Part shown: positions 1 through 64,000 of the stretch, piece after piece
Numbering within the stretch: the first letter of the stretch is position 1
How the letters are laid out: each line of letters opens with the position of its first letter
Assembly (NCBI GenBank): GCA_003153315.1
Contig: PLYA01000077.1
Coordinates: 2,527-66,526 of the forward strand
Reading direction: 5' to 3'
DNA from: Bacteroidota bacterium
Lineage (GTDB): Bacteria > Bacteroidota > Bacteroidia > B-17B0 > Aurantibacillaceae
DNA: 64,000 nt
The notes under the pieces: model-generated
Told to the model about the DNA's origin: nothing
The model's input: only the letters and a program-made list of their open reading frames with translations
Databases searched by the model: none
Made by a program: the position numbers and the translations under genes

Positions 1-734
1 TTTTTTTTCTCTTCCCACATGTTTAGTAGTTCAACTACTAACGAGAAACCTAAAGCAGCATACACATAACTTTTTTCAATTTCAAAACCTGTAAAAGTTT
101 TTACAGAGTCAGCTAATAATAATAAAGCAATTACCAATAAAAAAGTAAGTGCCAGCATTTTTATGCGGGGGTTGCGGTTTATAAACTCCGATACCGCACC
201 TGAAAAGAGTATCATTACCGCCATAGCTGCAATCACTGCAGTAGCCATAATGATTAAATTTTTTGATACCACAATGGCGGTTAAAATAGAATCGAAAGAG
301 AATACAATATCTATCAGAATAATTTGGATGATGATATTGGTAACACTTATTTTTTTAATGTTTGATTTGTGTTCGGCATCTTCTCCGTTAATTTTTTCCA
401 GTATCTCTCCACCTGTTTTATACAGCAGGAATATACCACCCGCCATAAAAATTAAATCGCGCAGGGTAATACCATGCCCTGCAATGCTAAACAAAGCTGT
501 ATCCTGATTGGAGAGGTAACTAAGTGTAAACAAAAGTGCAATGCGTATAATAACAGCTAAGAGCAAACCGGTGGTACGTGCCTGACCTCTTTGGTTGGCA
601 GGCAGTTTATCGGCAATGATGGCAATAAAAATAATATTATCTACCCCCAGTATAATTTCTAAGAACGAGAGGGTTAAAAGGCTAATCAAACCCTGAGCGG
701 TAAAAAGATTAGCAAACATATCGGCAAAATTCAT
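1..734 (-). CDS. TerC family integral membrane protein (3' end cut by window edge)
   Basis: Read directly from the minus strand; the ORF track omits it because its stop lies outside the window. Translation starts MNFADMFANLFTAQGLISLL and stays open to base 1, about 244 codons ending NMWEEKKK. Several hydrophobic segments alternate with short loops. The family's acidic intramembrane motifs are visible: LEIILGVDNIIFIAI near residue 25 and IDIVFSFDSILTA near residue 120. TerC/YoaE/Alx-type proteins sit in the inner membrane and are linked to metal (Mn, Te) homeostasis. The start is the ATG at 734. Length fits the family (about 250 aa), so only a few residues are missing. The exact substrate cannot be told. 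Confidence 0.88.
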   Translation of the reverse strand, partial: MNFADMFANLFTAQGLISLLTLSFLEIILGVDNIIFIAIIADKLPANQRGQARTTGLLLAVIIRIALLFTLSYLSNQDTALFSIAGHGITLRDLIFMAGGIFLLYKTGGEILEKINGEDAEHKSNIKKISVTNIIIQIILIDIVFSFDSILTAIVVSKNLIIMATAVIAAMAVMILFSGAVSEFINRNPRIKMLALTFLLVIALLLLADSVKTFTGFEIEKSYVYAALGFSLVVELLNMWEEKK

Positions 735-820
735 CAGGCAAATGTAATTGTTTTATATTTAATTGGGCGCTGTGTTAGTAGCTTCAAGGTAAAGTTACCT
801 TGCTCTTAAATTATTTTTAA

Positions 821-1142
821 TACTTTCTTTTGTCTTGAAATAAAAGAAACAAAAATTCAAGACTGATTAAGATTAAAATGAAATTCTACGCATCGCTGCG
901 CAGATTTCAAGAACTCGCTGCGCTCAGACAGCTTGAAATCTTTTGCTTCGCTTGCTTGAATTTCTATTTTAATCTTAATAGGTCTTTAAAAAGAAGTGTG
1001 GAATCCTGCCCCTGATAAAGGCAACCAACATTATCTGGAAACTGAGCGCAAGCCTGACAAAACGCGGAGCAGAGTGGCTTTGTGCCGAGCAGATTGTTTT
1101 GTCTTGACTTTTTGATTCTTTTTTGTCAAGGAAAAAGAATAT
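821..1142. mobile_element. Non-coding element with ~42-bp imperfect terminal inverted repeats (MITE-like)
   Basis: The gap between terC and tatD (735-1178) has no credible gene. Its ends form imperfect inverted repeats: the left arm 821-863 (core TCTTTTGTCTTGAAATAAAA...TTCAAGAC) matches the reverse complement of 1101-1142 (core TCTTTTTCCTTGACAAAAAA...GTCAAGAC). Inside lies a second, nested inverted repeat at 866-979. No ORF that looks like a transposase is present. The layout resembles a MITE or a structured intergenic repeat. Mobility is inferred, not shown; no target-site duplication was identified with confidence. Confidence 0.5.
866..979. repeat. Nested inverted repeat (large hairpin)
   Basis: The outer arms ATTAAGATTAAAATGAAATTC (866-886) and GAATTTCTATTTTAATCTTAAT (958-979) pair with one bulge. 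Inner arms AGATTTCAAG (902-911) and CTTGAAATCT (932-941) pair perfectly. The RNA or single-stranded DNA would form a long, two-part hairpin. It lies wholly inside the element with terminal inverted repeats. Confidence 0.7.
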
Positions 1143-1178
1143 AGTAAATGCTTTATAAAATAAAATTTAAATAGCAAT

Positions 1179-1946
1179 TTAATCCCAGCTAAAAACCTCT
1201 TTGGCATTGGTGGTTGTTATAGAAGCTACTTCCAACACCGAACATTTTTTGATTTCTGCCAACTTTGCGGCAATTAACGGAATGTAAGAAGATTCATTTC
1301 TTTTACCACGGTAGGGGATAGGTGCTAAGTAGGGTGCATCGGTTTCTAAAACTAAATGCCTTAAATCTATGTTGGCAATAGCTTTATCCAGCCCACTGTT
1401 TTTAAAGGTAAGCACACCGCCTATGCCCAATTTAAAATTGGTGGCTTCAATTATTTTTTTGGCTTGTTCTTCGTTTCCGCTAAAACAATGAAAGATACCT
1501 TTAGGTAATTTCTTAAAGCTGCTTAGTATTTCATATATCTCATCAAACGAATTGCGGCAATGGATTACTATAGGCAAATCAAACTCAAGCGCCCAGTTTA
1601 TTTGTTGGGTAAATGCATCTACCTGTTGTGTGTAGAAAGTTTTATCCCAATACAAATCAATGCCAATTTCGCCCACGGCAACATATTTTTTTGTCTTTAA
1701 TAAGTTGTAGGCAATAGCAAGCTCTTCTAAATAGTTTTCTTTAACCGAGCAGGGATGCAAACCCATCATAGGGAAACAATGTGCAGGATATTTGTTGCAC
1801 AAAGCATGCATCACATCAATAGAAGAGGAATCTATATTGGGAAGAAAGAATTTATCTACACCCGCGGCTATCGCTTTTTTAATTACCTCGTCAATATCAC
1901 TTGTAAACTCTTCAGCATATAGATGGGTGTGGGTATCAACAAACAT
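1179..1946 (-). CDS. tatD: TatD family metal-dependent hydrolase / DNase
   Basis: The 255-aa protein has the TatD amidohydrolase TIM-barrel signature. The HxH metal motif is in DTHTHLY at residues 4-10. GEIGIDLYW near residue 97, PIVIHCR near 130, FHCFSG near 153 and LETDAPYLAP near 202 follow in order. TatD enzymes are Mg-dependent 3'-5' exonucleases or deoxyribonucleases in the cytoplasm, with roles in DNA damage repair. It is the last gene of a minus-strand run (aminotransferase, manC, tatD), 12 bp after manC. The start ATG at 1946 fits the family N-terminus exactly. Full length, nothing missing. Confidence 0.95.
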   Translation of the reverse strand: MFVDTHTHLYAEEFTSDIDEVIKKAIAAGVDKFFLPNIDSSSIDVMHALCNKYPAHCFPMMGLHPCSVKENYLEELAIAYNLLKTKKYVAVGEIGIDLYWDKTFYTQQVDAFTQQINWALEFDLPIVIHCRNSFDEIYEILSSFKKLPKGIFHCFSGNEEQAKKIIEATNFKLGIGGVLTFKNSGLDKAIANIDLRHLVLETDAPYLAPIPYRGKRNESSYIPLIAAKLAEIKKCSVLEVASITTTNAKEVFSWD

Positions 1947-1958
1947 TTAGTAAATTAC

Positions 1959-3047
1959 TTAAACGAATTTCTCGCCTTTTTGCACTTTTACATCATTCAC
2001 AAAGTTACGAATCTGTTGTTCGTCCTGCTTTTTGCAAATCAATAATATTCCGTCCGACTCAACTACAATATAATCTTCCAACCCTTGTATAAGCACCAAT
2101 TTATCTTTGGGTACATTTATAATACAGTTTTTGGTATCATATAACATGGTGTTTTTACCCACCAAAGCGTTTTGGTTTTTATCGTGTTTTATGTGCTCAT
2201 ACAAACTACCCCAGGTACCTAAATCGCTCCAGCCAATTATAGAAGCACGTACATATACATTCTTGGCCTTTTCCATCACCGCATAATCTATAGAAATGTT
2301 TTTGCAGGAGATATAAGCGTTCTTTATAAAATCAATTTCTTTGGCCGTGCCGTATACATTGTTCTCATCTTTAAACAAAGCAGCAAGTTCAGGCTCATGC
2401 TTTTCTATGGCGCTAATAATACTTTTTGTACTCCACACAAAAATGCCTGCATTCCATAAAAAGTCACCGCTCTTCATAAAGAATTTTGCCATCTCAGTAT
2501 CAGGCTTTTCGGTAAAGGTTTTTACTTTCTTAATGCGATTATCTTTTTCTGTCTCGTTCGATTCTACAAATTGTATATACCCATAACCCGTATCAGGTCT
2601 GGTTGGTTTGATGCCTATAGTAAGCAGGCAATCTTCTGCTTTTACTTTGCTGTAGCAAGATTTTACCGCTTTAATAAAAACATCTTCTTTGGTAATTAAA
2701 TGATCGCTGGGTGCAACTACGGTTACAGCATTCGGGTTTTTCTTATGAATTTTATACGAGGCGTAGGCCACACAGGGCGCGGTATTTTTTCGCGAAGGTT
2801 CTAATAAAATATTTTCTTTAGGAATCTTAGGGAGTTGCTTATAGACCAAATCTTTGTAAAGCTCGGATGTTACTACGTAAATGTTTTCGGGTTTACATAG
2901 TTTAGAAAATCGGCTGGCAGTATTTTGTAGTAGCGTTTCGCCTGTTCCTAAAACATCCAAAAATTGTTTAGGTTTCTCTGTTTTACTCATAGGCCAAAAC
3001 CTGCTACCTACCCCACCCGCCATGATTATGCAATAAAGATTTTTCAT
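1959..3047 (-). CDS. manC: Mannose-1-phosphate guanylyltransferase
   Basis: A 362-aa nucleotidyltransferase that makes GDP-mannose from GTP and mannose-1-phosphate for surface glycans. The N-terminus has the pyrophosphorylase signature MAGGVGSRFWPMS followed by KPKQFLD, which binds the nucleotide. VAPSDHLI near residue 111, GYGYIQF near 155 and FTEKP near 178 are also typical, as is the sugar-binding segment FLWNAGIFVW near 195. It is the short, single-domain form without the isomerase domain of bifunctional ManC/AlgA. It lies between an aminotransferase (7 bp upstream) and tatD. Its product would feed polysaccharide synthesis such as the locus at the right end of the window. Confidence 0.93.
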   Translation of the reverse strand: MKNLYCIIMAGGVGSRFWPMSKTEKPKQFLDVLGTGETLLQNTASRFSKLCKPENIYVVTSELYKDLVYKQLPKIPKENILLEPSRKNTAPCVAYASYKIHKKNPNAVTVVAPSDHLITKEDVFIKAVKSCYSKVKAEDCLLTIGIKPTRPDTGYGYIQFVESNETEKDNRIKKVKTFTEKPDTEMAKFFMKSGDFLWNAGIFVWSTKSIISAIEKHEPELAALFKDENNVYGTAKEIDFIKNAYISCKNISIDYAVMEKAKNVYVRASIIGWSDLGTWGSLYEHIKHDKNQNALVGKNTMLYDTKNCIINVPKDKLVLIQGLEDYIVVESDGILLICKKQDEQQIRNFVNDVKVQKGEKFV

Positions 3048-3054
3048 CTCAGCT

Positions 3055-4338
3055 CTATGATAATTTTTTTAATGCTTTTCTTAAATTGGTGATTACACCT
3101 TCTATATCTTCTGTTTTGCAGGTACCCACACTCAAGCGATACCAGCTGGAATTTTCATCTGCACCAAAAGCATAAAAGGGAACAATGGCCACAGAGGCTT
3201 CATCTAAAATATATTTGGTAATATCTTTGGTAGTTGCCAATACCTGACCATTCTCGGTTTTCATACCGTGCAAGGCAAACTGAATAGTTAAATAGATAGC
3301 AGCTTGCGGGGTAATAACATCTACTTTAAATCCTTCAGATTTTAGTTGGGTGAAGCCTTTATAAAAACCATCCAAACGCCGATGCAGTTTTTGCTTTTGT
3401 TCGGCTAAGAATAAGTCATAGCGTTTTAGGTCAGATAAATATTTAGCTGTAGCAAGTTGCTCAGCTTTAGGAGCCCATGCACCCACATGGTTCAGTAATG
3501 ATTTCATTTTATCTATTACGAATCTAGGACCCATACTCCAACCTACACGAACACCTGTTGCAGCCAATGATTTAGAAATACCATCTACAAAAACGGTATA
3601 AGGTCTCATTTTAGGACGAAGTGAAACAGGATTGTAATGTTTTGTATCTCCGTATGTAAGTGCCCAATATATCTGATCATACATCAAGTAAAGCGGCTTA
3701 GCATCTTCTCCTCTGCGTTTGTTCTCTTCTAAAATAAGGTCGCAAATTTCTTCCAGCCCTTGTTTAGTAAATATGGTGCCAGTAGGGTTCTGCGGAGAGC
3801 AAAGTGCAATAAGACTTGCTTCTTGTATATAAGGTTTGATATGTTTTGCAGTGGGCATAAAATTGCTTTCCGGACCTGCATTTATTTTGACTTGCTTGGC
3901 ATGATTTAAATAACTGTAATGATTATTGTTCCAGGATGGTACCGGGAAAATAACGGTATCACCTTCATCTACCAATGTTTTAAATATAGAATAGATAACA
4001 GGTCTGGCACCACCGGCAATTAATATCTCATCAACAGCATAATCTAAATTCCCTCTTTCTTTTAGTAATTTAGAAACAGCTTCGCGCAAAACCAACATCC
4101 CATCAGCAGCTGGGTAATTGGTTTCATCCGCCAGATACTCATCAATAATAGCTTGCTTTAATTCAGATGGAATGGGAAATAGTTTGGGATTAAAATCTCC
4201 AATGGTAAAATTATAAACGTGCTGACCGTTTTTTATTTTTTCATTTACTTCTGCAGCCAGTTTAATAATTTCTGAGCCTATAATATGCTCAGCCAATTTA
4301 GAAACCTTGCTTACCGCACCCCTTGTTTTTGCTTCCAT
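3055..4338 (-). CDS. PLP-dependent class I/II aminotransferase (aspartate aminotransferase-like)
   Basis: A fold-type I aminotransferase of 427 aa from the ATG at 4338 (MEAKTRGAVSK). It has the CSPQNPTGTIF segment near residue 180 and the PLP-lysine motif VDGISKSLAATGVRVGW near 255-271; SKSLAATGVRVGW matches the SxxK...GxRxGW pattern. It would transfer an amino group between an amino acid and a 2-oxoacid; the donor is not determinable. The ORF track starts ten codons upstream, but that ATG lies inside a TATGTTTG -7 promoter box, so the downstream ATG is preferred. First gene of the apparent operon with manC and tatD. Confidence 0.9.
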   Translation of the reverse strand: MEAKTRGAVSKVSKLAEHIIGSEIIKLAAEVNEKIKNGQHVYNFTIGDFNPKLFPIPSELKQAIIDEYLADETNYPAADGMLVLREAVSKLLKERGNLDYAVDEILIAGGARPVIYSIFKTLVDEGDTVIFPVPSWNNNHYSYLNHAKQVKINAGPESNFMPTAKHIKPYIQEASLIALCSPQNPTGTIFTKQGLEEICDLILEENKRRGEDAKPLYLMYDQIYWALTYGDTKHYNPVSLRPKMRPYTVFVDGISKSLAATGVRVGWSMGPRFVIDKMKSLLNHVGAWAPKAEQLATAKYLSDLKRYDLFLAEQKQKLHRRLDGFYKGFTQLKSEGFKVDVITPQAAIYLTIQFALHGMKTENGQVLATTKDITKYILDEASVAIVPFYAFGADENSSWYRLSVGTCKTEDIEGVITNLRKALKKLS

Positions 4339-4361
4339 CTTTATGTATTGTTCAAACCATA

Positions 4362-4369
4362 CAAACATA
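4362..4369 (-). promoter_or_regulatory. Bacteroidota -7 box (TATGTTTG) of the aminotransferase operon
   Basis: TATGTTTG on the minus strand matches the phylum consensus TAnnTTTG and lies 23 bp before the ATG at 4338. It overlaps the longer ORF's first codons, which argues against that upstream start. A clear -33 TTG at the usual distance is not seen. Confidence 0.5.
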
Positions 4370-4477
4370 CTAAAATTGCAAACCGCAGCCTTGTTTTTGT
4401 AAAAAAATATTCAGTAAGGAATTTATTTATTTTTTGCTTGTAAAAGTTTTTTGTATCATAGCTCCAAAATTCACGCT

Positions 4478-5893
4478 ATGAAAAAGCCAAACAACTCAGC
4501 CAACAAAACTTATGTTGCTTTTAGTGCCATTTGTTTTTTATTTTATCAAAACATTTTTGCACGTGCCGGCGGTGGCGGTGGTGGGCATAGTGGCGGTGGT
4601 GGCGGACACAGCAGTGGTGGCGGTGGTTTTTATAGCGGTGGTGGAGGCGGTGGTTCACTAAACGGTGGTACTATAGCCTTAATTGTTATAGGTATTATTT
4701 TATACTTGATAATAACCTATTACATGAAAAAGAATAAAAAGGGCGCTGCTATCTTATCTGCTTTTGGCGAGGGAGATGATAGCGATTCAGCTGCACCTGT
4801 GGTTTCTAATATGCCTTTTCCGGAAGGTTTGGATAAAGAAAAAGTATCTTCTTCTTTTTTAAGCATACAGGATGCCTGGCAGGCTAAAGACTTGAAGAAA
4901 GTGCGCAAATGGATTTCAGACGGTGTGTACCAACGTTTTAATGCCCAGTTTGCCATGATGAATAAATTGGGTCAGGTAAACAAACTAACCAACATACGGA
5001 TAGATAGCGTGGCGCTTGCCAATGCAGGTGCTGATGGGCCTTATCAAACAGCTGATGTTGCGGTGAGTTTTACCATGGATGATGAATTTATTAGCGATAA
5101 GTATCCTTCCTTCAATCAAAAATTCAGAGGAGAAAGTGCTATGGAGTACTGGACGTTTATTAAACGAAACGATGCACAGGCTAATAAGAACTTATACAAC
5201 AATAATAATTGTCCTAATTGCGGTTCGCCTTTTGATACCACCATGGGCGAGATTAGTCGTTGCGGCGCCTGCGGAACGCTTACCAACAATGCTTCTTTTG
5301 ATTGGGTGCTGAGCGAAATTACCCAGCAGGATGATTATGACGGAGGTGCTAATTTTAGTAAACGAGCCGAGTTGCACGAGCTTACCAAAAACGATTCCTT
5401 GTTTTCTATACAGCGTATTGAGGATGTTGCCTCTAATGTGTTTATGCAAATTATGGAAGTAATGAGCGGAGAGCCTGAGAAAAAACTGGCGCGTTTTGCC
5501 GATGAAGAAACCAAGCAGGAAATATTAAAGACTAAAAAAGAACAGGGCAATTTTATCTTCGACCGCCTTTATCTGAATGATGTTGATTTGATAGACTTTA
5601 ATACCGCCAACGAAAGACTGAATTTAATCTTCTCTATGAAAGCCACCTACCAGCGCGTGCAAGCGGGTGAGAAATTGAAGCTGATAGATAGCGATATGAT
5701 TACCAGAAACTACACCATGGTATTATCTAAAAACCTGAAAGCCCTGCAAACAGCCGAGAAGGAAACCGTGTTTAGTTACGAGTGTGCTACCTGTGCCGGA
5801 CCTTTTACCGATACTACCAACGATGTTTGCCCTTATTGCGGTGCAGCCGTGGTAGATTTTAATAAAAACTGGGTGCTTACTTCTTTTAAATAG
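4478..5893 (+). CDS. Membrane-anchored Tim44-like domain protein with glycine-rich linker and two zinc ribbons
   Basis: About 471 aa from the ATG at 4478 (MKKPNNSAN); the track's upstream start is a TTG. It begins with a hydrophobic signal segment, then a Gly/His/Ser-rich stretch (GGGGGGHSGGGGG), a transmembrane helix (TIALIVIGIILYLIITYYM), and a soluble domain of the Tim44/MlaC-like alpha-beta type (VSSSFLSIQDAWQAKDLKKV). Two CxxC pairs form zinc-ribbon motifs: CPNCG...CGACG near 265 and CATCAGPF...CPYCG near 450. Similar proteins are widespread in bacteria, with unknown role at the inner membrane. It is convergent with rarA, only 3 bp from its stop. Confidence 0.75.
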   Translation: MKKPNNSANKTYVAFSAICFLFYQNIFARAGGGGGGHSGGGGGHSSGGGGFYSGGGGGGSLNGGTIALIVIGIILYLIITYYMKKNKKGAAILSAFGEGDDSDSAAPVVSNMPFPEGLDKEKVSSSFLSIQDAWQAKDLKKVRKWISDGVYQRFNAQFAMMNKLGQVNKLTNIRIDSVALANAGADGPYQTADVAVSFTMDDEFISDKYPSFNQKFRGESAMEYWTFIKRNDAQANKNLYNNNNCPNCGSPFDTTMGEISRCGACGTLTNNASFDWVLSEITQQDDYDGGANFSKRAELHELTKNDSLFSIQRIEDVASNVFMQIMEVMSGEPEKKLARFADEETKQEILKTKKEQGNFIFDRLYLNDVDLIDFNTANERLNLIFSMKATYQRVQAGEKLKLIDSDMITRNYTMVLSKNLKALQTAEKETVFSYECATCAGPFTDTTNDVCPYCGAAVVDFNKNWVLTSFK

Positions 5894-5896
5894 GAG

Positions 5897-7171
5897 TTAA
5901 TACCCGTATTTATTTTTCCAAAGGTTTTTTAAGAAAGCCCTCAACTCATTCTCTCTTGGGTTATTGCCGGGGCTGTATAAAGTAGTGTTACTTATTTCAT
6001 CGGGCAAAAATTCCTGATCAGTAAAGTTTTGTTCATAGGCATGTGCATACTTATATTCTTTGCCATAATTTAAATCTTTCATCAGTTTGGTGGGTGCATT
6101 ACGCAAATGCAGGGGTACGGGCAGGTTTGGTTTTTCTTTTACTAACTGCATAGCCTTATTTATTGCCTCGTAACTGGCATTACTTTTAGGAGAAGTAGCT
6201 AAGTAGGTAGCGCATTGCGACAGAATAATCCTTCCTTCGGGATAACCGATTATATTAACCGCCTGAAAACAATTATTGGCAATAACTAATGCAGTCGGGT
6301 TTGCATTGCCTATATCTTCGCTGGCGAGTATCAGTAAACGACGTGCTATAAACAAAATATCTTCTCCGCCTTCTATCATGCGGGCAAGCCAATATACAGC
6401 TGCATTTGGGTCGCTGCCACGAATAGATTTTATAAATGCAGAGATAATATCGTAATGCAACTCCCCGCCTTTATCATACAAGGCAATATTGTTGGTAAGG
6501 CTTTCCTTGGCAAGTTCATCGGTAATTATAATGTTATCAGATTCGTTTGCATTCACAACAATCTCCAAGGCATTTAAAAGTTTGCGGGCATCACCACCCG
6601 AAACACGCAATAAGAATTCGGTTTCTTTCAGTTCAATTTTTTTATGTTTTAACAGCTCATCTTTTGTAATGGCTTGTATAAGCAGTTGTTCTAAATCGGT
6701 TTTAGTAAGGTGTTCTAAAACAAAAACCTGACAACGTGAAAGCAAAGCCGGAATTACCTCGAAAGAAGGATTTTCGGTAGTAGCTCCAATTAACGTGACG
6801 GTACCCTTTTCAACTGCGCCTAATAAAGAATCTTGCTGAGATTTACTGAAACGGTGTATCTCATCAATAAACAAAACCGGCTTATTTTGACCAAAAAAGT
6901 GCTGACTCTGCGCTTTTTCAATTACCTCACGCACATCTTTTACACCGGAATTTACCGCACTAAGTGTATAAAAGGGGCGTTTTAGCATGTTAGAAATAAT
7001 ATTTGCAAGGGTGGTTTTGCCCACACCGGGTGGCCCCCAGAATATCATAGAAGGCAACAAACCCTGTTCTATAGCACGGCGCAATGGTTTGCCGGGAGCA
7101 ATTAATTGTTTTTGTCCGGCATATTCATCCAGTGTTTTAGGACGCATACGTTCTGCCAAAGGGGTGTTCAT
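5897..7171 (-). CDS. rarA: Replication-associated recombination protein A (MgsA/RarA AAA+ ATPase)
   Basis: A clamp-loader-like AAA+ ATPase of 424 aa that acts at stalled replication forks. It shows Walker A GPPGVGKTT near residue 45, Walker B VLFIDEIHRFSKSQQD near 100, sensor 1 GATTENPSF near 128 and an arginine-finger region ALLSRCQVF near 140. The C-terminal half carries the family's YWLARMIEGGEDILFIARRL and the tetramerisation region. I choose the ATG at 7171 (MNTPLAERMRPKTLDEYAGQ) because the MRP-x-L-DE-x-x-GQ start is conserved; the 15 extra codons of the ORF track have no family counterpart. It is divergent from the small secreted gene at 7260. Confidence 0.96.
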   Translation of the reverse strand: MNTPLAERMRPKTLDEYAGQKQLIAPGKPLRRAIEQGLLPSMIFWGPPGVGKTTLANIISNMLKRPFYTLSAVNSGVKDVREVIEKAQSQHFFGQNKPVLFIDEIHRFSKSQQDSLLGAVEKGTVTLIGATTENPSFEVIPALLSRCQVFVLEHLTKTDLEQLLIQAITKDELLKHKKIELKETEFLLRVSGGDARKLLNALEIVVNANESDNIIITDELAKESLTNNIALYDKGGELHYDIISAFIKSIRGSDPNAAVYWLARMIEGGEDILFIARRLLILASEDIGNANPTALVIANNCFQAVNIIGYPEGRIILSQCATYLATSPKSNASYEAINKAMQLVKEKPNLPVPLHLRNAPTKLMKDLNYGKEYKYAHAYEQNFTDQEFLPDEISNTTLYSPGNNPRENELRAFLKNLWKNKYGY

Positions 7172-7237
7172 CTTACAAAGATTGTTAAAAAGAAAATTCT
7201 GTTGAAAACTATACAAAAAAACAACTCACTAATCAAT

Positions 7238-7245
7238 TATTTTTG
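7238..7245 (+). promoter_or_regulatory. Bacteroidota -7 box (TATTTTTG)
   Basis: TATTTTTG matches TAnnTTTG exactly and ends 14 bp before the ATG at 7260, giving a leader of roughly ten nucleotides. It serves the small secreted protein. No clear -33 element was seen. Confidence 0.55.
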
Positions 7246-7259
7246 GCGCAAATATAAAA

Positions 7260-7712
7260 ATGATGTTAAAAACAAAATCAATAATAGCGGCAACGGCTTG
7301 TGTGCTGACTTTCGGTTTATTTTCTTTTAAAGGGGATAAGGATTCGTTAAACAAAAAAATATACATCCTTCAGGTAAATGAAATAAAGGATGGGCAGGCA
7401 AAGAGCAAGAAACCAATAGAGGATGAACTTGAGTTTAAAGACGGAAAGGCTTTTAGCAATATTCTTTATGACAAGCATCAGTTTAAATGGATAAAGTACA
7501 CCATTTCAAAAGATAGTACATATGAAGAAGAAGGCGAACAAAAACACTTGATTGAAGCAACCGCTTCATCAACCAATGATGCCAATGAAACCATTGATAT
7601 AACTGTGAAAATAGATGGCTTTGATATTGAGGGTAGTTATAAGCTTAGCAAAAAAGCTGTTCAGAAAAAACTATATGAGTTTACCGGAAAAGAAAAAACA
7701 AAGAAGAAATAA
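7260..7712 (+). CDS. Small secreted hypothetical protein
   Basis: A 150-aa protein not recognised as any named family. It has a signal peptide (MLKTKSIIAATACVLTFGLFSFKG; Met1 or Met2 may start it) and a hydrophilic remainder rich in Lys, Glu and Asp with regular beta-strand-like spacing (KIDGFDIEGSYKLSKKAV), ending in a basic tail KEKTKKK. Size and pattern suggest a small periplasmic or surface beta protein. It is transcribed from its own TATTTTTG box and is followed by msrA on the same strand after 50 bp. Confidence 0.7.
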   Translation: MMLKTKSIIAATACVLTFGLFSFKGDKDSLNKKIYILQVNEIKDGQAKSKKPIEDELEFKDGKAFSNILYDKHQFKWIKYTISKDSTYEEEGEQKHLIEATASSTNDANETIDITVKIDGFDIEGSYKLSKKAVQKKLYEFTGKEKTKKK

Positions 7713-7762
7713 TCTGTAAGGTTTTTAGTTTAAAAATGACTATATAATATAAACTAAGAATC

Positions 7763-8413
7763 ATGCATAAATTAAACATACAAGCAACCATTTTATTAGT
7801 GGTTGCTTTTTTTATGAATGCCTGCGCAAATCAAGTTAAACCTAAGGAACGAACTAAAATGACTGAATCAATAAATAATAGCATAACAGATACCGCCACT
7901 TTTGGCGCCGGATGTTTTTGGTGTGTAGAAGCTGTTTTTCAGGAAATGAAAGGTGTTATAAAAGTTACTTCGGGCTACAGTGGGGGAGAGGTGAAAAAAC
8001 CGAGTTATAAGGAAGTTTGTACGGGCTTAACCGGTCATGCTGAAGTGTGCCAGATTATTTATAATCCCAAAGAAGTTTCTTTTAAAGAATTGTTAGAGGC
8101 TTTTTGGCAAACACATGATCCTACTACTATTAATCGTCAGGGGAATGATATGGGTACGCAATATCGTTCGGTTATTTTTTATCATAATGAAATGCAAAAG
8201 CAATTGGCGGAAATTTATAAAGCTGAGTTAAACAAATCAGGTGCTTTTGATAAACCTATTGTTACAGCTATAGAACCGATTACTAATTTTTATCCTGCCG
8301 AAGATTATCATCAAAACTATTATGACCAGAATGGTGATGCCCCTTATTGTCAGTATGTTATTAAACCTAAGGTGGATAAATTCCGTAAGGTATTTCACGA
8401 TAAACTGAAGTAA
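7763..8413 (+). CDS. msrA: Peptide-methionine (S)-S-oxide reductase MsrA, lipoprotein form
   Basis: A 216-aa methionine sulfoxide reductase A that repairs oxidised Met residues. The catalytic motif GCFWC is in ATFGAGCFWCVEAVF, and the family segments VTSGYSGG, HAEVCQIIYNP, TQYRSVIF and FYPAEDYHQNYY follow in order. The first 35 residues are extra: a hydrophobic segment ending MNAC, a lipobox, so the enzyme is probably lipid-anchored and exported. Start at 7763 is chosen because it supplies the signal. It is followed by a perfect hairpin terminator. Confidence 0.95.
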   Translation: MHKLNIQATILLVVAFFMNACANQVKPKERTKMTESINNSITDTATFGAGCFWCVEAVFQEMKGVIKVTSGYSGGEVKKPSYKEVCTGLTGHAEVCQIIYNPKEVSFKELLEAFWQTHDPTTINRQGNDMGTQYRSVIFYHNEMQKQLAEIYKAELNKSGAFDKPIVTAIEPITNFYPAEDYHQNYYDQNGDAPYCQYVIKPKVDKFRKVFHDKLK

Positions 8414-8439
8414 GAAAACTAAGCCTGTACAACATCAAA

Positions 8440-8480
8440 AAACCTTTTATTTAATCAACAATTGATTAAATAAAAGGTTT
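8440..8480. terminator. Bidirectional terminator, perfect 19-bp hairpin
   Basis: AAACCTTTTATTTAATCAA and its exact reverse complement are separated by a 3-nt loop. A-rich and T-rich flanks on both sides let it work in both directions. It sits between the converging ends of msrA and the lipoprotein gene at 8495. Confidence 0.85.
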
Positions 8481-8494
8481 AGTTTTAAGCTAAC

Positions 8495-9058
8495 TTATAT
8501 AATTCTTAGTAACCATAATATTAACAGAATTAATGCAATTACCAACAAGAGATAAATAAAACCACCCAACCCCCATCCACCAGTAAGAAGCGCAACAAGC
8601 CATATAATTACTAAGATTAAAATAACTATCCAGAATAAACTAAGCACATCACCTGCGACCGTTTCGTCAACCACTTTTTTAGTATGAGCTAGTTTGGTAT
8701 TTGTATTAATTGGAGCAACACTTGCTATATAGTTTATATGGTGTTTTGCATTTTGAATCACATTTGATTTGCTTATTGCCTGTTTATTATTTGCAGTTAT
8801 TGCACCATTTTCTGCTATAGGGTTTTGTTTGCTGGTATAATCTAAATTAGCTGCTTCATTTCTATTTTGTATGATAGATAAGGATGGCTTTGTTTTCTTT
8901 TGAGCAGTTTGCTCTTGCGCCTTAGCTTCAACTTGTTTACCCGAAGTATGGCTTACATAATAACCATTTGTATAATGACGTTTGGTTAGAGAACAAGAAG
9001 ATAATAAAATGCTTGCAATAATACATGTACCAGCAAACGCAAATAGATTTTTTTTCAT
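8495..9058 (-). CDS. Putative lipoprotein with C-terminal double transmembrane region
   Basis: 187 aa from the ATG at 9058. The N-terminus MKKNLFAFAGTCIIASILLSSC is a lipoprotein signal with a lipobox ending in Cys, followed by SLTKRHYTNGYYV, a segment I have seen in Bacteroidota lipoproteins. The middle is polar, Lys/Ala/Asn-rich and probably disordered. The last 50 residues form two hydrophobic helices (LFWIVILILVIIWLVALL, GFIYLLLVIALILLILWLL), like the short lmo0937/DUF5670 membrane proteins. The ORF track's 16 extra residues lie before the signal and are rejected. Function unknown; possibly stress-related by analogy only. Confidence 0.7.
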   Translation of the reverse strand: MKKNLFAFAGTCIIASILLSSCSLTKRHYTNGYYVSHTSGKQVEAKAQEQTAQKKTKPSLSIIQNRNEAANLDYTSKQNPIAENGAITANNKQAISKSNVIQNAKHHINYIASVAPINTNTKLAHTKKVVDETVAGDVLSLFWIVILILVIIWLVALLTGGWGLGGFIYLLLVIALILLILWLLRII

Positions 9059-9225
9059 ATAGTTAACTTTTAAATAATAAATTATGAATGAATTTTCATA
9101 AAGCAAAAGTGGGCTTTTTTGTTATGCTAAGCATTACAAGATTTTAGAAATAAGTTACATTATCCACAGATTAAAAAAACAGGAACATTCAGGTGCTTTT
9201 GTAGCCTATTTAATCTCTTCTTAAT

Positions 9226-9552
9226 TTACTTCCTCTTTTTTATATCTTCTATGTCAGCTTGTTTGCCTGCCATGCAGGTTGAGGGTAGTTGCTTCTTTGC
9301 CAGGGTATACTTTATCCAGACTTTCTCTTTGTCTTTCTTAAACTCATCAGGCAATTTATAAGGAGCTATTTTTGTCTTTTCCCTATTATCCAGTTCGATT
9401 AAATAACCACAACTCTCTACCTCATATTTAATAACCAATGCTTTTACATACCCCTCTTTTTCATAATTAATTTTATGTTTCTTTTCCTGCGCAATCGTTT
9501 CAAGAGAAAATAACACAAACACAAGCGTAAACAATTTTATAAGGCGAAGCAT
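9226..9552 (-). CDS. Small secreted hypothetical protein
   Basis: 108 aa from the ATG at 9552 (MLRLIKLFTLVFVLFSLETIAQEK), a clear signal peptide with a possible cleavage after IAQ. The mature part is a small beta-rich, Lys/Glu-rich domain with two cysteines (VESCGYLIEL, LPSTCMAG) that could form a disulphide in the periplasm. The longer ORF in the track would overlap the divergent transporter and place 47 residues before the signal, so it is rejected. A TACTTTTG -7 box lies just upstream at 9576-9583. Function unknown. Confidence 0.72.
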   Translation of the reverse strand: MLRLIKLFTLVFVLFSLETIAQEKKHKINYEKEGYVKALVIKYEVESCGYLIELDNREKTKIAPYKLPDEFKKDKEKVWIKYTLAKKQLPSTCMAGKQADIEDIKKRK

Positions 9553-9559
9553 AATTTGA

Positions 9560-9567
9560 TATATTTG
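9560..9567 (+). promoter_or_regulatory. -7 box (TATATTTG) of the DASS transporter
   Basis: An exact TAnnTTTG match, ending 22 bp before the TTG start at 9590. It is interleaved with the opposite promoter at 9576-9583, so the two divergent genes share one short control region. Confidence 0.6.
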
Positions 9568-9575
9568 TTTTTCTT

Positions 9576-9583
9576 CAAAAGTA
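9576..9583 (-). promoter_or_regulatory. -7 box (TACTTTTG) of the small secreted protein
   Basis: TACTTTTG on the minus strand matches TAnnTTTG and lies 23 bp before the ATG at 9552. It supports that start over the longer ORF. Confidence 0.55.
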
Positions 9584-9589
9584 TAAAAA

Positions 9590-11053
9590 TTGAGTTCGTA
9601 TCCTACTTCCAAAATAATAGCCTTACTTGCCGGCCCGCTTACCTGTATTTTGTTTGTATTCTTTATTACGCTTGATGATAAAAACCCGCACATATCCTAC
9701 ATGGCAGGTATTACACTATGGGTAGCTATTTGGTGGTTTACCGAGGCGGTGCATTTGGCAGTTACCGCTTTAATCCCTTTTTTATTTATTCCGTTATTAA
9801 ATATTGGCGAAGCAAGAGTTGTTGCGCAACAATATTCTGATAGTATTATCTTTTTATTTCTAGGTGGGTTTATGATTGCCTTTGCTATAGAGAAATACGA
9901 ACTTCACCGGCGTATTGCCTTAAAAGTATTATCCATCGTTGGGCATAACCCCAAGAGTGTGTTGTTTGGTGTAATGCTATCAACCTATTTAATTTCTAAC
10001 TGGATATCTAATACTGCCACTACCATGATGTTGTTTGGGGCCGTGCTGGCTCTTATCAGTGAGATGGAAAAGCACATTTCTAAAAACCAGCAAAAGTTTG
10101 CCGCTGCCATGTTGCTTGCTTTGGCTTATAGTGCTACTATTGGCGGAATGGCAACTCCGGTGGGTACTCCACCCAATATGTTTTTCTTTAAGGAGTATTT
10201 AAAAAACTTTCCTGATATGCACGATTTAAATTTCTTAAAATGGGCTGCTATTGGTTTTCCTTTATCATTTGCATTTTTAATAGGTACTTATTTTGTACTG
10301 AGCAAATACTTTTTAAAAGAAGTAAATGCGCAACCCTTAGAGAAAAACTTTTTTAAAACATCGTATTTATCTTTAGGAAAAGTAAGCTACGAACAAAAGG
10401 TAATCTTTATAGTATTTGGCGCCTGCGTATTGCTTTGGTTTAGCAGAGAGGATTTAATCTTTGATTCCTTTACCATAAAAGGCTGGAAAAACATTTTTCC
10501 GAATATAAAAGCTATAGACGATGGTAGCGTGGCTATTGCAGCAGCCTTGTGTTTGTTTTTAATACCCTCTAAACTAAATAAAGGAGAAGCCCTGTTGGTT
10601 TGGGAAGATGCCAAGAAAATACGTTACGATATTATATTGCTGTTTGGAAGCGGCTTTGCTTTGGCTTATGGTTTTGAGCAATCGGGTTTGAGCGACTGGC
10701 TGGCATTTAGGTTGGTGTTTATGAAACACGTGCCCACTGTGTTGCTAATTGCAGGTATATGCGTTATAGTAACCATCATAAGTGAGTTTGCCAGCAACAT
10801 AGCCAGCATACAGCTTTGCATACCCATTATGATTTCTTTGCAAAAAGAAATACACGTGCACCCACTTCTTTTAATGATGCCAGCTACCTTTGCCGCCTCT
10901 TTGGGTTTTATGTTGCCTGTTGCTACCGCAGCCAACACCATCGTATTTGGCACACAACGTATTTTTATAAAAGATATGCTTAAGGTAGGTTTGGTTTTAG
11001 ATGCTATGGGCATACTTATTATTACTCTGTTTACTTATTTTTATTTGAGGTAA
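9590..11053 (+). CDS. DASS (SLC13) family sodium:carboxylate symporter
   Basis: A 487-aa inner-membrane transporter of the divalent anion:Na+ symporter family, importing dicarboxylates or a related anion with sodium. About 11-12 hydrophobic segments are present. WVAIWWFTEAVHLAVTALIP is the typical N-terminal signature; the two SNT-type binding motifs appear as ISNTATTMMLFG near residue 140 and FASNIASIQ near 405, each followed by the family's proline/glycine turn (TPVGTPPN; LPVATAANT). The start must be the TTG at 9590, since an in-frame TAA lies just upstream at 9584 and no ATG precedes the first helix. Monocistronic, convergent with the NHL gene. Confidence 0.9.
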   Translation: MSSYPTSKIIALLAGPLTCILFVFFITLDDKNPHISYMAGITLWVAIWWFTEAVHLAVTALIPFLFIPLLNIGEARVVAQQYSDSIIFLFLGGFMIAFAIEKYELHRRIALKVLSIVGHNPKSVLFGVMLSTYLISNWISNTATTMMLFGAVLALISEMEKHISKNQQKFAAAMLLALAYSATIGGMATPVGTPPNMFFFKEYLKNFPDMHDLNFLKWAAIGFPLSFAFLIGTYFVLSKYFLKEVNAQPLEKNFFKTSYLSLGKVSYEQKVIFIVFGACVLLWFSREDLIFDSFTIKGWKNIFPNIKAIDDGSVAIAAALCLFLIPSKLNKGEALLVWEDAKKIRYDIILLFGSGFALAYGFEQSGLSDWLAFRLVFMKHVPTVLLIAGICVIVTIISEFASNIASIQLCIPIMISLQKEIHVHPLLLMMPATFAASLGFMLPVATAANTIVFGTQRIFIKDMLKVGLVLDAMGILIITLFTYFYLR

Positions 11054-11061
11054 TAGCGGGT

Positions 11062-12426
11062 TTACTTTACTATCACCAGCCGCTTATTTACCACGCCCTC
11101 ATTACTGATAATGCTGATATTATAAACACCTTCGTTTAAAGGGCTTGCATCTATGGTGGTTTTGCCATTTATGGTTTGGCTTAAAACAAGTTTGCCGTTT
11201 ACATCGTACACGGTACAAAGTACATTGTACAATGTATTTTGCGGCTCTATAACAAAGCTGCCGTTGTTGGGATTGGGGTAAATCTTTACTTGCTCGCTAC
11301 TTACTGCCAACTGCTCTATACCCATTGCCTGTCCAACGCTGGTTACTTTACGTATACAGTTGTTACCGTAATCAGAAAAATATAAATTACCCACACTATC
11401 AAAAGCTATACCCTGAGGACCGTGTAGTTCTGCAGCAGTAGCTGCCCCCCCATCTCCGCTGTAGCCTGCTGTGCCATTGCCCGCAATGGCACTTATAATA
11501 CCTGCTGAATTTACCATGCGAATGCTATTATTATCCATATCACTAATATATAAATTCCCTGCGGCATCAAAGGTTAGCCACGCAGGGTTATATAATTCTG
11601 CAGCCGTTGCCTGCCCACCATCTCCGCTATAACCTTGTGTGCCATTTCCGGCTATTGTATTTATTATACCTAAAGTATTTATTTTACGAACGCGGTTATT
11701 TGCAAGGTCTGCTATATAAATATTATTTTCTGCATCAATGGTTAACCCACATGGGTAATTTAACTCCGCAGCAGTGGCTGCACCACCATCTCCACTATAA
11801 CCCATAGTTCCATTCCCTGCAACGGTGTTAATAATACCTGATGTATTTACCATGCGTACGCGGTAATTATGATAATCTCCAATATAAAAATTTCCCGCTA
11901 TATCAAAGGCTACCCCTTCAGGGGCATTTATTTCTGCAGCAGTAGCTTGCCCTCCATCCCCACTAAAACCTGCTGTGCCATTTCCGGCAACTGTAGTTAT
12001 AATACCTGCTGTATTTACTTTGCGTATGCGGTGATTACTTTCATCAGCTATATACAAATTGCTTGCTGCATCAAGTGTTATACAGATAGGGTAGGATAAT
12101 TCTGATGCCGTTGCTTGCCCTCCATCACCACTAAAACCTGATGTGCCGTTTCCGGTTATGGTGCTTATAATACCTGTAGTAGTTATTTTGCGTATAAGAC
12201 TATTACTTTCATCAGCTATATATAAATTACCTATAGCATCAATGGCTAATCCTGCTGGGTTGCTAATCTCGGCAGATGTCGCCTGCCCTCCATCACCGCT
12301 ATAACCGTGGATACCGTTACCAGCAATAGTGGTAATAATTCCACTTTGGGCAGATGCAACCCATCCCCAACCCTTCCCAAAGGGAAGGGAGAATATAATA
12401 ATAAAAATAAATGAAATCTTTTTCAT
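11062..12426 (-). CDS. Six-bladed NHL-repeat surface protein with T9SS sorting domain
   Basis: A 454-aa exported protein. After a signal peptide it has six tandem NHL repeats of about 56 residues, each with the pattern IAGNGTxGYSGDGG...AELxxPxGxxxDAxGNLYIAD, predicted to close a six-bladed beta-propeller. After a short linker the last ~85 residues form a type A T9SS sorting domain (VKIYPNPNNGSFVIE to NEGVVNKRLVIVK) that directs it through the outer membrane to the surface. The linker codons contain low-complexity words (acattgtacaatgtattttg) that recur near dacB. The repeats probably mediate protein or glycan binding. Own terminator lies upstream at 12457. Confidence 0.9.
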   Translation of the reverse strand: MKKISFIFIIIFSLPFGKGWGWVASAQSGIITTIAGNGIHGYSGDGGQATSAEISNPAGLAIDAIGNLYIADESNSLIRKITTTGIISTITGNGTSGFSGDGGQATASELSYPICITLDAASNLYIADESNHRIRKVNTAGIITTVAGNGTAGFSGDGGQATAAEINAPEGVAFDIAGNFYIGDYHNYRVRMVNTSGIINTVAGNGTMGYSGDGGAATAAELNYPCGLTIDAENNIYIADLANNRVRKINTLGIINTIAGNGTQGYSGDGGQATAAELYNPAWLTFDAAGNLYISDMDNNSIRMVNSAGIISAIAGNGTAGYSGDGGAATAAELHGPQGIAFDSVGNLYFSDYGNNCIRKVTSVGQAMGIEQLAVSSEQVKIYPNPNNGSFVIEPQNTLYNVLCTVYDVNGKLVLSQTINGKTTIDASPLNEGVYNISIISNEGVVNKRLVIVK

Positions 12427-12456
12427 GGTATAAAAACAAAGTTAAGTTAAAATTAA

Positions 12457-12489
12457 AAAGCAACATCAACCTTTTGTTGATGTTGCTTT
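12457..12489 (-). terminator. Hairpin terminator
   Basis: AAAGCAACATCAAC pairs perfectly with GTTGATGTTGCTTT over a 5-nt loop. It lies 3' of the orphan sorting-domain fragment on the minus strand, so it ends transcription of the upstream surface gene before the NHL gene starts. Confidence 0.75.
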
Positions 12490-12733
12490 AAAAGGTTACT
12501 GCGTTTTTACCATTTTTTGGGTAGCAAATATTTGTCCGTCTATAACAAGCGTATAACTATATGTGCCGTTGCTCAGGTCATTAGCATAAACATTTAGTTG
12601 TCCTTGTCCTTTAGTAGTAATGTTTACACTTTTTATTTGCTTTCCTAAAGCGTCATAAAACAAAATTTGTGCGCTGTTAGCGTTTTGCGGTATGCTGTAG
12701 GTAATAGCGGGTTTACTTTACTATAACCAGCCT
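12490..12733 (-). pseudogene. Orphan T9SS sorting-domain tails (two nested remnants)
   Basis: Immediately after the stop of the 274-aa gene the minus strand still encodes the end of other sorting domains. First comes RLVIVK-stop (about 12711-12733), the same tail as the NHL gene at 11062. Then, in another frame, ITYSIPQNANSAQILFYDALGKQ...TYSYTLVIDGQIFATQKMVKTQ-stop (about 12500-12705), homologous to the last ~70 residues of the S74 protein at 14811. Neither has a start codon or upstream domain. They look like leftovers of successive C-terminal replacements. A near copy lies at 13637-13878. Confidence 0.75.
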
Positions 12734-12734
12734 T

Positions 12735-13559
12735 TTACTTAACCACTACCATCTTTTTAGTAGCACTGGCATCGCCGTTTAGCTGTAAATTGTAGTAGTA
12801 AGTACCTGCGGGTATATCGCTGGTGCTAATTAGCAAACTATTAAAGGTATTATCTACCGTAAAGCGTTTTACCTCGCTGCCCTGTGTGTTATAAAATACA
12901 AGCTCACCTTTTGTAGTGCCTTGCGGCAAAGTATAAGGTATGGTAGTAGTATTTGCCGTAGGGTTTGGGTAAGCATTGCCAAGGCCTGTGTTTGTTGGGT
13001 GGTTTGCTCTATCTACAGCAGTAGTTAGCGTGCCCGCCAAACCCCAAACCTTTGCATCACCATTAGCATAACTAAGTATCATTTTTGTACCCGCAGTAGT
13101 ATTATATATACTGTATTGCTGCATAGGATTAGTTTGATAACCAGCTGCTATACCAGTATCAGAAAACAACAAAATGCCGTCTTCATTATAAATACCTGTA
13201 TAAAAAGAAGTAGTAGTTGGTTGCAAAGCAAACATAAATTCTATTTTAGGGTCTGTATTAAATAATGATTGGGAAAAATAAAGAAAGGCTGGAGCATCAG
13301 GTCCTAAACCAGGAGGAAAACTCGCAAAAGAAATTGTTTTTACCAAAGCGTGACTCATATCATAAATACTTATACTTTTCCCATGTCTGTTTATTCTTAC
13401 ATATTCATCCCCTAATAATTCAAAATTTACTATCATTAATTCATCCTCAGTACTCGTAACAGTAGAAGCACTATCATATTTGTGTTCAAAAACAAATGGT
13501 TGTGCTTTAGATTGTTGCATTATAAACAAAACAAAAAGCAGTATTAATATTGATTTCAT
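12735..13559 (-). CDS. T9SS-secreted protein of unknown function (paralogue A)
   Basis: A 274-aa secreted protein with signal peptide MKSILILLFVLFIMQQSKAQ. The middle has no recognised domain; it is beta-rich with segments such as FEHKYDSASTVTSTEDELMIVNFE and YVRINRHGKSISIYDMSH that are shared with the neighbouring 296-aa protein. The C-terminal ~75 residues form a T9SS sorting domain (PNPTANTTTIPYTLPQG to KKMVVVK). The last 57 residues are identical to those of the neighbour although the rest is only moderately similar, so the two genes are tandem paralogues. Followed by orphan sorting-domain remnants. Confidence 0.8.
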   Translation of the reverse strand: MKSILILLFVLFIMQQSKAQPFVFEHKYDSASTVTSTEDELMIVNFELLGDEYVRINRHGKSISIYDMSHALVKTISFASFPPGLGPDAPAFLYFSQSLFNTDPKIEFMFALQPTTTSFYTGIYNEDGILLFSDTGIAAGYQTNPMQQYSIYNTTAGTKMILSYANGDAKVWGLAGTLTTAVDRANHPTNTGLGNAYPNPTANTTTIPYTLPQGTTKGELVFYNTQGSEVKRFTVDNTFNSLLISTSDIPAGTYYYNLQLNGDASATKKMVVVK

Positions 13560-13605
13560 TGTAATATAATTTAAGTGAAATTAATTTAGACAAAGATAAT
13601 TAAAA

Positions 13606-13630
13606 CCTCATCAGCATTTTCCTGATGAGG
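13606..13630 (-). terminator. Hairpin terminator
   Basis: CCTCATCAG pairs perfectly with CTGATGAGG over a 7-nt loop. It lies 3' of the second orphan sorting-domain fragment, upstream of the 274-aa gene. Confidence 0.6.
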
Positions 13631-13636
13631 CTCTAA

Positions 13637-13878
13637 ATGATTATTGTTGTTTAATCATTTTTTGGGTGGCAAATATTTGCCCATCTATAACCAAAGTATA
13701 GCTGTATGTTCCATTGCTTAAATCATTAGCATAAACATTTAATTGCCCTTGTCCTTTAGTAGTAATGTTTACAGTTTTTATTTGCTTTCCTAAAGCGTCA
13801 TAAAACAAAATTTGTGCGCTGTTAGCGTTTTGCGGTATGCTGTAGGTAATAGCGGGTTTACTTTACTATAACCAGCCT
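13637..13878 (-). pseudogene. Orphan T9SS sorting-domain tails (second copy)
   Basis: Downstream of the 296-aa gene the same structure recurs: a RLVIVK-stop tail (about 13855-13878) and then, in a further frame, ITYSIPQNANSAQILFYDALGKQIKTVNITTKG...IFATQKMIKQQ-stop (about 13640-13850). It matches the copy at 12490-12733 almost throughout, with mostly silent differences. There is no start codon. The most likely origin is duplication of the whole gene-plus-remnant unit. Confidence 0.75.
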
Positions 13879-13879
13879 T

Positions 13880-14725
13880 TTACTTAACCACTACCATCTT
13901 TTTAGTAGCACTGGCATCGCCGTTTAGCTGTAAATTGTAGTAGTAAGTGCCTGCGGGTATATCACTTGTACTAATAAGCAAACTATTAAACGTATTATCT
14001 ACCGTAAAACGTTTTACCTCGCTGCCCTGTGTGTTATAAAATACAAGCTCGCCTTGGTTCGTACTTGGCGGTAAGCTATACGCTATAGTAGTTGTGTTAG
14101 CAGTTGGGTTGGGGCGCGGGTTGCCAATAGCAGCACCATTGTTTACCAAAGTGGTGTTTGCCCTATCTATAGCAGTAGTTAGTATGCCTGCCAAGCTATA
14201 CACATTTGCGTGTCCATCTGGGTAGCTAAGTATCATTTTAGTGCCAACAGGCGTATTATATATCGGGTATTGCTGTTCAGGTACATTAACCTGTATTAGT
14301 GGATATGCTGAATCGGCATAAAAAAGCAAAGTACCATCCTCTTTATAAATACTGGTAGTGCCAATATCTGATACATCAGCACCCAAATACATAAACTCTA
14401 TGGCAGAGTCTGTATTAAACAAATGCTCCGACAAATAAAGAATTACAGGTGCGCTTGGAGGTTGAGGAAGACCCGCGTAAGAAATATTTTTAACAAACGA
14501 ATGGTTCATATTATAAATACTAATTAGTTTACCCCATTTATTTATTTTCACATATTGATAACCCGATACTTCAAAGTTTATTATCATCAACTGCCCTCCC
14601 GCACCATTTCCGCCTATATCGCCGCCCGTAGCCGCACTATCATATCTATGTTCAAATGTTATCTGAGCATGTGCGCTTATTGTTGCTAAAACAATAATAA
14701 GGGTTATATATATTATTCTTTTCAT
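13880..14725 (-). CDS. T9SS-secreted protein of unknown function (paralogue B)
   Basis: 281 aa from the ATG at 14725 (MKRIIYITLIIVLATISAHAQ, a signal peptide); the track's 15 upstream residues are rejected. The middle resembles paralogue A (FEHRYDSAATGG, LMIINFEVSGYQYVKINKWGK, YNMNHSFVKNISY) and is not a named domain. The C-terminus is a T9SS sorting domain (NPRPNPTANTTTIAYSLPP to KKMVVVK). Its last 57 residues are identical to those of paralogue A, with about eight differences at the DNA level, all silent by eye. Probably a cell-surface or secreted protein of unknown role. Confidence 0.8.
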   Translation of the reverse strand: MKRIIYITLIIVLATISAHAQITFEHRYDSAATGGDIGGNGAGGQLMIINFEVSGYQYVKINKWGKLISIYNMNHSFVKNISYAGLPQPPSAPVILYLSEHLFNTDSAIEFMYLGADVSDIGTTSIYKEDGTLLFYADSAYPLIQVNVPEQQYPIYNTPVGTKMILSYPDGHANVYSLAGILTTAIDRANTTLVNNGAAIGNPRPNPTANTTTIAYSLPPSTNQGELVFYNTQGSEVKRFTVDNTFNSLLISTSDIPAGTYYYNLQLNGDASATKKMVVVK

Positions 14726-14762
14726 TGTAATATAATTTAAAGTAAAGGTAAATATAGAAAAT

Positions 14763-14795
14763 AAAACCACATCAACAAAATGTTGATGCGGTTTT
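14763..14795 (-). terminator. Hairpin terminator of the S74 surface gene
   Basis: AAAACCACATCAACA pairs with TGTTGATGCGGTTTT over a 3-nt loop, with one non-canonical pair. It lies 16 bp past the stop of the S74 gene on the minus strand. Confidence 0.7.
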
Positions 14796-14810
14796 AACTG
14801 AAAAGGAATA

Positions 14811-16856
14811 TTATTGCTTAATCATTTTCTTGGTATCAATCACCTTGCCATCCACAATTAGAGTATAACTATACATACCACTGGTTAAATCATTAGCATA
14901 AACATTTAATTGCCCGGCTCCAAAAGTTGTAATAGTTACGCTTTGTATTTGTTTGCCGTTTATATCGTAAAACAGTATTTGTGCAGCGTTTGCAGTTGAA
15001 GGAATATTGTAGGTAATAACCGTTTGTTCTGCAAACGGATTCGGCTGATTTTGGTTAAGTACTACCACATTGGCATTGCTTAGCTGTACATTAATATTAT
15101 TTATGCTTGTGGCATTTGCAGGTGTGCTATTAGTGCCACCTGTATTAATACCATTGTTTTGCATTTGGCGTTGTCCTGCACCTTGGGTAACACCCATTAA
15201 ACTATCTACTTTATGGCTAAGCTCTTGTACAGCTTTTACCAAAGGCACAACAAATTCAGCATAATTTATTGCATAACTGCTTACATTAGAATCAGCAGGA
15301 ATACTTACAATTGTTGAGCCAAATCCATTTTGCGATTTTAAGATATTTGCAACTTCTTGTGCAATAAAACCGGATTGTTTTATGTTTGCATTAGAAGTAA
15401 AATCTATTCCTGCTTTGTGTTTTGTTTTAACACTATCAGGCATACCCTGAATAAGAAAATCATCAAACTTTTCGGCATCTACATTATATGTAACAGGCCG
15501 TAATTTATTTATGAATGCTAAACCCTTTACGTTTTCGGTTATATTAGTTTTAAAACGTCCGTCGCTTCCTACATTATAAGAACCAAGAGGTGCAACATAA
15601 ACTTTATTAGCTGTAGTATTTCCAATCTGGGTTGTGCTTGCAGCCTGATTATTAATAGCTCCGCTACCAATGGCAGTTTGGTTGTTTAGAGTGGTACCAG
15701 ATGAAACATCAGCCTGATTACCTATAAGAGTGTTATTACTACCTGTGGTAAGATTTGTGCCCCCTGCGTAATACCCCATTGCCACATTAGATGCGCCTGT
15801 GGTAATAGTTGCACCTGCGTAATACCCAATCGCCACGTTACTGGTAGCTGATGTATTTGATATATTTGATAAGGCATAGAAGCCCATAGCAGTATTACTA
15901 GAGCCTGAACCATTTACCAAAGCCCCATGCCCTACAGCGGTATTATAGCTGCCCCCGTTGTTATAAAACATAGTAGCATAACCAACTGCTGTATTAGAAA
16001 CGCCATGAACATTGGTATAAAGCGTTTGGCTACCTAACCCCGTATTGTATGAACCATCGACATTACTAAGCATTGCATTCCATCCCATAGCGGTGCTATA
16101 ATTGGCTGTGTTGGCATTAAGAGACATATAACCAAACCCTGCACAACCTACGCCTATTGTATTTGAATAACCTGCCTCAAAACCAAAAGCACAGTTTTCA
16201 GAGCCAGTGGTGTTGCTATAAAGTGCTGAATAGCCAAAAGCGTCATTATTACCACCAGAACCACCAGGATAGCCACCAAGTGAGAGATTACCAAAAGAAT
16301 TATTAAAAGAACTTAAGCTATAAAATTGTGATTGCACCCCAAAAGCATTATTTTCACTACCACCTACATTTGAGGCTAATGCATTCGTCCCATAAGCATT
16401 ATTACCACCAAAAACATCGTCATTCCAAAGATTGAGCGCATTAGTCCCCACCACAGTATTATTACTTCCTTTTTGGTTAGTAGTAAGTGCACCAACGCCA
16501 ATAGCAATATTGCCAGAACCATAACCACTTACGGTAGATGCACCTGCTCCACAGCCAATATATACAACACCATTACCTAATCCTGCTGGTGTACTACAGG
16601 AAGTTGCATCACCACAACTAAAGTTGCTGGAATGAAATATGCCATTAACATCCAGTTTATAGTTTGGTGCCATTCCAATACCCACATTAGTTCCATTGTC
16701 TCGAATGGTGGAGTTCCCCACTATACTTGCGGCTGTAAATTTTGTTACAAAACCGCTTGTCCCGCTACCTGTGACAATTTGCGCAAAGCTGTTAAAAGTG
16801 CTTAGTGTTCCTGCAATCATAAGTACAAGATACACTGTTTTTGTAATTTTCTTCAT
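14811..16856 (-). CDS. YadA-head-like surface protein with S74 intramolecular chaperone and T9SS sorting domain
   Basis: 681 aa from the ATG at 16856 (MKKITKTVYLVLMIAGTLSTF, signal peptide). Residues ~100-430 are tandem left-handed-roll repeats of the trimeric-adhesin head type (NTAxGxxAL, GSxNTAxG). Then comes a Peptidase_S74 chaperone-of-endosialidase domain: GSDGRFKTNITENVKGLAFINKLRPVTYN with the Ser/Lys of the self-cleavage site, an insert, and SGFIAQEVANIL. A short coiled coil follows (VPLVKAVQELSHKVDSLMG). The protein ends in a T9SS sorting domain (NQNQPNPFAEQTVITYNIP to VIDTKKMIKQ). S74 domains normally fold trimers and cleave themselves off. It lies 66 bp after the 249-aa gene. Confidence 0.87.
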   Translation of the reverse strand: MKKITKTVYLVLMIAGTLSTFNSFAQIVTGSGTSGFVTKFTAASIVGNSTIRDNGTNVGIGMAPNYKLDVNGIFHSSNFSCGDATSCSTPAGLGNGVVYIGCGAGASTVSGYGSGNIAIGVGALTTNQKGSNNTVVGTNALNLWNDDVFGGNNAYGTNALASNVGGSENNAFGVQSQFYSLSSFNNSFGNLSLGGYPGGSGGNNDAFGYSALYSNTTGSENCAFGFEAGYSNTIGVGCAGFGYMSLNANTANYSTAMGWNAMLSNVDGSYNTGLGSQTLYTNVHGVSNTAVGYATMFYNNGGSYNTAVGHGALVNGSGSSNTAMGFYALSNISNTSATSNVAIGYYAGATITTGASNVAMGYYAGGTNLTTGSNNTLIGNQADVSSGTTLNNQTAIGSGAINNQAASTTQIGNTTANKVYVAPLGSYNVGSDGRFKTNITENVKGLAFINKLRPVTYNVDAEKFDDFLIQGMPDSVKTKHKAGIDFTSNANIKQSGFIAQEVANILKSQNGFGSTIVSIPADSNVSSYAINYAEFVVPLVKAVQELSHKVDSLMGVTQGAGQRQMQNNGINTGGTNSTPANATSINNINVQLSNANVVVLNQNQPNPFAEQTVITYNIPSTANAAQILFYDINGKQIQSVTITTFGAGQLNVYANDLTSGMYSYTLIVDGKVIDTKKMIKQ

Positions 16857-16922
16857 GTTTTTTTTGTTTTTATTTCCTTGCCTACTCACTTAACGGCTTT
16901 TCGGCTTACTCCGTTTATTTAT

Positions 16923-17672
16923 TTAAGCCAAATTAATGGTTATGCAATTGCACCATGGGCCCGATTTTTCGGGGTGCACCACATCATACCAACGGAAGAA
17001 GATATACATAATTTTACCTGCGTTTGCCAGCTTAAAATCGTAAGGAAACAACGCATGGGTATCTATGCCCTGAAACGGACAATCTTCAGGCCCTTTAGGC
17101 GGTGCGGGTTGCACCTGCCCTGCGGCAACTCTGTCAACAATATCCCAGCTAAACTGTGGTATTTGCCCATCGGGGCTGCTGTGTTTGGTAGCATCGTGGC
17201 TGGTTTTGCAGCCTATCAGGTAGGTGCAAGAGCCTTTTGGGGTAAGAGATACTATTATTTGTTCTAAGATATGGTTGCCTGCGGTGCGCGCAGTGGCTAC
17301 GGGCAATAAACCCAAGGTGCCGTGGTTAGTAACCGTAAATGCTGAATTGTACAGCACGTTTTCCTTATTCCAGGGGCGCAGTGTGTTTTTTAAAAATAGT
17401 TTTTTGGCATTGGTAAAAGCCGTTGTTTGCACGCTGGTATGTGTGCCCTTTACCGATACGGGCGCCCATTTGGCTTGCAAATCGGTAATGCCGGGCACTA
17501 CTTTGTTTGCCCAGCTATTAAGCGCTCTTGCCGAAAAGTACGGAAACCCATCCGGCGCGTTTCCGGTAGTTATAAAGGCATTTATTTGTGCTAAAAAATT
17601 GGCAAGCCACGTCATAAACGGGTGGTTAGACGTAGGGATACTGCTTTTGGTTTTTTTCTTTATTAGTCCCAT
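16923..17672 (-). CDS. Conserved 249-aa protein of unknown function (copy 1), next to 21-bp array
   Basis: Not recognised as a named family. There is no signal peptide or membrane segment, so it is probably cytosolic. Residues 15-130 look helical and polar (HPFMTWLANFLAQINAFITTG, TSVQTTAFTNAKKLFLKN); residues 135-249 look beta-rich and end HPEKSGPWCNCITINLA. From memory, unnamed Bacteroidota proteins of similar size share this plan, with an Ig-like C-terminal half ending in an RW...GPW segment; that is a weak recollection, not a search result. Five cysteines lie in the C-terminal half. A copy with 239 of 249 identical residues is at 36491. A 21-bp-period array begins 37-57 bp upstream, and a T9SS gene follows. 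Confidence 0.75.
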   Translation of the reverse strand: MGLIKKKTKSSIPTSNHPFMTWLANFLAQINAFITTGNAPDGFPYFSARALNSWANKVVPGITDLQAKWAPVSVKGTHTSVQTTAFTNAKKLFLKNTLRPWNKENVLYNSAFTVTNHGTLGLLPVATARTAGNHILEQIIVSLTPKGSCTYLIGCKTSHDATKHSSPDGQIPQFSWDIVDRVAAGQVQPAPPKGPEDCPFQGIDTHALFPYDFKLANAGKIMYIFFRWYDVVHPEKSGPWCNCITINLA

Positions 17673-17708
17673 GGTTTTTGTTTTTTTGAGGTTTATATGA
17701 AGTTATAA

Positions 17709-17918
17709 GTTGCCTTTTTAACATTTTTAGGGAAGGATAAACTAACTTGAGTGAAGGATAAACTATTTTTAGGTGAGGATAAACTAACCTGAGTGAGGGG
17801 TAAAGTTTCTCCGGTGAAGGGTAGAAAGTTTTTAGCGTAGCGTAGAAGTCTTAAAAGGTGGGGTGCAGAAACTAAACCGGTGTGTTTAGTAGTTAAAAAG
17901 TTGCGGGGGAGGATAGCA
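17709..17918. repeat. Array A: degenerate tandem repeat with 21-bp period (8 clear units)
   Basis: Units can be cut every 21 bp from 17730: GGGAAGGATAAACTAACTTGA, GTGAAGGATAAACTATTTTTA, GGTGAGGATAAACTAACCTGA, GTGAGGGGTAAAGTTTCTCCG and four more to 17897, with weaker units on each side. Phase is kept exactly while the bases drift. It lies upstream of the 249-aa gene on the minus strand. The minus strand is open over it (ORF 17693-18010, heptads such as SLSFTQVSLSFPKN), but the plus strand has stops in the same phase, and array B shows the reverse, so I do not call it coding. Confidence 0.85.
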
Positions 17919-18353
17919 GAGCCAGCAATAAGGCTTGCAGCCAATGCCATGATATTAGTTTCCGATGAATTGCTTAATATTAAAGATAAATACATCATTA
18001 TACTCGGCAAACGTAAACCATTTTGTAATGCAAGTCAAGCCAACAATTTCGATATTCTTACATATGTAAGAATAGATAGTTTTTTGTAAGCTTTTTTTAC
18101 CTTGGTTGATGGGCTTTTTAACCTCAATGTTAAATAATTGTTAAGTAAAAAACAGGGCATTTTTTATGCTGTTTTGCGTTAGGGGATTAGCTCAACGTTT
18201 TAGTTTTTTTTGTTTCGCAGAATGCCGAAAAGGCATTTGAAACGGAAATCCTTTTGCTGCGTGAGATTGCCGCGCTTCGCTCGCAATGACGGGAAGTAGC
18301 AAAAGATTGAAGTGGAAAGCCCGACGGTGGTAACCCACCGGAACGCCCAAAGA
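17919..18353. other. Intergenic region with palindromic repeat-like sequence, no gene
   Basis: From the end of array A to the stop of fahA no ORF has family-like features. The right part (18221-18340) contains three hairpins and wording of the kind that recurs between genes in Bacteroidota, including ATTGCCGCGCTTCGCTCGCAAT. The short minus ORFs in the track here are shadows of these palindromes. Confidence 0.6.
18247..18308. repeat. Palindromic repeat (REP/MITE-like hairpin)
   Basis: Outer arms AATCCTTTTGCT and AGCAAAAGATT pair with one bulge. Inner ATTGC (18266-18270) pairs with GCAAT (18283-18287) around CGCGCTTCGCTC. Short perfect hairpins flank it at 18221-18237 (AATGCC...GGCATT) and 18325-18340 (CGGTGG...CCACCG). 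This is a typical non-coding repeat cluster next to a 3' end. Confidence 0.6.
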
Positions 18354-19625
18354 CTAAACAGCAGGCAGTGCTTTTGCTTTGCACTCGCCAAAGCCAACAC
18401 GCACGTTCCCTTTTTTGCAATGCCCTTTTATAATTACGGTATCGTTATCGTTAATAAACTTGCGTTCGCTGCCGTCTTTTAGTTTTATGGGGGTGGTACC
18501 TCTCCAGGTAAGCTCCAGCATAGAACCAAACTGGTGTTTATCGGGCCCGCTAATAGTACCGGATGCCATCATATCGCCCACATTTACGTTACAACCGTTT
18601 ACGGTGTGATGCGCCAGTTGCTGCTCTGCCGTCCAGTACATGTATTTGTAATTGCTTTCGGAAACCATAGTGGCTTCTCCATTTTCAGGTTGTATTAACA
18701 CCTCCAGATTAATATCAATGTTTTTGTTTCCGGTATATTCTAAGTACGGGAGCACTTTAGGGTCTTGCTTATAACCTTCTACTCTAAAAGGCTCTAAAGC
18801 ATCAAGGGTAACAATCCATGGCGACATGGTAGAGGCAAAGTTCTTAGCTAGAAAAGGTCCGAGTGGAACATACTCCCAGGTTTGTATATCGCGTGCGCTC
18901 CAATCATTAAACAACACCATGCCGAAGATATAATCATCAGCTTTTTCGGTTGAGATGCTTTCTCCCATTTTTGTTGACTTTCCAATAATAAAAGCAGTCT
19001 CCAATTCAAAATCAAGCAACTTGCAAGGACCAAACACAGGAGGTGCATCCGTAGGTTTGGTTTGCCCTTTCGGACGATGGAATCTATGCCCCGATACACG
19101 AATGGAAGAAGCCCTGCCGTGATAACCCACCGGCAAATGCTTCCAGTTAGGCAATAAAGCATTTTCAGGGTCACGGAACATTTTACCCACATTGGTGGCA
19201 TGGTCTATGCTCGAATAAAAATCGGTGTAATCGCCAATATGAACAGGCAATAACATTTGTACATCGCTCTGATGCCTGAATATTTGCTTACGATGCGCTT
19301 CATTATTTTGAAGTTCTTTATTTTCAACAGTAAGCAAATCAGAAATGCGGTCTCTTACCGCACGGGTAGTTTGTTTGCCCAGTGCAATAAAATCATTTAA
19401 ATGCTTTGCTGAGAAGATATGTGCGGGTAAATTAACTCCGTTAAAATAATGCAGATGCTGAAGCGCATTCAAATCCATCACATACTCGCCAATAGCTATA
19501 CAGGCATGGTGTTCAATTTGACTATCCTTATAAACCCCGAAAGGAATGTTTTGAATAGAGAAATCAGTATCAGGTTTTATTTCTATCCACGATTTTAACG
19601 CAGGGTTGTTAGCTTTTATTTCCAT
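18354..19625 (-). CDS. fahA: Fumarylacetoacetase
   Basis: A 423-aa enzyme for the last step of tyrosine catabolism, cleaving fumarylacetoacetate to fumarate and acetoacetate in the cytoplasm. Typical segments appear in order: FGVYKDS near 30, DFYSSIDHATNVGKMFR near 130, LPVGYHGRASSI near 160, the metal ligand region LDFELETAFIIG near 205, and FNDWSARDIQTWEYVPLGPFLAKNF near 240, followed by GDMMASGTISGP near 350. Length matches the family (about 420). No homogentisate dioxygenase or other tyrosine-pathway gene lies nearby, so the rest of the pathway must be elsewhere. Confidence 0.96.
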   Translation of the reverse strand: MEIKANNPALKSWIEIKPDTDFSIQNIPFGVYKDSQIEHHACIAIGEYVMDLNALQHLHYFNGVNLPAHIFSAKHLNDFIALGKQTTRAVRDRISDLLTVENKELQNNEAHRKQIFRHQSDVQMLLPVHIGDYTDFYSSIDHATNVGKMFRDPENALLPNWKHLPVGYHGRASSIRVSGHRFHRPKGQTKPTDAPPVFGPCKLLDFELETAFIIGKSTKMGESISTEKADDYIFGMVLFNDWSARDIQTWEYVPLGPFLAKNFASTMSPWIVTLDALEPFRVEGYKQDPKVLPYLEYTGNKNIDINLEVLIQPENGEATMVSESNYKYMYWTAEQQLAHHTVNGCNVNVGDMMASGTISGPDKHQFGSMLELTWRGTTPIKLKDGSERKFINDNDTVIIKGHCKKGNVRVGFGECKAKALPAV

Positions 19626-19676
19626 ATAAATTATTGCAGTAATATTACGTGGTAAATTTAATGACTTATTAAGACC

Positions 19677-21206
19677 GTGAAAAAAATAAAAATTGTATCA
19701 TGTATCATGTCTTTTGTATCAAGAGTTGGTACAATGTACAAAATACAATATACAATGCTGCTCCTTGTTTACTGCTTACTGTTTACTGCTAACTGTTATT
19801 CTCAGCAAACCATAACTGATTTTATTACTGATTTAAAGAAAGAGAATGAATTACAAAACGCATCTGTCAGCCTTTGTGCTATGGATGCGCAAACAGGCAC
19901 TGTAGTTTGCGAATATAATTCCAAGCTTAGTTTAACCCCTGCCAGTACGATGAAAATTATTACCACCGCAAGCGCTTTGCAATTGCTGGGTAAAGATTTC
20001 AGGTATGAAACTCTTTTGCAATACTCTGGTACGTTTGATAAAGAAAGTGGGGTGATTAATGGCGACTTATATATTAAGGGCAGTGGTGACCCATCGCTTA
20101 ATTCAGAGTATTTCCGCAAAGAAGAAGATACCTTTTATGTAGCCAATAAATGGGCAAAGGCTTTAAAAGATAAAGGTGTAAAGAAAATAACAGGTCAGTT
20201 GGTGGTGGATATCAGTTGCTTTGAAGAAGATATACCTGCCAATTGGGTATGGGGCGATATGGGTAATTACTTTGGTGCTGCTCCTTCGGGTTTATCTTAT
20301 ACAGATAATAAGTTTTATATCGTATATAAACCTGCCGCTAAGAATGGAGATAGTATGTCCATCAGTAAACTGGTTCCACAAATAGATAATGTAAACATCA
20401 GCAGTTATGTAAAAGCAGGCGGAGTGGAAGATAATGCCATGGTGTATCGCGCACCTTATGATATGGATATAAAGATTAGCGGCACATTACCTGTAAGCAC
20501 CAAGGCTCTTTCTATTGAGGGTTCTCTGCCGTTTCCTGAACAACTATTAGCCAAACATTTCCAACAAGCTTTGGCAACGCAAGGTATTGAGCTAACTAAT
20601 AAAACTGTTTTAAAAATAACCGCTTATACTAAAAAGCAATACACACAGAAACTGACTACTATATACACAAACAAATCTGCAACCTTAGAGAAGATAATCT
20701 TCTTTACCAACTTGCACAGCAACAACCAATACGCAGAAAGTATTTTCAGAACCATAGCACTAAAGAAAGCAGGCTTTGGCAGCAACTGGCAGGGTATACA
20801 AACCATTACCAATCATTTAAAAACAAATGGCTTTGATGCAAATGGTTTATTTATTAGCGATGGTAGTGGATTATCTCGAAGCAACGGTGTTACATCAGAA
20901 CACCTGACAAAAATACTTTATATGATGTGCAGTGATACACTTACTAAATTACCTTTTGCCAATTCTTTGCCGGTAGCAGGGGTTAGCGGTTCTTTACGCA
21001 ACTTAGGAAAAGGCACTGCTTTAGAGAACAATTTTAAAGCTAAAAGCGGATACATTACCCGCGTACGCTCTTATGCCGGTTATATGAAAACAAAAAGCGG
21101 AAAAGATATTTGTGTTAGTCTTATTATAAATAACTTTAATGGTAGTCCAAGCGATACAAAAAAACGAATGGAGCAGATATTCCTAAAGATTTATGAAAGC
21201 TTCTAA
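19677..21206 (+). CDS. dacB: D-alanyl-D-alanine carboxypeptidase/endopeptidase (PBP4, peptidase S13)
   Basis: A periplasmic peptidoglycan DD-carboxypeptidase and endopeptidase of the S13 family. The nucleophile motif SxxK is ASTMKIITTASALQ near residue 98, DGSGLSRSNGV near 395 carries the second motif, and KSGYITRVRSYAGY near 460 is the KTG-equivalent. The track start is a GTG at 19677; the ATGs at 19734 (MYKIQYTMLLLVYCLLF) or 19755 would give a more normal signal peptide and are equally likely. The signal region is written in low-complexity words (tactgcttactgtttactgctaactg, gtacaatgtacaaaatacaat) seen elsewhere in the window, as if a repeat had become coding. Confidence 0.92.
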   Translation: MKKIKIVSCIMSFVSRVGTMYKIQYTMLLLVYCLLFTANCYSQQTITDFITDLKKENELQNASVSLCAMDAQTGTVVCEYNSKLSLTPASTMKIITTASALQLLGKDFRYETLLQYSGTFDKESGVINGDLYIKGSGDPSLNSEYFRKEEDTFYVANKWAKALKDKGVKKITGQLVVDISCFEEDIPANWVWGDMGNYFGAAPSGLSYTDNKFYIVYKPAAKNGDSMSISKLVPQIDNVNISSYVKAGGVEDNAMVYRAPYDMDIKISGTLPVSTKALSIEGSLPFPEQLLAKHFQQALATQGIELTNKTVLKITAYTKKQYTQKLTTIYTNKSATLEKIIFFTNLHSNNQYAESIFRTIALKKAGFGSNWQGIQTITNHLKTNGFDANGLFISDGSGLSRSNGVTSEHLTKILYMMCSDTLTKLPFANSLPVAGVSGSLRNLGKGTALENNFKAKSGYITRVRSYAGYMKTKSGKDICVSLIINNFNGSPSDTKKRMEQIFLKIYESF

Positions 21207-21264
21207 ATAAATACAATCTAAAACCTCTCATCCTTATTAAATACCGCTTTTAAATCTAACCTGA

Positions 21265-21291
21265 TTGGGTATTCCAAAAAAATTATCTTTG
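21265..21291 (+). promoter_or_regulatory. Promoter of the M16 peptidase (TTG ... TATCTTTG)
   Basis: A -33 TTG and an exact -7 box TATCTTTG are 16 bp apart. The box ends 17 bp before the ATG at 21309. Confidence 0.6.
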
Positions 21292-21308
21292 TCGAAAATC
21301 ATTATACA

Positions 21309-24206
21309 ATGAACATTACAAAAATTTTAACTTTAACACTTGTTGCATCTGCAATGATATTTAATGCGCAAAACAATAAAGCGCAAACGTCTAAAAGAAC
21401 AAATATCCTGGACGCTAAAAATCCTAACAATACTATTAAACTGCTTGAAACGGTTACGAAGAAAAGTGATAATGAAATTGTTATTCCGTATAAGAAATAT
21501 GTAATGCCCAATGGCATGAACATAGTAATACACGAAGACCATAGCGACCCTATTGTTTATGTAGATGTTACTTACCATGTAGGCTCTGCAAGAGAGCAGG
21601 AAGGAAGAAGCGGTTTTGCACATTTTTTTGAACACATGATGTTTCAGGGTTCCAAGCACGTTGCCGATGAACAACATATTAAAACTGTATCTGAGGCAGG
21701 TGGAATTATGAATGGTAGTACCAATACAGATCGTACCAACTATTGGGAAGTAATGCCAATAAACCAATTAGAGGCTGCCTTGTGGTTGGAAAGCGACCGT
21801 ATGGGCTTCTTGTTGGATAGCGTTACACAAACCAAGTTCGAGGTACAGCGTTCTACTGTTAAAAACGAACGCGGACAAAACTACGATAACCGTCCGTATG
21901 GATTGGTGCAGGAAAAAATCGGAGAAGCTTTATATCCCGAAGGGCATCCATACTCTTGGAGCACTATAGGTTATTTAGTTGATTTAGACAGGGTAGATGT
22001 AAATGATTTAAAGCGTTTTTATCTGCGTTGGTATGGTGCTAATAATGCTACGCTTACTATTTCGGGAGATGTAACCGCTGAAAAAATTCTTCCTTTAATT
22101 GAAAAATACTTCGGTGATATTCCTGCGGGGCCTGCCGTAAAACCTATGCCTAAAATGCCTGCTGTATTAACTGATACTAGATATATTTCTTACGAGGATA
22201 ATATAAAATTCCCCATGATTGTGATGACCTGGCCCAGCGTTAATGTCTATAATCCAGAAAGTGCTGCTATGGACGCATTGGGTCGTATGCTGGCAGGTTC
22301 TAAATCTACTCCGTTTGAGTTGGGTTTAATTAAAACTAAAAAAGCAGTAGCTGTTCAATGCTTTAATTATGATAGAGAACTGTCCGGACAACTTATGTTG
22401 CAAGTGCGTGCAAATCAGGGAAGCAATTTAGCTGATATGCAAAAAGAAATTAATACCATATTTGAGAATTGGGAAAAACAAGGCGGTGTAACAGATGCGG
22501 AATTGGCACGCTATAAAGTATCTACTAAATCGGAGTATATAAATAGACTTAACACAGTACGTGAAAAAGGTGCTGCCTTGGCACAATATCAAACCATTAC
22601 AGGTAACCCCGATTATATTAAAAAAGAATTAGAAGCGGTTGAAAAACTTACCAAGCAGGATATTATGAATGCCTATGCTAAATACATCAAAGGAAAACCA
22701 AGTGTAATATTAAGCGTGGTGCCTAAAGGCAAACCCGAATTAAAAGCGCATGAAGATTCTTGGAAAATGTACGAAAGAAATATTCAACAGGAATCTGCTG
22801 AGTATAAAGGATTAACCTATAACCCGATTAAAGAAACATTTGATAGAGGAATGAAACCTGCCGGTGCTGAAAACCCTATAGTTAAAGTACCTGTTTACTG
22901 GCAGGATAAATTCCCTAATGGAATTAAGTTTATAGGTACTTATTCTAACGAAGTTCCTAAGGTTTCTATGCAAATTGCTATACTTGCCGGGCATCGATTT
23001 GAAACTACCGATAAAGCCGGACTTGCCTACCTCACTGCAAATCTTTTAAACGAATCTACCGAAAAGCATACCGCCGAAGAAATCAGTGATATGTTGGAAG
23101 CCCTTGGTTCTGATATTGATATATCCTGCAACGGAACAGAGATTGCTATGAATATCACCTCGCTTACCGAAAACATAGATAAAACCCTTGCCATTGCCGA
23201 AGAGATTTTATATCATCCTAAGTTTAGTCAGGATGATTTTGACCGTTCCAAAAAGCAACAATTGGATGCCATACAACAACAGCAAACAAGTGCCAGTGCT
23301 ATTGCCGATCAGCAATTTGCCCGAATCTTATACGGAAGTACTCACATTATGGGTTTACCAACCACAGGTACTACCGAAACGGTAAATACACTTACGTTAG
23401 ATGATGTAAAGGGGTATTACAAATCGCATTTATCTCCATCGCAAAGCGAAGTAATGTTGGTAGGTAATTTAACCCAGCAACAACTAATGCCTAAGCTTGC
23501 TTTCTTAAAGAATTGGGTAGATGTAAAAGTTACCAAAGCTGCCGAGCCAACCCTACCCACCATTGCCAAAACAAGTGTTTATTTTGTAGATAAGAAAGCT
23601 GCACCTCAGTCAGAGATACGCATTGGCTGTATGTCCTTACCTTATGATGCCACAGGCGATTATTACAAATCAACCATTATGAGCTTTCCTTTTGGAGGAG
23701 CCTTTAATAGTCGTTTAAATCTTTTACTAAGAGAAAAACGTGGCTTTACCTACGGTGCCCGTGGAGGATTTAACGGCGGGCGTTACGATGGTAATTTTGT
23801 AATGAGTGCCGGCGTGCGTGCTAATAGTACTGATAGCTCGGTAGTTGATTTTATGACCGAAATGAAAACCTATGCCGATAAAGGCATCAGTGCCGATGAA
23901 CTTGGCTTTACCAAAAGCAGTATGGGCCAGAGCGATGCACTTAAATACGAAGCGCCTTTTCAAAAAGCTATGTTCTTAAAGCGCTTACTGGATTATAACT
24001 TAGACGGAACCTATGTAAAAAAACAAAGCGATATCCTTTCTGCTATCACACAAAGTGAGGTTAGCGCACTTGCTAAAAAGTACCTGCCTTACAATAACGT
24101 AAACATTATTATAGTAGGTGATAAACAAAATAACTTAGATAAGATTAAGAAACTTGGCTACGATGTGAAACTGCTTGATGTTACTGGCAAAGAGATTGCG
24201 GAGTAG
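21309..24206 (+). CDS. M16 family zinc metallopeptidase (insulinase/pitrilysin type), secreted
   Basis: A 965-aa protein with a signal peptide (MNITKILTLTLVASAMIFNAQ) and two tandem M16 halves. The first half has the inverted zinc motif HFFEHMMF (HxxEH) near residue 107, with the third ligand Glu expected in the ERGQNYDNRP region. The second half (from about residue 530) has the same fold but lacks HxxEH (ILAGHRFETTDKAGLAYL), as usual for the non-catalytic half, and contains the substrate-clamp sequence RGFTYGARGGFNGG. It would degrade peptides in the periplasm or at the outer membrane. It has its own promoter and is convergent with the PASTA gene. Confidence 0.94.
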   Translation: MNITKILTLTLVASAMIFNAQNNKAQTSKRTNILDAKNPNNTIKLLETVTKKSDNEIVIPYKKYVMPNGMNIVIHEDHSDPIVYVDVTYHVGSAREQEGRSGFAHFFEHMMFQGSKHVADEQHIKTVSEAGGIMNGSTNTDRTNYWEVMPINQLEAALWLESDRMGFLLDSVTQTKFEVQRSTVKNERGQNYDNRPYGLVQEKIGEALYPEGHPYSWSTIGYLVDLDRVDVNDLKRFYLRWYGANNATLTISGDVTAEKILPLIEKYFGDIPAGPAVKPMPKMPAVLTDTRYISYEDNIKFPMIVMTWPSVNVYNPESAAMDALGRMLAGSKSTPFELGLIKTKKAVAVQCFNYDRELSGQLMLQVRANQGSNLADMQKEINTIFENWEKQGGVTDAELARYKVSTKSEYINRLNTVREKGAALAQYQTITGNPDYIKKELEAVEKLTKQDIMNAYAKYIKGKPSVILSVVPKGKPELKAHEDSWKMYERNIQQESAEYKGLTYNPIKETFDRGMKPAGAENPIVKVPVYWQDKFPNGIKFIGTYSNEVPKVSMQIAILAGHRFETTDKAGLAYLTANLLNESTEKHTAEEISDMLEALGSDIDISCNGTEIAMNITSLTENIDKTLAIAEEILYHPKFSQDDFDRSKKQQLDAIQQQQTSASAIADQQFARILYGSTHIMGLPTTGTTETVNTLTLDDVKGYYKSHLSPSQSEVMLVGNLTQQQLMPKLAFLKNWVDVKVTKAAEPTLPTIAKTSVYFVDKKAAPQSEIRIGCMSLPYDATGDYYKSTIMSFPFGGAFNSRLNLLLREKRGFTYGARGGFNGGRYDGNFVMSAGVRANSTDSSVVDFMTEMKTYADKGISADELGFTKSSMGQSDALKYEAPFQKAMFLKRLLDYNLDGTYVKKQSDILSAITQSEVSALAKKYLPYNNVNIIIVGDKQNNLDKIKKLGYDVKLLDVTGKEIAE

Positions 24207-24293
24207 GCATTTAGATAGAATCTTTAATTAACGGATAGATTAATTTGAAGGCTGGGATTCCAAATCTATGCTTTAAAAATTAAACTTTTTTCG

Positions 24294-24356
24294 ATGATAG
24301 TCATGACTATTGTAGCAATAGTCATCAGTCTCATTACAATAGTCAACACTATCACT
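24294..24356. repeat. Array D: three 21-bp units between convergent genes
   Basis: Three exact 21-bp steps: ATGATAGTCATGACTATTGTA, GCAATAGTCATCAGTCTCATT and ACAATAGTCAACACTATCACT, sharing the core AATAGTCA. The first unit contains a perfect 14-bp palindrome ATAGTCATGACTAT at 24297-24310. It lies between the 3' ends of the M16 and PASTA genes. The ORF at 24294 (MIVMTIV-AIVISLI-TIVNTIT) is a by-product of the period, not a supported gene. Confidence 0.7.
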
Positions 24357-24403
24357 ATGAAATTTTTACTTATTAGGGTAAAAAATGAAGTTTTTGGAAC
24401 TAA

Positions 24404-25201
24404 TTACTTATTCTCATCGCCCAAAGCATCTACTTTGCTTTTGTCGGCGGTAATATACATGTCTATTTTTGCCCCTGTGCTCACTTCGCGGTCATTTCCG
24501 GGCGCAGGAGTTTGTCGGTACACAAGCGCTTCGCAGGTGTCTTTCACGGTTTTATCGGCTATAATAGTGCCCACCTGTAAGGCAGAAGACTGTATTTTAC
24601 TTCTTGCATCGCAAAAACTCATTCCAATCAGGTTGGGCAGGGCCATGGTTTCATTATCTCCGTTTCCTTTACCTACCTGCAATTCAATTAAAGAGCCTTT
24701 TTTAATGCGGGTTCCCGGCGCAATTTCTTTGCCTTTATAAAATTGTTTAACCACACAGTTTTTGCAACCATCGGCAATATATTTCACGTTGGCTTTCAAT
24801 CCATAACTCTCTATCATGGCTATTGCCTGCCTTACCGACCTGTCTACCAATTTAGGCATTTCAATTTGCGGAGGCAGCATAGAGGTAACGTATAGATAAA
24901 TAACACGGTTTTCTTTTACTTCGCTTTCCTTCTCGGGATCTTGCCTTATAATGGTTCCCGGTGTTTGCTGCGGACTGTAAATAGAATCTATAATCTGGTA
25001 ACGAAGCTGTTTGTCTTTAATAAAATCGTCTAAAGCTGCAATGGGTTTTCCTGTAAAATCAGGTACTTTAATGGTTATATTGTGCTTAGTAAAAGAAGAA
25101 ACCCATCTAAGCCCTCCCCACATCACTAAAAAAGCAGTAAGCAAAGTCAGGCCTAAGTGAAGAAAAAACTTTTTGGTCTTTATAAATTTAAAGAAACTCA
25201 T
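24404..25201 (-). CDS. PASTA domain-containing membrane protein
   Basis: 265 aa with one N-terminal membrane helix (FLHLGLTLLTAFLVMWGGLRW) and three PASTA domains in the periplasm: TIKVPDFTGKPIAALDDFI, IEMPKLVDRSVRQAIAMIE and MALPNLIGMSFCDARSKIQ, each ending in a VxxYVT/LQVGKG/MYITA-type strand. PASTA domains bind peptidoglycan fragments. Unlike in Firmicutes there is no attached kinase or PBP; free PASTA proteins of this size are usual in Bacteroidota. One PASTA has a CKNC pair and the next a single Cys, so disulphides are possible. It is 12 bp downstream of a K+ channel gene on the same strand. Confidence 0.88.
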   Translation of the reverse strand: MSFFKFIKTKKFFLHLGLTLLTAFLVMWGGLRWVSSFTKHNITIKVPDFTGKPIAALDDFIKDKQLRYQIIDSIYSPQQTPGTIIRQDPEKESEVKENRVIYLYVTSMLPPQIEMPKLVDRSVRQAIAMIESYGLKANVKYIADGCKNCVVKQFYKGKEIAPGTRIKKGSLIELQVGKGNGDNETMALPNLIGMSFCDARSKIQSSALQVGTIIADKTVKDTCEALVYRQTPAPGNDREVSTGAKIDMYITADKSKVDALGDENK

Positions 25202-25213
25202 AATTAAGCTAAC

Positions 25214-26227
25214 TTAGGTAAGCAACTCTTTTAGTTTTACAATTTGTTCGGCATTGCCCAGCACAAATATCTTGGCATCGGGTATAATTTTAGTGTCGGC
25301 ATCGGGGTTAATAATATATTCTCCGGCAGCTGTTTTAAACCCAATGATATTAGCTCCTGATTTGTTACGAATCTCTAAATCTTTTAATGTTTTATGACGC
25401 AGGCGCTCAGGTATGTTTTCAAAACTAATCTCCTCCATATTAACCGAATCACCTTCTTGGCCAACCAAATGGTCAATAAACTCAACCACATCGGGTTTCA
25501 TTACTAAGGATGCCATGTGCGCGCCTCCAACCCTGTCGGGCATTATTACATTATTGGCTCCGGCAATTTTTAGTTTGGTATCTGAGTTGTCCTCGCTGGC
25601 ACGACTGATTATAGTAAGATTAGGGTTCAGGTTGCGGGCGGTTAGCACTATAAAAAGATTATCGGCATCAATGGGCAAAGTAGTTATCAAAGCTCTGGCA
25701 CGCAGTATGCCTGCCTTGAGTAATACTTCGTCAAGGGTGGCATCGGCACTAATAACTAAATCGGTATACTTATGTTGCATAGCACCGGTAAGTTCTTTAT
25801 TCTTTTCAATTACTATAAAACGTTGTTTGTGTTTTTTTAGCACCTGTGCGGCTTGCCTGCCATTACGCCCATAGCCGCAAATAATAACATGGTTGTTTAG
25901 CTTTTGTATGGTTTCGTTCAATTTCCTGTTTTTAAATAGTTTGTTAAACTCTCCGTCAAACACAAAGCGTGTAACCGAAGTAACTGCGTAAGCAAATATA
26001 CCAAAACTTATCATCACCAAAAGCGCGGTAAATATTTTACCGTACACATCAAGCGGATGCACTTCTTCAAAGCCAACCGTGGCAATGGTTATAATGGTCA
26101 TATAAAAAGCATCGATATAGGAGTAGTTGCAAATTAAATGGTATCCAACAATTCCTGTAATGGTAATGCCTATAAGCAAATACAAGGGAAGTAAAAAACG
26201 GGTGTATGATTTAAAATCGTTGAACAT
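25214..26227 (-). CDS. Potassium channel protein with TrkA-N/TrkA-C (RCK) domains
   Basis: A 337-aa two-helix channel. TM1 is LLPLYLLIGITITGIVGYHLI, the pore helix and filter are FYMTIITIATVGFEEVHPL near residue 50, and TM2 is IFTALLVMISFGIFAYAVTSV. The cytosolic RCK part starts HVIICGYGRNGRQAAQVLKKH near 112 (Rossmann nucleotide site) and a TrkA-C domain ends the protein. The filter is TVGFE rather than TVGYG/TVGFG; I recall TVGF followed by E/K in other Bacteroidota channels, so this may be normal. It would carry K+ or related cations across the inner membrane, gated by a bound nucleotide. Operon with the PASTA gene. Confidence 0.88.
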   Translation of the reverse strand: MFNDFKSYTRFLLPLYLLIGITITGIVGYHLICNYSYIDAFYMTIITIATVGFEEVHPLDVYGKIFTALLVMISFGIFAYAVTSVTRFVFDGEFNKLFKNRKLNETIQKLNNHVIICGYGRNGRQAAQVLKKHKQRFIVIEKNKELTGAMQHKYTDLVISADATLDEVLLKAGILRARALITTLPIDADNLFIVLTARNLNPNLTIISRASEDNSDTKLKIAGANNVIMPDRVGGAHMASLVMKPDVVEFIDHLVGQEGDSVNMEEISFENIPERLRHKTLKDLEIRNKSGANIIGFKTAAGEYIINPDADTKIIPDAKIFVLGNAEQIVKLKELLT

Positions 26228-26242
26228 AGTTTTAAAAAAGTC

Positions 26243-27622
26243 CTACTGAATAATCAGCTTTTGAACCTGAGCAGAAGCACCACTTTGTATTTTTAGTATA
26301 TACATGCCTTTTTGTGCATCAGAAAGATTAATGTTCATACTTTGATTAGCGATATTTTCCTTTAAAGTTGTTTTATAAACTTCATTGCCCAGCATATCAT
26401 GGATAGCAATATCAGTATAACTGGCAATATTAGTTAAGCTAAATGTAAAATACCCATTGCTTGGGTTTGGATAAACTGTTACGCGATTGTTGTTACCTCT
26501 TATCTGCTGAATACCAGCCAGATTATTTCCGATATATTTATTCATTCCATTTGTACTGCCTGTGGTAGGAGTACCTGCCCATCCATGGAGTGTATCTATC
26601 ATTCGAACAACTGATATTTTTTCGGTGTTTGAGGTGTTGGACTCTAAGATAGTCCAATTTGCTCCGTTATCATAGGTTACAGCTGTTGCGTATGCCGAAG
26701 CCGCCTGGTTAAGGCCAACTGACATAAATCCATTCGTTCCGGGAATAGCACAAAAACTATTTTTTCCTATATATATATTTGCCGGTATCAAATTCCATGT
26801 ATGCCCTCCATTGGTTGTATTAAGCACAGTAGTTGTTTGAGTAGTTGAGTTTAGAAACCCCCATACAAGACCATTTAAAGAATCTCTGAAGGCAAGTCCG
26901 TTAGCACCCCCATATAAGCCTGTAGGATAAACAACCCACTTACCACTATCTGATGATGAGTAAACACGCCCGGTGCTGGTACCAAACCAAACCTTTTGTC
27001 CGTAAACTGCATAAGAGTTTGATAAACCGTATTCATTAGCTTGTGGTGTTGGATTAAGTGTATCCAATACACGTCCCCAGTTGGCTCCGCCATTATTTGT
27101 TTGCCATATTTCAAACTTTTGAATACTATATCCTGTTGTATTACCATTAGGGTCGCCAACAGCTATGCCATTATTTGCATCCCAAAAATGAACAAAGTCA
27201 GGAAAGTTGTTTGTGCCGGTAAACATACCCGAACCCGCAATATTATTCCATGTTCCGCCTCCATTGGTTGTTTGCAATATTTGCCCGCTAGTGCCACTTC
27301 CTGCTTTATCAAAAACCGAAATAAAAGCTATATTGGCATCTACTGCGCTAATAGAAGAAGCACTGAACGTATTTGTGTCAGGCAAAAAAGTGCCTACTGT
27401 AAAAGTTGACCCATCTATAGTTCTGGTAAACCTATTTGTGGCAGCGTTTGTAGTTCCATAAAATCCTATAGCCCAAACGGTATTGGTATCTATAACACTT
27501 AGGTAGCGTATGCCTCCGTTTGTATTTAATCCGGAGCCATAAGGTGTCCAGATGGTTGATGCCTGGCTATAAGCACCCAAGCTGATGATACCCAATAAAA
27601 GTGTTGCTAATTGCTTTTTCAT
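26243..27622 (-). CDS. T9SS-secreted beta-propeller (BNR/Ycf48-like) protein
   Basis: A 459-aa exported protein with signal peptide MKKQLATLLLGIISLGAYSQA. Its middle is a seven-blade-like propeller with BNR/sialidase-type Asp-box turns: QTTNGGGTWNNI near 128, WQTNNGGANWGRV near 178, SSDSGKWVVY near 225, NTTNGGHTWNLI near 268 and YDNGANWTIL near 320. Such repeats occur in sialidases and in the Ycf48 assembly factor; no catalytic residues for sialidase are visible, so I do not call an enzyme. The C-terminal ~80 residues (NRVTVYPNPSNGYFTF to SAQVQKLIIQ) are a T9SS sorting domain. Lies 15 bp upstream of the channel gene but has its own start region. Confidence 0.85.
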   Translation of the reverse strand: MKKQLATLLLGIISLGAYSQASTIWTPYGSGLNTNGGIRYLSVIDTNTVWAIGFYGTTNAATNRFTRTIDGSTFTVGTFLPDTNTFSASSISAVDANIAFISVFDKAGSGTSGQILQTTNGGGTWNNIAGSGMFTGTNNFPDFVHFWDANNGIAVGDPNGNTTGYSIQKFEIWQTNNGGANWGRVLDTLNPTPQANEYGLSNSYAVYGQKVWFGTSTGRVYSSSDSGKWVVYPTGLYGGANGLAFRDSLNGLVWGFLNSTTQTTTVLNTTNGGHTWNLIPANIYIGKNSFCAIPGTNGFMSVGLNQAASAYATAVTYDNGANWTILESNTSNTEKISVVRMIDTLHGWAGTPTTGSTNGMNKYIGNNLAGIQQIRGNNNRVTVYPNPSNGYFTFSLTNIASYTDIAIHDMLGNEVYKTTLKENIANQSMNINLSDAQKGMYILKIQSGASAQVQKLIIQ

Positions 27623-27701
27623 GCGATTAAAAAATCAAGATACAAATGTAGTAAAACGAAAAGCAAATAGATTTAGTATAAATTCAAGATATTAAATGAA
27701 G

Positions 27702-28292
27702 TTATTTACTCTCATTCCAGGTTTTATAAACCGCTTGTTGTTGCGGCCGATTAGGTTCTATTTCGGTTAAAGGTTCACAAGGCTTCAGGGTGGCATGCAA
27801 TTGCGCAGGTAGTTGTTGATATAATTCGGTGCCTTTTGTTTTCCAGGCAATCATTTCATCAGTAACATCTTTTATAACCTTAGCAGGGTTGCCTACTACT
27901 ACTTTACGTTCGGGTATTATTGTATCTGCAGGCACAAAGGTAAGTGCACCAATAATGCAGTTATCTCCAATGTCAACTCTATCCATTACCACAGCATTCA
28001 TGCCTACTAAAACATTCTTACCGATAGTTCCTCCATGTATAATAGCTCCATGACCTATATGGGCAGCTTCTTTAAGTAAAGTAGTTATCCCAGGAAACAT
28101 GTGTATGGTACAATTCTCCTGCACATTACAACCATCTTCAATTAGTATTTGCCCCCAATCGCCTCGTATAGCCGCACCCGGACCCACATACACATTTTTG
28201 CCAATTATAACATTACCGGTTACACAAGCCTGCGGGTGTATAAAAGAACTGGGGTGTATTACAGGTTTGTATCCATTAAATTCATATATCAT
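27702..28292 (-). CDS. Gamma-carbonic anhydrase / PaaY-like hexapeptide-repeat protein
   Basis: 196 aa from the ATG at 28292 (MIYEFNGYKPVIHPSSFIHPQA). It has the left-handed beta-helix hexapeptide repeats (VTGNVIIGKNVYVGPGAAIRGDWGQILIEDGCNVQENCTIHMFPG) and the metal histidines of the gamma-carbonic anhydrase family in IHMFPG and AAHIGHGAIIHGG. Members are trimeric and act as carbonic anhydrases or thioesterase-linked proteins such as PaaY. No phenylacetate genes lie nearby, so the PaaY role is not supported by context. It is divergent from the desaturase gene. Confidence 0.88.
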   Translation of the reverse strand: MIYEFNGYKPVIHPSSFIHPQACVTGNVIIGKNVYVGPGAAIRGDWGQILIEDGCNVQENCTIHMFPGITTLLKEAAHIGHGAIIHGGTIGKNVLVGMNAVVMDRVDIGDNCIIGALTFVPADTIIPERKVVVGNPAKVIKDVTDEMIAWKTKGTELYQQLPAQLHATLKPCEPLTEIEPNRPQQQAVYKTWNESK

Positions 28293-28360
28293 GTAACAAA
28301 GGTAGAAATAGCTGTTAGTTAATACCACAAATGGGCTATCTTTTTAGCTTAAATTAACCG

Positions 28361-28368
28361 TATATTTG
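28361..28368 (+). promoter_or_regulatory. -7 box (TATATTTG) of the desaturase
   Basis: An exact TAnnTTTG match 24 bp before the ATG at 28393. It overlaps the TTG the ORF track used as start, which supports the ATG. Confidence 0.6.
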
Positions 28369-28392
28369 TGGGCTACAATTAGAGTAAATAAA

Positions 28393-29481
28393 ATGGCAGA
28401 AATATTAAAAACGCGTTTTGGTCAACAACAACGTCTTTTCTTTAACACCCTTCGTCAGCGTGTAGATACGTATTTTAAAACCAACGAAATATCAAAGCAG
28501 GGCAATGCGGCAATGGTTTTTAAGACCTTTGCTATGTTTGCTATATACTTAGTACCTTATTTCTTAATTCTTTTCGGAGGATTTCAATCAAACTTATTGC
28601 TTTTAGCACTTAGCATAGTTATGGGTGTGGGTATGGCAGGTATTGGTTTATCAGTAATGCACGATGCCAATCATGGCAGTTATTCAAAGCACCCAAACGT
28701 AAACAAATTTTTGTCTTTCAGTATTTGTTTGATAGGTGGTTTACCTATCAACTGGCAATTGCAACATAATGTATTACATCATACTTACACCAATGTGCAT
28801 GAACACGATGGAGATTTAGAAGGGCCTTCTTTTTTACGATTCTCTCCTAATATGCCTCGCAAAAAAGTACATAAGTTTCAATTTTTATATGCTTGGTTTT
28901 TTTATGGTTTTATAACCGTGGCATGGTCAACCGTTAAAGACTTTAAGCAATTGGCTCGTTTTAGAAAAATGGAATTATTGCAGACACAAAACAAGAAATT
29001 TAACTCTCAACTAACCCTTCTGATTTTTGCCAAAGCTCTTTACTATGTTTATGTAGTTTTAATACCTATGTTGGTATTGGATGTTGCCTGGTGGAAAATA
29101 CTAATTGGTGTATTTGCCATGCACTACACTGCCGGCATGATATTATCTATGATATTCCAATCGGCACATGTTGTAGAAGAAGCTAGCTTCCCTGTGGTTA
29201 ATGAAAGCGGAAACTTGGAAAATGATTGGGCGGTACATCAATTATATACCACAGCTAACTTTGCTCAAAGAAGCAGGTTATTCTCTTGGTATGTAGGTGG
29301 TTTGAACTTTCAGGTAGAACATCATTTATTTCCTAATATATGCCATGTACATTACAAAAAAATAGCCAAAATAGTAGAAGAAACGGCTCGTGAATTTAAC
29401 TTCCCATACTATACACAACCTACTTTTGTAGGTGCTTTGTGGTCTCATTCTAAAATGCTTTGGCGTTTAGGCAGAGCTTAA
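28393..29481 (+). CDS. Membrane fatty acid (acyl-CoA) desaturase
   Basis: A 362-aa integral-membrane di-iron desaturase that adds a double bond to fatty acyl chains, probably in membrane lipids. The three histidine boxes are visible: HDANHGSYS near residue 97, HNVLHHTYTNVHEHDGD near 134, and QVEHHLFP near 310. Four hydrophobic helices surround them (MFAIYLVPYFLILFGGF, LLALSIVMGVGMAGIGLSVM, and two near 210-260). The last box QxxHH groups it with the front-end/linoleoyl-CoA-type desaturases. I chose the ATG at 28393 because of the promoter position. Monocistronic by spacing. Confidence 0.93.
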   Translation: MAEILKTRFGQQQRLFFNTLRQRVDTYFKTNEISKQGNAAMVFKTFAMFAIYLVPYFLILFGGFQSNLLLLALSIVMGVGMAGIGLSVMHDANHGSYSKHPNVNKFLSFSICLIGGLPINWQLQHNVLHHTYTNVHEHDGDLEGPSFLRFSPNMPRKKVHKFQFLYAWFFYGFITVAWSTVKDFKQLARFRKMELLQTQNKKFNSQLTLLIFAKALYYVYVVLIPMLVLDVAWWKILIGVFAMHYTAGMILSMIFQSAHVVEEASFPVVNESGNLENDWAVHQLYTTANFAQRSRLFSWYVGGLNFQVEHHLFPNICHVHYKKIAKIVEETAREFNFPYYTQPTFVGALWSHSKMLWRLGRA

Positions 29482-29508
29482 GTTTTTTATCAGGCTTTAA
29501 ATTATTAG

Positions 29509-29516
29509 TAGATTTG
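29509..29516 (+). promoter_or_regulatory. -7 box (TAGATTTG) of metF-Kir
   Basis: An exact TAnnTTTG match 34 bp before the metF ATG. A 16-bp perfect palindrome begins 2 bp downstream, at the expected transcription start. Confidence 0.55.
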
Positions 29517-29517
29517 C

Positions 29518-29533
29518 TTCTTAAATTTAAGAA
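29518..29533. promoter_or_regulatory. 16-bp perfect palindrome at the metF transcription start
   Basis: TTCTTAAATTTAAGAA equals its own reverse complement. It covers the expected first bases of the metF transcript, where a repressor dimer could block initiation. AT-rich palindromes also arise by chance, so this is a candidate operator only. Confidence 0.35.
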
Positions 29534-29550
29534 ACAAGATATTATAATTT

Positions 29551-30504
29551 ATGAAGTTAACCGATAAAATCTCTCAAAGTAAGAGTACTTTATTTTCTAT
29601 TGAAATACTTCCTCCCTTAAAAGGAAAAAGTATTCAATCTATTTATGATTCTATAGACCCTTTGATGGAGTTTAAACCTGCTTTTGTAGATGTTACCTAT
29701 CATCGTGAGGAATATATTTATAAGAAACGCGATGGCGGTTATTTAGAGAAAGTATCTATTCGCAAACGCCCCGGAACGGTTGGTATTTGTGCAGCCATTA
29801 TGAACAAATATCATGTAGATGCTGTACCTCATATTATTTGCGGAGGTTTTACAAAAGAAGAAACCGAAAACGCATTAATTGATTTACACTTTTTAGGAAT
29901 TGATAATGTGCTTGCGTTGCGCGGAGATAGCATTAAAACCGAATCTCATTTTGTGCCTGAACCGGGTGGGCATAACTATGCACTTGATTTGGTAAAACAA
30001 ATTGGTGAAATGAACAGTGGCATTTATTTGCAGGAAGATATGAAGGATGTTAGTCCAACAGGGTTTTGTATAGGCATTGCAGGTTATCCTGAAAAGCATT
30101 TTGAAGCTCCTAACTTTTACAGCGATTTAAAATGGCTGAAAGCTAAGGTAGATGCAGGTGCGGAGTATATTGTTACACAAATGTTCTTAGATAATACAAA
30201 GTTTTTTGAGTTTGTAAAAACATGCAGAGATAGTGGTATTTCTATCCCTATTATTCCGGGGATAAAAGTGCTAACGCAAAAAAGACAATTAACTTCTCTT
30301 CCAAAAGTATTTCATATTGATATACCGGTTGATTTATACAAGGAAGCTGAACATTGTAAAGATGATGCACAGGTAAAAGAAGTAGGTGTTAAATGGGCTA
30401 TACAACAATGCAAAGAATTGGTAAAACAAAAAGCGCCTTGCGTACATTTTTATACCATGGGCACGTCAGAAACTACTCGTAGGGTTGCTTCAGAAGTATT
30501 TTAG
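29551..30504 (+). CDS. metF: 5,10-methylenetetrahydrofolate reductase
   Basis: A 317-aa flavoprotein that reduces methylene-THF to methyl-THF for methionine synthesis. The TIM-barrel markers appear in order: FSIEILPPLKG near residue 16 with the catalytic Glu, VDVTYHREE near 48, DNVLALRGD near 118 (folate/FAD), and AEYIVTQMFLDN near 203 followed by IPIIPGIKVL. Length suits the bacterial single-domain enzyme. It is followed after 3 bp by a Kir-type channel gene, with which it must share a transcript. No other methionine genes are nearby. Confidence 0.95.
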   Translation: MKLTDKISQSKSTLFSIEILPPLKGKSIQSIYDSIDPLMEFKPAFVDVTYHREEYIYKKRDGGYLEKVSIRKRPGTVGICAAIMNKYHVDAVPHIICGGFTKEETENALIDLHFLGIDNVLALRGDSIKTESHFVPEPGGHNYALDLVKQIGEMNSGIYLQEDMKDVSPTGFCIGIAGYPEKHFEAPNFYSDLKWLKAKVDAGAEYIVTQMFLDNTKFFEFVKTCRDSGISIPIIPGIKVLTQKRQLTSLPKVFHIDIPVDLYKEAEHCKDDAQVKEVGVKWAIQQCKELVKQKAPCVHFYTMGTSETTRRVASEVF

Positions 30505-30507
30505 TGT

Positions 30508-31446
30508 ATGGCTAAACAAGACGGAGATAAAACCAATGAGAAAGCCGGTCTTGGTTTTGGTACTAAGAACTACCATAAAAATACACGCTTTTTAAATAGA
30601 GACGGTACTATAAATATCAGGAGGCTTGACGGTGATTTTTTAGGGCGTATTGATATTTATCACTCGCTGATTACCATGTCATGGAAACGTTTTATTTTAA
30701 TGGTTCTTAGCGGATACTTTTCAGCCAACATACTTTTTGCAAGTTTATATTATTGGGCAGGCCCGCATAACTTTGGTAACCTAAGTCATAAAGATTCGCT
30801 GCACGAATTCTTAGACCTCTTTTTCTTCAGTGCACAAACCCTTACTACGGTGGGTTATGGATACATCTATCCGCAAGGTACTTTAGTGAGTTCTATTGCT
30901 GCTATAGAATCTATGACTGGCTTGCTAACATTTGCTTTGGCAACAGGTGTGTTGTACGGAAGGTTTTCTCGTCCGCAAGCGCATATAAGGTATAGTAAGC
31001 ATTGTGTTATAGCGCCTTACGAGGGTATTACCGCCTTTATGTTCAGGATGGCAAATACTACGCAAAACGAACTTATAGAAACACAAGTAAAAGTTATACT
31101 TGCCTACAATGATTTAAAAACCAATCAAAGAGAGTTTGAAATTCTTCCCCTTGAAATAGATAAAATTAGCTTCATGGCGCTTAGCTGGACTATTGTTCAT
31201 CCTATAGATGAGAAAAGCCCTATATATAATTATACTAAAGAAGACCTTATAAAAGCAGATGCAGAGTTTTTAATTTTGTTTAATGCGGTTAATGATACCT
31301 ATTCAGATATTGTTTATTCGCGCACTTCCTATAAAGGACACGAATTGATAATGAATGCCAAGTTTAAACCCTTGCCACGTAACCAACGAGGCAATAAAGT
31401 TACAGTTGATTTGCGTAAATTGGATGAAATAGAACTCTTGGGTTAA
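30508..31446 (+). CDS. Inward-rectifier K+ channel (KirBac-like)
   Basis: A 312-aa two-helix K+ channel. TM1 is FILMVLSGYFSANILFASLYYWA, the pore has FSAQTLTTVGYGYIYPQG near residue 117 with a canonical TVGYG filter, and TM2 is SMTGLLTFALATGVLYGRFSRP. The C-terminal ~170 residues match the immunoglobulin-like cytosolic domain of Kir channels (FRMANTTQNELIETQVKVIL, near 180; ISFMALSWTIVHPIDEKSP, near 225). It starts 3 bp after metF stops, a tight and functionally odd pairing. It converges on the map gene. Confidence 0.92.
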   Translation: MAKQDGDKTNEKAGLGFGTKNYHKNTRFLNRDGTINIRRLDGDFLGRIDIYHSLITMSWKRFILMVLSGYFSANILFASLYYWAGPHNFGNLSHKDSLHEFLDLFFFSAQTLTTVGYGYIYPQGTLVSSIAAIESMTGLLTFALATGVLYGRFSRPQAHIRYSKHCVIAPYEGITAFMFRMANTTQNELIETQVKVILAYNDLKTNQREFEILPLEIDKISFMALSWTIVHPIDEKSPIYNYTKEDLIKADAEFLILFNAVNDTYSDIVYSRTSYKGHELIMNAKFKPLPRNQRGNKVTVDLRKLDEIELLG

Positions 31447-31461
31447 GAGAAAATGAAAAAA

Positions 31462-32256
31462 CTAAATCTTCACTAAAAAACTGTTCTTCTTCATGGCTTC
31501 TTCAGCATAAGAAAAGGTAGAAAGTATATCGGCTTTACCATTAACTACTGCTACATCATGTTCAAAATGCGCAGATGGTTTTTTATCTTTGGTAATAATA
31601 GTCCAGCCATCATTTAATTGTTTAATATCTTTTGTACCCATATTAATCATGGGTTCAATGGCAATGGTTAATCCGTTTTGTATTTTAGCACCACTACCAC
31701 GTTTGCCATAATTGGGTACTTCGGGTTTTTCGTGCAGATTCTTTCCCAATCCATGCCCTACTAACTCGCGTACAACACCATAGCCATGTTTTTCGGCATA
31801 TTGTTGTATGGCATAACTTACATCGCCAATACGATTGCCGCTTTTTACTTGTTCAATACCTACGTATAAACTCTCTTTGGTAACACGTACCAAGTCCTGC
31901 ACTTCTTTTTTTATTTCTCCGGCACAAAAGGTATAAGCATGGTCGCCAACAAAACCTTGTTTTTTAATTCCGCAATCAACAGATAAAATATCCCCGCTTG
32001 TAATAATTCTGTCGGAAGGAATGCCGTGTACAACTTCCTCGTTCATAGAAAGGCACAAGCTTGCAGGAAAACCATTATATCCTTTAAATACAGGCACACC
32101 GCCATTATCTCTGATGAACTCTTCGGCTATTTTATCTAAGTGTTTTAAGCTAACCCCTTCTTTAATTTCAGAAGCTATTAATCCTAATGTTTTAGAAACA
32201 ATTTGCGCAGCGTGGCGCATCAATTCAATTTCTTCGGCAGTTTTTAAATAGATCAT
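31462..32256 (-). CDS. map: Methionine aminopeptidase, type I
   Basis: A 264-aa cytosolic metalloenzyme that removes the initiator methionine. The five metal ligands are in recognisable segments: LSVDCGIKKQGFVGDHAYTF (two Asp), VGHGLGKNLHEKPEVPNYG (His and the substrate His), TIAIEPMINMG (Glu), and AHFEHDVAVV (Glu). Length and lack of an N-terminal extension fit type Ia. It overlaps the upstream HAD gene by 4 bp (ATGA-type junction), so the three genes gpmA-HAD-map form an operon. Confidence 0.97.
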   Translation of the reverse strand: MIYLKTAEEIELMRHAAQIVSKTLGLIASEIKEGVSLKHLDKIAEEFIRDNGGVPVFKGYNGFPASLCLSMNEEVVHGIPSDRIITSGDILSVDCGIKKQGFVGDHAYTFCAGEIKKEVQDLVRVTKESLYVGIEQVKSGNRIGDVSYAIQQYAEKHGYGVVRELVGHGLGKNLHEKPEVPNYGKRGSGAKIQNGLTIAIEPMINMGTKDIKQLNDGWTIITKDKKPSAHFEHDVAVVNGKADILSTFSYAEEAMKKNSFLVKI

Positions 32257-32702
32257 TTTCCTAAAAGTCGTTTAAAGAAAGAAGCCTTATTTGCACGATA
32301 ATTTCTGTGTGCTTCTTCATTTTCATAAATGTGATTATATTCTCCGCCTTCAGGATGCAGTGTTTGCCATATTTTACTCCAACCGGGGAAACCACCCACA
32401 TTGCGGTCATCAATAAATATATCCGCATTTATTTTACGGCTAATGGTATGTGTGTATTGCTCTTCAGGGAAACTTTTATTTACCGCATAAAACTCAATAC
32501 CATTTTGTTTGCAAAATTCAACAGCTTCTTCCAGCATATCCCCCTCTCTAAAAGTCCATAAGATTAGTTTGTGTCCTTTGTCTTGCAATGCTTTCAGCGT
32601 AGCAAAAGCAAATAGCATTTCCTTTCCTATGGCGGGATAAACATGCTCCACAATGGTTCCATCAAAATCAACGGCTATTATTTTACCCTCATTTCTAACC
32701 AT
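32253..32702 (-). CDS. HAD-superfamily hydrolase (BT0820-like)
   Basis: A 149-aa minimal HAD phosphatase. Motif I is VDFDGTIVE near residue 11 with the nucleophile Asp, motif II is ILWTFREG near 48, and the acidic motif IV is DIFIDDRNVGG near 96. There is no cap domain insert beyond a short loop, so it is a small, broad-specificity type. Overlap of 4 bp with map and 3 bp spacing from gpmA indicate translational coupling. The substrate is not known. Confidence 0.88.
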   Translation of the reverse strand: MVRNEGKIIAVDFDGTIVEHVYPAIGKEMLFAFATLKALQDKGHKLILWTFREGDMLEEAVEFCKQNGIEFYAVNKSFPEEQYTHTISRKINADIFIDDRNVGGFPGWSKIWQTLHPEGGEYNHIYENEEAHRNYRANKASFFKRLLGK

Positions 32703-32705
32703 CTT

Positions 32706-33311
32706 TTATAAATTATAGGCTTTCTTTATGCTTAAATCAGCGTTCAATTCATACATACGCGGTTGCCCTGTTCCTATTTCAAATTCAAGAATCTGTGCGG
32801 GAGTCATTTTTTCCAAATGCATAATTAAAGCACGCAGACTATTGCCATGTGCAGCAATTACAATATTTTTTCCGGCAGCTAATTTGGGTGCAATTTCTTT
32901 TTCAAAATAAGGTATTACGCGTGCTGCCGTATCTTTTAAACTCTCTCCATTAGGCGGAGCAATATCATAACTTCTGCGCCATATTTTTACCTGTGCTTCA
33001 CCAAATTTGGCAGCAGTTTCTGCTTTATCCAATCCCTGCAAATCGCCATACATGCGTTCATTAAGGGCTTTGTTATAGGTAATCGGAATGTTGCTTTGCC
33101 CGCAAACTTCCAAAGCAATGGTTAACGTATCTTGTGCACGCTTTAAATCAGAAGAATACCCTTCATTAAATACTATCCCTTTCAGTTTTTGGCCGGCAGC
33201 TTTAGCCTCTTCAATACCTTTTTCGGTAAGAGCTACATCTACCCATCCTGTAAACTTATTTTCTAAATTCCAGACTGATTGTCCATGTCTGAAAATTACC
33301 AATTGCGACAT
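32706..33311 (-). CDS. gpmA: 2,3-bisphosphoglycerate-dependent phosphoglycerate mutase
   Basis: A 201-aa cytosolic mutase that interconverts 3- and 2-phosphoglycerate in glycolysis. It has the catalytic motif LVIFRHGQSVWNLENKFTGW, with the phosphohistidine, ALNERMYGDLQGLDKAE near 85, the Arg pair in IWRRSYDIAPPNGESL near 110 and the second catalytic His in IAAHGNSLRAL near 158. The start at 33311 (MSQLVIFRHG) is preferred; the track start is a TTG overlapped by a TATTTTTG promoter box. First gene of the gpmA-HAD-map operon. Confidence 0.94.
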   Translation of the reverse strand: MSQLVIFRHGQSVWNLENKFTGWVDVALTEKGIEEAKAAGQKLKGIVFNEGYSSDLKRAQDTLTIALEVCGQSNIPITYNKALNERMYGDLQGLDKAETAAKFGEAQVKIWRRSYDIAPPNGESLKDTAARVIPYFEKEIAPKLAAGKNIVIAAHGNSLRALIMHLEKMTPAQILEFEIGTGQPRMYELNADLSIKKAYNL

Positions 33312-33326
33312 ACTAAATTCTTTTTG

Positions 33327-33334
33327 CAAAAATA
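33327..33334 (-). promoter_or_regulatory. -7 box (TATTTTTG) of the gpmA operon
   Basis: An exact TAnnTTTG match on the minus strand, ending 15 bp before the ATG at 33311. It fixes the start and gives a leader of about ten nucleotides. Confidence 0.6.
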
Positions 33335-33371
33335 CTATTTTAAAGTAAGATATGAGTATTGCGGCATGTAG

Positions 33372-34136
33372 TTATTTCTTAGGTGCAGCTTCTGTTTTGC
33401 TTAAGGCAAGCGCTATTCTTCGGGTAATTTCTGCGGCTATTTTACTAACGTATCCCGAGGTTATTTTAGCGGGCGCATTTATATCTGATGGAAACTTTAC
33501 GCTGCAAATACCCGAGTTTATCTCTTTAGCATCAACCGTAAAAACGGTATAATGCAGGGTTATAATACGCTCTGTAGAAGTACCAATATTACTTGCTGCA
33601 GCCTGACCTGAAAATACATCTAACTGGTTAACAAACAAAAATAAATCGGTTTTGTATTTTGCATAAAGAGAGGGGATAAGTGCAGCACCCGTTACCTTAG
33701 CATTCATAAAACGAGCCTCTGTATTTGTCTCAACCAGTATTTGTCCGTTTTTAATGGTTGGGTCTTTCTTTCCTTTTTCTTCTATAGGGGCTTTGTAATT
33801 AGCCTGGTCGGGCACTTTCTCATAACTAAATGTTATATTTTTATAAATGTTTAAAATATCCTTTTTGTATTTTACGGTGTCCTTTAGCAAATCCAATACT
33901 TCATACTTTTGTTTTAAAGCCCTTGCCAGTTCGGCATTGATGCTTTTTCTAAAAGCTTCTTTTATTTCTTTTTGGTTAAGTTTTGTTTCAGTGTTTATCT
34001 TATGGTCAATCTCGCTCATATAAAGCTTGGGTTCAAACGGAATAACCAGTACCTTATGTTTAACCTGCGCTTTAGAAGCAAGAAACAAGAGACAGGAAAT
34101 AAGAATGAGGATTGCTTTTTTCACTTTAGGAGGCAA
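33372..34136 (-). CDS. Secreted hypothetical protein
   Basis: 254 aa with a signal peptide (MPPKVKKAILILISCLLFLASKAQ). The mature part opens KHKVLVIPFEPKLYMSEIDH and continues with a helix (FRKSINAELARALKQKYEVLDLL), a strand-helix pattern like the small periplasmic TolB-N/LpoB/FlgT-type folds, where a VLVIPF strand is followed by a KYEVLD-type strand. That resemblance is weak and by eye. A later section, LFLFVNQLDVFSGQ, suggests a beta-strand core. No named family is claimed. Likely periplasmic or lipid-free envelope protein. Confidence 0.6.
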   Translation of the reverse strand: MPPKVKKAILILISCLLFLASKAQVKHKVLVIPFEPKLYMSEIDHKINTETKLNQKEIKEAFRKSINAELARALKQKYEVLDLLKDTVKYKKDILNIYKNITFSYEKVPDQANYKAPIEEKGKKDPTIKNGQILVETNTEARFMNAKVTGAALIPSLYAKYKTDLFLFVNQLDVFSGQAAASNIGTSTERIITLHYTVFTVDAKEINSGICSVKFPSDINAPAKITSGYVSKIAAEITRRIALALSKTEAAPKK

Positions 34137-34166
34137 AGTAACAACAAATTATAAAGCAAAGAAAAC

Positions 34167-34736
34167 TTACTCTTGCTTAACTACTTTGCTTTGGTAAACA
34201 AATGTGCCGTCTTTTAATACTCTTACCTGATAGATAGCATTGGCAAAACCGGCAAGGTTTAATGGAGTTATATTGCTTTGCAAAGTTTGCACTAAAACCC
34301 TTTGCCCTATGGTATTATAAACTTCTACACTTGTATTTTCATACTCATTTACCTGAATATTAAAACTACCATTGTTGGGGTTAGGGTAAATATTTATACC
34401 CTTGCTGTTTGCAAACTGCTCTATACCCATAGTACCACTTGGAATTGTAACTGTACCCGTCATTGTACCGCAACAACCTGAACCCCCGCCATCTATTATG
34501 GTAACTGTATAGGTTCCGCCACATAGGCTAGTCATTGTTGAATTACTTGGACTAAATGCTCCCCCATCCCATGAGTAATTATATGGAGGGCATGATTCAT
34601 TTACTTGTGCAGAAGCACTTCCATTACAACAGGTAGAACATGTAGGAGCCGTGTATGTAATAGTAACCGAGCAACTTGTTTGTGCAAAAGCATTAATGGT
34701 TAATGCTAAACTTGCTAATACATATATTTTTTTCAT
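34167..34736 (-). CDS. T9SS-secreted protein with one SprB-like repeat
   Basis: 189 aa from the ATG at 34736 (MKKIYVLASLALTINAFAQTSC, signal peptide). The mature domain of about 90 residues is Cys-rich (CSVTITYTAPTCSTCCNGSA) and ends GGTYTVTIIDGGGSGC, the pattern of a SprB repeat (Y-T-V-x-V-x-D-x-x-G-C). The rest is a T9SS sorting domain (INIYPNPNNGSFNIQ to VYQSKVVKQE). SprB is the gliding adhesin of Flavobacterium; here a single repeat is coupled to a sorting domain, so the protein is too short to be a gliding filament. The track's extra N-terminal residues precede the signal and are rejected. Confidence 0.78.
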   Translation of the reverse strand: MKKIYVLASLALTINAFAQTSCSVTITYTAPTCSTCCNGSASAQVNESCPPYNYSWDGGAFSPSNSTMTSLCGGTYTVTIIDGGGSGCCGTMTGTVTIPSGTMGIEQFANSKGINIYPNPNNGSFNIQVNEYENTSVEVYNTIGQRVLVQTLQSNITPLNLAGFANAIYQVRVLKDGTFVYQSKVVKQE

Positions 34737-34772
34737 TTGTTTTTTATTAATTGTTAAGTTAAAGATACTAAT

Positions 34773-34804
34773 AAAAGCCGTTCCATTCAAATGGAACGGC
34801 TTTT
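34773..34804 (-). terminator. Strong hairpin terminator of the NHL gene
   Basis: AAAAGCCGTTCCAT pairs perfectly with ATGGAACGGCTTTT over a 4-nt loop. It sits just past the stop of the NHL gene and before the SprB-like gene, so the two are separate transcripts. Confidence 0.82.
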
Positions 34805-34812
34805 TATTTTAC

Positions 34813-36459
34813 TTATTCTACTACCAGTTTCTGTTTTTCTATCACATCTCCAATTTTAGCCATTACAAAATAAATGCCTTTAGTGTATTGAGATATATCA
34901 AGGTTAAACTCTCCGGCATTAGTATTTTGTACTTCATATATAGTTCTGCCTTGCATATCTATTATACGTATATATTCTGCCAAACCATATAAACCAATAG
35001 TTATATTATTATCACTAGGATTGGGATATACAGAAAAATTAGTAGGTAAAACTATGCCGCTAGAACCATCTATTGAAGGTTTAGCTATTCTACAGCAACC
35101 ACCACAACCACAAGATTGTGCAGTTACCTGTACTGTACTGGTATTTGTACTAAGACTAATACCGGGGTCATTAACGGTTACCGTATAAATTATAGGAGTA
35201 CTTGTATTGGTATAACTGCAAGTTGGTTGAGCACAGTTTGTACAGCTTAAAGCTGTTGAAGGTGACCAAGTATAAGAAAGACAGGAATATCCTGGGGTGC
35301 CGATAGTTACACCGGGATATCCGCAACAAGTTTGCACATTAACTTGATTAGGCCCCGCATTAGCAATAGCATAAATACTTACATAACGTATACGCTGATT
35401 AGCTTGATCTGCTATATATAAATTTGCCGAAGCATCTAAAGCTATACCTTGACCTAGATGTAATTCCGCAGATGTTGCTGCTCCGCAATCACCAGTAAAG
35501 CCTTGAGTAGCATAACCCACAAATTGGTTAATAATTCCCGAAGTAATAGTTCGTACACTTGAATACTGATAGTTTACAATGTATATAGTTCCTGCGGCAT
35601 CTATTTTTACATCGGTAGGTTCCCCTAATTCAGCAGCGGTAGCAGCACCACCATCTCCAGTATAACCATTTGTTCCGTTTCCGGCAAACGTACTTATAAT
35701 GCCCGATGTGTTAACCATGCGTATGCGGTTATTACCAGAATCCGCTATGTACATATTACCTGAAGCATCAAAACATACACCATCAGGGTCATTTAGTCCA
35801 GCAGCAGTAGCTTGCCCCCCATCTCCACTATAACCACCTGTAGTAGTATATCCGGCTATGGTACTTATAATGCCGGTAGTAGCAACCTTTCGTATACGAT
35901 TATTCACTTGGTCTGAAATATATAAATTACCTAAAGCATCAATGGTTACTCCCCACGGATAATTTAGTTCTGCAGCAGTTGCCTGCCCTCCATCTCCACT
36001 ATAACCTGCAGATCCGTTTCCGGCTATGGTGTTTATAACACCCGATGTATTTATCTTGCGTATGCGCTGATTCCAAGTATCAGCTACATACAAATTACCC
36101 GAAGCATCGAGAGTCATACTACTTGGTGCATGAAACTCTGCAGCAGTTGCTTGCCCTCCATCCCCGCTAAACCCTAATGTTCCATTGCCTGCAAAGGTAC
36201 TTATAATGCCAGTTTTAGTTATCTTGCGTATCCGATTATTCTGAGTATCCCCTATATAGATATTACCCGAAGCATCAACAAACACATGGTTAGGATAATT
36301 TAATGCTGCATTTACTGCAAAGCCCCCATCTCCGCTAAAACCTGCAGCTCCATCCCCTGCAATAGTATTTATCATGTGGTACAAAAAACGTGGAGGGAGC
36401 TGCGCATATCCCATGCATCCCGCAAGGCATAATGCTAAAATTAGTTTTGTTTTTTTCAT
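34813..36459 (-). CDS. Six-bladed NHL-repeat surface protein with T9SS sorting domain
   Basis: A 548-aa protein with a signal peptide (MKKTKLILALCLAGCMGYAQ) and six NHL repeats (INTIAGDGAAGFSGDGG ... GNIYIGDTQNNRIRKI), paralogous to the gene at 11062. After the propeller comes a beta-sandwich region with many cysteines (QTCCGYPGVTIG, CTNCAQPTC, SCGCGGCC; residues ~370-460) that the other NHL protein lacks, then a T9SS sorting domain (NFSVYPNPSDNNITIG to KQKLVVE). Likely a disulphide-stabilised cell-surface protein. It starts 31 bp after the second copy of the 249-aa gene, as the S74 gene does after the first. Confidence 0.88.
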   Translation of the reverse strand: MKKTKLILALCLAGCMGYAQLPPRFLYHMINTIAGDGAAGFSGDGGFAVNAALNYPNHVFVDASGNIYIGDTQNNRIRKITKTGIISTFAGNGTLGFSGDGGQATAAEFHAPSSMTLDASGNLYVADTWNQRIRKINTSGVINTIAGNGSAGYSGDGGQATAAELNYPWGVTIDALGNLYISDQVNNRIRKVATTGIISTIAGYTTTGGYSGDGGQATAAGLNDPDGVCFDASGNMYIADSGNNRIRMVNTSGIISTFAGNGTNGYTGDGGAATAAELGEPTDVKIDAAGTIYIVNYQYSSVRTITSGIINQFVGYATQGFTGDCGAATSAELHLGQGIALDASANLYIADQANQRIRYVSIYAIANAGPNQVNVQTCCGYPGVTIGTPGYSCLSYTWSPSTALSCTNCAQPTCSYTNTSTPIIYTVTVNDPGISLSTNTSTVQVTAQSCGCGGCCRIAKPSIDGSSGIVLPTNFSVYPNPSDNNITIGLYGLAEYIRIIDMQGRTIYEVQNTNAGEFNLDISQYTKGIYFVMAKIGDVIEKQKLVVE

Positions 36460-36490
36460 TCTATTCGTTTTTTTAGTTGTTATTACTTAT

Positions 36491-37240
36491 TTAAGCCAAA
36501 TTAATGGTTATGCAATTGCACCATGGGCCACTCTTTTCGGGGTGTACCACATCATACCAACGGAAGAAGATGTACATAATTCTGCCTGCGTTTGCCAGCT
36601 TAAAATCGTAAGGAAACAGGGCATGGGTATCTATGCCCTGAAACGGACAATCTTCGGGGCCTTTAGGCGGTGCGGGTTGCACCTGCCCTGCGGCAACTCT
36701 GTCAACAATATCCCAGCTAAACTGAGGTATTTGCCCATCGGGGCTGCTGTGTTTGGTAGCATCGTGGCTGGTTTTGCAACCTATCAGGTAGGTGCAAGAG
36801 CCTTTTGGGGTAAGGGATACAATTATTTGTTCTAAAGCAGTTCCACCTGCGGTGCGCGCAGTGGCTACGGGCAATAAACCCAAGGTGCCATGGTTAGTAA
36901 TGGTAAATGCCGAATTGTAGAGTACGTTTTCCTTATTCCAGGGGCGCAATATGTTTTTTAAAAATAGTTTTTTGGCATTGGTAAAAGCCGTTGTTTGCAC
37001 GCTGGTATGTGTGCCTTTTACCGATACGGGAGCCCATTTGGCTTGCAAATCGGTAATGCCGGGCGTTACCTTGTTTGCCCAGCTATTAAGCGCCCTTGCC
37101 GAAAAGTAGGGAAACCCATCGGGTGCGTTTCCGGTAGTTATAAAGGCGTTTATTTGTGCTAAAAAATTGGCAAGCCACGTCATAAACGGATGATTTGAGG
37201 TGGGTATGCTGCTTTTGGTTTTTCTTTTGGTTATTCCCAT
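36491..37240 (-). CDS. Conserved 249-aa protein of unknown function (copy 2), next to 21-bp array
   Basis: Paralogue of the protein at 16923 with ten differences in 249 residues, three of them at one site (TAGGTALEQ instead of TAGNHILEQ) and three in the first six residues. The DNA is about 96% identical in the part I compared. It has no signal peptide or membrane helix. The helical N-terminal half and beta-rich C-terminal half ending GPWCNCITINLA are described under copy 1. An array of 21-bp-period repeats begins about 55 bp upstream of the start, and a T9SS NHL gene follows on the same strand 31 bp later. Function unknown. Confidence 0.78.
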   Translation of the reverse strand: MGITKRKTKSSIPTSNHPFMTWLANFLAQINAFITTGNAPDGFPYFSARALNSWANKVTPGITDLQAKWAPVSVKGTHTSVQTTAFTNAKKLFLKNILRPWNKENVLYNSAFTITNHGTLGLLPVATARTAGGTALEQIIVSLTPKGSCTYLIGCKTSHDATKHSSPDGQIPQFSWDIVDRVAAGQVQPAPPKGPEDCPFQGIDTHALFPYDFKLANAGRIMYIFFRWYDVVHPEKSGPWCNCITINLA

Positions 37241-37296
37241 GATTTCCTGTTTTTATAGGTTTATTTTAACATTTAACTACTGAATTTAACATTTAG

Positions 37297-37506
37297 ATGT
37301 GTGCAGGTAGTATTTGTATGTGTGCGTAAAGTATTTCTATCCCTGCGTAAAGTTTCTGTATGTGCGCATAAAGTATTTCTACTCGTGCGTAAAGTTTCTC
37401 TACTCGTGCAGGAAGTTTCTAAATGTGCGCGTAAAGTATTTCTACTCGTGCAGGGAATTTCTCTGCTCGTGCAATTAGAAACTAAAAACGTGTGTATAGA
37501 AACTAA
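37297..37506. repeat. Array B: degenerate tandem repeat with exact 21-bp period (10 units)
   Basis: Ten units in strict 21-bp register, e.g. ATGTGTGCGTAAAGTATTTCT, ATCCCTGCGTAAAGTTTCTGT, ACTCGTGCGTAAAGTTTCTCT, ATGTGCGCGTAAAGTATTTCT. Weaker units precede it from about 37261. It shares with array A a 12-base core (GTAAAGTTTCTC) and the end section with AGAAACTAAA...GTGTGT, so the arrays are homologous, but their units have drifted far more than the adjacent genes. The plus-strand ORF 37301-37612 shows heptads (VFLSLRK-VSVCAHK) that follow from the 21-bp period; array A is open only on the opposite strand. Confidence 0.88.
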
Positions 37507-37537
37507 GCGGCGTTGTTTAACAAACGCAGGCGAAAGT

Positions 37538-37583
37538 GCGGATTGCGGATTGCGGATTGCGGATTGCGGATTGCGGATTGCGG
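37538..37583. repeat. Perfect heptamer tandem repeat (GCGGATT x 6.6)
   Basis: Six exact copies of GCGGATT and a partial seventh. Three heptamers make 21 bp, so this block keeps the same long-range phase as the neighbouring array. It lies between array B and the promoter of the S46 peptidase. The perfect identity points to recent slippage expansion. Confidence 0.9.
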
Positions 37584-37741
37584 AAGTTAAGAATCATATA
37601 ACAAAATTATAACTTATTTTGATACCGCCAAATTAAATTTACGTTAAGTTTTTTAGAAAAGATAGCAAATGGTTATGTCCGCTCCAACTTCATTAATCCC
37701 CGCTTTTTTACCATTGGTCGTTTTCAGGGTTGGGCGGATGC

Positions 37742-37769
37742 TTGCCTTACAAGTCTTTTGCTAAATTTG
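37742..37769 (+). promoter_or_regulatory. Promoter of the S46 peptidase (TTG ... TAAATTTG)
   Basis: A -33 TTG and an exact -7 box TAAATTTG are 17 bp apart. The predicted transcript starts about 80 nt before the ATG, a longer leader than other genes here. 37584-37741 holds no gene. Confidence 0.55.
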
Positions 37770-37853
37770 CCCCCGTTAAACCAGCCGAGCGAAGTAAAAC
37801 GCAGCGAATACATGAGTACCAAATAAAAAAACAATTAAAAACGAATAAACTGT

Positions 37854-40019
37854 ATGATGAAGAAAAGAATTACACTTGCCCTATTAGTTAGTTTTTTATT
37901 TAATATAGCCCTTAAAGCCGACGAAGGCATGTGGCTGCCCATGTTGCTTGGTCAGCAGGTGTACGATGATATGGTGAAGAAAGGCCTTAAGCTTAGCGCA
38001 GCACAGTTGTATGATATTAATAAACCCAGCATAAAAGATGCTATTGTGATTTTTGGCGGAGGTTGCACCGGCGAGATTGTAAGTAATGAAGGATTAGTTT
38101 TTACCAACCACCACTGCGGTTATGAGGCTATTGCCAAAGCAAGCTCGGTAGAGCATAACTATTTGAGGGATGGTTTTTGGAGCAAATCCAAAGCAGAAGA
38201 AATTCCAAGTGAAAACCTAAGCGTACAATTTTTAGTGCGTATAGAAGATTATACCGATAAAGTAAATGCACTTACCAAAGACCTATCAGAAGCTGATTAC
38301 TTAAAGAAACTACCCGACATCCTTACCGATTTAGGTAAAAAAGCAACCGAAGGCACAACCTACGAAGGGCGTGTAGCCTCTTTCTTTAAAGGCAACCAGT
38401 TCCTTTTGTTTGTTTATGAGCGTTATAAAGATGTACGTTTAGTAGGCGCACCTTCAGAAAGCGTGGGTAAGTTTGGTGGCGATACCGACAACTGGGAGTG
38501 GCCACGCCATACCGGCGATTTCTCGGTGTTTCGTGTGTATATGAGCAAAGATGGCAAAGCTGCAGATTACGCTAAAGATAACGTTCCGTTAAAACCTAAA
38601 TACTTTTTGCCCGTATCTATCAAAGGTGTTAAAGATGGAGATTTCAGTATGATATACGGTTACCCCGGTGGTACCAATCGTTACGAAACTTCTTTTGGTG
38701 TTAAATTAAAAGTAGAAGTAGAAAACCCTTCATTGGTTAATCTGCGCGATGTGCGTTTAAAATTAATGAAAGAACAAATGGTAAAAGATGCAGGCGTAAA
38801 ATTACAGTTGGCATCTTCTTATGCGCGCATAGCAAACTACTGGAAGTTTTTTGATGGAGAAAGCAAACAACTTATTAAGTATGATGTATACGGACAAAAG
38901 CAACAGGCCGAAGGAGATTTCCTTAACTGGGCTAAAGGCAAACCCGAATATGAAAATATTTTTCAGGATTACCGCAAAGCTTACGAAACGTGGACCCCAT
39001 ATTCTAAATGGCGTGTTTATTTAAATGAAGGTATACTGGGTTCTCCGCTTATTAAATTTGCTTCTGATATGGGCGCTTTAGATAAAGTACTTTGTAACAA
39101 AGATGCTAAACCCGAAGAGCTTGCCAAAGCCATTGAGTCGGCAAAAAAAGCACATGATATTTTTGCAAAAGATGAAAACGTAGCCTCTGATAAAAATATT
39201 TTATCGGCTGTAATTAATATGTTCTTTAATGATATCCCACAAGATCAAATGCCTAAAGGGTTTTATAATTGGTTAAAAAATAAATATGGCGATTTAAACA
39301 ACGTACATACGTTTGAAGCTTATTCGGCAGATGTGTTTGCAACAACCATAATGCTTGATGCAACTAAATGGAATAACTTTATTGCAAAACCTGATACGGC
39401 TACCTTACATAAAGATTTGGCTTTCTTTACCGCCAATGCTTTTCAGTCATACTACGCAGCAAACTTTGCAAAGGCCTTTACCGATTTCCAGACACAAACA
39501 GCCTGGTTGGGTAAAACCTATTTAAAAGGAGTAATAGCTATGAACGGAACTAAGAAAATGTATCCCGATGCTAACTTCACCATGCGTGTTAGTTATGGTG
39601 CCGTAAAACCTTATCACCCTCGTGATGGTCTTGATTTGGCAAGCGTTTGTACCATGAAAGGCGTATTAGAGAAATACAAACCCGGAGATTACGAATTTGA
39701 TCTTCCTAAGAACTTTGTAGACATTGCACGCAAAAAAGATTTTGGACCATACATAGATAAAACCCATAATGATTTGGTAGTTTCTTTCATCACCACCAAT
39801 GATATTACTGGGGGAAATTCCGGCTCGCCTGTATTGAACGGAAAAGGAGAATTAATAGGCTTGGCTTTTGATGGCAACTACGAAGCACTTAGCCATAAAA
39901 TAGCTTTTGACAAAGACCTTAACCGTACTATTTGTGTTGATGTACGTTATGTGTTGTTTGTTATTGATAAAGTGGGCGGCGCAAGCAACATCATTAAAGA
40001 GTTGAATATTTCTCAGTAG
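37854..40019 (+). CDS. S46 family dipeptidyl-peptidase (DPP7-like)
   Basis: A 721-aa periplasmic serine exopeptidase that removes dipeptides from peptides. A signal peptide (KKRITLALLVSFLFNIALKA) precedes the mature start DEGMWLP, typical for the family. The catalytic triad regions are visible: TNHHCGYEAI near 80 (His), GGDTDNWEWPRHTGDF near 208 (Asp and N-terminal binding), and GGNSGSPVLNGKGELIG near 650 (Ser). The residue after FD in the S1-pocket segment LAFDGNYEA is Gly, as in DPP7 (hydrophobic P1), not the Arg of DPP11 (acidic P1). Such enzymes feed amino-acid use from proteins. Confidence 0.95.
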   Translation: MMKKRITLALLVSFLFNIALKADEGMWLPMLLGQQVYDDMVKKGLKLSAAQLYDINKPSIKDAIVIFGGGCTGEIVSNEGLVFTNHHCGYEAIAKASSVEHNYLRDGFWSKSKAEEIPSENLSVQFLVRIEDYTDKVNALTKDLSEADYLKKLPDILTDLGKKATEGTTYEGRVASFFKGNQFLLFVYERYKDVRLVGAPSESVGKFGGDTDNWEWPRHTGDFSVFRVYMSKDGKAADYAKDNVPLKPKYFLPVSIKGVKDGDFSMIYGYPGGTNRYETSFGVKLKVEVENPSLVNLRDVRLKLMKEQMVKDAGVKLQLASSYARIANYWKFFDGESKQLIKYDVYGQKQQAEGDFLNWAKGKPEYENIFQDYRKAYETWTPYSKWRVYLNEGILGSPLIKFASDMGALDKVLCNKDAKPEELAKAIESAKKAHDIFAKDENVASDKNILSAVINMFFNDIPQDQMPKGFYNWLKNKYGDLNNVHTFEAYSADVFATTIMLDATKWNNFIAKPDTATLHKDLAFFTANAFQSYYAANFAKAFTDFQTQTAWLGKTYLKGVIAMNGTKKMYPDANFTMRVSYGAVKPYHPRDGLDLASVCTMKGVLEKYKPGDYEFDLPKNFVDIARKKDFGPYIDKTHNDLVVSFITTNDITGGNSGSPVLNGKGELIGLAFDGNYEALSHKIAFDKDLNRTICVDVRYVLFVIDKVGGASNIIKELNISQ

Positions 40020-40028
40020 GAGTTATAA

Positions 40029-40065
40029 GTTATGAATGATGAGTAATAAATTTATCATTCATAAC
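40029..40065. terminator. Hairpin terminator between convergent genes
   Basis: GTTATGAATGAT pairs perfectly with ATCATTCATAAC over a 13-nt loop. It lies between the stops of the S46 peptidase and the propeller-SpoIIE gene, and can serve both. Confidence 0.6.
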
Positions 40066-40093
40066 ATATAATTTATAGTTAGCATTTAAGATA

Positions 40094-43000
40094 CTACCCT
40101 ATTTTTATTCCGATAATAATTATATCATCTACCTGTTCTAAATTACCGCGCCAATGTTCAAATTCAGTTTCAAGCGCTTCTTTTTGAGTCTCCATCGGTT
40201 TGTTGTTATTCAATACTAAGAGTTGCTGCATTTGGCGGTATTTATATTTCTTGCCTTTATCGCCGCCAAACTGGTCGGCAAAACCATCGCTAAACATATA
40301 AATTACATCATCTTTCTCTATCTTAAATGTATGGTTGGTATATAATTTATTAACATCGTTATTGCCAATGTATATGTTATCTGCATCGTATTCAATTAAC
40401 TTATTATCGCGTACTAAATAGATAGAGTTAAATGCTCCGGCATATTCAACAGTATATGTATCAAAATTTAATTTACATATAGATAAATCCATTCCGTCTC
40501 TAATTTCAATACCATCCACCTTATTATGTAAAGATTGTTCTACCAGTTTATCTAACCTGTTTAAAATAGCAGCAGGTGTTTTATTCACATCTGCATTAAA
40601 GGCCGTATTTAATAAGTTGCTGGCCTCTATACTTAATAGCGCGCCCGGCACACCATGTCCGGTACAATCTACGGCAGCTATATAAATATTATTGCCATCC
40701 TGTTTAAGCCAATAAAAATCTCCGCTAACTATATCTTTTGGTTTAAATAAAATAAAGTAGTTGCGTAAATACTTTTTAAGGGTTTCTTCTTTAGGGAGTA
40801 TAGCATTTTGAATATATTTTGCATAACGAATCGAATCTGTGATATTTTTGTTTTTCTCGGCAAGCTCGGAGTTCTTCACAGCCAATTGTTCGGTGCGTTC
40901 TTTTACTTTATTTTCTAATAAGGCATTAGCAAGTTTTAAATTACGTGTTCTTACTCTATCAAAGACAAACACACTAAAAACAAGTACAAGAGCAATTAAC
41001 AAATAAAACAAAGCGGTTTGCCAAAAAGGTGGTTTTACTTTAAATTTGTATGAACTTGCCTCACTGCACACATCATTATTATTATAGGCTCTTACCTTAA
41101 ATGTATAATCACCTGCCGGTAAATTAGTATAAACAGCTTCTTGTAAAGCTTTGGCAGGTATCCAACCATGATCAAACCCTTCAAGCGTATATTCATATCT
41201 AATTTTATCCGGAGAAGTCAAGCTAACTCCTATAAATTTAAATGTGATATTGTTTTGTTTGTAGGTAAAAATATTATCCGCAGGAAAAGGCGCATCCTGC
41301 AATTGAATTTTAATACCTGTAACTTTTGTAATCGGAGCTAAGGTATTGGGTGTTTCTTCCTTAGGATTAAAACGAACGGCTCCCATAATGCTTCCAAACC
41401 AAAGGTTCCCCTTTCTATCAGTGCAGGCAGCATTGGGGTTGCATTCTACTCCATTAAAACCTTCATTCTTCCCGTAATGATAGAACTTATTTTGTTTTAC
41501 GTCAAATTTCTCTATACCCCTATTATCGCCAATCCATATATTATTATCATTATCAATGGTAATAGAAAAAGGAGATTCTGTTTTTAATCCTTGTTCTTTG
41601 TTATAATTAGTAAACGTTTTTCCGTTATACTTAAATAAACCACCGCCATAACAACCAAACCATAAGTTATGGGTTTTATCTTCATTAATACAAAGAATAA
41701 ATTTTTGTTTCAAGCCATCGTCTTCTGTATATTTTTTAAAGGTTGCGCCATCATATACACACAGATTTCCTCCTAAAGCGCCAATCCACAATAAACCTTT
41801 GCTATCTTTAAATATGCGGTAAATGTGGTTTCCACCCAATCCATCAGCTTCTGTAAAGTTTCTAAACTCATTTGTATTGGGGTTAAAACGGGTAGCACCC
41901 GCTTTTGTACCAAACCATAAGTCTCCTGTTTTATCCTCGGCAATGGTATAAACCATTTCGTTTGCCAAACCATCTTTTACCCCGTAATTTTTAAATTTAT
42001 CTGTGCCTTTGGGCAGCATGCATACACCGCTAAAAGCGGTACCAAACCACATATTACCTTTGCTATCCTGAAAAGAAGAAAGTATCACATTGGATGTCAG
42101 TCCTTGTTTTTCGTTGTATTGTGTAAGCTGGTGATTTTCTATTTTTCCATCTCTTTCATAACTGAAAGTCATTTTTGACAAGCCGTTATTAGTACCCATC
42201 CAAATATTATTTTCACTATCTGCAAATACACTCCAAACAATATTATTAGGTAGATTATCAGCTTCATCAAAGGTTTGCATAAAATCTCCGCGATATTGAT
42301 TAAGCCCCAAATCGGTTCCAATCCAAATACTATTTTCTCTGTCTTGATAAATGGCATTTACATTAAAATAATTTAATCCTTGTCGGGTGCTATATGTATT
42401 AAAAAACCCGTTTTTAATAGCATCCTCTGTGAACAAATTCTTTTTTGTGTTGAAAATTGAAGCCCCGCCGCCGATAGTTCCTACCCAAATAGTTTTTTTA
42501 TTGTCTTCGTAAATTGTTTTAATAAAAGTTGACTTTAATCCGGAAGATTCGTTGAATACAATTTGATTTTTTGTTAAATAAGATTTCCAATCTTTAATAT
42601 TACCTGATACAGAAACCATAGCAATTCCAGCATCAGCTGAACCAATTACCAAAACATTTGAAGAAGTATACTTGATGGCTGTAATATTTTTGCTAAACAA
42701 ACCATTTGTTTTTGTTATACGGGTATAAGAAGCAGGATTGGTAATTGAGTTAGTTAAGTTAACAACTGTAATACCTGAATCGGTTGCCATCCACATGTTT
42801 TTATTGGCATCAGAACATATATCATACACCGTATTACTGGAAAGCCCATCTTTGTTTGAAAGTGCAAACATTTTTTTACTTTCTGCATCAAAAATAAATA
42901 CGCCTGCACCTTCTGTAGCAATCCATAATTTACCAGTAAAATCTTGTATAATGGCACGTATGGTTTTTAGCTTGGTATATTCTTCCAGATTAAGGTTTTC

Positions 43001-43327
43001 TAATTGCTGTGTACTTACATTAAAACGAGTAACTCCTCCTGCCCAATGCCCGAACCAAATATTTCCATCTTTATCTTTAAATGAACAGGTTATCCAATCC
43101 TCTGCCAAGTTGGTAGCTTTTGTATAGGATACCCATTCCGTACCATTGTATTTAGAAAGCCCTGCAATAGTTCCCACAAACAGGTTCCCATCATTATCCT
43201 GTGTAATGCTTTGTATTTGATTTTGAACCAAACCTTGGTCCATACCATAATTAATAAAGCTGGTGGTTTGTGCATTTACTAAAATGCTAAGAAAAACCAT
43301 CCATATTATAAATATTTTCCCATTCAT
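40094..43327 (-). CDS. Two-component-regulator propeller sensor with SpoIIE/PP2C phosphatase output
   Basis: A 1077-aa sensor. A signal peptide (MNGKIFIIWMVFLSILVNAQ) leads into about 12-14 Reg_prop blades (GDLWFGTKAGATRF, NIWIGDNRGIEKF), two seven-blade propellers in the periplasm, followed by a Y_Y_Y domain (GDYTFKVRAYNNND), one membrane helix (TALFYLLIALVLVFSVFVF), a coiled coil, and a C-terminal SpoIIE-like phosphatase (VSGDFYWLK ... AAVDCTGHGVPGALLS ... MFSDGFADQFGG). In most Bacteroidota the propeller feeds a histidine kinase; here a protein phosphatase replaces it. It is 1 bp downstream of the coiled-coil gene, in an operon with a LytTR regulator. Confidence 0.92.
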   Translation of the reverse strand: MNGKIFIIWMVFLSILVNAQTTSFINYGMDQGLVQNQIQSITQDNDGNLFVGTIAGLSKYNGTEWVSYTKATNLAEDWITCSFKDKDGNIWFGHWAGGVTRFNVSTQQLENLNLEEYTKLKTIRAIIQDFTGKLWIATEGAGVFIFDAESKKMFALSNKDGLSSNTVYDICSDANKNMWMATDSGITVVNLTNSITNPASYTRITKTNGLFSKNITAIKYTSSNVLVIGSADAGIAMVSVSGNIKDWKSYLTKNQIVFNESSGLKSTFIKTIYEDNKKTIWVGTIGGGASIFNTKKNLFTEDAIKNGFFNTYSTRQGLNYFNVNAIYQDRENSIWIGTDLGLNQYRGDFMQTFDEADNLPNNIVWSVFADSENNIWMGTNNGLSKMTFSYERDGKIENHQLTQYNEKQGLTSNVILSSFQDSKGNMWFGTAFSGVCMLPKGTDKFKNYGVKDGLANEMVYTIAEDKTGDLWFGTKAGATRFNPNTNEFRNFTEADGLGGNHIYRIFKDSKGLLWIGALGGNLCVYDGATFKKYTEDDGLKQKFILCINEDKTHNLWFGCYGGGLFKYNGKTFTNYNKEQGLKTESPFSITIDNDNNIWIGDNRGIEKFDVKQNKFYHYGKNEGFNGVECNPNAACTDRKGNLWFGSIMGAVRFNPKEETPNTLAPITKVTGIKIQLQDAPFPADNIFTYKQNNITFKFIGVSLTSPDKIRYEYTLEGFDHGWIPAKALQEAVYTNLPAGDYTFKVRAYNNNDVCSEASSYKFKVKPPFWQTALFYLLIALVLVFSVFVFDRVRTRNLKLANALLENKVKERTEQLAVKNSELAEKNKNITDSIRYAKYIQNAILPKEETLKKYLRNYFILFKPKDIVSGDFYWLKQDGNNIYIAAVDCTGHGVPGALLSIEASNLLNTAFNADVNKTPAAILNRLDKLVEQSLHNKVDGIEIRDGMDLSICKLNFDTYTVEYAGAFNSIYLVRDNKLIEYDADNIYIGNNDVNKLYTNHTFKIEKDDVIYMFSDGFADQFGGDKGKKYKYRQMQQLLVLNNNKPMETQKEALETEFEHWRGNLEQVDDIIIIGIKIG

Positions 43328-43328
43328 A

Positions 43329-44651
43329 TTACTGTATGTTATATTGCGCTAATTCTTTTAAATAATTCTGTTCTTCAATTTCTTTATCATTTTTATAATA
43401 GTAGTTTAAACCCCATGTAAAACTTTCTCTTCGATATGTAATTTTATTAATTCCGTTAGAAATATTGTATGTGAAAGTGGTTTTGAAAGTCCCTTTTTCT
43501 ATATCAGAGCTAATACCTATAATGCCTGCGGGTTTATAATTTTTTACTTCCGGGAATTTTTTAATCAAAGAATACCTGATGTCTCTTTCATTAAAGGCAG
43601 TTTGTCTTATAAGTGTAAGCATTTCTTTGTTTTTAATACCGCTATTTAAAACCGCTTGTTTATTACGAGTTTTAGAGTCAAACATGACCTGTTCACTTTT
43701 AGCTTTTACTTCAGCTTCTTTTTTTAGTGTTTCTATTACTTCGGTAACTTGAGCTTTATTTTTCTCTTTTTTAAACTGGGATTCCTTTTCTGTACGCTCA
43801 TTTGTAGCTACAATTTTAAGTAAGTCACTCTCATAGGTAGCTCGTATGGCTTTATTTTGTTTTTCCTTTATATTTCGTTTTTCTTTATCAATAGTTAGCT
43901 GAACTTCTTCTGATGCCATAGATTGTTTTGATTCAGTTTCTTGTGAGGCAATTTGATTCCTTGAATCATTCTTGTTTTTATCGGGGCGAGCTTTTTCATC
44001 AGCCAGTTTTTTTATGCGATCGGCTTCTTCCTGTGCATGTCTTTGTGCATCAGCTAACTGTTGTTGCCTTTCTTTCTCTTCGGCATCTCGTTTTCTTTGT
44101 TCGGCTTCCAGTTTCAGTTTAGCATCCAGTTCTTTCTTTTCTTTTTCGGCAGCAAGCTGCATATCTCGTTTTTTTATCTCTTCCGGGTCTACATATAACT
44201 TCTCTAAAAAATCCTGCCCATAAGTTTCATCATCTCTAAAGGTCTTCTTACCATCGTAATTTATTTTTGAAAAAGGGTTTTTAAAACTACCATAATTGAT
44301 GCTTGGATTGTTATATTCAAAAAAAGGTACTTCTCCGTCATAAATAGGAAAAATACTTTTATCGGCAGGACATTTGGATGCGTATATCATCAGGTACATA
44401 TCAGCTGACCCTGGATAAGAATAAGTAACTTTGTAATCTACGCCAAAATCTAAGAAAAACTGATATTTGCCATTTTTACTGGTAGTTAGCTCTGTAACTT
44501 TTACACTTCCTTTATATACGGCTATATTTGCCCCTTTAAGCGGTTGGTGATTTTTAATGCAACGCCCGTCAAACTCCAAATAACCTTTCTCTTGCGAGAA
44601 TATACTCAGGCTAAAGAAAAGGAAACATAGAAGACAGGTAAATTTCTGCAT
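43329..44651 (-). CDS. Secreted coiled-coil protein with N-terminal regulatory-like beta domain
   Basis: 440 aa with signal peptide MQKFTCLLCFLFFSLSIFSQ. Residues ~25-105 resemble a CarboxypepD_reg-like beta-sandwich (YLEFDGRCIKNHQPLKGANIAVYKG...TTSKNGKYQFFLDFG). Residues ~165-330 form a long charged coiled coil rich in Lys/Glu/Gln (KELDAKLKLEAEQRKRDAEEKERQQQ). The C-terminal ~75 residues look globular (RYSLIKKFPEVKNYKPAGIIG). Probably anchors in or spans the periplasm. It is followed after 1 bp by the propeller-SpoIIE gene, so it is likely part of the same signalling unit, e.g. a partner or ligand-binding protein. Family unknown. Confidence 0.7.
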   Translation of the reverse strand: MQKFTCLLCFLFFSLSIFSQEKGYLEFDGRCIKNHQPLKGANIAVYKGSVKVTELTTSKNGKYQFFLDFGVDYKVTYSYPGSADMYLMIYASKCPADKSIFPIYDGEVPFFEYNNPSINYGSFKNPFSKINYDGKKTFRDDETYGQDFLEKLYVDPEEIKKRDMQLAAEKEKKELDAKLKLEAEQRKRDAEEKERQQQLADAQRHAQEEADRIKKLADEKARPDKNKNDSRNQIASQETESKQSMASEEVQLTIDKEKRNIKEKQNKAIRATYESDLLKIVATNERTEKESQFKKEKNKAQVTEVIETLKKEAEVKAKSEQVMFDSKTRNKQAVLNSGIKNKEMLTLIRQTAFNERDIRYSLIKKFPEVKNYKPAGIIGISSDIEKGTFKTTFTYNISNGINKITYRRESFTWGLNYYYKNDKEIEEQNYLKELAQYNIQ

Positions 44652-44703
44652 AATAAAAACCGACTGAAATTAAGTAATAAAAGCGAGTGGCGCAAAAGCA
44701 ACA

Positions 44704-45447
44704 TTAAACGTTTTTAAGAGCTTCTAAAAACTCATCTTTCTTGCGGCGGGCAACTTCTATCTTTGTTTCATCTCTCATAATGGCAAATCCTTCCTTTTCA
44801 TAACGCGCCACATATTTTACATTAACCAAATGGTGGCGGTGGATACGTACAAATTCCTTTTCAGACAATAACTCTTCATAATGTTTTAGTCCGTAGGCAA
44901 CCAAAAATCTTTTACTATTGGCCATAAAAAACATGGTATAACTTCCCTCTGCCTCGCATCGTATGATATCTTTGGTATATACCATTTCATAAGCCGTTCC
45001 GGTGGGCAGGGTTATTTTTTGGTAGCTATTGCTGCTTTCTCTTAAATTATCTAACAGTTGGGTTAAGTTTTCCACAGTATTCAGGTTGCTTTTTTTCTGA
45101 ACAAGTTTATTTACCGCTTCCTTTAGTTCTTCAACATCAATAGGTTTTAAAAGATAATCTAATGCAGAGTATTTTATGGCTTTAATAGCATGTTTATCTG
45201 TAGCTGTAGTAAAAATAACATCAAAAGTAATGGGTGATAATTTCTCTAACAAATCAAAGCCCGTACCATCAGGCATAGTAATATCCAAAAAAACAATATC
45301 GGGCTTATGGGTTTGAATTTCTTCTAAGGCCTTTTTTACATTAGCAGCAGTGGCTACCACTTCAATATCTTTGCAGTACTTATGTATTAAAGAGTTTAGT
45401 AACTGGCGACTTTTTGTTTCATCTTCAACAAGTATAGCTGTAATCAT
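44704..45447 (-). CDS. LytTR-family response regulator
   Basis: 247 aa. The N-terminal receiver domain has the phosphorylation pocket: acidic pair VEDE near residue 8, phospho-Asp in DIVFLDITMPDGTG near 55, Thr in FTTATDKHA near 82 and Lys in LLKPIDVEE near 103. The C-terminal LytTR DNA-binding domain includes IIRCEAEGSYTMFF near 162 and FVRIHRHHLVNVKYV near 205. Such regulators bind repeat-containing promoters. There is no histidine kinase nearby; the next two genes on the strand are a coiled-coil protein (52 bp later) and a propeller-SpoIIE sensor. Operon position suggests they work together. Confidence 0.95.
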   Translation of the reverse strand: MITAILVEDETKSRQLLNSLIHKYCKDIEVVATAANVKKALEEIQTHKPDIVFLDITMPDGTGFDLLEKLSPITFDVIFTTATDKHAIKAIKYSALDYLLKPIDVEELKEAVNKLVQKKSNLNTVENLTQLLDNLRESSNSYQKITLPTGTAYEMVYTKDIIRCEAEGSYTMFFMANSKRFLVAYGLKHYEELLSEKEFVRIHRHHLVNVKYVARYEKEGFAIMRDETKIEVARRKKDEFLEALKNV

Positions 45448-45496
45448 ATGTAGTAAATTTAAGGCTCAAAGTACAAAATAATAACATAATGTTTTT

Positions 45497-45527
45497 TTGA
45501 ACTAATAAAAAATAAGAACTATTTTCG
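45497..45527 (+). promoter_or_regulatory. Promoter of tRNA-Leu (TTG ... TATTTTCG)
   Basis: A -33 TTG lies 20 bp before TATTTTCG, which has one mismatch to TAnnTTTG. The box ends 19 bp before the tRNA. rbfA may share this transcript or have its own weak promoter. Confidence 0.5.
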
Positions 45528-45546
45528 CAGTCCAATTTTAATGAAT

Positions 45547-45630
45547 GCCCGGATGGCGGAATTGGTAGACGCGCTGGTCTCAAACACCAGTATCTTCACG
45601 GATATGTCGGTTCGACCCCGACTTCGGGTA
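45547..45630 (+). tRNA. tRNA-Leu (anticodon CAA)
   Basis: An 84-nt class II tRNA. The acceptor stem GCCCGGA pairs with TTCGGGT with G-U pairs at the ends, followed by discriminator A. The anticodon stem CTGGT/ACCAG encloses the loop CTCAAAC, so the anticodon is CAA and reads UUG. A long variable arm (TATCTTCACGGATA) and the T arm GTCGG-TTCGACC-CCGAC complete it. CCA is not encoded. Confidence 0.96.
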
Positions 45631-45641
45631 CAATAATTAAG

Positions 45642-45669
45642 AAGCTATCAGAAATGATGGCTTTTTTTT
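45642..45669 (+). terminator. Terminator after tRNA-Leu
   Basis: AAGCTATCA pairs with TGATGGCTT (one wobble) over a GAAA loop, followed by a run of nine T. It separates the tRNA from rbfA. Confidence 0.75.
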
Positions 45670-45702
45670 TCAGTATCTTTAAGACTTTAATTTTATCATT
45701 AA

Positions 45703-46038
45703 ATGGAAAGTATCAGGCAAAGTAAAGTAGGTAAGTTAATTCAGAAAGAACTTGCCGAAATATTCAGAAGTGAAGCAAAGAACCTATTTGGTGGAGCTTT
45801 TATTACGGTTACCGTGGTGCGTCTTACGCCCGATATGGGCTTGGCAAAGGTTTATCTTAGCATCATGGATAAGAATAAAGAAAATATATTAAAGAACGTT
45901 ACCCTGCATGTAAAAGAAATCCGCAAGCGTTTGGGCAATATGGTTGGTAAACAATTACGGATTACTCCAGACCTCGTTTTTTATATCGATGATTCGCTGG
46001 ATTATGCCATGAAAATAGAAGAACTTCTTAAAAAATAA
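45703..46038 (+). CDS. rbfA: Ribosome-binding factor A
   Basis: A 111-aa KH-like factor for late maturation of the 30S subunit. It starts MESIRQSKVGKLIQKELAEIF and has the family's ITVTVVRLTPDMGLAKVYLSI near residue 36, VKEIRKRLGNMVGKQLRITPDLVFYIDDSLDYAMKIEELL at the end, i.e. the full fold. Length matches. It follows the tRNA-Leu terminator and precedes the LolC/E-like permease by 60 bp. Confidence 0.95.
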   Translation: MESIRQSKVGKLIQKELAEIFRSEAKNLFGGAFITVTVVRLTPDMGLAKVYLSIMDKNKENILKNVTLHVKEIRKRLGNMVGKQLRITPDLVFYIDDSLDYAMKIEELLKK

Positions 46039-46098
46039 TTCTTGACCCGAGCCTTTGGCGAACACCATGATACCATACTATACTAAAAGAAAGCGATC

Positions 46099-47322
46099 AT
46101 GAACGTTGCTCTTTATATAGCACGGAGGTATTTTGTTGCAAAAAAATCTACCAATGCCATAACCATTATCAGTTGGATTTCAGTATTGGCCATTGCCGTT
46201 GGAACAAGTGCTTTAATTATCATCCTTTCTGGGATGAATGGTTTAACCGGATTGGTGCAAACACTTTACAACTCTTTCAATCCTGATATTAAAATTACTG
46301 CTGTTAGCGGAAAAGTATTTACGGCCGATGATAAATATATTACGCAACTAAAAAGTATAAACGGTGTAGCTTATATAAGCAGAACCCTGGATGATAACAT
46401 GTTGCTTAAATATAACGACCAGTTACAAATTACGCATATAAAAGGTGTAGATGAGAATTTTACTGCCGTTACCCGTTTTGACACCTTGATTGCAGAAGGA
46501 AATTTTATTTCTGAACAAGCCAAACAACACGATTTGGTTTTAGGCAAAGGTGTGGCTTTCCGTTTAGGTGTTGGGTTGCATACTAACTTTACGCCTGTTT
46601 GTGTGTTTTGCCCTAAACGTGGAAACAATTCAGGCATAAATCCCGAGGATGCTTTTAATGAAGAGAAATGTTACCCATCAGGTTTCTTTACCATTAATGA
46701 TGATTTTGATTTTACCTATGGCTTAATTTCATACGAAGTTGCGCGAGATTTACTGCAATACCCTGTCAATAGCGTTAGCGCTTTGGAAATTGCTTTAAAA
46801 CCTAATGCCGATGCAGATGTAATTAAAAAAGAAATTCAAAAAGCTACCGGAGATAAGTTTATTATAAAGAATAAGTATGAGCAGAATGATGTGCTTTTTA
46901 AAACCCTTAAAACAGAAAAACTCTGGACATTTATTATTCTTGCCTTCGTACTGCTTATTGCCACTTTTAATATTATTGGTGCGCTAACCATGCTTATCAT
47001 CGAAAAGAAGAAAGATGTAAAAACCCTTTCTGCCATGGGTGCTGATGTTAACCTAATCCGTAAAATATTTATGACGGAAGGATTAATGATAATTTTTATC
47101 GGTTCTTTTATAGGTATTTTATTAGGATATGTTTTATGCTTACTACAACAACATTATGGATTTGTAACTTTTGAAGAAGGTTACATTGTAGATGCTTATC
47201 CAATTGATGTGCGCTTTAGTGATTTTGTTTTAATTATGGCTACGGTGCTTGGTGCAGGTTTTATTGCTGCTATTTATCCGGTAAGGGTATTTACCAAGCA
47301 AAATCTTTTATTGCAGGATTAA
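46099..47322 (+). CDS. FtsX-type ABC permease (LolC/LolE-like lipoprotein release)
   Basis: 407 aa with the MacB/FtsX layout: one membrane helix at residues ~20-45 (NAITIISWISVLAIAVGTSALIIIL), a large periplasmic domain (46-265), and three helices at the C-terminus (LWTFIILAFVLLIATFNIIGALTML, GLMIIFIGSFIGILLGYVLCL, FVLIMATVLGAGFIAAIYPV). The N-terminal YIARRYFVAKKSTNAI is typical of LolC/LolE in Bacteroidota, which extract lipoproteins from the inner membrane with LolD. The ATPase is not adjacent. The periplasmic domain has a CVFC and one further Cys, which may be a disulphide. Convergent with ykgJ. Confidence 0.9.
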   Translation: MNVALYIARRYFVAKKSTNAITIISWISVLAIAVGTSALIIILSGMNGLTGLVQTLYNSFNPDIKITAVSGKVFTADDKYITQLKSINGVAYISRTLDDNMLLKYNDQLQITHIKGVDENFTAVTRFDTLIAEGNFISEQAKQHDLVLGKGVAFRLGVGLHTNFTPVCVFCPKRGNNSGINPEDAFNEEKCYPSGFFTINDDFDFTYGLISYEVARDLLQYPVNSVSALEIALKPNADADVIKKEIQKATGDKFIIKNKYEQNDVLFKTLKTEKLWTFIILAFVLLIATFNIIGALTMLIIEKKKDVKTLSAMGADVNLIRKIFMTEGLMIIFIGSFIGILLGYVLCLLQQHYGFVTFEEGYIVDAYPIDVRFSDFVLIMATVLGAGFIAAIYPVRVFTKQNLLLQD

Positions 47323-47326
47323 TTAT

Positions 47327-47812
47327 TTACCCTAATTTTTCTTTTACCTCTTCTACAATCTTCAGTACTGCCGGACATACTAAGGTGTTTTTGTAGGTTA
47401 AATCTAAAATCTGGTGCATGTTCTTTCGATTAGTATGAGGATATTCTCTGCAGGCAGTAGGGCGGTCTTCATATACGCTGCAATAATTATCGGCTCCTAA
47501 AAACGGACAAGGGGCTTGTTTCAGCACGTAATCTTTATCCTCGTCTATCTTTAAATATTTCTCTATAAATTCAAATGGTTTCATGCGCAGGCGTTTAGCC
47601 ACTCGTTCAATATCTTTCTGGTAAAAAATGGGGCTGGTGGTTTTACAGCAGTTAGCACAAGTAAGGCAATCTATCTGCTCGAAAACTTCTTCATGCGCAG
47701 CATGAAAAACATCATCCAAATTACGGATTTTCTTTTGCTTAATCTTTTTAAGGAAAGCTTTGTTGGAAGCACTTTGTGATTTAGATTTTTCGGAGAACGA
47801 CTCTAAATCCAT
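47327..47812 (-). CDS. YkgJ-family cysteine cluster protein
   Basis: 161 aa with the CxxCxxCC cluster QIDCLTCANCCKTTSP near residue 50 and a second set, CPFLGADNYCSVYEDRPTACREYPHT near 103-130, ending with a CPAV cysteine. These are the hallmarks of the UPF0153/YkgJ family, which probably binds an Fe-S cluster or zinc; function is unknown. Its start overlaps the stop of the FtsB-like gene by one base (TAATG), indicating translational coupling. Confidence 0.93.
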   Translation of the reverse strand: MDLESFSEKSKSQSASNKAFLKKIKQKKIRNLDDVFHAAHEEVFEQIDCLTCANCCKTTSPIFYQKDIERVAKRLRMKPFEFIEKYLKIDEDKDYVLKQAPCPFLGADNYCSVYEDRPTACREYPHTNRKNMHQILDLTYKNTLVCPAVLKIVEEVKEKLG

Positions 47813-48108
47813 TATTTTTTCACGATAACAAACACATCTTCGTTATCCCTTTTCATCAGATATGTTTCGCGGGCAAACTTTTCCAGACTTTTCTGGTTAG
47901 TATTTAACTCTTCAATAGCCTGATTATTGGACTTAATTTCATGTAAATAATAGTCCCGCTCTTTCTCCAATTTTAAAACCTGCTGCTTTAAATCGTATTG
48001 CGTAAAAATATCATTCCTGTCAAAAAAGGTAAGCCATACCGCTAAACCCACAACGGTAATAAGGTATTTGTTGGTTATAACTTTAATTATTTTCTTGAAG
48101 AGAATCAT
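47812..48108 (-). CDS. FtsB/DivIC-like septum formation initiator
   Basis: A 98-aa single-pass protein. One membrane helix (YLITVVGLAVWLTFF) is followed by a periplasmic coiled coil (LKQQVLKLEKERDYYLHEIKSNNQAIEELNTN) and the conserved tail LEKFARETYLMKRDNEDVFVIVKK, a typical DivIC/FtsB ending. It links division proteins FtsL/FtsQ at the septum. Its stop overlaps the YkgJ start by one base. Confidence 0.92.
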   Translation of the reverse strand: MILFKKIIKVITNKYLITVVGLAVWLTFFDRNDIFTQYDLKQQVLKLEKERDYYLHEIKSNNQAIEELNTNQKSLEKFARETYLMKRDNEDVFVIVKK

Positions 48109-48135
48109 ATACTACAAAGATATATTTTAAAGAGT

Positions 48136-48171
48136 CCTTTTATTAAATCAAATCATTTCTTTATTAAAAGG
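48136..48171 (-). terminator. Hairpin terminator of the DUF922-like gene
   Basis: CCTTTTATTAAA pairs with TTTATTAAAAGG with one mismatch over a 12-nt loop. It lies 7 bp past the stop at 48178. Confidence 0.55.
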
Positions 48172-48177
48172 CCTTTG

Positions 48178-48747
48178 TTAAAAAACCTTCTTCAACCTGA
48201 CTTCTGTATTTTGATAGGTGGCCAAGCTTTCAATATCGGCATCTATCTTTTTTATCCAGGTATGCTGCTCATCGTGTGCCATAGAGTAATCAGTGTCTTC
48301 ATCATATTTATCCTGAAAGGCATCCATTTCCTTATCAATAATGGTATACAAAGAATCAAGTTTTTGTTCCGCATCATTCTTATCCTTCACTTTTATCTCA
48401 TTCAATTGCTTTCTAAGCTTTCTGGCATAAAGTTCTACAATATCAAAATGCCTTTGTTCATGAGCTAATAATGCATCATCAATATAACTGTTTTTCCATG
48501 AATCTTTAGGATAAAATACTGCTTTTACACTTGCTACGATATTTTTATCCGCATTTATATAAATAGTTCTATACATGCTATAAACGGTAGAGGCTGCGGC
48601 AAAACGTTTTTGTTTTTTGCCTTTGTAATCATCCCAGGTAAGGCGACGACCTTTTTGCCAGAACATTTTTTCTTCATTTCCATCGTCTTGTGTGAAAGAT
48701 GTGTTGGAGCAACTAACCAATAAAAGCAAGGCAATATAAAGGCGCAT
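48178..48747 (-). CDS. Secreted DUF922-like putative zinc protease
   Basis: 189 aa with signal peptide MRLYIALLLLVSCSNTSFTQ. The core DDALLAHEQRHFDIVELYARKLRKQL near residue 95 has HExxH (HEQRH), the zinc-protease motif, in the context of DUF922 (putative secreted Zn-dependent protease). WQKGRRLTWDDYKGKK near 30 is the family's other conserved stretch. Proteolytic activity is inferred from the motif only. It is 6 bp downstream of the O-methyltransferase gene on the same strand, and terminated by the hairpin at 48136. Confidence 0.82.
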   Translation of the reverse strand: MRLYIALLLLVSCSNTSFTQDDGNEEKMFWQKGRRLTWDDYKGKKQKRFAAASTVYSMYRTIYINADKNIVASVKAVFYPKDSWKNSYIDDALLAHEQRHFDIVELYARKLRKQLNEIKVKDKNDAEQKLDSLYTIIDKEMDAFQDKYDEDTDYSMAHDEQHTWIKKIDADIESLATYQNTEVRLKKVF

Positions 48748-48753
48748 TTTATT

Positions 48754-49395
48754 CTACTTTTTCCTTATTAAGGTAATGCCATCTCTTAATGGAAGCATTA
48801 CTTTTTCTACTCGGTTATCTTTGGCAATCTTTTCGTTAAAGGCTTGCAGAGCAAGGGTATCTTTATCTTTATTGGCAGCCAAATCAAGTATTTTACCACT
48901 CCACAAAACATTATCTGCCATAATTACTCCGCCACTGTTTAGTTTATCAAACACCAAATCGTAATATAGAGAGTAATTGTTTTTATCGGCATCTATAAAA
49001 ACTAAATCTATCCCGTTTGGTAGCTGTGGTATAAGCGTTACAGCGTTATCTATTCTGAAATCTATTTTGTTTTTATATACGGATTTATCAAAGAAGGTTT
49101 TAGCCAGTAGGGCTGTTTCGGGATTAATATCAATGGTAATTAACTTTCCCTTTTCTGTTAAACCTTTGGCAAGGCATAGTGCCGAATAACCTGTAAAAGT
49201 ACCAATCTCAAGGATGTAGTTGGGTTTAATAAATTGCGATAGGAATGATAAAAAAATCCCCTGCAAATGACCGCTAAGCATGCGGGGTTGGGTTGTTTTT
49301 AAATGCGTTTGGCGGTTAAGTTCTTTAAGCAGCTCATCTTCTGCATCGCTGTGTTGCAGGCAATAGGTATTTAATTCTTCTGATATGAATTCCAT
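48754..49395 (-). CDS. Class I SAM-dependent O-methyltransferase
   Basis: A 213-aa methyltransferase of the catechol/caffeoyl-CoA O-methyltransferase (Methyltransf_3) family. The SAM motif is YILEIGTFTGYSALCLAKGL near residue 58, LITIDINPE near 85 is motif II, and IDLVFIDADKNNY near 128 gives the metal-binding Asp pair, with GGVIMADNVLWSGKI near 150. It needs Mg2+ and would methylate a catechol-like hydroxyl. The natural substrate is unknown. Divergent from gmk. Confidence 0.93.
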   Translation of the reverse strand: MEFISEELNTYCLQHSDAEDELLKELNRQTHLKTTQPRMLSGHLQGIFLSFLSQFIKPNYILEIGTFTGYSALCLAKGLTEKGKLITIDINPETALLAKTFFDKSVYKNKIDFRIDNAVTLIPQLPNGIDLVFIDADKNNYSLYYDLVFDKLNSGGVIMADNVLWSGKILDLAANKDKDTLALQAFNEKIAKDNRVEKVMLPLRDGITLIRKK

Positions 49396-49450
49396 AACAC
49401 AAATATAAAAAAATGCGCGAGGTGGTAGCTGCGCAGATAAATATTTCCTC

Positions 49451-49458
49451 TATCTTTG
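49451..49458 (+). promoter_or_regulatory. -7 box (TATCTTTG) almost abutting the gmk start
   Basis: An exact TAnnTTTG match that ends only 3 bp before the ATG at 49462. The predicted first transcribed base is at or beside the start codon, so the mRNA may be leaderless. Confidence 0.55.
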
Positions 49459-49461
49459 CAC

Positions 49462-50034
49462 ATGCCGGAAGGAAAACTTATTATATTTTCTGCCCCCTCA
49501 GGCTCAGGTAAAACAACCCTGGTGAGGCATTTGGTGGCAGTAATGCCCGATAAACTCCAGTTTTCTATTTCCGCCACCAGCCGTGCTAAAAGAGGTGCCG
49601 AAGAGCACGGTAAAGACTACCTCTATTTAACCTTCGAAGAATTTAAGCAAAAGATTGCAGACGGCGATTTTTTAGAGTGGGAAGAAGTATATCCAGGTAC
49701 CTATTACGGTACGCTTAAGAGCGAAGTTGAGCGCATTTGGGCAACAGGTAAAAACGTTATTTTTGATATTGATGTGCAAGGCGGATTAAACTTAAAATAT
49801 CATTTTAAGGATAAGGCTTTAGCTGTTTTTGTAATGCCGCCCTCAATAAAGATATTGGAAGAGCGTTTAAATTCACGCCAGACGGATAGCCCAGAAAGTA
49901 TTGCCCTACGAGTGGAAAAAGCAGAAAAGGAACTGCAAACTGCCAAGCTTTTTGATTGCTTTATTCTTAATGAACATCTAGAAACCGCCTGTAAAGAAGC
50001 TGAAAGACTGGTAGGTGATTTTTTAAAGAAGTAA
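49462..50034 (+). CDS. gmk: Guanylate kinase
   Basis: 190 aa from the ATG at 49462 (MPEGKLIIFSAPSGSGKTT); the track's TTG two codons earlier lies in the promoter box. The P-loop SAPSGSGKTT at residue 10, ISATSRAKRGAEEHGKDYLYLT near 38 (GMP binding) and FDIDVQGGLNLK near 98 are typical, and length suits the family. It phosphorylates GMP to GDP in the cytoplasm. Followed by a non-coding region with array C. Confidence 0.97.
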   Translation: MPEGKLIIFSAPSGSGKTTLVRHLVAVMPDKLQFSISATSRAKRGAEEHGKDYLYLTFEEFKQKIADGDFLEWEEVYPGTYYGTLKSEVERIWATGKNVIFDIDVQGGLNLKYHFKDKALAVFVMPPSIKILEERLNSRQTDSPESIALRVEKAEKELQTAKLFDCFILNEHLETACKEAERLVGDFLKK

Positions 50035-50191
50035 AATCTTTATTGTTTGGGCTTTCCCCCACCGCAGGTGGGGTTGGGCTTTACACGCTGCATGGCAGCT
50101 TGCTATCAAATGCCTTTTTGGTATTCAGCGATACCGATAAAAATAATAAAGACGCTAAGGGTAAAAAGGCAAAAATTGCTTGTTTTAGGGC

Positions 50192-50630
50192 TTAAATTTG
50201 CTTTTGGAGGTCATCGAATTGTTGCGGATTATCATCGAATTGTTTCGGATTAGCGTTGTTTCGTTTCTGGAGACCGTCGAATTCGTTCGGATTGTCATTG
50301 TTTCGTGTGGGGAACATCATTGTTTCGTTTCCGGAGACCGTTGTTTCGCTTCAAGACATCATCGAATTTGTTCGGATTGTCATTGTTTCGTTTCAAGAGA
50401 GCGTTGAAAGCGCTTGGAACACCGTTGAACTGGTTCGGGATAGCATTGAACTATGGGGGAACATCATTGAATTGTGAGGAATGCCATTGAATTGCTTTGG
50501 AAGAGCATTGAACGAGTGGGGGATATCATAGAATTATTTAGGATTATCATTGAATAAATTGGGAAGGATGTTGAACGAGTGGGGAACATCATCGAATTTA
50601 TGCAGATATTCATTTCTCTGCAAGAAGATG
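50192..50630. repeat. Array C: degenerate tandem repeat with 21-bp period (about 21 units)
   Basis: From 50213 the sequence can be cut in 21-bp steps: ATCGAATTGTTGCGGATTATC, ATCGAATTGTTTCGGATTAGC, GTTGTTTCGTTTCTGGAGACC, and so on to about 50630, with single units of 20 or 22 bp that shift phase by one. The loose consensus is ATTGAATTGTTTCGGATTATC. A weaker unit (TTAAATTTGCTTTTGGAGGTC) precedes it. It fills the gap between gmk and recX, ending 9 bp before the recX stop. Several plus frames are open, giving heptad peptides (ORFs 50198-50490), an expected effect of a 21-bp period. No start signal supports any of them. Confidence 0.9.
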
Positions 50631-50638
50631 TAAAAGAT

Positions 50639-51118
50639 TTAATCCGAGCTATCGTCGTTCAAAATATCGAATATCAAATCCTGCTCGTAGCCTTTACCGA
50701 TGGCATAGCGCACGAGTTTTTGTTTCTTCTTCAGATGATTTTTTTCGGTAATGGTTTTAGCTTTTTGTTCTAACACCTTTTTGAGTGTCTTTATATACTC
50801 GTTGCCATCAATTTCTTTTAATCCTTTTTGTATGCAGTAGTCGCTGATTCTACGAGCCTTTAATTCCTGTTTAATCTTAACCTTTCCCCACTTCTTTATT
50901 CGGAATTTTCCTCCGGCAAAAGCTTTGGCGAAACGTTCTTCGTTTACAAAGTTTTCGTCTATCAATCGGGCAATCAGGTTCTCCACATCATCACTTCTCA
51001 AGCCATAGCCATACAGTTTATCGCGCACCTCTTGCTGGCAGCGCTCCTGATAGGCGCACCAATCGCGTGCTTTTAAAAAAGCCTGTTGTGGTGTATGGTA
51101 CTTTATCTCCTTTTCCAT
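50639..51118 (-). CDS. recX: RecX-family regulatory protein
   Basis: 159 aa, all helical, with the RecX three-helix repeats: QQAFLKARDWCAYQERCQQEVRDKLYGYGL near residue 11, VENLIARLIDENFVNEERFAKAFAGGKF near 45 and WGKVKIKQELKARRISDYCIQKGLKEI near 78. RecX inhibits RecA filament activity. The start at 51118 gives a normal length. recA is not in the window. Its 3' end is next to array C, its 5' end divergent from tatC. Confidence 0.93.
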   Translation of the reverse strand: MEKEIKYHTPQQAFLKARDWCAYQERCQQEVRDKLYGYGLRSDDVENLIARLIDENFVNEERFAKAFAGGKFRIKKWGKVKIKQELKARRISDYCIQKGLKEIDGNEYIKTLKKVLEQKAKTITEKNHLKKKQKLVRYAIGKGYEQDLIFDILNDDSSD

Positions 51119-51153
51119 GCGCCATAAAAGTAATAAATATGCATATCTATTTG

Positions 51154-51161
51154 TATTTTTG
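51154..51161 (+). promoter_or_regulatory. -7 box (TATTTTTG) just before tatC
   Basis: An exact TAnnTTTG match ending 7 bp before the tatC ATG at 51169, so the leader would be only a few nucleotides. It argues against the longer ORF in the track. Confidence 0.5.
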
Positions 51162-51168
51162 CCGCCCC

Positions 51169-51984
51169 ATGGCCGACGATTTAAATCAAAAAACAGATAT
51201 GCCCTTCTTCGAGCACATCGAAGCCCTGCGCTGGCACTTGCTGCGCAGCCTTGGGGTAATTGCCGGGTTGGGTATTTTGCTGTTCTTTTATAACGATATT
51301 CTTTTCGGAAAAATTTTGTTTGGTCCGCGCCATCAGGACTTTATTACGTATAAAGTTATCTGCAAACTGGGACAATATTTGTTTCACGATAATTCTGCTT
51401 GTATACAAGTTGCTACGCAAGACCTAATCAATACCGACCTTGCCGGACAGTTTACCATGCACATGTGGGTGTCTTTTATTGGCGGGGTAATCCTCGGCAT
51501 GCCTTATGTATTGTGGGAACTGTGGAAGTTTATTTCTCCTGCGTTAAAAAACACTGAAACCAGACCGGTAAAGGGCTTTGTATTTGTATCAACTATTTTG
51601 TTTTTGATGGGTGTTGCCTTTAGTTATTTTATGGTGTTTCCCCTCACCTGGAACTTCCTTGCCCCTTATGCTGTGAGTGGAGACGTAAAGAATTTAATTT
51701 CATTTGATTCTTATGTGTCAAACCTGACTACATTAACCCTAGCTTTTGGGTTGGTATTTGAGATGCCCGTGGTGGTTTATTTTCTTAGCAGGATGGGTTT
51801 ATTAACCCCTGCCTTTATGCGCAAATACAGGCGACATGCAATAGTAGTAATATTAGTGCTTGCCGCTTTTATTACCCCCACCTCTGATATACCTACCATG
51901 ATGGCGGTGTTTGTGCCGCTTTATCTGTTGTATGAGGCCAGCATATTTGTTTCGGCTTATGTAAATAAAAAGCATTTCGCTTAG
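51169..51984 (+). CDS. tatC: Sec-independent protein translocase subunit TatC
   Basis: 271 aa from the ATG at 51169 (MADDLNQKTDMPFFEHIEALRWHLLRSL). The N-terminal FFEHIEALRWHLLRSL is the twin-arginine receptor motif region, and six membrane helices follow, with PYVLWELWKFISPAL near 120 (the conserved F/P-P-x-x-x-W/xxF loop) and MPVVVYFLSRMGL near 215. TatC recognises twin-arginine signals and forms the Tat core with TatA. tatA is not adjacent. The track's 34 upstream residues contain no family feature and are rejected. Confidence 0.95.
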   Translation: MADDLNQKTDMPFFEHIEALRWHLLRSLGVIAGLGILLFFYNDILFGKILFGPRHQDFITYKVICKLGQYLFHDNSACIQVATQDLINTDLAGQFTMHMWVSFIGGVILGMPYVLWELWKFISPALKNTETRPVKGFVFVSTILFLMGVAFSYFMVFPLTWNFLAPYAVSGDVKNLISFDSYVSNLTTLTLAFGLVFEMPVVVYFLSRMGLLTPAFMRKYRRHAIVVILVLAAFITPTSDIPTMMAVFVPLYLLYEASIFVSAYVNKKHFA

Positions 51985-51997
51985 CCCTAAAAAAACC

Positions 51998-52005
51998 TAT
52001 ATTTG
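51998..52005 (+). promoter_or_regulatory. -7 box (TATATTTG) of the TPR-SpoIIE operon
   Basis: An exact TAnnTTTG match. It overlaps the track's TTG start at 52003 and ends 15 bp before the ATG at 52021. It may drive the operon to 58087. Confidence 0.55.
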
Positions 52006-52020
52006 GTTGCCTTTAAATTG

Positions 52021-54057
52021 ATGCGCAAACTATTTTACATACTTTTTATTTCTGCTACCCTCTCTCAGCTTGCTTATGCGCAAGACAAAAAACTGATTGA
52101 TAGCCTTAGAGTTGTATTGAAAAAAGGCACAGGTACAGAGAGACAGAAGTCGCGTAACCTTGCCCAATTGGGATGGAACGTTAGCTATGCAAATTTGGAA
52201 GAAGGTTTAAAATATGCCGAAGAAGCCTATAAGATTGCCAAAGAAAACAATTACGGACCAGAAATAGCTAATGCTGCTAATGTAATAGGTACCATTTATA
52301 TGGACATGGGTAATTACCCGCAAGCCATTGAGTATTTGCAAATAGCCATTAGTTGCGCTGAAAAAAACAAAGACAAAAGGAGCGCAGCCGTTTCCTCAAG
52401 TAATCTTAGTATTATTTACAATATGCGTAAAGAATACAGAAAGGCAATTGAAGCAGGTTTAAGAGCATATCCCAACGTAAAAGAATCCCCTTCCAATTTT
52501 ATTTCTACCTGCTTAAATATTGCCGGTAATTATATGGAAATGAAAAAGACGGATTCATCCATGTATTACCTCAATCAGGCGCTGGATTATTGTGCTAAAT
52601 ATAAAATAGATTCTCTGCTTCAATCTTCGGTATATAATAGTCTGGCAGGCGCTTATCATGATATGAAGGATGAAGTTACTGCCAAGCAATATATTATAAA
52701 AGCCCTTGATTTTGTAAGAGATACTACCCAGTATTATTATTTAGCGCAACACTACAGAACACTTGCAGAGATACAGGTTTCGTTAAAAGAACACCCTGCA
52801 GCACTTATCTCCATTAATAAATCGCTTGTATATGCCAAATCAGTTGGCGTTAAAGAATATGAAAGAAGTTGCTACGAAATTCTTTCTAAAATATATGAAG
52901 CTCAAAACAATATACCAAAGGCTTATGAATTTTATAAACTGGCTACGCAAATAAAGGATACCATTTTTACTTCTGAAAACGAAAAGCAGATAAAATTTAC
53001 AGAAGCAAAATTTGATGCAGATAAGAAAGAAAGAGAAATAGAATTGCTTAATAAAGATAATAAGCTGCAGGAAGAAAAACTGCATAAGAATAAAATACTT
53101 ATTAATGCCTTTGTGTGGGGTGGTATTATTCTTTTTATAGCGCTTGGTTTGGCTATTTATGCTTTTGTAAATAAACGTAAAGCAAACAGGAAGTTAGTTT
53201 CGCTTAACAATGAAGTGCATAGTCAAAGAAATCAATTACTGGAAAAGAACAAAGCCATTACCGATAGCATACATTATGCTAAAAGAATACAAAATGCGCT
53301 CCTAACATCGGAAACATACATAAAGAAACATCTCCCGCAGTTCTTTATTTTAAATATGCCCAAAGATATTGTGAGCGGAGATTTCTATTGGGCTTATTCA
53401 CATGGCAGTAAAATATACTTTATGTGCGCCGATTGCACGGGGCATGGCGTACCGGGTGCCTTTATGAGTTTGTTGGGGATTAATTTCTTAAACGAAATTG
53501 TAATAGAAAAGAAGATTACACAACCCAATTTAGTGTTGAATGAATTGCGTAAAGAAATTATACAATCTTTAAATCAGCAAGGTTCAGAAGAAACAAAAGA
53601 TGGTATGGATTGCGCCCTTTGTTGTATTGATACAAATGCGTTGGATATTGAAATTGCTGCCGCTAATAATTGTGTGTGGATTATACATCCACCCGATACT
53701 GCTATGCAAACAGATGCAGAGGGGAAATTGAAACTAAGTCCTGGCTTTAGGTTCACGGAGATTAATCCGGATAAAATGCCGGTAGGTAAATCTCCTAAAG
53801 ACGATACTTCGTTTACCTCAAAGAATTATAATCTTAAAAAGGGAGATTGTATTTTTATGTTTAGCGACGGCTTTGCTGACCAATTCGGCGGCCCAAAGGG
53901 AAAGAAGTTAAAGTACAAACTGCTTAAAGAAACTGTTTTTAAAAATTGTCATTTGCCTATGCAACAACAAAAGCAAATACTGCAAGAATACTTTGCTACA
54001 TGGAAGGCAAATTACGAGCAGGTTGATGACGTTTTAGTAGTAGGAATAAAAGTATAA
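52021..54057 (+). CDS. TPR sensor with SpoIIE/PP2C serine phosphatase domain
   Basis: 678 aa from the ATG at 52021 (MRKLFYILFISATLSQLAYAQ, signal peptide). Residues ~20-330 are tetratricopeptide repeats (EGLKYAEEAYKIAKENNYGPEIANAANVIGTIYMDMG), followed by a coiled coil, one membrane helix (ILINAFVWGGIILFIALGLAIYAFV) and another coiled coil that leads to the phosphatase: IVSGDFYWAY near 445, CADCTGHGVPGAFMS near 465 and MFSDGFADQFGGPKG near 620. The topology puts TPRs in the periplasm and the phosphatase in the cytosol. It resembles the propeller-SpoIIE protein at 40094 in its C-terminal half. First gene of an operon with ispD (9 bp) and more. Confidence 0.92.
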   Translation: MRKLFYILFISATLSQLAYAQDKKLIDSLRVVLKKGTGTERQKSRNLAQLGWNVSYANLEEGLKYAEEAYKIAKENNYGPEIANAANVIGTIYMDMGNYPQAIEYLQIAISCAEKNKDKRSAAVSSSNLSIIYNMRKEYRKAIEAGLRAYPNVKESPSNFISTCLNIAGNYMEMKKTDSSMYYLNQALDYCAKYKIDSLLQSSVYNSLAGAYHDMKDEVTAKQYIIKALDFVRDTTQYYYLAQHYRTLAEIQVSLKEHPAALISINKSLVYAKSVGVKEYERSCYEILSKIYEAQNNIPKAYEFYKLATQIKDTIFTSENEKQIKFTEAKFDADKKEREIELLNKDNKLQEEKLHKNKILINAFVWGGIILFIALGLAIYAFVNKRKANRKLVSLNNEVHSQRNQLLEKNKAITDSIHYAKRIQNALLTSETYIKKHLPQFFILNMPKDIVSGDFYWAYSHGSKIYFMCADCTGHGVPGAFMSLLGINFLNEIVIEKKITQPNLVLNELRKEIIQSLNQQGSEETKDGMDCALCCIDTNALDIEIAAANNCVWIIHPPDTAMQTDAEGKLKLSPGFRFTEINPDKMPVGKSPKDDTSFTSKNYNLKKGDCIFMFSDGFADQFGGPKGKKLKYKLLKETVFKNCHLPMQQQKQILQEYFATWKANYEQVDDVLVVGIKV

Positions 54058-54066
54058 GATTTAGAA

Positions 54067-54774
54067 ATGCAAGCTGTTATTATAGTTGCAGGTGGTATAG
54101 GTAGCCGTATGAATACGGAGCTCCCCAAGCAGTTGATAGAGATAAACAATAAACCTGTTATTGTATATAGTATTGAAAGGTTTCTTGCTTTTAATAAGGA
54201 TATTCAGGTAATTATTTCTCTGCACAAAGATTATTTTGATTTGTTTGAAAAGATAAAAGCCAAGTATAATCTAGTAAATATAGAAGTAGTAGAAGGCGGA
54301 GAAACGCGCTTTCAATCGGTTAAAAACGCCTTAGCTGTTTTAAAGAAAGAAGTTTCAGTTGTTGGCATACATGACGCTGCTAGACCTTTGGTTTGTTTAC
54401 AAACGATACAAAATGCTTTTGAAGGAGCAGAACAGCATGGTGCCGCAGTTCCGGTAATAGCAATGAATGAAACAGTACGCAAGATACGCGGTAATAAATC
54501 CAGAACGGTTGACAGGAATAAATTCAAAATAGTGCAAACCCCACAATGTTTTAAAAAGGATGTTTTAATTGAAGCATATCAGCAGGCCTATAATCCTTTC
54601 TTTACTGATGATGCCAGTGTGGTTGAAAAGGCAAAGCATACCATTACCTTAACAGAAGGAAATAAAGAAAATATTAAAATAACCTTTCCACAGGATTTAA
54701 TTATAGCACAAATGCTTTTACAGCATTCAGCGAAACAAAAAGAAACTAAAAAAGATATAGAAACGAAGAGCTAA
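54067..54774 (+). CDS. ispD: 2-C-methyl-D-erythritol 4-phosphate cytidylyltransferase
   Basis: A 235-aa enzyme of the MEP isoprenoid pathway that couples CTP with methylerythritol phosphate. The N-terminus AVIIVAGGIGSRMNTELPKQL is the CTP-binding signature, and VVEGGETRFQSVKNAL near 78, GIHDAARPLV near 100 and QTPQCFKKDVLIEAY near 160 follow. The C-terminal ~15 residues are extra lysine-rich (KQKETKKDIETKS). Lies 9 bp after the phosphatase gene and 15 bp before the PolX-like gene. Confidence 0.95.
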   Translation: MQAVIIVAGGIGSRMNTELPKQLIEINNKPVIVYSIERFLAFNKDIQVIISLHKDYFDLFEKIKAKYNLVNIEVVEGGETRFQSVKNALAVLKKEVSVVGIHDAARPLVCLQTIQNAFEGAEQHGAAVPVIAMNETVRKIRGNKSRTVDRNKFKIVQTPQCFKKDVLIEAYQQAYNPFFTDDASVVEKAKHTITLTEGNKENIKITFPQDLIIAQMLLQHSAKQKETKKDIETKS

Positions 54775-54789
54775 AGCCTTTTAAAGTAA

Positions 54790-56388
54790 ATGTTAGATTG
54801 TTATGATATAGCTGAAAAATTGCAGCTTACCTCCAAACTAATGGAGTTACACGATGGAAATCAATTCAAGATAAAAGCTTTGGCCAATGGGGCCTTCCGT
54901 CTATCTAAAATGCATATTGCTCCCGAAGATTTTACCGAAGAAAAAATTGCACAGCAGGAAGGTATCGGTAAAAGCATTTCAAAAACCATTGTAGAGATTG
55001 CCCATGCAGGTACCTCAAAAGAGTTAGATAAGTTGTTAAATGAAACCCCGGCAGGTGTTATTGAAATGCTTTCTGTTAAAGGTATCGGACCTAAAAAAGT
55101 AAAACAACTTTGGAAAGAACTGGAAGTTGAAAGCCCGGGTGAGTTATTATATGCATGCCACGAAAATCGTTTAGTAGATTTAAAAGGCTTCGGACAAAAA
55201 ACACAGGAAAGCATAAAACAAAGCATCGAGTTTATGCAAACCGCCAGTGGCAAAGCTCACTATGCTGCTGTTGAGGAATTGGCTGATAGTTTTGTTGAAG
55301 AACTAAAAGAGCTTCAATATGTTTCCAACATTAGTTTAACGGGAGATATTTATAGAAAGAATGAAACACTTAGTAGTATTGATATATTAGTTGCATCTGA
55401 TGAAGTATTTGAACAGGAGTTCAAAAGCCCACCGCCGGTAAATCTTATCTTTGTTACTGAAGAAGAGTTTTATTATGAGCTGATTAAAACTTCTTCTACA
55501 CCCGAGCATTTAAAGAAAATAAAATTTGACTCACTTACTGATAAAAACTTTTTGTCGGAAGAAGATGTTTACAAAGCATTAAATCAACCTTATTTTATTC
55601 CCGAATGGAGAGATGGGTTATTTGATGAAGAAATTCACGAAAAATATCCAACCCATTTAATTGAAGAGAAGGACTTAAAGGGTATTCTGCATAACCATAG
55701 TACGTATAGCGATGGTGCAAACACATTAGAAGAAATGGCAACTTATTGCAAAGAGCTGGGTTATGAATACTTTGGCATTGCCGACCATAGCAAGAGTGCA
55801 ACTTATGCAAACGGATTAAAAGAAGAAAGGATACTTGCTCAACATAAAGAAATTGATGAGTTAAATAAAAAGTTAGCACCCTTTAAAATCCTGAAAGGAA
55901 CCGAGTGTGATATTTTATATGATGGATCACTTGATTATTCTAATGATGTACTTGCAACCTTTGATTATGTAGTTGCTTCTATCCATCAGCATTTTAAAAT
56001 GGATGAAGAAAAGGCAACAGCACGTTTAATTAAAGCTATAGAAAATCCTCACACTACTATTTTAGGTCATCCAACAGGTCGTTTATTGCTTGGCCGCCCT
56101 GGTTATCCCATCAACCACAAAAAAGTAATAGATGCTTGTGCAGCTAATAAAGTAGTGATGGAATTAAATGCACATCCTTATCGTTTAGATATTGATTGGC
56201 GATGGATACCGTATTGTCTGGAAAGAGGTGTAAAGATTTCCATTAATCCCGATGCGCATGAAAAGAAAGGTTTTCATGATATGCATTATGGAGTTTGTGT
56301 GGCTCGTAAGGGTTTGCTGACAAAAGATTTTTGTTTTAACGCTTTTGGCTTAAAGGAAATGGAAGACTATTTAAAGTCAAAGAAATAA
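54790..56388 (+). CDS. PolX-like protein with HhH and PHP domains; polymerase site degenerate
   Basis: 532 aa with the domain order of bacterial family X polymerases: an N-terminal helical lyase-like domain (FKIKALANGAFRLSKM), helix-hairpin-helix motifs (IEMLSVKGIGPKKVKQLWKEL, LVDLKGFGQKTQESIKQ), a palm-like domain, and a C-terminal PHP exonuclease. In the palm, the usual GSxRR...DIDxL becomes TGDIYRKNETLSSIDILVAS: the first catalytic Asp and an Arg are lost. PHP ligands are intact (LHNHSTYSDG, ADHS, GTECDI, SIHQH, GHPTGR, NPDAH). Probably a nuclease (base-excision repair) without polymerase activity; this is an inference. Confidence 0.88.
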   Translation: MLDCYDIAEKLQLTSKLMELHDGNQFKIKALANGAFRLSKMHIAPEDFTEEKIAQQEGIGKSISKTIVEIAHAGTSKELDKLLNETPAGVIEMLSVKGIGPKKVKQLWKELEVESPGELLYACHENRLVDLKGFGQKTQESIKQSIEFMQTASGKAHYAAVEELADSFVEELKELQYVSNISLTGDIYRKNETLSSIDILVASDEVFEQEFKSPPPVNLIFVTEEEFYYELIKTSSTPEHLKKIKFDSLTDKNFLSEEDVYKALNQPYFIPEWRDGLFDEEIHEKYPTHLIEEKDLKGILHNHSTYSDGANTLEEMATYCKELGYEYFGIADHSKSATYANGLKEERILAQHKEIDELNKKLAPFKILKGTECDILYDGSLDYSNDVLATFDYVVASIHQHFKMDEEKATARLIKAIENPHTTILGHPTGRLLLGRPGYPINHKKVIDACAANKVVMELNAHPYRLDIDWRWIPYCLERGVKISINPDAHEKKGFHDMHYGVCVARKGLLTKDFCFNAFGLKEMEDYLKSKK

Positions 56389-56408
56389 TTCTATATCTTT
56401 GATTCTAA

Positions 56409-57356
56409 ATGAGTATTAAAGTCTTTTTGTTTCATCGTGTTAATCCTCATCCAGACCCTATATGGCCTCCCATTACTCCCGGTCATTTTGAACGAATTGT
56501 AAAATATCTTAAAAGAAACTTTGAAGTAGTTCCTCTTGAAGAAACTCTTTTGGGGAATTATAAACCTACTAAATCAAAAAAACTTTGCGCTATTACTTTT
56601 GATGATGGTTACAGAGATTTTATTGAGTATGCTATGCCTGTTATAAATAAGTATAAGGTGCCCACATCCATTTATGTTATTACAGATTGTGTGGACTCAT
56701 GTTTACCTCCTTGGACATACTTATTTAACTTCTTCCTTCTTAATACAAGTATAACTTCTTTAGAAGTTGAGTCTATTGAAATACCCCCTTCTTTAAGAAA
56801 AAATAATTGGAAGAATTTAGAAGAGAAGATAGATTTAATTAAACAATTCTCGCCTATACTAAAAACAATCTCGGATGAAGGAAAAGAGGATATTATGCAG
56901 CAAATGCAGGTACAAATAACTGATGTGGAAATGCCAAAGAATCTTATGCTTAATTGGGATGAAATTAGATTACTTAAAAATGAAGGGGTTGAAATAGGTT
57001 CTCATTCAGGAAAGCACCCTGCTTTATCAAAAGACTTTCATTTGGATAGTGTAAGGCATGAATTGGAAAGGTCTGGAAAAGAAATAAAAGCAGCAATCGG
57101 TAAATTTCCAATTGCTATATCTTATCCTTTTGGGATTTATAATAGCCAAGTTAAGAAGATTGCAAAAGAAGTAGGTTATAAAATGGGTTTAACAGTGCTA
57201 CCTAAACCATATACTTTAAATGATGACCATTTTGAAATTCCAAGAATAGAATTATATAGCGAACCTTTTTATAAAACCCGTTTTAGAATGAATGGACAAT
57301 TGCAGGTGCTTAAAAATGTTTTCTCATTAGAGAGGTCCATTCATCCTAATAGATAG
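56409..57356 (+). CDS. Polysaccharide deacetylase (NodB homology, CE4)
   Basis: 315 aa. The NodB motifs are present: AITFDDGYRDF near residue 60 (general base and metal Asp), EIGSHSGKHPAL near 198 (metal His pair HSxxHP) and ISYPFGIYNSQVKKIAKEVGY near 238. No signal peptide, so it probably acts in the cytoplasm or at its membrane face, perhaps on a lipid-linked glycan. Deacetylates N-acetyl sugars. It is followed after 2 bp by a FemAB-like gene, so the two are likely partners in surface polymer modification. Confidence 0.9.
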   Translation: MSIKVFLFHRVNPHPDPIWPPITPGHFERIVKYLKRNFEVVPLEETLLGNYKPTKSKKLCAITFDDGYRDFIEYAMPVINKYKVPTSIYVITDCVDSCLPPWTYLFNFFLLNTSITSLEVESIEIPPSLRKNNWKNLEEKIDLIKQFSPILKTISDEGKEDIMQQMQVQITDVEMPKNLMLNWDEIRLLKNEGVEIGSHSGKHPALSKDFHLDSVRHELERSGKEIKAAIGKFPIAISYPFGIYNSQVKKIAKEVGYKMGLTVLPKPYTLNDDHFEIPRIELYSEPFYKTRFRMNGQLQVLKNVFSLERSIHPNR

Positions 57357-57358
57357 GA

Positions 57359-58087
57359 ATGCTTGAAATTACGACTCATCAGTTTTTATTTTTTAAACGA
57401 AAAGAGTTTTGGTTTTATAATTCTGAAGAAATTAACAAGGGAACTTATAATGCCTTTTGTTATAGTAATGAAAAGGATTCTTATAAGAGGGAAAATGTTC
57501 TGAAAGCACAAACAAGTCTTATTAACCTTGAGAAATCTTCTGAAGAATTATTTAATCAAATAAACCGGACATTTAAATACCATATTCATAAAGCTGAGGA
57601 TATTGGGATTACAACTAATGTTGATTATTCTCCCTCGCTTATAAAGTGTAATCAAATAATAAATGAGTTTTCAGTCTTTGCAAATAAGAAGGGAATAGAA
57701 TGGAGTTTTCAAAGAATAAGGTCTTTACAGAAATTAAATAAGATTATTGTTTCAGAAGCTTTCCTAAAAGAGGAGAAAGCAGTTACCCATGTTTATTTGC
57801 ATGATGGACACAGAGTAGTTTTATTACATTCCTATCATTCCCATAGTTTAGTAGATGAAAAAATGAAAGGTTACGCTAATAAGTATTTGCACTGGAAAGA
57901 TATACTGGATTTCAAAGACCTTGGATTAAAGCAATATGACTTTGGCGGAATTAATATTCAGCAACATCTTGGTATAAGTAATTTTAAAATGTCTTTTGGT
58001 GGAGATGTTATAGATTGTTATAGTTACATTGAAGTAAATCCTTTCATTGCCATTGCTATTAATTTCCTTAAGAAATTAAGAAAGTAA
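57359..58087 (+). CDS. FemAB/GNAT-like transferase
   Basis: 242 aa, no signal peptide. The C-terminal segment YANKYLHWKDILDFKDLGLKQYDFGGIN near residue 180, followed by LGISNFKMSFGG near 200, is the signature of FemAB-like GNAT enzymes that transfer an amino acid or acyl group to a glycan or peptide. The N-terminal half is divergent (QINRTFKYHIHKAEDIG) and not assignable. Tight coupling (2 bp) to the deacetylase suggests it acylates the freed amino sugar; this is an inference from the operon only. Last gene of the operon. Confidence 0.68.
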   Translation: MLEITTHQFLFFKRKEFWFYNSEEINKGTYNAFCYSNEKDSYKRENVLKAQTSLINLEKSSEELFNQINRTFKYHIHKAEDIGITTNVDYSPSLIKCNQIINEFSVFANKKGIEWSFQRIRSLQKLNKIIVSEAFLKEEKAVTHVYLHDGHRVVLLHSYHSHSLVDEKMKGYANKYLHWKDILDFKDLGLKQYDFGGINIQQHLGISNFKMSFGGDVIDCYSYIEVNPFIAIAINFLKKLRK

Positions 58088-58093
58088 ATAGCC

Positions 58094-59413
58094 TTACTTT
58101 TCCCACTTATCTACTACCGCTGATGCAACTGCATTACCAACTACATTGGTTGCAGACCTACCCATATCAAGCAATTGGTCAACGGCTAGTAATAAAAGTA
58201 ATCCTTCGGTAGGTATATGAAACATACTCAGCATGCCTGCAATAACTACTAAGGATGCACGTGGCACGCCTGCCATGCCTTTACTGGTCACCAATAAAAT
58301 AAGCATCATTTTTATCTGGTCGGCAAATGTAATATCCATGCCGTACATCTGTGCAATAAACAAAGTAGCAAAAGTCATGTACATAATAGAACCATCCAAA
58401 TTAAATGAATAGCCAAGGGGTAACACAAAACTTACGGTTCTATTGCGTAAACCAAAATCTTCCAGTCTTTCAATTGTTTTAGGCATGGCAGCTTCAGAAC
58501 TAGCTGTGCTAAAAGCAAGTAACACAGGCTCTTTTATAAATGAAAATAGTTTAAAGAAATTAATTTTAAAGAGTGTACAAATTCCCATAAGTACAAAAAA
58601 TACAAAAAATAACAAGCCTCCATAAAAACATATAATTAAATAAGCATAGCTTTTTAACACTCCTGGTCCTTGTTGTATTACAACAGCAGTAACTGCACCA
58701 AATACCCCTATAGGGGCAGCTTTCATGACATAATTAGTAACTTTAAACATGGCATGAGAAACTGCATCTATAAATTCAATGATTATCTTTCCTTTATTAC
58801 CAAGTGATGCAGCTGCCACACCAAAGAAAATAGCAAAAACAACAATGGGCAATATTTCGTTATGCGCCATACTGTCCACCACACTTTCAGGAATGATATG
58901 AGAAATAAAGTTCTTAGCTGTTTGTGGTTGTATTTTAACTCCATTATCAACGCCTGCTTCCGGCATGTCAATATGGATTTTTTTACCGGGTTCAAATACG
59001 TTTACAATAACCAATCCTATTGTTAAGGCTATTAATGTTGCACAGGTAAAATAGACGAGCGTTTTAATACCCATTCTGCCCACGGTTTTAAAATCACCAA
59101 TTTTAGCAACTCCTACAATAAGTACAGAAAAAACAAGTGGAGCAATAATCATTTTGATAAGTCGTAAAAAAATATCACTTAATAAAGAGAATGGGGAAGA
59201 GGCTTCTTTCTTTTGCTGTTTCTCATCTCTATCAATTTGTTTAATTAAATAGTGTTGTTCATTTTCAGGAAGAATGGAGTTATAGTTTGAAACCGTCTCT
59301 TCCTTTATTTCGGTAAATGCAGAAGTATATTTTTTATTGATAAGTGTTCCAACCAACACCCCCAACAACATAGCAATAAGAATAGAGATAATAAGAGCGT
59401 TCTTTTTTAGCAT
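58094..59413 (-). CDS. Dicarboxylate/amino acid:cation symporter (DAACS)
   Basis: An inner-membrane symporter of the GltP/DctA family, 439 aa from the ATG at 59413 (MLKKNALIISILIAMLLGVLVG). The first residues of that start fit the first helix; the track start at 59467 adds 18 residues and would overlap the upstream gene by 37 bp, but cannot be excluded. The serine-rich loop FSTASSEAAMPKTIERLE near residue 315, the LPLGYSFNLDGSIMYMTF region near 350 (with NLDGS, the Na/substrate motif) and VTSKGMAGVPRASLVV near 385 are typical. Probable substrates are glutamate, aspartate or C4-dicarboxylates. Last in the yajQ operon. Confidence 0.92.
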   Translation of the reverse strand: MLKKNALIISILIAMLLGVLVGTLINKKYTSAFTEIKEETVSNYNSILPENEQHYLIKQIDRDEKQQKKEASSPFSLLSDIFLRLIKMIIAPLVFSVLIVGVAKIGDFKTVGRMGIKTLVYFTCATLIALTIGLVIVNVFEPGKKIHIDMPEAGVDNGVKIQPQTAKNFISHIIPESVVDSMAHNEILPIVVFAIFFGVAAASLGNKGKIIIEFIDAVSHAMFKVTNYVMKAAPIGVFGAVTAVVIQQGPGVLKSYAYLIICFYGGLLFFVFFVLMGICTLFKINFFKLFSFIKEPVLLAFSTASSEAAMPKTIERLEDFGLRNRTVSFVLPLGYSFNLDGSIMYMTFATLFIAQMYGMDITFADQIKMMLILLVTSKGMAGVPRASLVVIAGMLSMFHIPTEGLLLLLAVDQLLDMGRSATNVVGNAVASAVVDKWEK

Positions 59414-59430
59414 AAATAATTTATCCGGGT

Positions 59431-59721
59431 TTACTTTAAGTGAAGCTTGCGTTTGTTTTTCCGCCATTCCTTTTTTGCTTCTTTCTTTTGCCTTTTTATA
59501 AGTGCCTTATCTTCTTTTGCTTGTTGTTTACTGGGTTCATGTGTAGATTTTCCGTTTTTTACATAAGGGTTATAGGCATCCCTGTGTTTCTTTCTTCCAA
59601 ATATCCTCCATACTTTTTTATGTTCGGCAGTTTCACCAAAATTTTGAGAAAGCATTGGTTTAGCAGACACTACACAGATAAACAATAAAATCCTAAGTAT
59701 ATTCCTTTTTATGAATCTCAT
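59431..59721 (-). CDS. Small secreted, lysine-rich hypothetical protein
   Basis: 96 aa with a signal peptide (MRFIKRNILRILLFICVVSAKPMLSQ) and a strongly basic mature part that is about a third Lys/Arg (KKHRDAYNPYVKNGKSTHEPSKQQAKED ... KRQKKEAKKEWRKNKRKLHLK). I recall short Bacteroidota proteins with a KKHR-AYNPY segment but know no function. Its start overlaps the yajQ stop by one base (TAATG), and it is followed closely by the symporter, so it is a coupled member of the operon. Confidence 0.68.
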   Translation of the reverse strand: MRFIKRNILRILLFICVVSAKPMLSQNFGETAEHKKVWRIFGRKKHRDAYNPYVKNGKSTHEPSKQQAKEDKALIKRQKKEAKKEWRKNKRKLHLK

Positions 59722-60209
59722 TACTTCATGTTAATGAACTGCAAAGGTTGTTCATAATCTTTACTCCTTAGAAGGGCAATAACAGATTGTAAATCGTCTA
59801 TCTTCTTTGCGGTTACTCTGATAATATCATCCATGATTTGTGAAGAAACTTTAAGTTTGAAGGCTTTTATGTCAGCATTTATTTTTCTGCAGGTTTCTTT
59901 TTCCAAACCATTTTTTGCTTTTAACTCTTTTTTAATAAACATACCCGAAGGGTAATATTCTTTGCTGTCATCCAAGCAACGAGGGTCGAGATGTTGTTTC
60001 ATCATTCGGCTACGCAAAACATCAATAATGGAGTTTAAACGCATATCATCTTCAGTAGTAATATTTATTACAAAATTCTTTTTATCAAGCTCTATTTCCG
60101 TTTTAGAATTTCTAAAATCAAACCGAGTAGTAATTTCTTTACGTGCCACATTTATGGCATTATCTAATAATTGTACGTCTACTTTACTGGCTATATCAAA
60201 AGAAGGCAT
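59721..60209 (-). CDS. yajQ: YajQ-family nucleotide-binding protein
   Basis: A 162-aa UPF0234 protein with two ferredoxin-like domains. It starts MPSFDIASKVDVQLLDNAINVARKEI and has TRFDFRNSKTEIELDKK near residue 30 and the C-terminal VSSQIMDDIIRVTAKKIDDLQSVIALLR typical of YajQ; the expected R-G/K-x-D is present. Members bind nucleotides, and in some bacteria c-di-GMP, to act as transcription co-regulators. First gene of a three-gene operon with the small basic protein and the symporter. Divergent from the polysaccharide locus. Confidence 0.95.
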   Translation of the reverse strand: MPSFDIASKVDVQLLDNAINVARKEITTRFDFRNSKTEIELDKKNFVINITTEDDMRLNSIIDVLRSRMMKQHLDPRCLDDSKEYYPSGMFIKKELKAKNGLEKETCRKINADIKAFKLKVSSQIMDDIIRVTAKKIDDLQSVIALLRSKDYEQPLQFINMK

Positions 60210-60269
60210 TATTTATTTTTGCACTAAATATAATACTTTGTTTTCATGCTCAATTACAAATGCTTTTAT

Positions 60270-60277
60270 TAAATTTG
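60270..60277 (+). promoter_or_regulatory. -7 box (TAAATTTG) of the polysaccharide locus
   Basis: An exact TAnnTTTG match ending 19 bp before the ATG at 60297. Confidence 0.55.
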
Positions 60278-60296
60278 TTGCTCGTTTTATTTTTTT

Positions 60297-60872
60297 ATGG
60301 AAAAAGAGTTTTATGCCCATCCTACCGCTTTTATAGATGAGGGTTGCACGATTGGCAAGGGGACTAAAATATGGCATTTCTCTCATATTATGCCAAACTG
60401 TAAGCTTGGAGAAAATTGTAATATTGGTCAGAATGTAGTAGTATCACCTGAGGTAGTGCTGGGTAATAATGTTAAAGTTCAGAACAATATTTCTATTTAT
60501 ACAGGCGTTACTTGCGATGATGATGTGTTTTTAGGTCCGAGTATGGTTTTTACCAATGTAATAAACCCAAGAAGTGCCATTGTAAGAAAACATGAATATG
60601 CTAAAACCCATGTGGGTAAAGGTGCCAGTATTGGTGCTAATGCAACCATAGTATGCGGACATGATATTGGGGCTTATGCTTTTATAGGTGCTGGTGCCGT
60701 AGTTACTAAAACTGTTCCTGCATTTGCCTTAATGGTTGGCAATCCTGCCCGTCAGCTTGGCTGGATGAGTGAATATGGGCATCGTTTGGAATTTGATAAA
60801 GACGGTATTGCCATTTGTAGAGAAAGTAAAGCCAAGTATAAATTAGAAAATGGGGTGGTTACAAAGCTATGA
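60297..60872 (+). CDS. Nucleotide-sugar N-acetyltransferase (WbpD/WlbB-like hexapeptide)
   Basis: 191 aa of left-handed beta-helix hexapeptide repeats (CTIGKGTKIWHFSHIMPNCKLGENCNIGQNVVV), ending in the coil LMVGNPARQLGWMSEYGHRL, as in WbpD/WlbB. These enzymes acetylate the 3-amino group of UDP-GlcNAc(3N)A with acetyl-CoA. Its gene overlaps the next by 4 bp. With the two following genes this makes the WbpA-WbpB-WbpD set for UDP-2,3-diacetamido-2,3-dideoxy uronic acids; the aminotransferase WbpE is not seen in the window and may lie beyond the right edge. Confidence 0.88.
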   Translation: MEKEFYAHPTAFIDEGCTIGKGTKIWHFSHIMPNCKLGENCNIGQNVVVSPEVVLGNNVKVQNNISIYTGVTCDDDVFLGPSMVFTNVINPRSAIVRKHEYAKTHVGKGASIGANATIVCGHDIGAYAFIGAGAVVTKTVPAFALMVGNPARQLGWMSEYGHRLEFDKDGIAICRESKAKYKLENGVVTKL

Positions 60873-61915
60873 GTAAAATAAAATTTGCAGTTATAGGGCA
60901 AGGACATATTGGTAAACGTCATGCAGAAATGATAAGACGTAATCCGCAATGTGAGCTTGTAGCTGTTTGCGATTTACTTCCTAAAGAGAAAATAGGTTTA
61001 AATAATTTACAGGAGAAATTTTATACAGATATAGATGAACTTTTAAAAAACCATGACGACATTGAAGTTATAAATATTTGCACTCCAAATGGCTTGCATG
61101 CCGAGCATGCTTTAAAAGCCTTAAATGCCGGAAAGCATGTGGTAGTTGAAAAACCGATGTCATTAACCAAATCAGATTGTGAAAAGATCATTTATGCAGG
61201 TTTACAGAATCATAAAACAGTTTTTTGTGTCATGCAAAATCGTTATTCCCCCCCATCTGTTTGGCTTAAGGACGTGATAGAAAATAAAATATTAGGTGAT
61301 GTTTACATGGTACAGTTAAATTGCTACTGGAATCGTGACGAGCGTTATTACAAAAAAGGAAATTGGAAAGGGACTAACGATTTAGATGGGGGTACTTTAT
61401 TTACCCAATTCTCTCACTGGGTGGATATTATGTACTGGCTTTTTGGCGACATTAAAAATATACAAGCAAAGTTTGCTGATTTTAATCATAAGGATTCTAC
61501 TGATTTTGAAGATAGTGGTTTTGTGAGCTTTGATTTTGTGAATGGAGGAATGGGTAGTATTAATTATTCTACTGCTGTATGGGATAAAAATTTAGAGTCT
61601 TCATTAACTATTATAGGAAGCAAGGGCAGTATTAAAGTGGGGGGGCAATACATGGATGTAGTAGAGACCTGCAACATAAAAGATTATACTATGCCTAAGC
61701 TTGGAGATACTAATCCGGCCAATGATTACGGAGCATACAAAGGCTCTGCTAATAATCACAATTTTGTAATTGATAATGTAGTAAATACCTTAACAGGTAA
61801 AAATAAAATAAGCACTAACGCCTTGGAGGGATTGAAAGTAGTTGATATTATTGAAAGAATTTACGCGCTTCGTCCTGAGAATGTAATCAAAAAACAACAT
61901 ATAAATGCACTGTAA
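60869..61915 (+). CDS. Gfo/Idh/MocA-family sugar oxidoreductase (WbpB/WlbA-like)
   Basis: 348 aa. The Rossmann motif KFAVIGQGHIGKRHAEMI at residue 4 binds NAD(P), VINICTPNGLHAEHALKALNAGKHVVVEKPMSL near 70-100 contains the catalytic lysine EKP, and the C-terminal beta-sheet has the NCYWNRDERYYKKGNWKGTNDLDGGTLFTQFSHWVDIMYWLFG stretch typical of WlbA/WbpB, which oxidise C3 of UDP-GlcNAcA. It overlaps the acetyltransferase by 4 bp and is 3 bp before the dehydrogenase gene. Confidence 0.9.
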   Translation: MSKIKFAVIGQGHIGKRHAEMIRRNPQCELVAVCDLLPKEKIGLNNLQEKFYTDIDELLKNHDDIEVINICTPNGLHAEHALKALNAGKHVVVEKPMSLTKSDCEKIIYAGLQNHKTVFCVMQNRYSPPSVWLKDVIENKILGDVYMVQLNCYWNRDERYYKKGNWKGTNDLDGGTLFTQFSHWVDIMYWLFGDIKNIQAKFADFNHKDSTDFEDSGFVSFDFVNGGMGSINYSTAVWDKNLESSLTIIGSKGSIKVGGQYMDVVETCNIKDYTMPKLGDTNPANDYGAYKGSANNHNFVIDNVVNTLTGKNKISTNALEGLKVVDIIERIYALRPENVIKKQHINAL

Positions 61916-61918
61916 TAT

Positions 61919-63211
61919 ATGAGTATCTACGATAAAATAATTAAGAAAGAAGCTAAAATAGCTGTGATTGGTTTGGGGTATGTGGGCTTACCAATAGCTT
62001 TAGCGTTTGCCAAAAAAGTAAAAGTAATTGGTTTTGATATTAATGAGAAGCGTGTTGCTTTAATGAACAAAGGCATAGACCCCAGTGATGAGCTTACTAA
62101 AAAAGATTTTGCCGGAAGCGATATAAAATTCACACATAAGTTAGAAGACCTTAAAGAAGCTAATTTCTTTATTATTGCTGTTCCAACACCTATTGATGAG
62201 CACAACTTACCTGATTTAAAACCTTTAATAGGAGCATCAACAACTGTAGGTAAGGTTTTAAAGAAAGGCGATTATGTTGTGTATGAATCAACTGTTTATC
62301 CGGGTTGTACTGAAGAAGATTGTATTCCTGTCCTTGAAAAATTATCGGGATTAAAATATATTAAAGATTTTAAGGTAGGTTATTCACCGGAACGTATTAA
62401 CCCGGGTGATAAAGAACATACCATTACTAAAATACTGAAAGTAGTTTCGGGTTGCGATAAAGAAAGTTTGGATAATATTTCTAAAGTTTACGAAATCATT
62501 GTTGAGCCGGGCACCCACAAAGCAGCATCTATTAAAGTGGCTGAAGCGGCCAAGATTATTGAGAACACCCAACGCGATGTAAACATTGCCTTAATGAATG
62601 AGCTTTCTATTATCTTCTCCCGCATGGGAATTAATACCTACGATGTGTTGGCGGCAGCAGGAACCAAATGGAATTTCTTAAAATTCTTTCCGGGTTTGGT
62701 TGGCGGGCATTGTATTGGGGTTGACCCATATTACTTAACCTATAAAGCGGAATCTTTGGGTTATCATGCGCGGGTTATTAATAGCGGACGTTATGTTAAC
62801 GACAGTATGGGTTTTTATGTAGCTAAGAATATCGTAAAACGAATGAGTGCTTTGGGAAAGAATATTTCTAAAAGTAAAGTGCTTATTATGGGCGCTACCT
62901 TTAAAGAAGATGTGAGTGATATTCGTAACAGCAAAGTGGCGGATATTGTAAAAGAATTAAAATCGTTTAGTGTGAAGGTTGATGTAGTTGACCCGCATGC
63001 TGATTCGGATGAATTGCAACATGAATATGGTTTTGGTTTGAATAAAATTGGTAAAGGATATGACGGGGTGATTGTTGCAGTTAACCATAAAGAGTATATC
63101 TCTTTAGATGAGAAATTCTTTAAATCTATCTTATCAAACAAAGGGGTACTGGTAGATGTAAAAGGGATTTACAGAGGCAAAATGAATAATGTTACATATT
63201 GGAGTCTTTAA
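61919..63211 (+). CDS. UDP-N-acetylglucosamine/mannosamine 6-dehydrogenase (WbpA/TviB/WecC family)
   Basis: A 430-aa nucleotide-sugar dehydrogenase that makes a UDP-uronic acid with two NAD+. The NAD site is AVIGLGYVGLPIALAF near residue 15, FIIAVPTPIDEHNLPDL near 82 follows, the catalytic Lys is in AAGTKWNFLKFFPGLVGGHCIGVDPYYL near 243-270 with the active-site Cys in GGHCIG, and the C-terminal domain (LIMGATFKEDVSDIRNSK near 320) completes it. This sequence set resembles WbpA/TviB rather than UDP-glucose dehydrogenases. Ordered with the two preceding genes it starts the UDP-GlcNAc(3NAc)A-type route. Confidence 0.92.
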   Translation: MSIYDKIIKKEAKIAVIGLGYVGLPIALAFAKKVKVIGFDINEKRVALMNKGIDPSDELTKKDFAGSDIKFTHKLEDLKEANFFIIAVPTPIDEHNLPDLKPLIGASTTVGKVLKKGDYVVYESTVYPGCTEEDCIPVLEKLSGLKYIKDFKVGYSPERINPGDKEHTITKILKVVSGCDKESLDNISKVYEIIVEPGTHKAASIKVAEAAKIIENTQRDVNIALMNELSIIFSRMGINTYDVLAAAGTKWNFLKFFPGLVGGHCIGVDPYYLTYKAESLGYHARVINSGRYVNDSMGFYVAKNIVKRMSALGKNISKSKVLIMGATFKEDVSDIRNSKVADIVKELKSFSVKVDVVDPHADSDELQHEYGFGLNKIGKGYDGVIVAVNHKEYISLDEKFFKSILSNKGVLVDVKGIYRGKMNNVTYWSL

Positions 63212-63221
63212 TTATTTATAA

Positions 63222-64000
63222 ATGAAAGTATTAATCACGGGTGGTGCAGGTTTTATTGGGTCGCATGTAGTAAGGTTGTTTGTAAACAAATACCCCAACT
63301 ACCAAATCTACAATTTGGATAAGCTTACCTATGCAGGTAACTTAGCTAACCTGAAAGATATTGAAAACAAACCCAACTATACCTTTATAAAAGGAGATAT
63401 TGTTGATGCAGGTTTTATCAATAAACTGTTTGAAGAACATCAGTTCAATGCTGTAATACATTTGGCAGCAGAGAGCCATGTGGACAGGAGCATTACAGAC
63501 CCTTTAGCCTTTGTTTATACCAACGTAATCGGTACGGTAAATCTTCTTAATGCCGCTAAAGAGCAATTTAAGAAAGATAATACAAGCTTTAAACGCTTTT
63601 ACCATGTAAGTACCGATGAAGTATATGGTACTTTAGGCGATACGGGTTTGTTTACAGAAATCACTGCCTACGACCCACATAGTCCTTATTCTGCATCTAA
63701 AGCTAGCTCCGACCATTTTGTACGTGCGTATTTTGATACCTATAAATTACCTGCTGTTATTTCTAACTGCTCTAACAATTACGGGCCTTATCATTTTCCT
63801 GAGAAACTGATACCGCTTTGTATTAATAATATTAAAAACAATAAGCCTTTGCCTATTTATGGTAAGGGAGAGAATGTACGCGACTGGCTTTTTGTAGAAG
63901 ACCATGCCCGTGCTATTGATGTGATATTTCATAAAGCGCAAGACGGTACTACTTATAACATTGGCGGACATAACGAATGGACCAACATTGATGTGATACG
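63222..64000 (+). CDS. rfbB: dTDP-glucose 4,6-dehydratase (3' end cut by window edge)
   Basis: Read directly from the plus strand; the ORF track lacks it because the stop is outside the window. The translation starts MKVLITGGAGFIGSHVVRLF (NAD site), then VIHLAAESHVDRSITDP near residue 78, YHVSTDEVYGTLG near 127, the active-site Tyr-Lys motif YSASKASSDHF near 155, NNYGPYHFPEKLIPL near 183 and GENVRDWLFVEDHARAI near 213; it is open to base 64000, about 259 codons of the usual ~350. Converts dTDP-glucose to the 4-keto-6-deoxy form for deoxysugars. rfbA/C/D may follow. Confidence 0.95.
   Translation, partial: MKVLITGGAGFIGSHVVRLFVNKYPNYQIYNLDKLTYAGNLANLKDIENKPNYTFIKGDIVDAGFINKLFEEHQFNAVIHLAAESHVDRSITDPLAFVYTNVIGTVNLLNAAKEQFKKDNTSFKRFYHVSTDEVYGTLGDTGLFTEITAYDPHSPYSASKASSDHFVRAYFDTYKLPAVISNCSNNYGPYHFPEKLIPLCINNIKNNKPLPIYGKGENVRDWLFVEDHARAIDVIFHKAQDGTTYNIGGHNEWTNIDVI

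Follow-up and report, generated by a model that had tools for sequence, protein, structure and literature searches.

Two genes for closely similar 249-aa proteins, each directly preceded by an array of 21-bp repeats, lie in the window, that is, the whole stretch of 64,000 nucleotides that was analyzed here. The question raised by this locus is whether array and gene belong together, and, if so, what reads the array. The features concerned are the following:

14811..16889, minus strand: downstream gene A, encoding a 692-aa protein with a Peptidase_S74 domain (Pfam); outside the conserved module
16923..17672, minus strand: gene A, an ORF for a 249-aa protein with a helical N-terminal half and an FN3-like C-terminal half (folds from models of a homologue and of its own sequence)
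~17681..17885, minus strand: array A, ~9-10 degenerate units of 21 bp preceding gene A (repeat-lag analysis)
18008..18038, minus strand: candidate promoter of the Bacteroidota type, TTG-N20-TACGTTTG, preceding array A (read from the sequence; the motif is generally enriched)
34813..36459, minus strand: downstream gene B, encoding an NHL/TEN_NHL protein with a T9SS sorting tail (Pfam); outside the conserved module
36491..37240, minus strand: gene B, an ORF for a 249-aa protein 96% identical to the gene A product
37241..37515 (alternatively from ~37230), minus strand: array B, ~11-13 units of 21 bp with 42- and 63-bp higher-order repeats (repeat-lag analysis)
37602..37632, minus strand: candidate promoter TTTG-N19-TAATTTTG upstream of array B (read from the sequence)
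50140..50613, no strand assigned: orphan 21-bp array in the convergent intergenic region gmk/recX, without a 249-aa-type gene (repeat-lag analysis)

Both 249-aa genes of the original prediction, each with a same-strand 21-bp array directly upstream, were recovered, and the lag-21 match of arrays A and B was at least 0.60, compared to ~0.37 in control upstream regions. The candidate promoter of the first locus lies upstream of array A, and array A would therefore be co-transcribed with gene A. The genes located 3' of genes A and B are on the same strand and both look secreted; however, a T9SS surface protein, which had been proposed for both copies, was found only in the NHL copy (Por_Secre_tail match, 4e-12), as Peptidase_S74 was the sole Pfam match of the S74 protein, which had neither a T9SS tail nor a YadA-head match. 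The array at 50140-50613 is a third one that the original prediction did not include; in four sister genomes, no array was seen at the recX locus, and gmk did not adjoin recX. Two other repeats were observed in the window, namely a perfect 7-bp repeat (TGCGGAT x 6.9, 7 being 21/3) at 37537-37584 just upstream of array B, and a 22-bp-period repeat, TTTACTTAACCACAACCAGCCT, shared by two neighboring short T9SS genes (12712-12759 and 13857-13904).

Homologues of the 249-aa protein were gathered by protein profile only, and their upstream DNA was inspected afterwards. Among 90 distinct homologue upstream regions, the strongest repeat lag (lags 10-59) was 21 or 42 bp in 79, so that the condition named beforehand as refuting the link, an array missing from most homologues, did not occur, and array and cytosolic protein are indeed the shared part, as had been proposed. 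A lag-21 match of at least 0.5 was reached by 68/90 homologues compared to 3/143 control genes (Fisher 3e-35), and the three control genes at this level are themselves near arrays. The arrays upstream of homologues have the same orientation as the gene and no period other than 21/42, with a median size of 13.7 units (IQR 11.3-15.6); the period is fixed at 21, and the unit sequence is almost free between arrays. In a separate set of named records, an array was present within 500 bp in 16/22 loci, and the six exceptions were from Paludibacter, Mariniphaga, other Bacteroidales and one unplaced Bacteroidota MAG. Four of them, L141-L144, have the array at a greater upstream distance, and the gene interposed between it and the FN3 gene is for a regulator: AraC-GyrI in L141 and L142, LytTR in L144 (Pfam), and a LuxR-type HTH on the other strand in L143 (identified by eye); L145 has a LytTR gene (Pfam) and no clear array, and in L153 the array is downstream of the gene.

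Arrays are abundant in the home genome, where twenty 20-kb stretches plus the window contained 24 lag-21/42 arrays and a single lag-20 array in 464 kb (~1 per 19 kb), a density that extrapolates to perhaps 200 arrays for the genome. Approximately half of them adjoin no recognized partner gene. Other carrier genomes have scattered arrays too, and a sister genome of the same genus without the 249-aa family had no array of lag 21/42 in 355 kb; this sister genome carries elsewhere two genes of a second family described below, of which the one fetched has an array. The home genome encodes no fewer than 15 complete or almost complete members of the 249-aa family, in addition to divergent and truncated ones. 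Of 396 genomes of the class with good completeness, 20 carried the family, and sampling 392 genomes across the phylum added two more carriers; its distribution is thus sporadic, yet multi-copy in carriers. Most of these genomes are metagenome assemblies, and the home assembly has 6.2% contamination.

The 249-aa proteins A and B had no match in Pfam, NCBIfam, PHROGs or PDB sequences. A structural model of the homologue L066, built from 44 homologues (m499affead832), had a pLDDT of 95.5, and a model from the sequence of the gene A product itself had a pLDDT of 71. Residues 121-231 of m499affead832 matched fibronectin type III (Foldseek E 8.8e-5; VIA Z ~11, rmsd 2.2-3.2), and the C-terminal half of the family, as modeled, is an FN3 beta-sandwich. 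The N-terminal half is helical and had no known match in searches with the whole protein. A match to a fold unrelated to nucleic acids had been named beforehand as counting against an array-binding role: this was found for the C-terminal half, FN3 usually being unrelated to nucleic acids, but not for the helical half, which is unmatched. Family members are basic proteins (median pI 9.2 compared to 7.1). No T9SS sorting domain was found in the 249-aa protein (Pfam, E<=1) or among 44 members, and no transposase match to the family was found. The N-terminal part of two large proteins (L100:3723-5301 and L137:466-2607) matches the helical domain of the family; TPR repeats are strong in the L137 protein and marginal in the L100 protein, and the L100 gene is divergent to an array-bearing gene of the 249-aa family. 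A 230-aa protein of a different sequence type that looks helical plus FN3 (L171:6023-6715) lies near a period-20 array.

Two home-genome arrays precede a different protein of 317-319 aa, whose N-terminal part is helical and which contains a CarboxypepD_reg domain. This second family was found widely in a class-wide search, and 33/50 distinct genes fetched had a 21-bp array upstream. Profile comparison revealed no homology between the two families (probability 1%, the second profile consisting of two sequences only). A phased 21-bp array and a partner protein from one of these two families of small proteins, encoded directly behind it, make up a real module that is widespread in Bacteroidota.

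The symmetry of the repeat unit differs between the two families. The unit is palindromic (dyad-symmetric) in 40/69 FN3-family arrays, the other 29 having no significant dyad, compared to 1/32 second-family arrays (Fisher p=4e-8), and within genomes carrying both families dyad symmetry was found in 0/18 second-family arrays. FN3-family units were palindromic more often than column-permuted controls, column permutation being the null of the dyad test and related arrays not being fully independent. Complementarity in these units peaks at offsets 6-8 from an odd axis, regardless of sequence (permutation p <1/5000); a bipartite plan of conserved and variable halves within the unit was not significant overall. 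Dyad symmetry was also present in arrays adjoining LytTR genes. LytTR proteins normally read direct repeats, and the symmetry thus tracks the FN3 family and not the neighboring regulator. These data indicate that array architecture follows the adjacent protein family, and this family-dependent symmetry is the main, indirect support for what may be an interaction between protein family and array.

The original prediction had further considered that the 249-aa protein binds the RNA of the array. Immediately 5' of the arrays, sense-strand DNA is enriched for the Bacteroidota promoter motif (25 vs 8, and 13 vs 2 for the complete motif), which was matched at only about a third of loci; from this enrichment, many arrays are probably part of a transcribed leader. 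Signs of selection for RNA hairpins were looked for and not found: complementarity between the arms of one unit was not above that between arms of different units (0.608 vs 0.597), G.U was not above A.C beyond composition on the sense strand, the sense strand was no more foldable than the antisense strand, and no Rfam match to an array was found. Furthermore, 21 bp corresponds to two turns of B-DNA. Together these results favor DNA sites; binding of array RNA is not supported, and an RNA hairpin array was set aside as the leading idea. Two Rfam elements were observed at family loci, Flavo-1 RNA (RF01705) adjoining a family array at L048:5314-5385 and a DUF805b element (RF02914) at L057:5024-5059. 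A coding heptad repeat was likewise rejected. The arrays have no consistent frame with the gene and stops in most frames; a stop-free sense frame was present in 27/69 FN3-family arrays compared to 11.2 expected from column-permuted controls, with no open-frame excess on the antisense strand (10 vs 13), and its frame relative to the gene was random (10/6/11) with no recurring start-to-stop pattern.

Control of the surface gene by the 249-aa protein, as also proposed originally, is unsupported, because the genes downstream vary in kind. The downstream gene was on the same strand in 47/69 cases, and among the downstream genes are those for T9SS proteins, purB, ribosomal protein L13 and isocitrate dehydrogenase; a Por_Secre_tail was found in the downstream gene in 5/14 cases in the home genome and 8/48 elsewhere, which is not general, and the T9SS gene is outside the module. 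On the other side of the arrays, LytTR/GerE genes were the far-side (upstream) neighbor in 13/60 loci compared to no more than 2/62 downstream, a count that is an upper bound (p=0.002). A LytTR gene was next to 7/60 arrays, plus two Bacteroidales loci, and small solo regulators of the LytTR, LuxR, AraC and XRE types often flank arrays.

Array letters change quickly under a fixed spacing. Similarity between arrays was at background (0.33) below ~75% protein identity, and arrays differed even at 89-96%. At the orthologous loci L119 and L081, the core CCGTACATATTTT recurs every 42 bp in both arrays, and the remainder is ~60% identical. Between L074 and L089, with genes 88% and flanks 90% identical, nearly all array letters have changed, and both arrays keep a stem-N4-stem plan every 21 bp; L116 and L117, which are 98% identical, differ by two units. 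The array may also outlast the gene. At L059:3645-4098 the array is kept and the gene is reduced to about its first 14 and last 31 codons, and at L057:3985-4735 a long array is followed by only the last 29-36 codons; both loci look like internal-deletion derivatives in which the array was retained.

The explanation that we consider best, and hold tentatively, is that the array is a phased DNA platform in the leader that is recognized by a complex of the FN3-family protein and tunes the gene behind it. The module would consist of this cis-acting platform and the gene directly behind, the platform, in most cases situated in the leader that separates promoter and gene, offering ~13 recognition sites exactly two helical turns apart, and therefore all on the same helix face. 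Either by itself or together with a partner, the FN3-family protein would recognize the sites as a two-fold symmetric complex, which would account for the palindromic units, and the CarboxypepD_reg family would use the same 21-bp rail without dyad symmetry. A filled array would probably repress or tune transcription of its own gene, that is, autoregulation by roadblock, and a solo LytTR, LuxR, AraC or XRE regulator beside the array may add an input in some lineages. Units would be gained, lost and homogenized, such that the letters change fast and in concert and spacing and symmetry are kept. Binding, the identity of the binder and autoregulation are what we infer from the arrays and their neighbors. 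In favor of this explanation are the position and the constant 21/42 period of the arrays, their family-dependent symmetry, the core and the stem-N4-stem plan kept between related arrays, the lack of RNA-type wobble and of compensation within units, the basic character of the proteins, the promoter motif upstream of arrays, the LytTR/GerE genes on the far side and the 21-bp step of LytTR sites. Against it, DNA binding is not usual for the FN3 fold, the helical half is unmatched, and the loss of array similarity below ~75% protein identity, with divergence of letters even at 89-96%, would be hard for a sequence-specific binder; the home-genome arrays that adjoin no recognized partner gene (about half), the 29/69 arrays with no significant dyad and the promoter matches at only about a third of loci also count against it. 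In a stricter form, which we regard as unlikely, each carrier genome would hold ~200 private DNA-protein pairs, each paralogue reading its own array, and the protein and all 13 units would switch specificity together and quickly; if true, this would be a self-addressing chromosomal system without known counterpart.

Other readers of the array have to be weighed against the FN3-family protein. The arrays could be operators of dedicated solo regulators (LytTR, LuxR, AraC or XRE), encoded adjacently or elsewhere, with the FN3 protein as the regulated product. The enrichment of regulator genes on the far side of arrays, the regulators between array and FN3 gene in Bacteroidales (L141-L144), the LytTR gene at L145, and the 21-bp step that LytTR sites share (PMC2766830) all fit this reading; however, most home-genome arrays have no regulator neighbor, the ~200 different arrays would call for a similar number of regulators, and the symmetry follows the FN3 family and not the class of regulator, and we regard it as unlikely. 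A general nucleoid protein that uses any 21-bp phased array, with the gene families as passengers, would fit the orphan arrays and the occurrence of constant-size, variable-sequence repeats in many bacteria (PMC8161180), but a general factor would not cause array symmetry to depend on the adjacent family, and this is the least probable of the alternatives. Only slightly less improbable is an array that acts as RNA, in which a leader or small RNA would form hairpins at 21-nt intervals and either bind the protein or control translation. Its location behind promoters on the sense strand and a stem-loop geometry that is kept as letters change are consistent with this, but the lack of own-unit compensation, of a G.U preference, of a foldability difference between strands and of an Rfam match argues against it.

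Array and gene might instead move together as a cassette, the second possibility raised originally, and in its selfish version the protein or a host enzyme would copy, expand or move the array, with orphan arrays and truncated genes as debris. Near-identical copies at dispersed sites, with homology that stops near the stop codon, support this proposal in part, as do the sporadic, multi-copy distribution, the density of ~1 array per 19 kb and the deletion remnants L057 and L059 (array plus last 29-31 codons). No transposase, defined ends or target-site duplication was found with the array-gene unit. No clean syntenic empty site was found in sister genomes at the sites tried, which is explained by their lack of synteny there, and a phage or plasmid origin was rejected as no phage or plasmid relatives were found. 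Different arrays have no sequence in common and are thus not copies of one element. A selfish cassette is distinctly unlikely, falling between the solo regulators and the RNA reading. A defense system was also considered, and PADLOC gave nothing convincing.

Several known systems resemble the leader platform proposed here in part. The binding sites of LytTR regulators are 9-bp repeats separated by 12 bp, which gives a 21-bp step (PMC2766830). Their operators (AgrA, ComE, SilA) are like the arrays in the direct repeats and the step, and LytTR genes flank some arrays; however, the operators comprise two repeats without dyad symmetry, whereas the arrays comprise ~13 units, mostly without an adjoining regulator. 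Iterons and ParR/parC-type centromeres are phased tandem sites beside the gene of the binding protein, often autoregulated. The arrays share with them the phased tandem sites next to a gene, whose product would be the binder here, but differ in that they are chromosomal, number up to ~200 different ones per genome, gave no plasmid or phage relatives when these were searched for, and adjoin a protein whose fold does not resemble that of Rep or ParR. Guide arrays such as those of CRISPR also lie upstream of a dedicated protein gene. A CRISPR-type array was nevertheless rejected because neighboring 21-bp units are alike along their full length and are not identical repeats with unique spacers; whole units drift together, and there is no nuclease. 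REP/RAYT systems consist of many palindromic elements per genome that are linked to a protein family. The 21-bp arrays are similar in these respects, but REPs, unlike the arrays, have sequence in common, and none of the matches found makes the protein transposase-like.

A close counterpart is a class of tandem repeats in bacteria, constant in size (20-23 or 52 nt) but variable in sequence, that Subirana and Messeguer called "enigmatic" and for which they suggested a spacing-sensitive protein or small RNAs (PMC8161180). For Bacillus they describe a short sequence that characterizes most arrays within a genome, and the accessible text makes no mention of a partner gene, upstream position, promoters or palindromes (PMC8161180); no report of a gene partner for such repeats was found in the literature accessible to us. 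These repeats and the 21-bp arrays are alike in a constant size of ~20-23 nt, in being mostly non-coding and numerous per genome, and in the absence of sequence conservation between arrays (0.33 background here). The 21-bp arrays differ in being tied to two protein families, with a fixed orientation and family-dependent symmetry. Repeats of constant size and variable sequence in bacteria are reportedly also the subject of a 2020 article by Subirana and Messeguer in J Bacteriol. With the present arrays, these enigmatic repeats gain candidate protein partners, a fixed position and a partner-dependent symmetry, and repeats of no known function become experimentally testable through a concrete protein partner. 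Furthermore, the fast, concerted turnover of letters under a fixed spacing makes the arrays a good system for the co-evolution of DNA-protein recognition.
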